Position numbers and translations under genes: made by a program
Assembly (NCBI GenBank): GCA_016210325.1
Contig: JACQUK010000140.1
Span: 1-35,583, forward strand
Length of the DNA: 35,583 nt
Source: Chloroflexota bacterium
GTDB taxonomy: Bacteria; Chloroflexota; Dehalococcoidia; Lucifugimonadales; HRBIN23
Direction: 5' to 3'
Shown here: piece by piece, positions 1 through 35,583 of the stretch
How positions within the stretch are numbered: the first letter of the stretch is position 1
Layout of the letters: each line of letters opens with the position of its first letter
The notes under the pieces: generated by a model
The model's database searches: none
What the model saw: only the letters and a program-made list of their open reading frames with translations
Told to the model about the DNA's origin: nothing

Positions 1-2
1 AG

Positions 3-50
3 CTGCGGCGGCGCTCCAGGTACGCCCAAGCCATCCAGGCTAAGGGATAA
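3..50 (+). CDS. Possible C-terminal tail of a CDS truncated by the window edge (LRRRSRYAQAIQAKG*)
   Basis: Open frame 3 from the window start to TAA at 48-50; too short to assign; other frames also open briefly. Confidence 0.2.
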   Translation: MRRRSRYAQAIQAKG

Positions 51-137
51 GGCGCGGCCACGAAGGATTGAGCACCAGCGCGGTTTCTCCTTCTCTCTTG
101 TTCCAAGGCGTGCCTGTTTTCCCTGGAATCCCCTTGA

Positions 138-160
138 CTTCTGCCTATGCTTGGCAGAAG
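138..160. promoter_or_regulatory. Hyphenated dyad CTTCTGCC-N7-GGCAGAAG (possible operator) adjoining a TTGACT -35-like box at 134-139
   Basis: Perfect 8-bp inverted repeat read directly; located about 50 nt upstream of the 25-aa ORF. Confidence 0.4.
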
Positions 161-207
161 ATTAGTGATTGGGTGGAGCTAACATATGAGGAAAGGGGGT
201 GAACCTT

Positions 208-285
208 ATGTGTCAGACCTGTGCAGCCCATAACAAGGCCAAGCCAGCCCCGGGTAAGCCGGGGACCAAGAAGGGCGGCATGTAG
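208..285 (+). CDS. Small 25-aa CxxC peptide MCQTCAAHNKAKPAPGKPGTKKGGM
   Basis: ATG at 208 with strong SD-like GGAAAGGGGGTGA 5-7 nt upstream, stop TAG 283-285, followed 15 nt later by a strong intrinsic terminator; absent from the supplied ORF track because of size. Confidence 0.6.
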   Translation: MCQTCAAHNKAKPAPGKPGTKKGGM

Positions 286-300
286 CCTTTCCTGGGGAGG

Positions 301-343
301 GTAGAGCAGGCCAGAGAGACACCTCTGGCCTGCTCTACGTTTT
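301..343 (+). terminator. Intrinsic terminator: GTAGAGCAGGCCAGAG-AGACAC-CTCTGGCCTGCTCTAC then GTTTTG
   Basis: Perfect 16-bp stem, 6-nt loop, short T run. Confidence 0.8.
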
Positions 344-459
344 GCGTCCCCTTCACCAACTCCCTGGCTCCCTCCGGTACCATCCCCCTGGCGAGAGATG
401 AGCGCGAGCGAACCAGCCTGGGAAACACCCAAACAGCTAACTTGAGACGGGCTGTGGGG

Positions 460-465
460 TATAAT
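460..465 (+). promoter_or_regulatory. Consensus -10 box TATAAT upstream of the membrane regulator
   Basis: Exact TATAAT 33 nt upstream of ATG 499; no good -35 at 17-nt spacing. Confidence 0.5.
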
Positions 466-498
466 GGAGATGAGGAGAGGAGTGGGGAAAGGGGTGTC

Positions 499-1944
499 AT
501 GGCCTCTTTGGAGCATGTCCTTCAGGTAGAGCGGGATACCCTGAAGTTCCGGCTCCTGGCGCTGCTGGCCGTCACCCTGTCCGTCTACTTACGGACAGAG
601 AGGGTCCCGACGGGGGAGGCAATAGGCCTTATCGTCGGCTATCTCGCCTACTCACTACTCCTGGACCGGGTGCTCCTGCCCCGATTCCAGAGCCTGCTGC
701 TCCTTGCCTTCATGTTCCTGGTGGACGTGGGGACGGTCCTGGCTGTATTGCTCATCGTCGGGTTCGATACGCCTGTGTTCATCCTGCTGCCGTCGGTCAT
801 TGTCTACTACTCTCTCTACCTAGGGTACGCAGGTAGCCTCATCGCTGCCACGGTAGCCTCTCTTGGATACGCCGCCGTGGCAAACATCCTGGGGCGGGCA
901 GAGCTGCGGGACGCCCTGTCTATCCAGGTCCCCTTCTTCTACGTGGTCGCTCTGCTCACAGGCTATCTTTCCAGCCAACGGCTCAGAGAGCGGGAGGAGA
1001 AACGGAGCCTCCAGCAGGTTATTGGTGCTGAGACCCACGCGCGAGGGATGCTGGAGATCGCCTCGCGGCTGATACAGAACCTGGACCCGGCAACGGTGGC
1101 ACAGGACCTGGCCCGTATGGGCGCTCTCACCGCTGGGACCCCCCTTTGTGTCTTCCTGCGGGCCGAGACGGAGGGAAGACGGCTGGTGGGGCTGGCCAGC
1201 AATACCCCTCTGGAGCCCCACGGGCTGCCAAGCGTTGCCTCCATCTCGGAACCCCTGGGCGGCACCAGCCCCGGGGCCAGGATTGTTCAGGGACAGGCCA
1301 CCTTTGTCCTGTGGAATGCCGGGAAAGGGACTTCGGAGCAGCAGCTCCCGCCCTGGATGCCGCCAGGCACCGTCAAGGAGCTGGCGGCGGTGGGCCTCCC
1401 CAACCTTGACGGGGCTGTCCAGGGGGTAATGTATTTCCTCAACGTGGAGAGTTCCGGCGCATTAGAATCGAAAGTGGAGGAGCTGCGTCAATTCGCATCT
1501 CTGGCGGCTGGGGTCTTCCAGCGGCTGACCCTACCCCCCCAGGTAGAAGCGCACGGTACCCGTCTGGTGGGAGAGCTCCAGCAGACGGTCAAGAGCATGG
1601 GGCGTTTCCGGGAGATGCGGGGGAGAGGCGTGGTGCGGGTGGAGTCCCTCACCGTGGATGCCCCCAGGGAGCGGGTCACCGTGGGCCAGCAGGTGGTCTC
1701 TTTGAACAAGATTGAGTTTGATGTCCTCTACCTGCTGGCCGAAAAGGCGGGCTATCCAGTGGATAGGGAGGTGCTCCTGCGGGAGGTGTGGGGTGAGGAG
1801 TTTGTGGCTCACGGCAATGTGGTAGACGTGTGTGTGCACCGTTTGCGCCGCAAGCTGGCCGATACCACCGTGGGACTGGATATTATCAAGACCGTGCGGG
1901 GCCGGGGGTACATGCTCGAGCCGCCCAGCTCGGTCAAGCCCTAG
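499..1944 (+). CDS. Membrane-anchored one-component regulator: N-terminal multi-TM region, GAF-like middle, C-terminal OmpR/PhoB-type winged helix
   Basis: Hydrophobic N-terminus; C-terminal VVSLNKIEFDVLYLLAEKAGYPVDREVLLREVWG...NVVDVCVHRLRRKL...IKTVRGRGYML is a classic Trans_reg_C signature; start moved from track TTG 442 to ATG 499 (in frame, SD GGAAAGGGG). Confidence 0.85.
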   Translation: MASLEHVLQVERDTLKFRLLALLAVTLSVYLRTERVPTGEAIGLIVGYLAYSLLLDRVLLPRFQSLLLLAFMFLVDVGTVLAVLLIVGFDTPVFILLPSVIVYYSLYLGYAGSLIAATVASLGYAAVANILGRAELRDALSIQVPFFYVVALLTGYLSSQRLREREEKRSLQQVIGAETHARGMLEIASRLIQNLDPATVAQDLARMGALTAGTPLCVFLRAETEGRRLVGLASNTPLEPHGLPSVASISEPLGGTSPGARIVQGQATFVLWNAGKGTSEQQLPPWMPPGTVKELAAVGLPNLDGAVQGVMYFLNVESSGALESKVEELRQFASLAAGVFQRLTLPPQVEAHGTRLVGELQQTVKSMGRFREMRGRGVVRVESLTVDAPRERVTVGQQVVSLNKIEFDVLYLLAEKAGYPVDREVLLREVWGEEFVAHGNVVDVCVHRLRRKLADTTVGLDIIKTVRGRGYMLEPPSSVKP

Positions 1945-1968
1945 CAGGGTGTTGGAAAAGGGGAGTTC

Positions 1969-2053
1969 AGAGGGGCGCAGCCTCTTTGACGGGGGTCTGG
2001 GGGTGTCCCCCAGGTACAAATTCCACCCCCTTCCTAGTCAGGAAGGGGGTGGA
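1969..2053. repeat. Composite palindromic intergenic element with three hairpins
   Basis: AGAGG-N7-CCTCT (1969-1985); CTGGGGG-TGT... dyad CTGGGGGTGTCCCCCAG (1997-2013); TCCACCCCCTTCCT-AGTC-AGGAAGGGGGTGGA, perfect 14 bp (2022-2053). Confidence 0.6.
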
Positions 2054-2115
2054 GGGATGGTCGAAGAGAGTTTTTCATCACCCTGTCAAGTATGAGCCAA
2101 AAAGGAGGCGGATTC

Positions 2116-2934
2116 ATGGTTGTAGAAACACCCAAGACGACTTTTGAGACCATCACCTATGAGAAAACTGGGCACATCTTAAGCGTCACCCTGAATCGCC
2201 CCGAGCGGCTAAACGCCCTGAATGGCAAGATGATGGTGGAGTTGGCCGAGGCCTGGCGGCTTTACAAGAATGACGACGACGCCTGGGTAGCCATCGTCAC
2301 TGGCAATGGAAGGGCTTTCTGCGCGGGAGGCGACGTCAAGGAGTTCGCCTCTCGCCAAGCCCAGGGAATCTCCGCGGTGGCACGCGAGACATTCCCTAAG
2401 GGCTTCAAGGGGTGGGCACCCAAGCGGTATGAAGTCTACAAACCGCTTATTGCCGCTGTCCACGGGGTCGTAACCGGCGGGGGCCTGGACCTGGTCACCG
2501 ACGCGGACATCGCCATTGGGACACCTGACACGGTGTTCTTCGACTCCCACGTATCCATCGGTTGGGTTTCTGGACACGAAGCCGTCCAGTTGGCTCACCG
2601 CATCCCTCTGGGTGAGGCCCTCATGCTGGAGGCCCTGGGGAATGAGTACCGCCTCAGGGCTGATCGGGCCTATCAGATTGGCCTCCTTCAGGAGCTCGTG
2701 CCGCCAGAGAAGCTGCTCACACGGGCTATGGAGCTCGCCAACCAAATTCTGACCAACGCGCCCAAGGCAGTGGAGGGCACACTCCAGGGCATGTGGCAGA
2801 GTCTGGGGCATCCGCGGGAAGTCGGGATAGCCATGTCCGAGGGGGTCCTGCGGGAAAATACCATGCGGGAGGACCACCGAGAGGGTCCCCGGGCCTTCGC
2901 GGAGAGGCGTAAGCCCGCGTGGAAGGGCAAGTAA
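2116..2934 (+). CDS. Enoyl-CoA hydratase/isomerase family protein (crotonase)
   Basis: NRPERLNALNGKMMVEL, GNGRAFCAGGDVKEF, AAVHGVVTGGGLDLVTDADIAIGT crotonase motifs; AAGGAGG SD before ATG 2116 (track start 2092). Confidence 0.9.
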   Translation: MVVETPKTTFETITYEKTGHILSVTLNRPERLNALNGKMMVELAEAWRLYKNDDDAWVAIVTGNGRAFCAGGDVKEFASRQAQGISAVARETFPKGFKGWAPKRYEVYKPLIAAVHGVVTGGGLDLVTDADIAIGTPDTVFFDSHVSIGWVSGHEAVQLAHRIPLGEALMLEALGNEYRLRADRAYQIGLLQELVPPEKLLTRAMELANQILTNAPKAVEGTLQGMWQSLGHPREVGIAMSEGVLRENTMREDHREGPRAFAERRKPAWKGK

Positions 2935-3221
2935 GCGCTTCCTAAACACCCTCGATGGAAGGGGCTTCGTCGCCCCCGAAGCGCTTCCACGAGCGAGTCA
3001 TGGACATGTCCCCATCCACCGAGACCGGCCTGGCGCCAGTGGCGGTAAGCGAACAGCGGCCCAGGCAGCCAGGCCCGCTACACCTATTCGAGGCCAGTGA
3101 ATGGGCTATACTCTACCACAGGCTGTCAGCAGCCCTCGGTTGATATGACAGCGTCCAGGCCAGCCTCTGAATCGGAGCTTGGCCGTGCCTGTGACATAGA
3201 AACGGTACGGAGGCCCCTTTC

Positions 3222-5282
3222 ATGCAGCGGGTCCGCATAGGCATAGATGTGGGTGGCACCTTCACCGACATCTTCCTCTTTGACGAGGTCCTCGGTCAGT
3301 TGGCCGTCCAGAAGGTCCCGTCCACTCCGCAGGACCCCTCCCAGGCCATCGTAGATGGGGCACTGCTCATCCTCCAGGAAAACCGTGTGCCAGTCCAGGA
3401 TGTGGTGTACTTTGCCCACGGAAGCACAGTCGCCACCAACGCCCTCATCCAACACAAGGGCGCCAAGGTTGGCCTCATCACAACCTCCGGCTTCCGGGAC
3501 CTGCTGGAGATCGGCCGTCAAGTGCGGCCACACCTCTACGACCTCCAGGTGGACAAACCCGAACCCCTGGTAGGCCGCGACCTGCGTCTCGAGGTCCGGG
3601 AGCGGACTTCCTACGACGGCCGCGTACTGCTCCCCCTTGCCCAGGAAGATGTCCTCGCAGCGGTTGCCAGGCTGAAGAGAGATGGTGTGGAAGCGGTCGC
3701 CATCTGCTACCTTCACGGCTACCGCAACCCGGACCACGAGCAGCAGACCAAGGCCATCGTGCAGAAGGAGATGCCCGGAGTCTACCTCTCCGTCTCCTAC
3801 GAGGTGCTGCCTGAGTTCCGGGAGTTTGAACGCCTCAACACCACCGTGGTGAACGCCTACCTGGGGCCTGGGATGAGCCGGTACCTGCACAACCTGGCCG
3901 CCAAGCTTCAGGACGCCGGCATCTGTTGCAAACCCTACATCACCCAGTCCAACGGGGGCATCATCTCCCTGGAGTCGGCGGCCCAGAACACAGCCCGCAC
4001 AGTCCTGTCAGGGCCCAGCGGTGGAGTAATGGGCGCCTCCTACGTCTGCAACCAGGCAGGCTTCCAGGACCTCATCACCTTCGATATGGGCGGCACCTCC
4101 ACTGACGTGAGCCTGGTGAACAAGGGCCAGGCTATGATGACCACCCAGCGCGAGCTGGGGGGCTACCCCGTCAAGACCCCCATGATTGATGTGCACTCCA
4201 TCGGCGCTGGAGGAGGCAGCATTGGGTGGGTAGACTTGGGTGGCCTGCTGAAGGTGGGCCCGCAGAGCGCGGGCGCTGACCCAGGCCCAGCCTGTTACAA
4301 CCGGGGCGGTCAGGAAGCCACCGTCACGGACGCCAATGTCGTGATCGGCGCCCTGAACCCGGAGTACCTCCTGGGCGGCCGGATGAAGATAGATGCAAAG
4401 CTCGCCAGGGAGGCCGTTCACCGCCTGGCACTCAAGCTGGACCTAGACGACGTCGCAGCGGCCCAGGGTATGCTGTCGGTAGTAGTGGCGAACATGGTGC
4501 GAGCGGTGCGGGTCATCTCCGTCCAGCGAGGCTATGACCCTCGGCGCTACGTGCTGGTCTCCTTCGGTGGCGCCGGCCCTCTTCACTCCGGCTGGCTCAC
4601 CCGGGAGTTGAACATGCAGCGGACGCTGGTCCCTCAGCGGCCCGGACTCCTCTGTGCCTTCGGCCTCCTGGTCACAGACGTCCGCTCTGATTTCCTCCAG
4701 ACTCGCATCACCCAGACCCACAACGCCGATCTCCACCAGATCGGGGATGTCTATGCCCAACTGGAGCGTCAAGCCCACGAGTGGCTGGACCGCGAGAGCA
4801 TACCCCCAGAGCGGCGCCTGTTCCACCGCAGCGTGGACATGCGCTATGTGGGCCAGAACTACGAGCTATCGGTACCGCTGCCAAGTGAGGCCTTTGACCA
4901 GCACTCGATGGACACTGTCCTCAGGGAGTTCTACCGCACCCACGACCAGACGTATGGCTACGCTGTGGAGGGCGAGCCGACGGAGCTGGTCACCTTTCGA
5001 GTAGAGGCCCTGAGCGTGGTGCAAAAAGTGCCGTCGCTGAGCCATCTGGAGGCTGGCCCCAAGCCCCCCAAGCAGGCCCACCTGGAGGACCGGCAAGTGT
5101 ACTTGGATGGCGGGTGGACCCGCACTCCCGTCTACGATCGGGCGCACCTGCTGCCCAGCAACGTAATCAATGGCCCGGCCGTCATAGAGCAGATGGATGC
5201 CACTACCCTTCTGCTGCCAGGACAGCGGGGGACGGTGGACCGTTTCATGAACATCTTGGTAGAGGACAGCCTAGTCCAGTAG
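3222..5282 (+). CDS. hyuA: Hydantoinase/oxoprolinase family protein, subunit A (N-methylhydantoinase A type)
   Basis: RIGIDVGGTFTDIFLFDE N-terminus; FDMGGTSTDVSLV; SIGAGGGSIGWVD; SFGGAGPLH; 686 aa. Confidence 0.92.
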   Translation: MQRVRIGIDVGGTFTDIFLFDEVLGQLAVQKVPSTPQDPSQAIVDGALLILQENRVPVQDVVYFAHGSTVATNALIQHKGAKVGLITTSGFRDLLEIGRQVRPHLYDLQVDKPEPLVGRDLRLEVRERTSYDGRVLLPLAQEDVLAAVARLKRDGVEAVAICYLHGYRNPDHEQQTKAIVQKEMPGVYLSVSYEVLPEFREFERLNTTVVNAYLGPGMSRYLHNLAAKLQDAGICCKPYITQSNGGIISLESAAQNTARTVLSGPSGGVMGASYVCNQAGFQDLITFDMGGTSTDVSLVNKGQAMMTTQRELGGYPVKTPMIDVHSIGAGGGSIGWVDLGGLLKVGPQSAGADPGPACYNRGGQEATVTDANVVIGALNPEYLLGGRMKIDAKLAREAVHRLALKLDLDDVAAAQGMLSVVVANMVRAVRVISVQRGYDPRRYVLVSFGGAGPLHSGWLTRELNMQRTLVPQRPGLLCAFGLLVTDVRSDFLQTRITQTHNADLHQIGDVYAQLERQAHEWLDRESIPPERRLFHRSVDMRYVGQNYELSVPLPSEAFDQHSMDTVLREFYRTHDQTYGYAVEGEPTELVTFRVEALSVVQKVPSLSHLEAGPKPPKQAHLEDRQVYLDGGWTRTPVYDRAHLLPSNVINGPAVIEQMDATTLLLPGQRGTVDRFMNILVEDSLVQ

Positions 5283-5306
5283 CGGCGGTCCTCTGGAGGC
5301 GCAGGA

Positions 5307-7013
5307 ATGGAGCGCACCGCGTTCAAAGTTGACCCGGTCACCGTGGAGGTGGTGGGCAACGCCCTTCTCTCTGTGGCCGAGGAGATGGGCGAGGCGCTGG
5401 TGAAGGCCGCCTACTCGGACAACATCAAGGAGCGGCGGGACTCCTCGGCCGGCATCTTCGATGCCCAGGGCCGCACCCTGGCCCAAGCGGCCCACATCCC
5501 CATCCACCTGGGCTCCTTGCTGGGCGTGGCGGAGGCGGTGGTGCAGCGCTATCCCCGCAGCGAGATCCATGAGGGGGACATGTTCATCGGCAACGACGCC
5601 TACGAGGCCGGTGGCACCCACCTGCCAGACATCGTGGTCACGGCGCCCATCTTCCACAAGGGTGTGCTCATCGGCTTCGTGGCCAACCTGGGCCACCACG
5701 CCGACTTCTTCGACCGCGGCGAGGGGCGCCACATCTGGCAGGAGGGGCTGCGCATCCCCGCAATCCGCATCATGGAGCGCGGGAAGGTGCGGCAGGACGT
5801 GTTGGACTTCATTCTGCTCAATTGTCAGCTCCCCAAGGAGCGCATCGGCGACTTCCGGGCGCAGTTTGCCGCCAACCGTCTGGGCATTCGTCGGGTGCAA
5901 GAGCTGTGCGACCGGTATGGGGTGCAGCAGTTCTTTGCCACGGTGGAGGAGCTTCTGGACTACACCGAGCGCCGTATGCGAGCAGGCATTCGCCAGATAC
6001 CCGACGGGGTCTATGCCTTTCAGGATGACCTGGACTCGGAGTACTTTGAGACACTGCTGAAGCTGGTGGTGAAGATCACCAAAGAGAAGGAAGACATCAC
6101 CCTGGACTTCACGGGCTGCCCGCCCCAGGTACCCGCTGGACTCAACATGCAGTGGACAGCCATCCTGGCCACGTGCTACTACGGCGTCAAGACCCTGGTG
6201 GACCCGGACATCCCGCCCAATGCCGGTTTCTACCGGGCCATCCGTGTCATTGCCCCCAAGGGTACCATCGTCAACTGCGTCGAGCCAGCAGCCGTGTACA
6301 GCCGCACCCAGACCTGCCAACGGGTGGTAGACCTCATCCACGGTGCCCTAGCCCCGGCTTTGCCACAGAGGGTCACTGCTGCCCACAACGGCGCCAATAC
6401 CCGCATGGGATTCCACGGCATCAACGGCCGCACGGGGGAGCGGTTCAACTATATTGAGACCCTGGGCGGCGGCTTCGGCGCCCGGGCTACCAAGGACGGC
6501 CTGGATGGTGTGCAGGTCCACATGACCAACACCTCCAATCTGCCCATTGAGGCGCTGGAGAGCACCTACCCCCTTCTGGTGAAACGGTATGAGCTGGTGA
6601 CTGACTCGGGTGGACCGGGCAAGTGGCGCGGCGGCATGGGTTTCGTGCGACACATTGAAGTCCTGGAGGGAGAGCTCGACGGCGGAGCGGGCATCAGCCG
6701 GGGGGTGGTCCCTCCCTGGGGCCTCTTCGGCGGCAAGCCAGGCAGCACGCAGCAGGTGGAGATCACCCGGACGGATGGGGCTGTAGAGCGGCCCCCTCGC
6801 GGAGTCGGCGGCCGGCGCCCGGCAACATTCCGCTCAGGCGACGGCCTCGCCGTCACCACCTCTGGAGGCGGCGGCTACGGAGACCCCGGGCAGCGGGACC
6901 GGTGGCGGGTCAAGCAAGACCTGAAGGAGGGGCGCATCTCTCGCCGCTCTGCTATAGAGGACTATGGCTTGACCCCGGAGGAGGTTGACGGTGTGTTGAC
7001 GGAGGAAAAGTAG
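5307..7013 (+). CDS. hyuB: Hydantoinase B/oxoprolinase family protein (N-methylhydantoinase B type)
   Basis: VDPVTVEVVGNALLSVAEEMGEALVKAAYSDNIKERRDSSAGIFD, GGTHLPDIVV, LGHHADFFD, C-terminal SGGGGYGDP; 568 aa, immediately after hyuA. Confidence 0.92.
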   Translation: MERTAFKVDPVTVEVVGNALLSVAEEMGEALVKAAYSDNIKERRDSSAGIFDAQGRTLAQAAHIPIHLGSLLGVAEAVVQRYPRSEIHEGDMFIGNDAYEAGGTHLPDIVVTAPIFHKGVLIGFVANLGHHADFFDRGEGRHIWQEGLRIPAIRIMERGKVRQDVLDFILLNCQLPKERIGDFRAQFAANRLGIRRVQELCDRYGVQQFFATVEELLDYTERRMRAGIRQIPDGVYAFQDDLDSEYFETLLKLVVKITKEKEDITLDFTGCPPQVPAGLNMQWTAILATCYYGVKTLVDPDIPPNAGFYRAIRVIAPKGTIVNCVEPAAVYSRTQTCQRVVDLIHGALAPALPQRVTAAHNGANTRMGFHGINGRTGERFNYIETLGGGFGARATKDGLDGVQVHMTNTSNLPIEALESTYPLLVKRYELVTDSGGPGKWRGGMGFVRHIEVLEGELDGGAGISRGVVPPWGLFGGKPGSTQQVEITRTDGAVERPPRGVGGRRPATFRSGDGLAVTTSGGGGYGDPGQRDRWRVKQDLKEGRISRRSAIEDYGLTPEEVDGVLTEEK

Positions 7014-7147
7014 AGCGCGGGATTCACTCCACATGGACTCATCTCAAGATGCTTTTCGGCATCCCGTCTCAAGGGTGAGCACCATGCCGCACCCTTTGGG
7101 GTGTGGTGTCAGGACAAATCTGAGATAGCTGCTTCCGAAGGAGCGTC

Positions 7148-8347
7148 ATGACCGATACAGCCTCAGCGGTCGTCATTGGTGGCGGCATTGTGGGCGCCAG
7201 CATCGCTCATTTCCTGGCCAAGAAAGGCTTGAAGGGTGTGGTGCTGCTGGAGCGAGACACGGTAGGCAGTGGGGCCACCGGCAAGTCCGGGGCCCTGGTG
7301 CGAATGCACTACACCAACCCGTGGGACGCGGCCCTCGCCATCAAGAGCCTGGAGGTGTTTTCCAACTGGGACGACCTTATCGGTGGCGACGGCGGCTTCC
7401 GCAAGACCGGCTTTCTGTTCGTGGTGGGGCACCATGACAAGGAGAAGCTGGTCAAGAACGTGGACATGCTCCAGAAGTTGGGCGTCAACACGCGGGTCAT
7501 CTCGCCCGAGGAGGTAAAGGTCCTCCAGCCCTTCTGCTCCGCAGAGGACATCGGCGCTGCCGCCTACGAGCCTGACAGTGGCTATGGCGATGGCTACTCC
7601 GCGGCCACGGGCATGGCCCGCCGCGCCAGGGAGCTAGGGGCCAGGGTCCAGCAGGGCGTGAAGGCCGTCAGCATCCTGACGCGCAGTGACAAGGTAGTAG
7701 GCGTGGAGACCACCCAGGGCGTTATTGACACACCAGTGGCTGTCATTGCCGCCGGCGCCTGGTCTGCCCAGCTTGCGCGCACCGCTGGGGTGGACTTGCC
7801 AGTTGTAGGTGTTCAGCACACCGCTGGAGTGCTGGAGCGGCCCCCCGCGCTGGCCCAGCCCCACATGGCCTTTATTGACCGGTCCATCGGCACCTACTTC
7901 CGGCCCGACGTGGGCGCCCTGACCCACGTGGGCATCCGTCCCCCCCAACGTACTGGCACCATTGAGGTGGACCCCGACAACTTTGATGCGAATATCCCGA
8001 CCGAGTGGAAGGTATATACGGCCCTTCGGCTCATCCGGCGTGTCCCCGCCATGGCAGACGCACTGTGGCGACGCGCCTGGACGGGGGTGGACGGCCACAG
8101 CCCCGACGGCCATATGATTCTGGACAAGGCGCCGGGGATAGTGGGCCTGTACATCGCTGCTGGCATGAGTGGCACTGGGTTCAAGACAGGCCCCGCAGTG
8201 GGTCTGGCAATGGCGGAGTTGGTCCTGGAGGGCCAGGCCAAGTCAGTAGACATCCATGCCTTCCGGCTGGGCCGTTTTGCGGAGGGCAAGCCCATTGTTG
8301 CCCAGCACGAGTACGTAGTGCCGCCCTTCAAGGCAGTTGGGGTCTAG
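7148..8347 (+). CDS. FAD-dependent oxidoreductase, DAO family (sarcosine oxidase beta/glycine oxidase-like)
   Basis: ASAVVIGGGIVGASIAHFLAKKGLKGVVLLERD dinucleotide-binding fold; C-terminal GLYIAAGMSGTGFKTGPAVGLAMAELV. Confidence 0.88.
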   Translation: MTDTASAVVIGGGIVGASIAHFLAKKGLKGVVLLERDTVGSGATGKSGALVRMHYTNPWDAALAIKSLEVFSNWDDLIGGDGGFRKTGFLFVVGHHDKEKLVKNVDMLQKLGVNTRVISPEEVKVLQPFCSAEDIGAAAYEPDSGYGDGYSAATGMARRARELGARVQQGVKAVSILTRSDKVVGVETTQGVIDTPVAVIAAGAWSAQLARTAGVDLPVVGVQHTAGVLERPPALAQPHMAFIDRSIGTYFRPDVGALTHVGIRPPQRTGTIEVDPDNFDANIPTEWKVYTALRLIRRVPAMADALWRRAWTGVDGHSPDGHMILDKAPGIVGLYIAAGMSGTGFKTGPAVGLAMAELVLEGQAKSVDIHAFRLGRFAEGKPIVAQHEYVVPPFKAVGV

Positions 8348-8353
8348 CGGCTG

Positions 8354-8647
8354 ATGGCCTCCAACGGTCAGCCCTGTCTCAACTGCGGCTCGATCCTGGA
8401 CGCCGGCCGGTCTCCCGTGCGGGTGGGCGGCAAGCACTGGTACTGTGCCGCCTGCGCGCCCCTCTGCTGCATGTGCCGTCGCCCGGCGGCAGCTTCTCCA
8501 CCAGAAGAGCTGGACCAGTGGCGTGTCAACGGCTTCTTGATCAACAACCGCCAGTTCATCTGCGGTGACTGCGACTGGCCAGGCCAGCTCCGCAAGGCCC
8601 TAGCTATGGAAGGAGACAGTGCCCTCCATCCCCGTCAAGATGCCTGA
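8354..8647 (+). CDS. Cys-rich zinc-ribbon/LIM-like small protein (97 aa)
   Basis: CLNC...CAAC-APL-CCMC...CGDC pattern; starts 6 nt after stop of the FAD oxidoreductase, consistent with translational coupling. Confidence 0.65.
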   Translation: MASNGQPCLNCGSILDAGRSPVRVGGKHWYCAACAPLCCMCRRPAAASPPEELDQWRVNGFLINNRQFICGDCDWPGQLRKALAMEGDSALHPRQDA

Positions 8648-8840
8648 CCCCAGCGCGTTCCAGCCATCAGGCGGACTCTCCTGGCTTCCGCCTGCAGCTA
8701 CCTCCTCTGCATCGCAAGAAGCGGCAAAGCAAGTGGGCGGCCCGCTGGTGCCTACTTGCGTAGAAGGGTACCAAGATCAGTCGCTCGTGGCGAGATCCGA
8801 CTTCATCGGAGCCTCGACCGCGTCGGACCCGTCGAACCAT

Positions 8841-8882
8841 CCCGACTTGTCGGGACCCTTCGACAAACTCAGGGTGAGCGGG
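8841..8882. repeat. Intergenic palindrome CCCGACTTGTCGGG plus CCTTCGACAAACTCAGGGTGAGCGGG module
   Basis: Near-identical module at 28526-28550; core dyad shared with other loci in the window. Confidence 0.65.
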
Positions 8883-8929
8883 ACTGCTGCGGGTCTTGTT
8901 GGCGCCGCTTCATGAAAGCAAGTGCTGGC

Positions 8930-10240
8930 CTACACCTGTGACATGGATACAGCCAGCTTGCCCTCCTTGAAGCGGGAAAAGCGGAAGCCGCTGATGTCCA
9001 GGGATGTCTTGCCGTCCGCGATGAGCTCTGCCGTCAGTTTGCCGGCGATGGGTCCAAAGCCAAAGCCGTGGCCGCTGAAGCCAGTGGCGAAGAGGAAGCC
9101 CTTGACGGCGTCGGCCTCACCCAGGACTGGGACGGCGTCAGGAGTGGCGTCGATTCCTCCGGCCCACGAGCGCCCCACTCGCAGCTCTCGGAGGGCAGGG
9201 AAGTGGCTGGCGACGGCCTGTCGGCTCTCCTCCACCTTCTTCAGGTTGGGCTTGGGCTCCCACATGATGCCGGCGCGGAACTGGTGCTGGCGGGCGTTGG
9301 CCCACGGCATGCTCTGGGCGATGTCCCTGAGCAGAGGCATACCAATGTGGATGCTGATGGCCCGGCGGTTCTTGAGGTAGTTGGGTAAGAACATCCCCAG
9401 GTAGCGGAGAGAGTCCAGAGTGATGTCGTAGTCACCACCACGGTTCCCTCCGCCGCTAAACCATACCATGCCGTTGGGGCGCTGGCGGAAGATGAAGCCA
9501 CCTCCCCACATCACTGTCTTGCTGACGAAAGGCGCCTCCATGCTCTCGCTACACGTGGAGCGTACGACGCGCTGGGGAAAGCCCAGGCCCACGGTGCGGG
9601 CAAGGCGACTGGACCAGGCGCCAGCGGCCAGGACCACCACAGGGGCCTTGATGCCGCCTCGAAGGGTTTCCACACCGACGACGCGCCCGCCGGCAATCTC
9701 AATGCGTTCCACCGGGCAGCGCGTGTAGACCTTGGCACCGTGCTCTTGAGCGGCCCGCGCAAAGGCGGCGGGTACCTTGGTAGGCTCGGCCTGGCCGTCG
9801 CTGGGGCAATACATCCCGCCGGCAAACGTCCCCTCCAGGGCGGGGACAATCTGCCTGAGCTCCTGTGGGGTGACCATTCTCACATCCAGGCCCAGCTCTC
9901 GGTCGGTCTTGCACACTCCTTCCAGACGGGCCAGCTCTCTCTGGTCCAGGGCCAGGCGCAGAATGCCCCCCTGCTGCCACTCCAGGTCGGCATTGAGCTC
10001 CTTCTGAAAGCCCTGCCACAGCTTGTTGCATTCCATCATCAGGGGGAGCTCCAGAGGGTGGCGTCCCGCCTGTCGGGCGGCGCCCTGGTTGCGGCTGGAC
10101 TGCTCGAAGCCGACCTCGCTCTTCTCCACCAGGGCCACCGAGACTCCCCGCTTGGCCAGGAAATAGGCGGTGGTGACGCCGGCGATGCCCCCGCCGATCA
10201 CCACCACATCCGCCTTGGTCTGGACCGGTTGAGTGCTCAC
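8930..10240 (-). CDS. FAD-dependent oxidoreductase, DAO family
   Basis: ADVVVIGGGIAGVTTAYFLAKRGVSVALVEKSEVG; C-terminal GFLFATGFSGHGFGFGPIAGKLTAELI. Confidence 0.88.
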   Translation of the reverse strand: MSTQPVQTKADVVVIGGGIAGVTTAYFLAKRGVSVALVEKSEVGFEQSSRNQGAARQAGRHPLELPLMMECNKLWQGFQKELNADLEWQQGGILRLALDQRELARLEGVCKTDRELGLDVRMVTPQELRQIVPALEGTFAGGMYCPSDGQAEPTKVPAAFARAAQEHGAKVYTRCPVERIEIAGGRVVGVETLRGGIKAPVVVLAAGAWSSRLARTVGLGFPQRVVRSTCSESMEAPFVSKTVMWGGGFIFRQRPNGMVWFSGGGNRGGDYDITLDSLRYLGMFLPNYLKNRRAISIHIGMPLLRDIAQSMPWANARQHQFRAGIMWEPKPNLKKVEESRQAVASHFPALRELRVGRSWAGGIDATPDAVPVLGEADAVKGFLFATGFSGHGFGFGPIAGKLTAELIADGKTSLDISGFRFSRFKEGKLAVSMSQV

Positions 10241-10490
10241 GAAGCCTCCTCGTTCTGGGCGAGCCCTCTGGCGAAGGCACTACCGTGCGCCGCGCCACGA
10301 AGTCGCCACGTCATCATAGCCCGGATTCTCCAGTGTAAAGTGGCCTCTGCCAGTCGTCGTCAGGTCGTCGAGACTCATCGTGCCCGGTCTCTCTGCCCGC
10401 CCGGCCTCTGCCCGATAGTATACGCGCCAGGAGCGCTCTCGCTACCATTTGATGCTTGACACGAAGAGTCAACTGGACTAGCTTGCAGAG

Positions 10491-11744
10491 GTGCAACAGT
10501 CCAACCGGGTTTCGGAAGTGACGACCAGGCCCAAAGGGAACGTCCTCGTCCTGCAATCTGGAGGCTGTACCCCAGTTATAAACCGCAGCCTGTTCGGCAT
10601 CGCCCAGGAGGCATTCGGACATCCTGCTTGTGGCAACGTGTACGGGGCGCTGCACGGCTTGGAGGGGCTCCTGCGCCAGGAGCTCGTGGACTTGGAGCGA
10701 CTCTCCAAAGCGAGCTGGAAGCGCATCGCCCGTGCCCCAGGCGCAGCCCTGGGGTCAACGCGCCGGAGGCTACGCCCAGAAGACGTGACGGCAGTCCTCC
10801 ACACGCTCTCGAGGCACGGCGTACGCTTCCTGTTCATCATAGGCGGCAACGATTCGGCGGAAACTGGCCACAATCTGAGCCTGGCAGCCAGCGCTGCGGA
10901 CTACTCGCTGACGGTGATCAACGTCCCCAAGACCATTGACAATGACCTTGTCCTGACTGACCACTCGCCAGGTTTCGGCAGCGCGGCACGTTTCGTAGCA
11001 TTGGCCGCGCTGGGGGCTGGCCGAGATGCTGAAGCCATGGGACGCGCCTCGCCGGTCACCATCATCGAGGTCATGGGGCGCGACGCCGGCTGGCTTGCAG
11101 CGTCCGCCTCCCTGGCCAGGCGGGACGAGCGCGATGCCCCCCACATAATCGGCGTGCCCGAAGTCCCGATGGAAGAAGACCGCTTTCTCAGTTTGGTAGA
11201 GGCGGCGTATGCGCGGTTTGGCTACGCTGTGGCGGTGATAGCCGAGAACGTCCGGGGGGTCCATGGCGTCCTGGGGAGTCACCAGGAGCCGTGGTTCGTC
11301 GACGACTTTGGGCACCCGTACTATGATGGGCCAGGGCGATACCTTGCTGGCCTGGTGAGCCGGCACCTGCGGGTAAGGGCCAGGTATGAAAAACCGGGCA
11401 CTCTTCAGCGCTCTTTCATGGCGTGCGTGTCGCGGACCGACGCCCAGGAAGCTGAAATGGTGGGACGACAAGCGGTACGCTATGCCCTTGAAGGGCACAG
11501 CGACCAGATGGTCACGCTGATACGAGAGCCGGGGAGCCAGTACCGGTACGGCACCGGCCTGGCCCCCCTTGAGCACGTTGCTCACCAGGTGAAGACCCTG
11601 CCTGATGCTTACTTCGACCCGTCGGCCAGCTTTGTGACGGCCGCGTTCGTGACGTACGCACGTCCACTGATCGGTAGCCCGCTGCCGCGCCTTGACCGGA
11701 TAGGTGATGTGATAGGGGAAAGCCGATCCCCCGCATCTGGTTAG
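10491..11744 (+). CDS. 6-phosphofructokinase family, likely PPi-dependent type
   Basis: QSGGCTPVINRSL, FIIGGNDSAETG, NVPKTIDNDL, GFGSAARFVA, EVMGRDAGWLAA; GTG start. Confidence 0.85.
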   Translation: MQQSNRVSEVTTRPKGNVLVLQSGGCTPVINRSLFGIAQEAFGHPACGNVYGALHGLEGLLRQELVDLERLSKASWKRIARAPGAALGSTRRRLRPEDVTAVLHTLSRHGVRFLFIIGGNDSAETGHNLSLAASAADYSLTVINVPKTIDNDLVLTDHSPGFGSAARFVALAALGAGRDAEAMGRASPVTIIEVMGRDAGWLAASASLARRDERDAPHIIGVPEVPMEEDRFLSLVEAAYARFGYAVAVIAENVRGVHGVLGSHQEPWFVDDFGHPYYDGPGRYLAGLVSRHLRVRARYEKPGTLQRSFMACVSRTDAQEAEMVGRQAVRYALEGHSDQMVTLIREPGSQYRYGTGLAPLEHVAHQVKTLPDAYFDPSASFVTAAFVTYARPLIGSPLPRLDRIGDVIGESRSPASG

Positions 11745-11843
11745 GCCCCTGTCCTGTGGCATTGTCCCGGCGTCGCACCCGAAGGGCGGCGGGACCTGGC
11801 GAGGAAGGTCTTGGACGAGGCCCGTCCCAGTCACGACGGTCTG

Positions 11844-13001
11844 TCAAGGTGCTGGTGGGGCAGCAGCCACACTGCGGCCACGCTCGTAGTCCCTGGTAAG
11901 GGGGAGCTCCACTGAGACGCTGGTCCCTTTGCCTGGCTCCGAGTGGACAGTCAGAGTACCCCCGAGGAGGCGGGCCCTCTCTTGCATCCCCAGTAGACCA
12001 AGCTTGGTCTGCCGAGGGAGGTGGCGCATCAGGCGCCTGGCGTCAAAGCCTTTGCCATTGTCCCAGACACGCAGCTTCAAGGAGCGGTGCCCACGCGCCA
12101 CAGAGATGCCAACCTCGGTAGCTTCCGCGTGTTTTACGACGTTGTGCATGGCTTCCTGGGCAATGCGCCAGATGATGAGCTGCGCCTGCGCGGAAAGGGG
12201 TGGCAGAGGCCCACGGACCTCAACTTTCCCGCGGATCCCGTGGTATCGGTGGACCTCGTCAACTAGCCATTCCAGCGCGGGCAGTAGGCCCATGTCATCC
12301 AGGATGCGGGGGCGCAAGTCCCACAGGATCCGCCTCAACTCCTCGCCAGTCCTCACTGCTAGCTCTCGAACATCCCTCAGTTCAGCGGCCGCTTCCGCGT
12401 CTACTTGCCCACCCTTGCCGGAGGCCAGGCGGTCCAGTCGCTGCGACAAGAGGTAGAGGGACTGGGCGGTGTCATCGTGCAACCCTCGCGCGGTCCGTTG
12501 ACGTTCCTCCTCCTGCGCCATGATGATGCGCTGAGTCATGGCCCTGGCATCGTCAACCCTCCGCCGCTCCGATACCACCAGCGACAGGAATAGGACACCC
12601 GTCACCGAGACCCCGGCCACCTGGAGGAGCGCTTGGACCAGGTCCCCGGGGCCCATGAGTGCCCTTGGGACCATGATGGCTGTGGCTATCCCCAGCACGG
12701 TCAGCCCGCCGCTTCTTCCAAAGACGACACTTGCGTATATGATGGGGAGCAGCAGCAGGATCCTCTCCAGAGACTGCCGATTGGTGAGAGGGATAGGCGT
12801 GCGGGCAGCGGCATCGGCCAGGACGGGGAGCCAGTCACCGTAGTGGAGCAAGGTGCCCAGAGCAACGATCACCACGAGAAGACAGAGGTGTACTCTGCGG
12901 CGGGACAGGAGTCCTCGGCTGACAAAGAAGACTCCACTTTGTTGGCCAGAGGCCTGCGATTCCCTCCGGCGTAACTCTTGGGCTTGGCCCACTTTGCTCA
13001 T
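11844..13001 (-). CDS. NarL-type sensor histidine kinase (HisKA_3 + HATPase_c) with N-terminal TM region
   Basis: IIMAQEEERQRTARGLHDDTAQSLYLLSQRLDRL H-box; VWDNGKGFD, LGLLGMQERARLLGGTLTVHSEPGKGTSVSVELPL. Confidence 0.88.
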   Translation of the reverse strand: MSKVGQAQELRRRESQASGQQSGVFFVSRGLLSRRRVHLCLLVVIVALGTLLHYGDWLPVLADAAARTPIPLTNRQSLERILLLLPIIYASVVFGRSGGLTVLGIATAIMVPRALMGPGDLVQALLQVAGVSVTGVLFLSLVVSERRRVDDARAMTQRIIMAQEEERQRTARGLHDDTAQSLYLLSQRLDRLASGKGGQVDAEAAAELRDVRELAVRTGEELRRILWDLRPRILDDMGLLPALEWLVDEVHRYHGIRGKVEVRGPLPPLSAQAQLIIWRIAQEAMHNVVKHAEATEVGISVARGHRSLKLRVWDNGKGFDARRLMRHLPRQTKLGLLGMQERARLLGGTLTVHSEPGKGTSVSVELPLTRDYERGRSVAAAPPAP

Positions 13002-13130
13002 CGGGCCTCTTCTCCGTGCCGAAGGTCCCGTGCTGCGAGACTACACAATAGACTGCTCGACACTGTCTAAGACTTGATGTCTATCCTCATGGGGCGCGGG
13101 AGGACCTCTCTGCTGGGCACACCAGCCCCA

Positions 13131-13817
13131 TCAGCCTCCCACAGGGGGAGCCTCAGCAGGGTCTTGCATTTCTACCCAGCCAAGGTGGAGCGCCCTGAGG
13201 ACGGCCTCGGTGCGTGAGGCCACACCCATCTTGCCAAATACGCTGACGAGATGAGACTTGACCGTAGATGTGCTCAGGCACAGCTCGCAGGCTATCTCCT
13301 TGTTGCTCTTGCCCTGGGCAGCCAGCGTAAGGACCGCCATTTCCCTTGCGGTCAGGCCTTCGGCGTCAGTGGAGGACCCGGAGGACGCTGCGGCCTTGAC
13401 CGCCTTTCGCAGGACCCTGCTGGCCACGGTGGGGTGGAGGACCGATTCACCAGCACGGATGGCCCGCAGAGACTGGACCACCTCATGGGCCGAGGCGCTC
13501 TTCAGCAGGTAGCCCGCGGCTCCCGCCTCCAGAAGGCCCAGGACGTAGCGGTCATCGTCGTAGGCGCTGAGGATGACCACTGCGGTGGAAGGGCTGGTCT
13601 CCTTGATGCGTCTCGTCGTCTCGATGCCGCCCATGCCGGGCATCACAACGTCGGTAAGGACAATGTCAGGCTTGAGCGCCTGAACAAGGCGGAGGGCCTC
13701 GCGACCATCGCCCGCTTCCCCCACCACCTCTATGTCAGGCTCGTGCTTTAGGAGATTGCGTAACCCCTCCCTAAGCACCGGATGGTCGTCCACCAGAAGG
13801 ACCCTCATCGCATCCAC
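13131..13817 (-). CDS. NarL/FixJ-family response regulator
   Basis: RVLLVDDHPVLREGLRNLL receiver; C-terminal LTAREMAVLTLAAQGKSNKEIACELCLSTSTVKSHLVSVFGKMGVASR LuxR HTH. Confidence 0.93.
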   Translation of the reverse strand: MDAMRVLLVDDHPVLREGLRNLLKHEPDIEVVGEAGDGREALRLVQALKPDIVLTDVVMPGMGGIETTRRIKETSPSTAVVILSAYDDDRYVLGLLEAGAAGYLLKSASAHEVVQSLRAIRAGESVLHPTVASRVLRKAVKAAASSGSSTDAEGLTAREMAVLTLAAQGKSNKEIACELCLSTSTVKSHLVSVFGKMGVASRTEAVLRALHLGWVEMQDPAEAPPVGG

Positions 13818-13926
13818 TCTTGGTCTACCCCCAATGTGCTGCCAGAGCCCTTGTGCCTATTCTATCCACTTGTGAAGCAAAGCGCAAATGGCTGGCAGGG
13901 TCCCAAGAATAGCGATTCGAGCTGTA

Positions 13927-14004
13927 GGTCGGGTTTCCCAACCCGACCGTCCGCCGCGGGCAGGTTCGTCCCGACGTGTCCCGATGAATCGGGACACGTC
14001 GGGA
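13927..14004. repeat. Tandem intergenic palindromes
   Basis: GGTCGGGTT-TCCC-AACCCGACC (13927-13948) and TCCCGACGTGTCCCGAT-GA-ATCGGGACACGTCGGGA, perfect 17-bp arms (13969-14004). Confidence 0.75.
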
Positions 14005-14219
14005 TGCCCTACGGGGGTCAATCGCTACTCTTGCGTAGGGTGGTGCACATTGGTTGGTGGTCATCCTTAAGTATGACCTGGGTGGAGGAAAGGACTACTA
14101 CCATCGTTGGGCGTGCTCCCATCCTCCTGGGCAAACCGGTGAGTGCTGTTGCCCGATGCTTGAGTGTGGGAGAGGTAGCACACTGGCTCTGACATGGCCG
14201 CATGCTGGAGGATGGAAGC

Positions 14220-14717
14220 ATGAAAGACAAGCTGCTCATCTATCAAGGCGACCCGTGCACCATGCGCCTCGAGGACCAACAGGTGCAGACCGTGGAACAG
14301 GTCCGCGACTACGGCATAGATGTATGCCGCTACTTTGCAGACCGCAGGCAATGCTCGCTTCCCCGTTACGGCTGCGTGCGGGTCGCCGGGCTGAAGGTGG
14401 CCCGCTACGTGCTCCTATTCTACGCTGAGGCGTCGGAGCACACCCTGGCCATGGAGGTCGAGGAGTTCCGTCAGCGGGCCCCGCTGCCTACCGCCGGAGT
14501 CGAGGCCTACGTGGACACGCCAGAGCACCTGTACCGCCGGATTACCGACCCGGTGCTGGTGGTCCAGAGGGTCAGTGAGTACGCCAGCGCCGTGCTGGAC
14601 CTGAAGCCCGGTGAGCGAGTGTTCCGTGCCTCCGAGGAGCCGGTGCCCTCGCCCCAAGCGCCGGGGCTGGCAGCGCCCCAGATAGAAATGCCGAGGCAGG
14701 CGGCGGGGAGCAGGTGA
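14220..14717 (+). CDS. Conserved-looking hypothetical protein upstream of fumarate reductase/SDH genes
   Basis: ORF 14202-14717; GGAG SD 9 nt before ATG 14220; 15 nt upstream of the frdC ORF; four Cys in N-terminal half; no family recognised. Confidence 0.65.
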   Translation: MKDKLLIYQGDPCTMRLEDQQVQTVEQVRDYGIDVCRYFADRRQCSLPRYGCVRVAGLKVARYVLLFYAEASEHTLAMEVEEFRQRAPLPTAGVEAYVDTPEHLYRRITDPVLVVQRVSEYASAVLDLKPGERVFRASEEPVPSPQAPGLAAPQIEMPRQAAGSR

Positions 14718-14732
14718 TCCAGTAGAACGGCT

Positions 14733-15533
14733 ATGGCCGTGCACACGCTTTGGCGGGATACCCAGCCTAGTGGCCCACTGAAAGTGAGATTGGGGGGAGA
14801 GATGGCCCTCCGTAACCTCGGGCAGCAAGCGCAGCCTATTCCCACTCCGTTGAAACTTTCCGCCAGCTCACAAGCTGTCAGCATGCCTTCAGGAAGGGCA
14901 TGGCCGGCGTTGGCCGCGCAGCCTGGACGTGTCCTGGGCCGCCTGGAGCTGGCGCTGACGTTCAGCGGTCTGGGGCTATCCGTGTTCATGGTAATGCATC
15001 TGGGGCTTCTGTTCAGCGTTCTGCTGGGAACATGGGCTATGGACGGCCTTGCAGGCTTCTTGGAGCGGTATTACCTGCTCCACATCGGTGGGTCCTTCCT
15101 TCTCCTCTTCCTGGTAGGCCATGTCTTCGTAGCTTCCAGGAAGGTCCCTACAGCCTTCGGCCGCCAGCGGGCACTGCTGCATCACATGCGCTCGATCAAC
15201 CATATGGACACCTGGACCTGGCTCTTCCAGGGCCTCAGCGGCGTAGCTCTCCTGGCCCTGGCAGCCATCCACCTCTGGGTTATTGCCACTGACCTGCCTA
15301 TTGAGGCCGCCAAGAGCGGTGCCCGCGTGTTCCAGACCTATCTCTGGTTCTACGTCCCGCTGGTGCTCCTGGTGGAGGGCCACATCTCCATTGGGCTCGC
15401 CAGGGCTGCGGCCAAGTGGGGCCTCCTGTCGCGCCCTGTGGCCCACCGCGCACTCCTGGCATGGACAGCGGTCGTTCTCGGCTTGGGATTTGCCATCCTG
15501 GTCACCCTGTACCGGCTAGGAGGCACACTGTGA
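14733..15533 (+). CDS. frdC: Succinate dehydrogenase/fumarate reductase cytochrome b subunit (C subunit)
   Basis: Multi-TM protein with His in TM segments (FMVMHLGLLFS, HIGGSFLLLFLVGHVFVASRK, AAIHLWVIATD, LVEGHISIGLARA) directly upstream of the flavoprotein; true start may be internal (e.g. ATG 14883). Confidence 0.8.
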   Translation: MAVHTLWRDTQPSGPLKVRLGGEMALRNLGQQAQPIPTPLKLSASSQAVSMPSGRAWPALAAQPGRVLGRLELALTFSGLGLSVFMVMHLGLLFSVLLGTWAMDGLAGFLERYYLLHIGGSFLLLFLVGHVFVASRKVPTAFGRQRALLHHMRSINHMDTWTWLFQGLSGVALLALAAIHLWVIATDLPIEAAKSGARVFQTYLWFYVPLVLLVEGHISIGLARAAAKWGLLSRPVAHRALLAWTAVVLGLGFAILVTLYRLGGTL

Positions 15534-17356
15534 CCATTACCACAGACGTCCTCGTGATCGGAGCGGGCCTGGCGGGAGAGCGCACCGCTATCCAGGTGGC
15601 ATCCCGCGGCTTGCAAGTCATCCTGCTGTCGCTGGTGCCTCCTCGCCGCTCCCACTCCACCGCTGCGCAAGGTGGGATGCAAGCTGCCCTCGGCAACATG
15701 GCCAGGAGCCAGGGAGATTCCCCGGACGTGCACTTTGAGGACACGGTGAAGGGCTCCGACTGGGGGTGCGACCAGGACGTGGCGCGTCGGTTTGTCACCC
15801 TGGCCCCGGTGGCCGTGAGGGAGGCAGCCTACTGGGGGGTCCCCTGGAGTCGGGTGGTCGCCGGCCGGCACAAGCTGCCCGACGGGGACGAGGTTGAGGA
15901 AGCACAACAGAAAGAGGGGCTTATCGCCGCCCGCAACTTCGGGGGCACGAAGAAGTGGCGCGCGTGCTATGCCTCGGACGGCACCGGCCATGCCCTGGTA
16001 TACGCGCTTGATAACGAGGTGCTCAAGCTGGGGATTCAAGTGCACGACAGAATGGAGGCAGTGGCCCTAGTCCACGATGGCCAGCGCTGCTACGGGGCTG
16101 TCGCCAGGGACCTCCGCACCGGAGAGGTGCGTCCCTACCTGGCCCGTGCCACGGTGATAGCCACCGGGGGACATGGGCGCATCTACGGGCATTCCACCAA
16201 CGGGCTCATCAACGAGGGCACGGGAATGGCTATCGCCCTGGACACGGGGGTAGTGCCCCTGGGCAACATGGAGGCAGTCCAGTTTCACCCCACCGGGGTG
16301 GTCCCTGGGGACATCCTCGTCAGCGAGGCGTGCCGCGGTGACGGGGGGTACCTGTTGGACAAGGACGAGCACCGCTTCATGCCTGACTACGAGCCGGCAA
16401 AGAAGGAACTGGCCTCCAGGGACGTGGTCAGCCGTCGCATGGTGCAGCACATACGCAAGGGCCTTGGAGTGGAAAGCCCCTATGGGCCTCACCTGTGGTT
16501 AGACATCCGCCACGTGGGGAAACAGCATATCGAGGCCAACCTGCGAGAGGTCGCCACCATCTGCCGGGATTTCCTGGGCATTGACCCGGTGCACCAGCTT
16601 ATCCCGGTAAGACCCACACAACACTACAGCATGGGGGGTGTGCGCACGAACAGCAGCGGCCGTGCCTATGGCCTGGCTGGCCTCTACGCAGCCGGAGAGG
16701 CGGCCTGCTGGGACCTGCACGGCTTCAACCGCCTGGGCGGCAACTCGGTGGCTGAAACCCTGGTGGCCGGCATGGTAGTGGGCAAGACCATTGCCGAAGA
16801 CCTGTGGTGGCTAGACATCCCCAGCTCTGAACGAGTAGCGGCAAGCCTGGCCCAGGAGGCGTGTCGGCAGGTGGAGGAGCGGGTCCACCGCTTGAACGCT
16901 GGGGGCACAGAGCACGTCTTTGACCTGCGCAACCGCATGTCCAACATCCTCATGGAGAAGGTCGGGATTTTCCGGAACGGGACCGAGTTGGCGGAGGCTG
17001 TGGAGAAGCTCACAGAAGTGTCCCATCGCGCAAGGCGGCTTGGTCTCCAGTCAGGCGGGGCAGGGGCCAGCCCTGAGTTGGCCCTGGCCTTGCGCCTGCC
17101 GGGGATGATTCGGCTAGCGCTGTGCATTGCCTACGGAGCATTGCAGCGCACTGAAAGCCGCGGCAGCCACCATCGAGAGGACCACCCATACCGAGATGAT
17201 GCCCATTGGCTGAAACGCACCCTCGCTACCTGGCCGCCCGGGGCCGACCTCCCTGCTCTGAGCTATGAGCCAGTATGCATCACCGAGCTTCCCCCCGGAG
17301 AGCGGGGCTACGGTGAGTCCCAAGTCCTGGCTGGAACGGAGAAGGTCCATGGATAA
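15530..17356 (+). CDS. frdA: Succinate dehydrogenase/fumarate reductase flavoprotein subunit
   Basis: TTDVLVIGAGLAGERTAIQVA; RRSHSTAAQGGMQAALGN (covalent FAD His region); HPTGVVPGDILVSEACRGDGGYL; GLYAAGEAACWDLHGFNRLGGNSVAETLVAG; GTG start overlaps frdC stop (GTGA); track start 15416. Confidence 0.93.
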   Translation: MTITTDVLVIGAGLAGERTAIQVASRGLQVILLSLVPPRRSHSTAAQGGMQAALGNMARSQGDSPDVHFEDTVKGSDWGCDQDVARRFVTLAPVAVREAAYWGVPWSRVVAGRHKLPDGDEVEEAQQKEGLIAARNFGGTKKWRACYASDGTGHALVYALDNEVLKLGIQVHDRMEAVALVHDGQRCYGAVARDLRTGEVRPYLARATVIATGGHGRIYGHSTNGLINEGTGMAIALDTGVVPLGNMEAVQFHPTGVVPGDILVSEACRGDGGYLLDKDEHRFMPDYEPAKKELASRDVVSRRMVQHIRKGLGVESPYGPHLWLDIRHVGKQHIEANLREVATICRDFLGIDPVHQLIPVRPTQHYSMGGVRTNSSGRAYGLAGLYAAGEAACWDLHGFNRLGGNSVAETLVAGMVVGKTIAEDLWWLDIPSSERVAASLAQEACRQVEERVHRLNAGGTEHVFDLRNRMSNILMEKVGIFRNGTELAEAVEKLTEVSHRARRLGLQSGGAGASPELALALRLPGMIRLALCIAYGALQRTESRGSHHREDHPYRDDAHWLKRTLATWPPGADLPALSYEPVCITELPPGERGYGESQVLAGTEKVHG

Positions 17357-18113
17357 GCGCACACTGACCTTCCGCATCTTCCGGCACAACCCATTCGATC
17401 CGGTCTCTGTCCCTCGTTTGCAAGAGTTCCGTGTAGAGGAGACCCCAAGGATGACTCTCTACACAGCGCTCACCAGGATACGGGAGGAGATGGACCCCTC
17501 CCTTCAGTTTGACTTCGTGTGCCGCTCGGCCGTCTGTGGCTCCTGTGCCATGCTGGTCAACGGGCGCCCCAGGCTGGCCTGCCGCACTCGCACGGAGCCA
17601 CTGCCGGACAAAGTCACCTTGCTGCCGCTACCCTTCTTCCGGCTGGTGGGCGACCTGTCGGTGGACACCGGCACCTGGTTCAGAGACATGGGGCGCCGGG
17701 TGGAGTCCTGGGTCCACCAGCACCGCGCCTTCGAGCCTGGGGCGGAAGAGGAGCGGATGTCCAATGAGCAGGCCCAAGCCATCTACGAGCTGGACCGCTG
17801 CATCGAGTGCGGTTGCTGCGTTGCCGCCTGTGGCATGGCCCAGATGAGTCCGGACTTTCTGGGATCGGCAGGGATGCTGCGTATCGCGCGGTTCCTCGTG
17901 GACCCCCGAGACCACCGCCCCGAGGAGGCGGTCTTTGAGGTGATCGGTACTGAGGAGGGGGTCTTTGGATGCATAGGTCTGCTGGCCTGTGACGACTTTT
18001 GCCCCAAAGACCTTCCATTGGCGTCCCGACTTGCGTACCTGCGTCGGCGGTTGGCCCTCGCTGCAATGCGGCCTTCGCCCAGCACAACAACGGGGCCGGT
18101 GCCCGTTAGGTAA
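17349..18113 (+). CDS. frdB: Succinate dehydrogenase/fumarate reductase iron-sulfur subunit
   Basis: CRSAVCGSCAMLVNGRPRLAC [2Fe-2S]; CIECGCCVAACG and CIGLLACDDFCPKDLPL clusters; ATG 17349 overlaps frdA stop. Confidence 0.92.
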   Translation: MDKRTLTFRIFRHNPFDPVSVPRLQEFRVEETPRMTLYTALTRIREEMDPSLQFDFVCRSAVCGSCAMLVNGRPRLACRTRTEPLPDKVTLLPLPFFRLVGDLSVDTGTWFRDMGRRVESWVHQHRAFEPGAEEERMSNEQAQAIYELDRCIECGCCVAACGMAQMSPDFLGSAGMLRIARFLVDPRDHRPEEAVFEVIGTEEGVFGCIGLLACDDFCPKDLPLASRLAYLRRRLALAAMRPSPSTTTGPVPVR

Positions 18114-18235
18114 AAGAGGGGTCTCGAGCGGACCCACTTGGGGAAGCACTTGAGTCATTTCGTTTAGCTACGGGTCTTGCTGGGCATTGGCACCTAGAGG
18201 GCCTGCCCCTGAAGAACCTTGTATACCCTGGCAAC

Positions 18236-18275
18236 AAGCTGTGCGAGTCCCGACGAGTCGGGACTCGCACAGCTT
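18236..18275. repeat. Perfect 19-bp-arm palindrome AAGCTGTGCGAGTCCCGAC-GA-GTCGGGACTCGCACAGCTT
   Basis: Read directly; 40 bp, core shared with other window palindromes. Confidence 0.8.
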
Positions 18276-18469
18276 CTCCAGCCACACTGCCAAGCACCTA
18301 CTCCCCTGGTTCCCGTGCTTCCACCCGGTTGGTACGCCACTGTCACCACACTTGCCTCTTTCCTACAGAACTGCACCCACTCTCTGCGTACTTCACCTCT
18401 AGTCAAGAGTGGCCCTCGCCATATCTCCTTCAGGGCGATGAGAGGCATCGCCTCCGGCGGGCGCAGGAG

Positions 18470-18475
18470 TATAAT
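18470..18475 (+). promoter_or_regulatory. Consensus -10 TATAAT 7 nt upstream of ATG 18483 (possible leaderless start)
   Basis: GAGTATAATCACGTCCATG. Confidence 0.5.
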
Positions 18476-18482
18476 CACGTCC

Positions 18483-20843
18483 ATGCCTGCACACATGCCC
18501 CCTCTTGGACCTTCAGAAAGCGCTCGCTTCGAGACAGCGAGTTGGATTGTGCTATGCACGGCTGCGTTCTTCCTTACGCTTTTCGCAGCTTTCGTATGGC
18601 TCCATTGGACCACCCCATCCGACGGGGCGCGCCTCCAACCAGGGGCAAAGGCGTGGAGGCCCGAGGGCGTGGTAGTAGCACCCCTCAGGGAGCAACCCGA
18701 TGGCCTCCAGCCCGGTGACCTGGTCATAGCAGTGGATGGCCGGAGCCTGGAGTCATGGGCACGGGCCATTTTCGCACTGGGAGAGCCGCGCCTCCAATGG
18801 AAAGCGGGCCAGACCGTCACCTATACCGTGGTCCGCGACGGGCGGACCGTGGATGTGCGCATCCGGCTGGGCAGGTACCCGCTGAGTGCTGTCTTGGCCC
18901 GGGAATGGGGTGCCGTTCTCTTCGCGGGTGTATTCTTGTTGGTGGCGTTGTTTGTCTTTTTCCGACGCCCCGCTGAACCCGCTGCCCGGGTACTTCTGCT
19001 GGGCGCTTCGGGGATCATGGGCGCCACCACATGGTCTTTCGGCCTCCAGGTATCCGATATTGTTGGCGCCACTGGGCTGTGGCTGTACCGAGCCACGACC
19101 ATCGTGAGCTACTTGCTCCTATGGATTGCCCTGGTGCATTTCTGGCTGGTCTTCCCCAGGCCTCAGGCAAACCTCCTGAAATGGCGGTGGCTTCTCCCTT
19201 CACTCTATACGACACCTTATGCGTTTGTTGCCGCCTACGCCGCGGTGGCGTGGGCGGGCTCGGCAGGCATGCTGGACTGGCTCGGCCGGACCTCCCGGAC
19301 CGTCGAGCCGCTGGAGGTCTCGTTTGCCACACTCGGACTGGTGGCGGCCGCGTGGCAGCTTAGAGGCCCGCTGGACCCGGTGAGCCGGAGACGGGCGCGG
19401 TGGGTCTTGGGCGCCATGGTCATGATCAGCAGTGTCAGCGTGACTTTCGTGTTCGGGCCACAGTTGTTGCTGGGGGAACCTCTCCTCAGCATGAACGGCC
19501 TGGCGGTCCTGGCGCTTCTGTTCCCAATCTCTCTAGCATTTGGAATCCTGCGCTACCACCTCTTTGACATAGACATCATCATCAACAGGGCCCTGGTGTA
19601 CGCCACCCTCACCGCCTTCATCGTCGGCCTGTACGTCCTGATTATCGGCTCGCTGGGCACCCTGTTCCAGACCCACGGACATCTCGGCATCTCGCTTCTG
19701 GCCGCGGGCATTGTGGCGGTGCTGTTCCAGCCTATTCGCCAGCGCCTTCAGCACACCATCAACCGGTGGATGTACGGCCAGCGGGACGACCCCTACAAGG
19801 TGCTGACGCGCCTTGGACACCGCCTGGAGGGTGCCCTGCCAGTGGAATCAATCTTGCCTGCGGTGGTGGATACCGTGGCCCAAGCCCTCAAGATACCCTA
19901 TGTCGCTATTGCCCTGGGCCAAGGCCAGAAGCAGGAGGTGGTCGCAGCCCACGGCCGGCCCACCCCAGATACCTTGAGGCTTCCTCTCGTCTATCAGGGG
20001 GAAGAGCTGGGCCAGATGTTGCTGGCGCCCAGATCCCCGGGGGAGGCCTTCAACCGCGCCGACTGGCGGCTGCTCAGCGACCTGGCCCGCCAGACAGGGG
20101 TGGTCGCCCACACCGTGCGGCTGACCGAGGACCTCCGGCGGGCGCGGGAGCGGCTCGTCGTCTCCCGGGAGGAGGAGCGCCGCCGTCTACGACGTGACCT
20201 GCACGACGGGCTCGGTCCCGTTCTGGGTGGCATCACCCTGAAGCTCGATGCAGCCCGCAATCTGCTGGACCGCGACCCTGCGGCCGCGGATGCTGTGCTG
20301 GCTGATGTGAAGGGCCAAACGCAGAGGGCCCTGGCCGACATCCGTCGTCTAGCATATGCACTGCGCCCTCCGGCCCTGGACCAGCTAGGACTCGCGATGG
20401 CCCTGCGTGAATACGCCGGGGGGCTTCAGCCCGCAACGCCTGGCGGCGAGCCCTCCGAGTCCAAAGGTGTACAGGTCAGGATTGACCTTCCAGTGGACTT
20501 GCCACCTCTGCCCGCGGCCGTGGAGGTGGGAGTTTACCGCATTGCCGTAGAGGCCCTGACCAACGTGGAGCGCCACTCGCGTGCCCGTAGCTGCGTGGTC
20601 CAGCTATCTCTCGCTGACGAGAACATCCTGGAGTTAGATGTGGCCGATGACGGTGTGGGTCTCCCGCCTGGCCACACTACGGGAGTTGGTATTGCCGCCA
20701 TGAAGGAGCGGGCAGAGGAGCTGGGTGGGAGCTGCGTTGTCGAGTCAGTGCCCGGTGAAGGAACGCGGGTACGAGTATGCATCCCTGTGGGGGTGCATCA
20801 GGGGCTAATTCCGCACCCAGAGCAAGAGGCAGCCAGGAGTTGA
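18483..20843 (+). CDS. Membrane sensor histidine kinase: PDZ-like domain between TMs, multi-TM region, GAF-like, HisKA_3, HATPase_c
   Basis: PDGLQPGDLVIAVDGRSLESW PDZ-like; RYHLFDIDIIINRALVYATLTAF; VVSREEERRRLRRDLHDGLGPVLGGITLKLD H-box; VADDGVGLPPGHTTGVGIAAMKERAEELGGS; start moved from track TTG 18219, which would translate through the palindrome. Confidence 0.87.
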   Translation: MPAHMPPLGPSESARFETASWIVLCTAAFFLTLFAAFVWLHWTTPSDGARLQPGAKAWRPEGVVVAPLREQPDGLQPGDLVIAVDGRSLESWARAIFALGEPRLQWKAGQTVTYTVVRDGRTVDVRIRLGRYPLSAVLAREWGAVLFAGVFLLVALFVFFRRPAEPAARVLLLGASGIMGATTWSFGLQVSDIVGATGLWLYRATTIVSYLLLWIALVHFWLVFPRPQANLLKWRWLLPSLYTTPYAFVAAYAAVAWAGSAGMLDWLGRTSRTVEPLEVSFATLGLVAAAWQLRGPLDPVSRRRARWVLGAMVMISSVSVTFVFGPQLLLGEPLLSMNGLAVLALLFPISLAFGILRYHLFDIDIIINRALVYATLTAFIVGLYVLIIGSLGTLFQTHGHLGISLLAAGIVAVLFQPIRQRLQHTINRWMYGQRDDPYKVLTRLGHRLEGALPVESILPAVVDTVAQALKIPYVAIALGQGQKQEVVAAHGRPTPDTLRLPLVYQGEELGQMLLAPRSPGEAFNRADWRLLSDLARQTGVVAHTVRLTEDLRRARERLVVSREEERRRLRRDLHDGLGPVLGGITLKLDAARNLLDRDPAAADAVLADVKGQTQRALADIRRLAYALRPPALDQLGLAMALREYAGGLQPATPGGEPSESKGVQVRIDLPVDLPPLPAAVEVGVYRIAVEALTNVERHSRARSCVVQLSLADENILELDVADDGVGLPPGHTTGVGIAAMKERAEELGGSCVVESVPGEGTRVRVCIPVGVHQGLIPHPEQEAARS

Positions 20844-21508
20844 CGCAGTCCACAGGTCCCATTCGTGTCCTCATAGTAGATGACCACCCCGTCTACCGGG
20901 ACGGGCTGCGTACGCTCCTGACTTCCCTGCCTGATACTGAAGCTGTCGGGGAGGCCAGCACTGGAGAGGAGGCCATTGCCCTGGCTGCCAACACCTCGCC
21001 CGACGTGGTCCTCATGGATATCAAGATGCCCGGTATCAACGGCATTGAGGCCACGCGCTGCATCCTGAACGCGCAGCCTGCTGTCGCCGTTCTCATGCTG
21101 ACTATGTTTGAAGACGATAGCTCGGTTTTCGCTGCGATGCGGGCAGGGGCACGAGGGTACCTCCTCAAGGGGGCAGACCAGGCCGAGATCATCCGGGCCA
21201 TCAAGGCTGTAGCCAGTGGCGAGGCCATCTTCGGGCCGGCTATCGCCACCCGCCTCATGCACTACTTCAGCTCCCGCCAACACCCGCCGACCCCAAACGC
21301 GCTTTCGGACCTCACCGAGCGGGAACAAGAGGTGCTGGGCCTCATCGCCAGGGGCCTCAGCAACGCCGACATCTCCGGACGCCTCTTTTTGAGCCCGAAA
21401 ACGGTACGGAACCACGTGTCCAACATCCTGAGCAAGCTCCAGGTGGCCGACCGCGTGCAGGCTGCCCTCCGGGCCCGTGATGCCGGCCTGGGCAATCCTG
21501 GAGCATAG
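20840..21508 (+). CDS. NarL/FixJ-family response regulator
   Basis: IRVLIVDDHPVYRDGLRTLL; LTEREQEVLGLIARGLSNADISGRLFLSPKTVRNHVSNILSKLQVADR; possible TTG start overlapping the kinase stop; track start 20777. Confidence 0.92.
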   Translation: MTQSTGPIRVLIVDDHPVYRDGLRTLLTSLPDTEAVGEASTGEEAIALAANTSPDVVLMDIKMPGINGIEATRCILNAQPAVAVLMLTMFEDDSSVFAAMRAGARGYLLKGADQAEIIRAIKAVASGEAIFGPAIATRLMHYFSSRQHPPTPNALSDLTEREQEVLGLIARGLSNADISGRLFLSPKTVRNHVSNILSKLQVADRVQAALRARDAGLGNPGA

Positions 21509-21630
21509 GCCCCTGCCACAAGACCGGCCAGGTCTTCGTCCTCTCTCGCCCGTGCTTGCTCCCCAGATAGCTCGTCCCTCCTGACCTCGTGATGCCTGTC
21601 CCGCCTAGAACAGGACACCAGACCCATGAC

Positions 21631-21719
21631 ACCGGGACAGTGCCGCAACTACTGTGCAGGCACTCTCAGCACCAGCGCGCCCTGGTCCACATGGGTGAGA
21701 GCTGCGAGCTTGTCCCGGT
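21631..21719 (+). ncRNA. Candidate structured leader RNA upstream of the diheme cytochrome c gene
   Basis: ACCGGGACA (21631-39) pairs with TGTCCCGGT (21711-19), enclosing GTGCC/GGCAC, CTCTCA/TGAGAG with inner ACCAG/CTGGT, and AGCT-GCG-AGCT; no homology evidence. Confidence 0.25.
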
Positions 21720-21752
21720 CTACCAGCGCACAGGAATGCAGGAGGACCTCGA

Positions 21753-22670
21753 ATGCGCAAGCTGATGAAAGCGCTCAAGTGGCTCGGCATCGGGCTGGGC
21801 GGCCTACTGGGGGTGATCGTAATCGTCCTGGTGGTCCTGCTCCTTCTGGGACGCTCCCGTGTGAACAGGAGCTACGACATCCGAGTAGAGACGGTCGCCA
21901 TCCCCTCCGATGCCGCCTCCATCCAGCGCGGCCAGCACCTGGCGGAGGCTGTCGCTGGATGCCAGGGTTGCCACGGAACCAACCTGGGCGGCGACAAGAT
22001 TTTTGAAGAGCCGCCGATAGGCAGGGTATACGCTCCCAACATTACGCCAGGTCATGGCGGCATTGCTGGGACCTATACCGACAAGGACTGGGTGCGGGCC
22101 ATCCGCCACGGTGTCAGCCCCAAGGGCAAAGGGCTGCTGGTCATGCCAGCGGAGGACTTCCACAACCTGAGCGGAGAGGACCTGGGTGCCGTCGTCGCCT
22201 ATCTGAAGACCGTCCCACCGGTAGACGGCGAAACTCCGAAACCCGACCTGAAGCCGCTGGGCCGCGTGCTGGTGGCTATTGGCGCTTTTGGTGAGCCTGT
22301 GCCTGCCCAGCTTGTGGACCACACCGCACCCTTGCGCAGCTCTCCAATCATGGGCGTGAGCGCAGAGTACGGCGGATACTTGGCCTCCATCGCTGGCTGC
22401 AAAGCCTGCCACGGCAAGGACCTCTCCGGTGGCAAAAGCTCCGAGCCAGGGGCGCCGCCGGGGCCCAACCTGACGCCCGGGGGCCGCCTGAGCACATGGT
22501 CGGACCAGGACTTCATCCGTACGCTCCGCACTGGCGTGGCACCGGACGGCACCGCAATGGATGCCAAGTTCATGCCGTGGGTGAGCTTCGCGAAGATGAC
22601 CGATGAGGAGTTGGGAGCTATCTGGCGCTATCTCCGGTCGTTACCAGCAGTAGAGGGGCAGGGCCGCTAG
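21753..22670 (+). CDS. Membrane-anchored diheme cytochrome c
   Basis: N-terminal TM; two CxxCH motifs (GCQGCHGTNLGG, GCKACHGKDLSGG); cytochrome c folds LTPG...WSDQDFIRTLRTG. Confidence 0.88.
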   Translation: MRKLMKALKWLGIGLGGLLGVIVIVLVVLLLLGRSRVNRSYDIRVETVAIPSDAASIQRGQHLAEAVAGCQGCHGTNLGGDKIFEEPPIGRVYAPNITPGHGGIAGTYTDKDWVRAIRHGVSPKGKGLLVMPAEDFHNLSGEDLGAVVAYLKTVPPVDGETPKPDLKPLGRVLVAIGAFGEPVPAQLVDHTAPLRSSPIMGVSAEYGGYLASIAGCKACHGKDLSGGKSSEPGAPPGPNLTPGGRLSTWSDQDFIRTLRTGVAPDGTAMDAKFMPWVSFAKMTDEELGAIWRYLRSLPAVEGQGR

Positions 22671-22714
22671 TGTCCCGTCTCCAAAGTTCGCTGCAAAAGT
22701 CCGAGGGGCCGAGT

Positions 22715-22812
22715 TGTCATGCTTCATCCTTCTTGGGAAGGATGAAGCATCTGGTTTGGCGGGGCCACCTCCCCAGATTCTTCGCCCCGACCAGTCGGGG
22801 CTCAGAATGACA
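22715..22812. repeat. MITE/REP-like composite element bounded by TGTCAT...ATGACA
   Basis: ATGCTTCATCCTTC-TTGG-GAAGGATGAAGCAT (22719-22750, perfect 14 bp), CCAGAT/ATCTGG arms, GCCCCGAC-CA-GTCGGGGC (22784-22801), ending CTCAGAATGACA. Confidence 0.65.
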
Positions 22813-22890
22813 GTTTCGGGACAGCTTCTGGTCTAGCGAGGCTGGAGCACCCTCCGGAAACAAGCAAAGGCTCGAGGAGAAGAGTAAAGG

Positions 22891-24135
22891 ATGGCGAAGG
22901 GAGACCAGATAGCCAGCCCCTTTAGTGACGAAGTCAGGCTGCTGTTGCAGGCGGCCATGGTCATCTTTCTGGTGACCGTAGTCATCGGTATTCTGAACGG
23001 GCTAGACGTCATTGACTTTGACCGCAAGACGCTTATGGCCCATGTGCACGCCGGCACCCTGGGGTGGATTACCCTGGGCTTTTTCGCCGCCTGCCTATGG
23101 CTCTTCTCCGGAGGGCAGCCTGCGGAAGGCTGGCGGGCCCGGTCAGTACGCCCGCTGAGTTGGGCCGCCACCGGCGCCATCGCGTTCTACGTTGTTGCCT
23201 TCTACAGCGGCAACCTGACGGCACGGCTGGGTGGCGGCATCCTGACACTGACCACCATTGTCGGGTTCTTCGCCTGGGTGGTAGCCCAGAGCAGGCGCGT
23301 CCGCCTCAGCACGCCGCACCTGGCCCTGCTGGCGGCCGCTACTACGCTGACCATTGGGGCGGTGCTGGGGGTGATCATCGGGGTCTGGCTGAAGGGTGGT
23401 CTGCGGTTCCTGCCCGAAGAGGTCCTGATCAGCCATCCTACCCCCCTCGTAGTGGGCTACCTCATCCTGGCTGGCATGGCGGTCAGCGAGTGGCGGCTGA
23501 ACCCCGCCTCGGCCCAGTCCCCAGCCAGCCGCGCCGGGTGGGCACAAGTCATGCTGCCTTTCATCGGTGGGCTGGTAGTGACGGTGGGGGCGATGCTGAA
23601 CAATCAGATTATCATCGGGTTGTACGTCCCGTTAGAGGTTACCGGGGTCGCCATCTACGTGGTGAGACTCAGACGCCATGTCATGAGTGCCGCCTGGCGG
23701 GCAGGCAGCCATGAGCGCCTGTTCGCCATCAGCGCGCTTTTCCTTGTGGCCAATGTTGGCCTGTTCACCTACCTCATTATCTCGTATCTCAGCGGCGCTT
23801 ACGGCGACCCGCCGGACTTCACGCGCATCCCCGTCTGGCTTATCTTCGCCCAGGACCATGCCATGTTCATCGGGGTACTGAGCAACGGACTGTTCGGACT
23901 CCTGCACGAGGTGTCCCAGACGCGGCGCGGCTTCTCCCCCTGGGCCGATCACGTGCTGTTCTGGGGCATGAACGTGGGTGTAGTGGGGTTCGTGGTGGGG
24001 CTGATCATGCAGGAGGCCATCATCAAACAGGTGTTCACGCCCATCATGGGCGCCAGCATTCTGCTGGCCATGTTCACGTATGCCGTGCGGCTGCGAACGG
24101 GAGCCAAGGTGCCCACGCCTACCACAGCAAGCTAG
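22891..24135 (+). CDS. Polytopic membrane protein, possible distant heme-copper oxidase subunit I-like
   Basis: About 12 hydrophobic segments; His-containing AHVHAGTLGWITLGFF and QDHAMFIGVLSNGLFGLLHE; follows a diheme cytochrome c; family assignment tentative. Confidence 0.55.
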   Translation: MAKGDQIASPFSDEVRLLLQAAMVIFLVTVVIGILNGLDVIDFDRKTLMAHVHAGTLGWITLGFFAACLWLFSGGQPAEGWRARSVRPLSWAATGAIAFYVVAFYSGNLTARLGGGILTLTTIVGFFAWVVAQSRRVRLSTPHLALLAAATTLTIGAVLGVIIGVWLKGGLRFLPEEVLISHPTPLVVGYLILAGMAVSEWRLNPASAQSPASRAGWAQVMLPFIGGLVVTVGAMLNNQIIIGLYVPLEVTGVAIYVVRLRRHVMSAAWRAGSHERLFAISALFLVANVGLFTYLIISYLSGAYGDPPDFTRIPVWLIFAQDHAMFIGVLSNGLFGLLHEVSQTRRGFSPWADHVLFWGMNVGVVGFVVGLIMQEAIIKQVFTPIMGASILLAMFTYAVRLRTGAKVPTPTTAS

Positions 24136-24197
24136 TTCAGAAAGGGAGAATGCCGACCGTCCAACCGTTGTACAGGATACTGATTAAGGAGGGGACC

Positions 24198-24389
24198 ATG
24201 TCCAAAGTTCTCAGCGGCATCACCGGGCTAGCAAGCGTCTGGGTAATTTTCCTCGGGGTCTATAACATCGCTGCCCATAGAGGTGCTTCGACCGGTGAAA
24301 TCCAACAGGCTCAACTATGGGTCGGCATCCTGGCCTTGTCTGTCGGGATTGGGCTACTGGCGATGTTTCTTCAACGCATTCGAGGCTGA
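24198..24389 (+). CDS. Small two-TM membrane protein (63 aa)
   Basis: AAGGAGGGG SD before ATG 24198; MSKVLSGITGLASVWVIFLGVYNIAAHRG...LWVGILALSVGIGLLAMFLQRIRG; track start 24150. Confidence 0.65.
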   Translation: MSKVLSGITGLASVWVIFLGVYNIAAHRGASTGEIQQAQLWVGILALSVGIGLLAMFLQRIRG

Positions 24390-24552
24390 CCTTGTCAACC
24401 GGCGTCCCACCGCTGGTAGGCCCGTTTCTATGGCTTGGCGTTAGCAAAGCGCCAAAGTTGGGAGTGTAAATGGAGCGACGTCTTGGCGCTCACGCTGTCC
24501 GGCCGGCCGTTCAGCACAGAGGCTGCACCGTGGCTGGGTGAGGAGAGGTCTA

Positions 24553-25485
24553 ATGGCCACAGACGTAAGAGTCCAGGAGTATGAGATTGCCGAGCGACGC
24601 CTGTTTCAAAGGTATGGGCTGGAGCACCGCTCCCATTATGTCCAGCTCACAGGACCACCACTGCGCGCCAGGGTCATCGAGGTGGGATCAGGACCACCCG
24701 TCCTTTTCGTGCACGGGGGCGGCGGTGTAGCATCAGGGTGGGTCCCCTTGCTGGCAGAGATGAAGGGCTTTCGCATCTTTGTCGTGGACCGCCCGGGATG
24801 TGGCCTCACTGACGGCTTCAACTACCGGGGCTCAGATTTTCGGCGACATGCCGTTTCCTTCCTCGATGGTGTCATGGACGCTCTGCACCTCAAGGGCATT
24901 CCCGTTGTGGCCAACTCCATGGGCGGGCTCTGGACCTTTTGGCTTGCCCAGGAGAAGCCGGAGCGGGTGTCCGCGATCACACAGGTCGGTTGCCCTGCCC
25001 TCCTCCTCGATACCAGCGCCCCCTTCTTCATGCACCTGCTTTCAGTGAGGGGTTTGAACCGGATTCTGTTCTCTCTCCAGCGGCCCAGCGTGAAGATGGT
25101 CAAGGGTGTATTCAGAAACATGGGCCATAAACAGGAGGCTATGGAGCGCCTGCCAGGGGAATACTGGGAGTGCATGTTCCGCTCTGGGATGCTTCCCACC
25201 TACAAAGAGGGATGGCTCACTATCATCGAGCGGGTGCTGCGCCTGACCGGCCCCGCCTACGGGCTGAGTCTGCGCAAGGGGGAGCTTGAGCAGGTGAAAC
25301 AGCCGACCCTGTTCATCTGGGGTGACAACGACACATTTGGAAAGCCGGAGGTGGGCCGCCGGGCAGCCGACGTCATGCCCAATGCGAAGCTGGAGGTCGT
25401 GTCTGGCGGGCACCTGCCGTGGTTGGACGACCCAAAGCATGTTGCCAGCAGTGTCTCCACCTTCCTTCAGAAGGTCCTGGTGTGA
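24553..25485 (+). CDS. Alpha/beta hydrolase fold protein
   Basis: PPVLFVHGGGGVASGWVPLL, VVDRPGCGLTDG, VVANSMGGLWTFWLA nucleophile elbow, LFIWGDNDTFGKPE, GGHLPWLDDP. Confidence 0.88.
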   Translation: MATDVRVQEYEIAERRLFQRYGLEHRSHYVQLTGPPLRARVIEVGSGPPVLFVHGGGGVASGWVPLLAEMKGFRIFVVDRPGCGLTDGFNYRGSDFRRHAVSFLDGVMDALHLKGIPVVANSMGGLWTFWLAQEKPERVSAITQVGCPALLLDTSAPFFMHLLSVRGLNRILFSLQRPSVKMVKGVFRNMGHKQEAMERLPGEYWECMFRSGMLPTYKEGWLTIIERVLRLTGPAYGLSLRKGELEQVKQPTLFIWGDNDTFGKPEVGRRAADVMPNAKLEVVSGGHLPWLDDPKHVASSVSTFLQKVLV

Positions 25486-25707
25486 GGGTCTGAGCGACTG
25501 CGGCTCCGGCAATGTAGCGGGGGACACAGGGGATGAGGGTTGTTGGATGGGCACTAAGCAGCCCCACGCCCAGAACGATTCGGAGTCGGAGCAGCAGGGT
25601 GCGGAGACCGAGTGGCCTATCATAGAGGGGGGCAGTGGCGGACTCAGTGTAACACCTCCCATCGGGCGACGTTAAACCGGATGGAACCCGAACTTGGGAG
25701 GGGGAAC

Positions 25708-26922
25708 ATGGGCAAGCGTGCGATTCTTCTCATGGTCGCGATGCTCGTCATCGGCCTCTTTGGGGCCGCTAGCGTGCTGGCCAGCCCGAGCCTACAAGCA
25801 CCAACCGATGCAGACGTAAGAGTGACCAAGGCCGACGCACCCGACCCGGTGCTGGTGGGCCAGGACCTGACCTATACGGTCACCGTCACCAACAACGGCC
25901 CCGCGGCCGCCACAGGGGTGACTCTGACCGATACCTTGCCTGCCAACGCGACCTTCATCTCGGTCACCTTCAGCCAGGGCGGCTGTACGCTGGGTGTCGG
26001 CACCGTAACGTGCAATCTGGCCAACTTGGCCAACGGCGCCAGCGCCATAGTCACCATCCGGGTGAGGCCGACCGTTGCGGGGGTGCTGACCAACACGGCC
26101 AGTGTGGCAGCCACCCAGCAAGACCCCAATGCTGCGAACAACACGGTAAGCCAGACTACCACGGTCACCGCCGAAGTTGTCAACGCAGACCTGGAGGTCA
26201 CCAAGGCTGACGCACCCGACCCGGTGCTGGTGGGCCAGGGCCTGACCTACACGGTCACCGTCACCAACAAGGGGCCCGCGGCCGCCACGGGGGTGACCCT
26301 GACCGATACTCTGCCTGGCAACGTGACCTTCGGCTCTCTCACGTTCAGCCAGGGGAGCTGCGCCCTGAGCGGCAGCACTGTGACATGCAACCTGGGCAAC
26401 CTGGCCAACGGCGCCAGCGCCTTGGTCACCATCACCGTCACGCCAGGGGCGGCGGGCGCGCTCAGCAACACCGTCAGCGTGACAGGGGCCCAGGCTGACC
26501 CGGACGCAGCCGACAACACTGTCACCACGACAACGACAGTCAACGCGATGGCCGCTGCACCAGTTGCGGAGATCGAGTTCGAGGGCACGGTCCAGGCCTT
26601 GCCCGCCCAGGGCGTCATTGGGACCTGGACCATTCAGGGCCTTACGGTGCAGGTGAGCCAGGGCGCCGGGCTTGAGATTGAGGGGACACCTCAGGTAGGT
26701 GACTTTGTTGAGGTAGAGGGCGCGGTCTCACCAGATGGTATCGTCCACGCCCGTGAGATTAAGGGTCAAGGGTTCAAGGTCGAGGACGACGAGGATGAGG
26801 ACAACAGGGGCCGTGGCAGAGGCCATGGGCGCGGTGGGGCGGACGACGATGACGATAGGGACAACAGAGGTCGTGGCAGAGGCCACGGCAGGGGTCACGG
26901 GCGTGGCGGGGACGAGGGCTAA
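25708..26922 (+). CDS. Secreted protein with two DUF11-type repeats, DUF5666-like domain and acidic/RG-rich C-terminal tail
   Basis: Signal peptide MGKRAILLMVAMLVIGLFGAASVLAS; two copies of DLTYTVTVTNNGPAAATGVTLTDTLP; C-terminal FEGTVQALP...GDFVEVEGAVSPDGIVHAREIK; SD GGGAGGGGG before ATG 25708. Confidence 0.8.
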   Translation: MGKRAILLMVAMLVIGLFGAASVLASPSLQAPTDADVRVTKADAPDPVLVGQDLTYTVTVTNNGPAAATGVTLTDTLPANATFISVTFSQGGCTLGVGTVTCNLANLANGASAIVTIRVRPTVAGVLTNTASVAATQQDPNAANNTVSQTTTVTAEVVNADLEVTKADAPDPVLVGQGLTYTVTVTNKGPAAATGVTLTDTLPGNVTFGSLTFSQGSCALSGSTVTCNLGNLANGASALVTITVTPGAAGALSNTVSVTGAQADPDAADNTVTTTTTVNAMAAAPVAEIEFEGTVQALPAQGVIGTWTIQGLTVQVSQGAGLEIEGTPQVGDFVEVEGAVSPDGIVHAREIKGQGFKVEDDEDEDNRGRGRGHGRGGADDDDDRDNRGRGRGHGRGHGRGGDEG

Positions 26923-26958
26923 GGCCCAGGCCTTGCCTTGCCTTCCACGCTCTTAGCC

Positions 26959-26987
26959 GAGAGCCCCAGGCAATGCCTGGGGCTCTC
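26959..26987 (+). terminator. Hairpin terminator-like palindrome GAGAGCCCCAGGCA-A-TGCCTGGGGCTCTC
   Basis: Perfect 14-bp arms 37 nt after the DUF11 gene stop; no strong T run follows. Confidence 0.55.
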
Positions 26988-27048
26988 CGTTCGCCGGGGA
27001 CCAGCTTCGGAGAGGGCGGCACCGGGTCCGGTCTGGTATGCTAGTTGT

Positions 27049-28491
27049 ATGAGGGATGTGGTGGGGTGGACGATTGGCACCAGCATTAGCGCTTTGTTGC
27101 TGCTCGCCGCCTGCGAAGGGCCTCAGGCGACGCCAGCGCCCAGCCCCACAGCCAGCGGGACGGCCACGCCGGCATCCGCGTCTCCCACACCTAGCCTGAC
27201 ACCAACAGCCACGGCTACGGCGGTGCCCACGACCCCGGCAGAGACGAGTTCCACGGCAACGGCCACCCCCATGAGCGCTCCTTTGCCAACCCCCAGCGGC
27301 GATCTGCCATCCGTGGCCCTTTCGGCAGCAGAGCTGGAGGGCCTCATGCATCAAGGAGTCAGGACTGCGGTGGCGGACCTCCAGCGCCAGATTGGCGGAG
27401 ACCCCGGACAGATTCGCATCGTGCGTGCGCAGGAGGTCACCTGGCGGGACACCAGCCTGGGGTGTCCTGAGCCGGGCCAGGGGTACCTCCAGGTCCTCAC
27501 GCCCGGCGCATGGCTCATCCTGAGCTTCCAGGGCCGGGAGTACGACTATCGCATTGCAGGCCCACAGGCCTTCCTCTGCACCCGCCCAGAAAAGACAGGT
27601 CCCCTGGAGGGGCGCGCACTCGATGGCTTCTGGTCTCGCCTGGCGTCCGCGCCCACGGCCCGCAGCGAGGTTGCAGTCGCTGAGCTGAACGGTAGAATCC
27701 ACGTCCTGGGCGGACTCGGGCCCGGCGCCACCGCCAATGAAGAGTACGACCCGCCCACGGACACCTGGCGGGGCCGCGCGCCAGTCCCCCAGAGGGTGGA
27801 CCATGCCGCAGCGGTGGCCACGGAGGGCAAGCTCTACTTTATTGGTGGGTTTGATGGCAGCTTCCGGCCCATTAGCTCGGTCTGGGCGTATGCCTCGCAG
27901 ACGGATACCTGGACACGAAAGGCCGACCTGCCAACCCCACGTGGCGCCCTGAGCGCAGCGGTGGTAGATGGGAAAATCTACGCCATCGGAGGCCGTGGCC
28001 CCCAGGGGGATGTGGGCACCAACGAGGAGTACGATCCTGCCACGGACACCTGGCGGTCACGTTCCCCCATGCTCACTCCCAGGGACCATCTCGCCGTGGT
28101 CGAGGTAAGGGGCAAGGTCTACGCCATCGGCGGCAGGCTTGGCACCTTTGCCCAGAACCTAGATGACAACGAGGTCTATGATCCAGCGACCGATACCTGG
28201 ACCAGGTTGGACCCCCTTCCCACACCCAGGAGCGGCATAGCGGCCGCCGCAGTGGACGGGCAAATCCATGTGTTCGGCGGCGAGGCGGTGGAGGGCACCT
28301 TCAACGCCAACGAGCGATATGACCCAGCCACCAACGCATGGAAGACAATGCCACCCATGCCGACGGCACGGCACGGCCTGGGAGCAGTGGCGTTAGGGGA
28401 CCGCATCTACACGCTCGCCGGAGGGCCCACGCCAGGCGGCTCTCAAAGTCCCCTGAACGAGGTCTTCATCGTGTTGAAGCACCCGGACTAG
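27049..28491 (+). CDS. Kelch-repeat lipoprotein with Thr/Pro/Ser-rich linker
   Basis: Lipobox LLLAAC; low-complexity TPSP linker; Kelch blades (GKLYFIGGFDG, GKIYAIGGRGP, GKVYAIGGRLG, GQIHVFGGEAV, YDPATDTW). Confidence 0.88.
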   Translation: MRDVVGWTIGTSISALLLLAACEGPQATPAPSPTASGTATPASASPTPSLTPTATATAVPTTPAETSSTATATPMSAPLPTPSGDLPSVALSAAELEGLMHQGVRTAVADLQRQIGGDPGQIRIVRAQEVTWRDTSLGCPEPGQGYLQVLTPGAWLILSFQGREYDYRIAGPQAFLCTRPEKTGPLEGRALDGFWSRLASAPTARSEVAVAELNGRIHVLGGLGPGATANEEYDPPTDTWRGRAPVPQRVDHAAAVATEGKLYFIGGFDGSFRPISSVWAYASQTDTWTRKADLPTPRGALSAAVVDGKIYAIGGRGPQGDVGTNEEYDPATDTWRSRSPMLTPRDHLAVVEVRGKVYAIGGRLGTFAQNLDDNEVYDPATDTWTRLDPLPTPRSGIAAAAVDGQIHVFGGEAVEGTFNANERYDPATNAWKTMPPMPTARHGLGAVALGDRIYTLAGGPTPGGSQSPLNEVFIVLKHPD

Positions 28492-28515
28492 AAGCCATGT
28501 GGCTCTGTTGACATC

Positions 28516-28625
28516 GTCCGCTCGCCCTTCGACAAGCTCAGGGTGAGCGGACCCAGGACACTTCCCCTCATGGTTCAATCCCGACAAGTCCCGATGAATC
28601 GGGACAAGTCGGGACTCACCATGAG
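28516..28625. repeat. Composite intergenic palindromic repeat
   Basis: GTCCGCTC...CTTCGACAAGCTCAGGG...GAGCGGAC (28516-28552) followed by CTCATGGT-TCAATCCCGACAAGTCCCGATGAATCGGGACAAGTCGGGACTC-ACCATGAG (28567-28625). Confidence 0.75.
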
Positions 28626-28668
28626 CGGGTGCAATACCAGGATATCACCAGAGCCAAGCCATGTGGGC

Positions 28669-29481
28669 CTAGAGCTCCGTCACCGCGCCCCCGTTCACGT
28701 TGATGGACTGTCCCGTGATGTAGCTACAGGCATTGGTACACAACAGAGCGATGATATTGCCCATCTCGGTGTCGGTGCCAACACGGCCCAATGGGATAGC
28801 CGCAATCGCCTGCTGCCAACGTTCCCCGCGCCCAAGAGTGTCGTTGCGCGCGGTCTCGGTCGTCCCTGGACACACGGTATTGACCGTGATCTGGTAGGGG
28901 GCCAACTCCTTTGCCACTGCCTGAGTGAACAGTTGGACAGCAGCGTTGGCCGCGCAGTAGGCGGAGGTGTTGAGGTACCCGCGCTTGCCTGCAGTCGAAG
29001 ACAGGTTGACAATACGACCCCCCTGGCCCTGGGAGACCAACACCTTGGCTACGGCCCGGGTGCACAGGAAGGTCCCGACCACCTTCACATCCAACACCCG
29101 GCGAAAGACATCCTCGTCCAGCTCCAACATCGGCACGCGGTCGGGGCCGCGGGCGAAGGCGGCGTTGTTGACCAGGATGTCTACCCGCTGGAGCCTCTCC
29201 AGCGTGCGGTCCACCATCTGCTGGACCTGCGCGGCGCTGGTGACATCAACCACCAGCGGCAAGGCACGCCGCCCCATGGCCGTCACCTCCTCGGCCACGC
29301 TGTGGACATCCCGCCAGCCGACACGCCGTTCATCTTCAGGAAAGGTTGCCGGGTCGCGGCCTGAGCCCGTGACCACCACGTCGCAGCCCAGGCCAGCCAG
29401 CGCCAGGGCGGTGGCCCTCCCGATGCCACGGAGCCTTCCCGCCCCGGTAACAATGGCCACCTTGCCATCCAGCTCGCCCAT
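28669..29481 (-). CDS. SDR family NAD(P)-dependent oxidoreductase
   Basis: KVAIVTGAGRLRGIGRATALALAGLGCDVVVTG; VDILVNNAAFA; YLNTSAYCAANAAVQLFTQAVAKELA; C-terminal ITGQSINVNGG; start set at ATG complement of 29481 (track 29895). Confidence 0.92.
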   Translation of the reverse strand: MGELDGKVAIVTGAGRLRGIGRATALALAGLGCDVVVTGSGRDPATFPEDERRVGWRDVHSVAEEVTAMGRRALPLVVDVTSAAQVQQMVDRTLERLQRVDILVNNAAFARGPDRVPMLELDEDVFRRVLDVKVVGTFLCTRAVAKVLVSQGQGGRIVNLSSTAGKRGYLNTSAYCAANAAVQLFTQAVAKELAPYQITVNTVCPGTTETARNDTLGRGERWQQAIAAIPLGRVGTDTEMGNIIALLCTNACSYITGQSINVNGGAVTEL

Positions 29482-29803
29482 ATGTCCCCCCTTGTTTCTC
29501 ACACAGGGATTGGAATTCCTCTTGGTCTGGCTACTTATACCACCACCTGTCTCCCAATGGCAACATTCTCCCCTCCTCCTCGTTCCATTTTGCAGGACCT
29601 GCTCTCCACCTGAAACCCTGGATGGAAGTGCGGTGGGCCACAGGACTTGTCTTGGGCTAGGAAACACGTGGTTGGCAAGGTAAACTGATGGTCGAGATAA
29701 CACCGAGCGAACGGAACGTCCAGGTCTACACCAGGCCGTTTCACTCCCGAGAGGTTGGGACACGAGCAGCACGTCGAAGCCCTCGAAGAAGGAGGCCCCT
29801 GAG

Positions 29804-30556
29804 ATGGGCGACCGAACTGGGGCGCAAGCGCTTCCTACTGGTCTGCGACCAAAGGCAGAGACACAGCCCATCGTGAAGGCCGTTGGGGTCCACAAGACCT
29901 ACGACACTGGGAAGGTAAGGGTCCACGCCCTCAGAGGCGTGGACCTCAGCATTCTGCCGGGCGAGATGGTGGCCATTATGGGCCCGTCCGGCTGTGGCAA
30001 GACTACCCTGCTGAATGTGCTGTCAGGGCTAGACGAAATCACCCAGGGACAAGTGCTGCTCGACGGGGTAGTCCTCCATGAGATGTCGGACAGGAAGCGC
30101 ACACGCTACCGGGCTGAGAAAATGGGCTTTGTGTTCCAGGCGTTCAATCTGCTGCCCGTCCTCAGCGCCGTAGAGAACGTGGAGTTGCCCCTACTCGTAG
30201 CGGGCGCAAAGCCCAGGACAGCACGCGAAAGGGCCCACGTGGCCCTCTCGCTCGTTGGTCTGGAGGGTGAGGCCCATAAACGCCCCATGGAGATGTCCGG
30301 CGGCCAACAGCAGAGGGTGACCATTGCAAGGGCGCTGGTCAACTCCCCTGCCATCGTGTGGGCCGATGAGCCTACCGGCAACCTGGACAGCGAGACATCC
30401 GGCGAGGTGATGGACCTCTTGTGCCGGTTGAACAAGGAGAAAGGGCAGACCTTCGTCGTGGTGACACACGACATCGCTGTGGGACGCAGAGCCGACCGTA
30501 TTCTGCGAATGGCCGACGGCCAAATCGTCGAGGAACTCTATCCGGGAAGAAGCTAG
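29804..30556 (+). CDS. ABC transporter ATP-binding protein (MacB/LolD type)
   Basis: [19 protein letters not shown] Walker [34 protein letters not shown] signature/Walker B; GAAGGAGG SD. Confidence 0.95.
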
Positions 30557-30703
30557 TGCTTAGTTCCGTAAGTCCACGTACACAAGGCGAGCCCCAATCC
30601 CGCTCACCACGAGCGGTTGAGTATGGCGCTTTTTTCGCAACCAAGTACTAGCCCTTTCCCTCGCCGTGGGATGCTGAAAGACCGGCGTCGTTGGAGGTGT
30701 CGG

Positions 30704-31021
30704 ATGTACGCCAGAGTCACGCTGTTCGAGATAGACATGCTCAGGATCAGCCGCGACGACGGGCTGCAACGCTTTACCGAGTCGGTCCTTCCAGAGCTGA
30801 GGAGGCTACAAGGCTACGAAGGCGTCTATGTCCTTGGCACGCCGGAGGGCAAAGGGCTCGTCCTGAGTCTGTGGGCCACAAAGGAGGCGGCCCTCGCCGG
30901 GGTAGAAAGCGGTCACCACGATGCTCAACTTTCCAAGTTTGTCTCCGTGTTCCGCTCCCCACCCGGGCGGGAGCACTACGAGGTCCTTTTCGCAGAGACC
31001 CTGGGCACAACGAAGGCCTAG
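30704..31021 (+). CDS. Small protein, probable dimeric alpha/beta-barrel (ABM-like) domain
   Basis: MYARVTLFEIDMLRISRDDGLQRFTESVLPELRRLQGYEGVYVLGTPEGKGLVLSLWATKEAALAG; start 30704 chosen over track 30617. Confidence 0.65.
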   Translation: MYARVTLFEIDMLRISRDDGLQRFTESVLPELRRLQGYEGVYVLGTPEGKGLVLSLWATKEAALAGVESGHHDAQLSKFVSVFRSPPGREHYEVLFAETLGTTKA

Positions 31022-31054
31022 TCACCTCGACGAACCGGGCATTGGAGGCACCCT

Positions 31055-34021
31055 ATGGAGAAACTGTTCGGCTTGCCGATCAACCAACTCATGGTCTCTT
31101 TGATAGTAGTCTTTGCTGGCGCCGCAGCCGTCATGGGCGTGGTGGCCCTGCGTAATCGTGTAATCCTAAAGCTCGCAGTCCGCAACATCCCCCGCCGGCG
31201 GGCCCAAACAGTCCTCATTGTTTTGGGGCTCATGCTTGCCACCGTCCTCTTCTCGGCTTCCTTCGCCACCGGAGACACGCTGACCCACTCCATCCGGGTG
31301 CAGGCGGTGGAGAGGCTGGGGGAGGTAGACGTGGTGGTCAGGGCCGAGAACACGGAGGTCTCGGGCCGTTTGCCATACTTTGACCTGACTTACTTTCAGC
31401 GGGTGCAGGAGCTTCTCTCCACCCGCCCAGAGGTTCAGGGCGTCGCTCCCATGGTGCAGGAAAACGCGCCGGTCGTGGCTCCCGTGACTCGCCTGAGCGA
31501 GCCAGGGGTGGGCATACTGGGCGTTGCTGAGGAATGGATGGAGGGATTCGACCGCCTGGTTGACTCCCAGGGGCGGTCCCTCTCATTGGCCACTCTGGGA
31601 CCGGGTGAGGCATACCTGAACGATGAGCTCGCCAGGAAACTGGAGGTGGGAACGGGAGACGCAATAGAAGTGTTCATGGGCCCCAGTCCCACCACACTCG
31701 TCGTGGCAGGCATCTATATCAAGGGAGGCAGTTCCGCCCAGAACCTGTCTGTGACCATGCCACTTGCCCGACTCCAGGCACTCACGGGAAATGCCGAGAA
31801 GGTCAACTCCATCATCATAACCAACCAGGGCGATGCCATTCGCGGTGCCAGGCACACCGAGGCGGTGGTCTCCAGCCTCAAGCCCATCCTGGAGGGCACT
31901 GGCCTCAAGGCAGCTCCAGTGAAGCAGGAGGTGCTTGACGAGGCCAACGAGGTGGGGAGCATGTTCTCTTCCATCTTCCTCCTCTTTGGCCAGTTCTCCA
32001 TTGCGGCCGGCATCCTGCTCATTTTCCTGATCTTTGTCATGCTGGCCGCGGAGCGCAAGCGTGAGCTGGGTATCGCCCGGGCCGTGGGCACTCAGCGGAG
32101 CCACATCATCCGTCTATTTGCCTTTGAGGGGACGGCCTACGCCCTGATGGCAGCGGCTGTGGGCAGCCTCTTGGGAGTGGTTGTTGGCTGGGGCATGGTC
32201 CGCATCATGGCCGCCGCCCTGGGCCAGGTAGACCTGGAGCTGGTCTACTCCTTCAACTGGCGCAGCGTAGTCATCGCCTACACCCTGGGGACGGTGTTCA
32301 CCCTGGCGGTGGTCCTGGTGTCCTCATGGAGGGTGAGCAGGCTGAACATCGTTCGGGCCATCCGGGACATCCCGGAGCCGCGCAGCGAGGGCAGGGGCAT
32401 CAAGGGCCTCGTCCTGACGATACTGATGGTCATGGTGGGGTTGCTGTTCACTGTCTTGGGCCTCCAGGGCGAACAGGCGGCCCCCTTCATGCTCGGCACC
32501 TCCCTGGTCATCGTCGGCATCCCCCTCCTGGCCAGACGCTTGGGCCTGCCAGAGCGGGCGGCCTTCACAGTGGCCGGCCTTGGCCTGGTGGTATGGTGGC
32601 TCCTCCCCTCCGGTGTCCTGGAGGGAGTCCTGCCCGAGTTGCAGCAAGGGATAGAGATGTTCTTCCTCTCAGGCATCATGATCGTCCTGGGAGCAGTTTG
32701 GGCAGTCATCTACAACTCGGACCTGCTGCTGGCAGCCACCGTGTTCGTGTTTGGGCGGGTCCGTGGCCTGCCCCCCATCTTGAAGACGGCGGTCTCCTAC
32801 CCCATGCAGAGCCGGTTTCGCACCGGGGTTACCCTGGCCATGTTCTCCCTGGTGGTATTCACCCTTATGGTGATGGCCTTCATCCTGTACGCCATCGCTG
32901 GGCTGTTTGAGGATCCAGAGCGACTGTCTGGCGGGTTCCACATCCGAGCGGCCACTGGCTATGCCAACCCCATTCCTGACCTGGGCGCCGCTTTGCAGGG
33001 AGCTGAGGGTGTCTCTGCGGACGACTTCGAGGCTATTGCGAGCTTCACAGGGGCCGGCGTGAAGGTGAAACAGGATGGATCAGAGCACGAGCCGGTCGAT
33101 TACTTCATCCAGGGGGTGGACTCCGGCTACACCGATAGTGTCACATACGGCCTTGCCATGACGGCCCAGGGTTACACATCGCCTCGCCAGGTCTGGCAGG
33201 CGCTTCAAAGCGAGCCGGGGACAGCAGTGGTCTCCCCAATGCTTGTTCCCTCCAAGACCAACTTCAACGTGGGCGGCCCTGTGCTACCCTTCCGCCTGGA
33301 GGGGTTCTGGCTGGAGGACGAGACCCTGCCTGAGGTGTACCTCCAGGTCACTGAGCCGCGCACCGGGAACCAGCAGCGATTGAGGGTCATCGGCGTGCTG
33401 GAGCAGACCGCCGTCTACGGCCAGGGCGTGCTCACCTCTCAGGGTACGGTTCACACCCTGCTGTCCGGAGCAAGACCGCCCTACGCCTTCATGCTTCGGC
33501 TGAAACCCGGCATTGACGCCGAGACTACTGCAAGGGCGTTGAAGGCCAGCTTCCTGGAACACGGCATGCAGGCGGAGGTGCTAGCTGAGGAGATCCGCAA
33601 GAGCGCCAGCACCAGCATCATGATCAACAACCTGCTCCAGGGGTTCATGGGCCTGGGACTGGTGGTGGGTATCGCCGCTCTCGGGGTGATTGCCGCCCGC
33701 TCGGTGGTGGAGCGCCGGCAGCAGATCGGTGTGCTGCGGGCCCTGGGGTTTCAGAAAGAGATGGTGCAGCTCTCCTTCCTGCTGGAGTCTTCGTTCGTGG
33801 CACTGCTGGGCATAGCCATTGGCGTCTCGCTGGGCTTCGGCCTCTCGTACAACGTGGTCAATGAGATAGCCTCGCAGATGGGCGGCGTCGTATACCGTGT
33901 CCCGTGGATGAGCGTTGTGGTGGTCATTGTGATCGCCTACGGGGCTTCCCTTTTGACGACCTTCCTCCCGGCGCGGCAGGCAGCCAACGTCTACCCTGCC
34001 GAGGCACTCAGGTATGAGTAG
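31055..34021 (+). CDS. ABC transporter permease, duplicated FtsX/MacB type (988 aa)
   Basis: Two FtsX-like blocks (ERKRELGIARAVGTQRSHIIRLFAFEG; ERRQQIGVLRALGFQKEMVQLSFLLES) and C-terminal LPARQAANVYPAEALRYE. Confidence 0.93.
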   Translation: MEKLFGLPINQLMVSLIVVFAGAAAVMGVVALRNRVILKLAVRNIPRRRAQTVLIVLGLMLATVLFSASFATGDTLTHSIRVQAVERLGEVDVVVRAENTEVSGRLPYFDLTYFQRVQELLSTRPEVQGVAPMVQENAPVVAPVTRLSEPGVGILGVAEEWMEGFDRLVDSQGRSLSLATLGPGEAYLNDELARKLEVGTGDAIEVFMGPSPTTLVVAGIYIKGGSSAQNLSVTMPLARLQALTGNAEKVNSIIITNQGDAIRGARHTEAVVSSLKPILEGTGLKAAPVKQEVLDEANEVGSMFSSIFLLFGQFSIAAGILLIFLIFVMLAAERKRELGIARAVGTQRSHIIRLFAFEGTAYALMAAAVGSLLGVVVGWGMVRIMAAALGQVDLELVYSFNWRSVVIAYTLGTVFTLAVVLVSSWRVSRLNIVRAIRDIPEPRSEGRGIKGLVLTILMVMVGLLFTVLGLQGEQAAPFMLGTSLVIVGIPLLARRLGLPERAAFTVAGLGLVVWWLLPSGVLEGVLPELQQGIEMFFLSGIMIVLGAVWAVIYNSDLLLAATVFVFGRVRGLPPILKTAVSYPMQSRFRTGVTLAMFSLVVFTLMVMAFILYAIAGLFEDPERLSGGFHIRAATGYANPIPDLGAALQGAEGVSADDFEAIASFTGAGVKVKQDGSEHEPVDYFIQGVDSGYTDSVTYGLAMTAQGYTSPRQVWQALQSEPGTAVVSPMLVPSKTNFNVGGPVLPFRLEGFWLEDETLPEVYLQVTEPRTGNQQRLRVIGVLEQTAVYGQGVLTSQGTVHTLLSGARPPYAFMLRLKPGIDAETTARALKASFLEHGMQAEVLAEEIRKSASTSIMINNLLQGFMGLGLVVGIAALGVIAARSVVERRQQIGVLRALGFQKEMVQLSFLLESSFVALLGIAIGVSLGFGLSYNVVNEIASQMGGVVYRVPWMSVVVVIVIAYGASLLTTFLPARQAANVYPAEALRYE

Positions 34022-34096
34022 TACCGAGAGGCATTCAGGTGACTTGTTATGTCACGCGACCATCAAGGCTGTAGCATACCATGATCCATGCAGGGG

Positions 34097-35455
34097 TCAC
34101 GGAGAGTCTTGGACATGCAGTTGCTGCACGAGTTCCCGTGCCGACTTCACGTGTTCAAGGCCCTCGACCAGCGAGATGACCTTCGCGGCACGCTGTTTCC
34201 CGATCACCAGCTCGGCGTTGGCACGGAACTTGTCCTTCACCTGCTCGGCCGTCATGGGCTCGTCGTAGTCGCCTAGGGCAGTTTCCTTCTGCATGGTGTG
34301 GGTCTTGCCATCAGTGGTGGTGACGTGGACGATGGCTGGATAGCGTCGCGGGTACAGGGCATCCATGTCGAAGTTCTGCTGCACAAAGACCTTCCTTGCC
34401 TGCATCAGCACCGCCGGGTCGCCCAGCCGATCCTCCGCCACCTCGGTGGCGGTCACGTTGCCGTACACCAAAGCGCACCCAATGAGAAAGGGGATGCTGT
34501 ACTGGGCATGTTCGATGCTCACCGGCCGCTGGGTGTTCAGCCTGGCGCCCTCCAAGGACGTCTCTACCAGCACACGGGCAACGCGGTCCTGAGCGAGGTT
34601 ATGTTCTTTGGCAAGCAGGAAGAATGCATCCAGAGGAGCATGGGTGATCCGGCAGGCAGGGTATGGCTTGATATAGGTCTTCAGGATTTCCCAGTTCTTC
34701 CCGTCAAACGGGTGGTAGGGAAAAGGCTCGGTGCCATCGGTCCTAGTGTCCAAGGGGGAATAACCCCCGGTGAACCCTAGCTGGGCTTGCAAGGCCGCGG
34801 CCACCCCTGCGGTGGCGCCCCACCCGATGCTCTCCTTGACCATAGGGCCTAGCGAAGCGGTGAACTGGCCGAAGGCGACAGGATATGTGCTACCCACGAC
34901 GCCCAGAGCCTCGGCGGTCCGCTCCTTGTCCAGACCAAGCAGCTTCGCAGCGCCGGCGGCGGCGCTGAATGCCCCCATGGCTCCAGTGGAATGCGCGCCG
35001 CCTCGCCGCCGTAGCGTCAGGCCACAGCGCAGGCCCACCTCGTAGGCTACGACGGTCGCCTCCAGCAAGCTCCGGCCTGGGCTGTTCTCTCGCTCGGCCA
35101 CTGCCAGGGTTGGTGGCACCACCACGGAGGCGGGGTGGTAAAAGCTGCCCATGTGGCCGTCCTCGTAGTCCAGCACTGCCGCAGCGCTGGCGTTGGCAAA
35201 CGTGGCAGCCACCGCACCAACCTTCCGCCCGGACCGGACCACCGTGGACTCCTCGGCGTCACCCAAGTCCAGGGCAAACTCGGCCGTAATGCGCGCCGCC
35301 GAGGTCCTGAGCCCCGCCAGCATGACGCCAATGCAGTCGAGGAAATGCAGCTTGGCTGTAGTCACCACCTGCTGGGGAAAGTCTTCTAGCTTGCTCTTCG
35401 CAATGAACTCCGCAGCTTCCTGTGTGCCAGGCGTCACCGCCTGCTTCAATCCCAT
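34097..35455 (-). CDS. MmgE/PrpD family protein
   Basis: AAEFIAKSKLEDFPQQVVTTAKLHFLDCIGVMLAG; DYEDGHMGSFYHPASVVVPPTLAVAE; RRGGAHSTGAMGAFSAAAGAAKLLGLD. Confidence 0.92.
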   Translation of the reverse strand: MGLKQAVTPGTQEAAEFIAKSKLEDFPQQVVTTAKLHFLDCIGVMLAGLRTSAARITAEFALDLGDAEESTVVRSGRKVGAVAATFANASAAAVLDYEDGHMGSFYHPASVVVPPTLAVAERENSPGRSLLEATVVAYEVGLRCGLTLRRRGGAHSTGAMGAFSAAAGAAKLLGLDKERTAEALGVVGSTYPVAFGQFTASLGPMVKESIGWGATAGVAAALQAQLGFTGGYSPLDTRTDGTEPFPYHPFDGKNWEILKTYIKPYPACRITHAPLDAFFLLAKEHNLAQDRVARVLVETSLEGARLNTQRPVSIEHAQYSIPFLIGCALVYGNVTATEVAEDRLGDPAVLMQARKVFVQQNFDMDALYPRRYPAIVHVTTTDGKTHTMQKETALGDYDEPMTAEQVKDKFRANAELVIGKQRAAKVISLVEGLEHVKSARELVQQLHVQDSP

Positions 35456-35583
35456 GCCTGCCCCCTCCTATCTAGTGTGGTGTCCCCGAAGTTCGTGGAG
35501 AATGTCGTTGTCTTGAAAATAGGCACCCTGATCGCCATTTTCATTGGTTCCAGTGCCTTAGAAAGGCATGAAGGGTTGCGAGG

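Follow-up and report, generated by a model that had tools for sequence, protein, structure and literature searches.

A 25-codon gene of a Chloroflexota bacterium from a scattered and apparently undescribed family of micro-proteins with a candidate metal site

Results

The window, by which we mean the whole stretch of 35,583 nt that was analysed (contig JACQUK010000140.1 of a Chloroflexota bacterium), carries a micro-ORF on the forward strand at 208-285, stop codon included. Direct reading placed the start codon ATG at 208 and the stop codon TAG at 283-285, with 25 codons encoding the peptide MCQTCAAHNKAKPAPGKPGTKKGGM, and a Shine-Dalgarno (SD) sequence, GGAAAGGGGGTGA, at 190-202 on the forward strand, where homologues carry AAAGGAGGTGA. 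Downstream, at 301-338 on the same strand, the arms GTAGAGCAGGCCAGAG and CTCTGGCCTGCTCTAC form an intrinsic-terminator hairpin of 16 perfect pairs with a 6-nt loop, followed by GTTTTG, its stem beginning 15 nt after the stop codon. An earlier reading of this DNA from its letters alone (the sequence-only reading) had proposed the ORF, a strong SD and a perfect terminator stem, and all three were found at the places that it had given. The hairpin was not equalled in 200 shuffles, and the folding of region 120-350 had z = -5.1 against shuffles. An Rfam scan gave only sub-threshold matches of miRNA models to the hairpin, and the idea that the stem is a dispersed repeat was rejected, as no second copy was present within the window. 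The peptide was single-copy in a search of the source genome. In the RNA fold, at window positions 182-216, the SD lay in a loop and the start codon was paired within a 10-bp stem, as part of its 3' arm, an arrangement that was not seen as a common feature in the folds of homologues.

Upstream of the SD lies a -35-like box, TTGACT, at 134-139, followed after 17 nt by a -10-like box, GAAGAT, at 157-162, both on the forward strand. The TTGACT box had been picked out earlier and fits a promoter with this spacing; in homologues the corresponding position is occupied by TTGACA. By itself the window promoter is weak in the source genome (P = 0.28), and a strict promoter scan found none, but a promoter-like site recurs across the family: 12 of 18 members have a sigma-70-like promoter whose -10 box lies 25-55 nt upstream of ATG, whereas 500 mononucleotide shuffles gave 2.0 on average and never more than 6. 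The 8-bp dyad CTTCTGCC-N7-GGCAGAAG, which had been reported beside the TTGACT box, does exist at exactly 138-160, within the promoter spacer, but a functional role for it was not supported, the promoters of homologues being without it, and the dyad was rejected as an operator on the same ground. Taken by itself the dyad is unremarkable: matches with three mismatches or fewer arose in 33 of 100 shuffled windows, the observed dyad having none.

Among 98 relatives searched, homologues of the peptide (MCATCATHNKAGGKKPATKKGGKM, MCATCAAHNKAGGKPAAPKKGGKM and MCATCATHNKAGGKKPATTKKGGKM) were found in three genomes of a single genus, g30, which belongs to another family of the same order. They were first found by a single-sequence search, with E-values of 0.003-0.03. 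In a profile search they scored 4e-14 to 4e-12 and the next match in the order 0.014, but these profile E-values overstate independence, since the profile was built from four sequences, namely the window peptide and the same three homologues. All three g30 genes have AAAGGAGGTGA before the ATG and, upstream, TTGACA spaced 17 nt from a -10-like box, and all three have a strong hairpin with a T-run shortly 3' of the stop. Codon changes within g30 amounted to 7-10 synonymous against 0-3 non-synonymous per pair. Between the window gene and the g30 genes, dN/dS was about 0.08 in two of the three pairs, with synonymous sites near saturation, and a weaker 0.54 with the third. The sequence-only reading had looked to related genomes for a judgement on the ORF; it is indeed conserved there, with substitutions biased towards synonymous ones, and its translation is strongly supported by this conservation, which is the chief evidence that the gene is real.

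The wider family was traced with pattern scans. An order scan with SD, ATG, Cys2 and Cys5 fixed, and the reversed pattern as control, returned the four known members and one other, G039 (MCSTCGCSVRGEREKPKPKAK), with 0 control matches. The phylum scan added one further true-looking member, MCDNCVSHAAKKVEKKGEKKPVKK; its remaining six matches are apparently due to chance or to longer proteins, and the control gave three. In a class scan of 393 genomes, in which only SD, ATG, Cys2, Cys5 and His8 were fixed, 21 places in 18 genomes were matched, with 0 control matches; 15 of these were micro-ORFs of 13-32 aa (14 genomes) and six were proteins of about 280 aa. With two more g30 members, the 15 micro-ORFs make up a family of 17 peptides, which come from 16 genomes belonging to 11 taxonomic families. 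Its pattern is M-C-x-T-C-x-x-H-[N/A]- followed by a Lys-rich tail, over a length of 13-32 residues, the smallest member being MCATCAKHNPKKK (13 aa).

The start Met, Cys2, Cys5 and His8 are all present in the window peptide and are the same residues that were used to find most members, just as a strong SD is both a family trait and a scan criterion. The window peptide also has the Lys-rich tail and a total length within 13-32 aa, neither of which was a scan criterion. Thr4 occurs in 15 and Ala6 in 11 of the 17 peptides, counts per residue that ignore kinship among members; these two residues, the short length and the tail lie outside the class-scan criteria and therefore provide independent evidence. 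The tails consist of 38% Lys, 17% Ala and 13% Pro, and net peptide charge ranges from +4 to +10. The CxxC motif by which the peptide was originally characterised was thus correct as far as it went but incomplete, the conserved unit being Cys2-x2-Cys5-x2-His8 with a Lys-rich tail.

The distribution is patchy, with the strict pattern in 14 of the 393 class genomes, which argues against a core function; this spread is a minimum, since the patterns require a near-consensus SD. A scan without the SD in a sample of 96 relatives found only the window and g30 members, and missed G001, apparently through the third base at codon 9. The SD pattern was not found in 16 genomes, nearly all of other phyla, nor was there a match in the plasmid sequences searched. 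Matches to MCx[ST]CxxHNK outside Chloroflexota were set aside as chance-like, having neither a good SD nor a long Lys tail. No family covering the micro-protein was found in Pfam, NCBIfam, PHROG or PDB, so that the suggestion of an undescribed gene stands with respect to these libraries, and a literature search for CXXCXXH or CX2CX2H micro-peptides found nothing relevant. Separately, a Paceibacterota contig (L022) has near 7417 a Cys-rich ORF of 30 aa, MCGTCDTHNKEEVKACPSCKEEGCDGSCSK; its SD is weak, and it is perhaps an independent metal-binding micro-gene.

The next gene in the window, at about 500-1944 on the same strand, encodes a membrane protein whose C-terminal DNA-binding domain is of the OmpR type (PF00486), and the terminator separates the micro-gene from it. 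In homologues the neighbours are unrelated between lineages and often lie on the opposite strand. The g30 neighbours are alpha/beta hydrolase-like and TenA-like genes (named by eye), and in one genus only, the micro-gene has a MerR-type regulator gene ahead of it on its own strand (L106:9730-10152 and L108:8486-8908). Three members, two from G128 and one from G104 and representing two families, are each followed on the same strand, after 13 to 126 nt, by a tRNA-Ala(TGC) gene (L101:4210-4373, L102:9031-9194 and L099:4816-5071). A general link to tRNA-Ala(TGC) was rejected, as four other carriers have no micro-ORF upstream of their tRNA-Ala(TGC)-like genes. A comparison of the neighbours by eye revealed no recurrent metal transporter or metal regulator next to the gene. 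Inspection of the 3' flanks showed a clear or terminator-like hairpin after the stop in roughly half of the family members. Since the neighbours differ between lineages, the micro-gene stands as its own unit, and the independent transcription unit for a CxxC micro-protein that had been proposed is upheld by the same promoter-SD-ORF-terminator layout, conserved in homologues.

Discussion

These comparisons indicate that the 25-aa gene is real and is one of a scattered, apparently undescribed family of bacterial micro-proteins. The traits seen at the sequence level are a conserved start, the SD, Cys2, Cys5, His8, a Lys-rich tail and variable neighbours. The reading that we prefer, with a probability of about 0.45, is that of a monocistronic gene from a lineage-restricted family, the product of which would bind a soft metal through an N-terminal Cys-Cys-His set and its alpha-amine and would carry a cationic tail. 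Cys is a permitted residue after Met for methionine aminopeptidase, and this enzyme would be expected to remove Met1. The freed alpha-amine, two thiolates and the imidazole could then form a small S2N2 site, suited to a soft or borderline metal such as Zn, Cu or Ni, while the tail, presumably disordered, would hold the peptide on a polyanion (RNA, DNA or the ribosome) or dock it on a partner. On the present analysis a metal ion is probably held by the family peptides. More tentatively, the mature N-terminal Cys, the second Cys and the His may make up a minimal metal site on one strand, attached to a cationic tail, which would place these peptides among the smallest encoded metal carriers.

The Cys and His residues of a 25-aa peptide could, instead, serve redox chemistry or modification. 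If the product were a thiol or redox peptide made on the ribosome, it would cycle its CxTC between dithiol and disulfide and act as a buffer or docking thiol, with the His lowering the thiol pKa. Such a role is suggested by a CxxC that does not vary among the 18 peptides, although for most of them it was a scan criterion, by the nearly invariant Thr4, which was not selected, and by the strong SD, which suggests high output. However, the fixed distance of His8 from Cys5 fits metal binding better and the comparison of neighbours showed no recurrent reductase, and we regard a redox role as unlikely.

We are similarly doubtful of a mini-protein that binds nucleic acid or the ribosome, in which half a zinc site would serve as a structural clasp and which, with its histone-like KPAK tail, would act on the nucleoid, the ribosome or RNA. 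The charge and Lys-Ala-Pro composition of the tail, and the three members just before tRNA-Ala(TGC) in two families, are in keeping with such a role; the patchy distribution, the other carriers without such a micro-ORF beside their tRNA-Ala genes and the scant space for a fold in the 13-aa member all speak against it.

If the product were matured from a precursor into a modified peptide (RiPP) or a secreted signal, the short length, conserved head and variable tail would fit, yet no modification enzyme, protease or exporter was seen to recur nearby (by eye, few neighbours having been run against family libraries) and no signal sequence is apparent, which makes this origin improbable. The sequence-only reading had also offered a regulatory leader peptide acting on the downstream membrane regulator. 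In favour of such a leader, or of an attenuator, the OmpR-type gene is indeed next on the same strand, behind a hairpin that could attenuate. The neighbours vary between lineages, however, so that the downstream gene is not a partner elsewhere; about half of the members have a hairpin behind the stop, selection acts on the amino acids, and the residues do not form a codon run typical of attenuators. This role is very improbable, the gene context having largely refuted it. Least credible of all is a chance ORF inside a non-coding small-RNA gene, for although the RNA structure is strong, the amino acids are conserved over 11 families, the start and SD are conserved and the control of the class scan gave no matches; the existence of the family refutes this reading.

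A metal-binding micro-protein is, in our analysis, the likeliest specific mechanism. If it is true, the family would represent a minimal metal carrier, with members down to 13 residues, found patchily through a class of Chloroflexota. Proteins this short fall under most gene-caller limits, and a family that brings its own promoters, ribosome sites and terminators thus apparently went unnamed. The present gene adds a case in which comparative genomics alone can support a micro-gene that is poor in context. With a complete gene of 13-32 codons and three invariant candidate ligands, the family is also a cheap and directly testable system.

Comparison with known systems

Global smORF catalogues such as GMSC predict ORFs from 30 nt upward (PMC11364881), and members of the family may therefore be listed there unnamed, in entries that carry no function. 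The zinc-finger micro-proteins of Haloferax volcanii, for example HVO_0758, are archaeal, under 70 aa and have two C(P)XCG motifs (PMC10716476); they are likewise very small and stand-alone with CxxC-type metal ligands, whereas the family described here has one CxxC and one His in 13-32 aa, not two motifs.

Closer to hand, 4Fe-4S proteins of about 280 aa that begin MC[ED][FM]CxxHGxG have the same MCxxCxxH start and SD and occur in the same class. They are long, in contrast, and without a Lys tail, and share no more than the start with the micro-proteins. These ORFs (L077, L078, L080, L081, L091 and L093) start near 1513 on the forward or reverse strand, and the one of the six run against Pfam has C-terminal Fer4 domains.

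Escherichia coli HypB binds Ni(II) via Cys2, Cys5, Cys7 and its N-terminal amine (PMC7055735). It is the nearest precedent for the micro-proteins, and their metal site is proposed by analogy with it. This high-affinity N-terminal nickel site (CXXCGC) and the micro-proteins share Cys2 and Cys5 right after the start Met, and G039, with MCSTCGC, has the exact Cys2/Cys5/Cys7 spacing. All other members, by contrast, have His8 in place of Cys7, the window peptide (MCQTCAAH) among them, and at 13-32 aa the micro-proteins are without the G3E GTPase domain, the window peptide giving no NCBIfam or Pfam match. Of 17 carrier genomes, only 4 have a HypB that scores over the cut-off, and the other 13, the window's own included, have none that does; a nickel or hydrogenase link was dropped on this ground. 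A role in hydrogenase maturation is thus unlikely, and what the micro-proteins have in common with HypB is the likeness of a site and not of a pathway.
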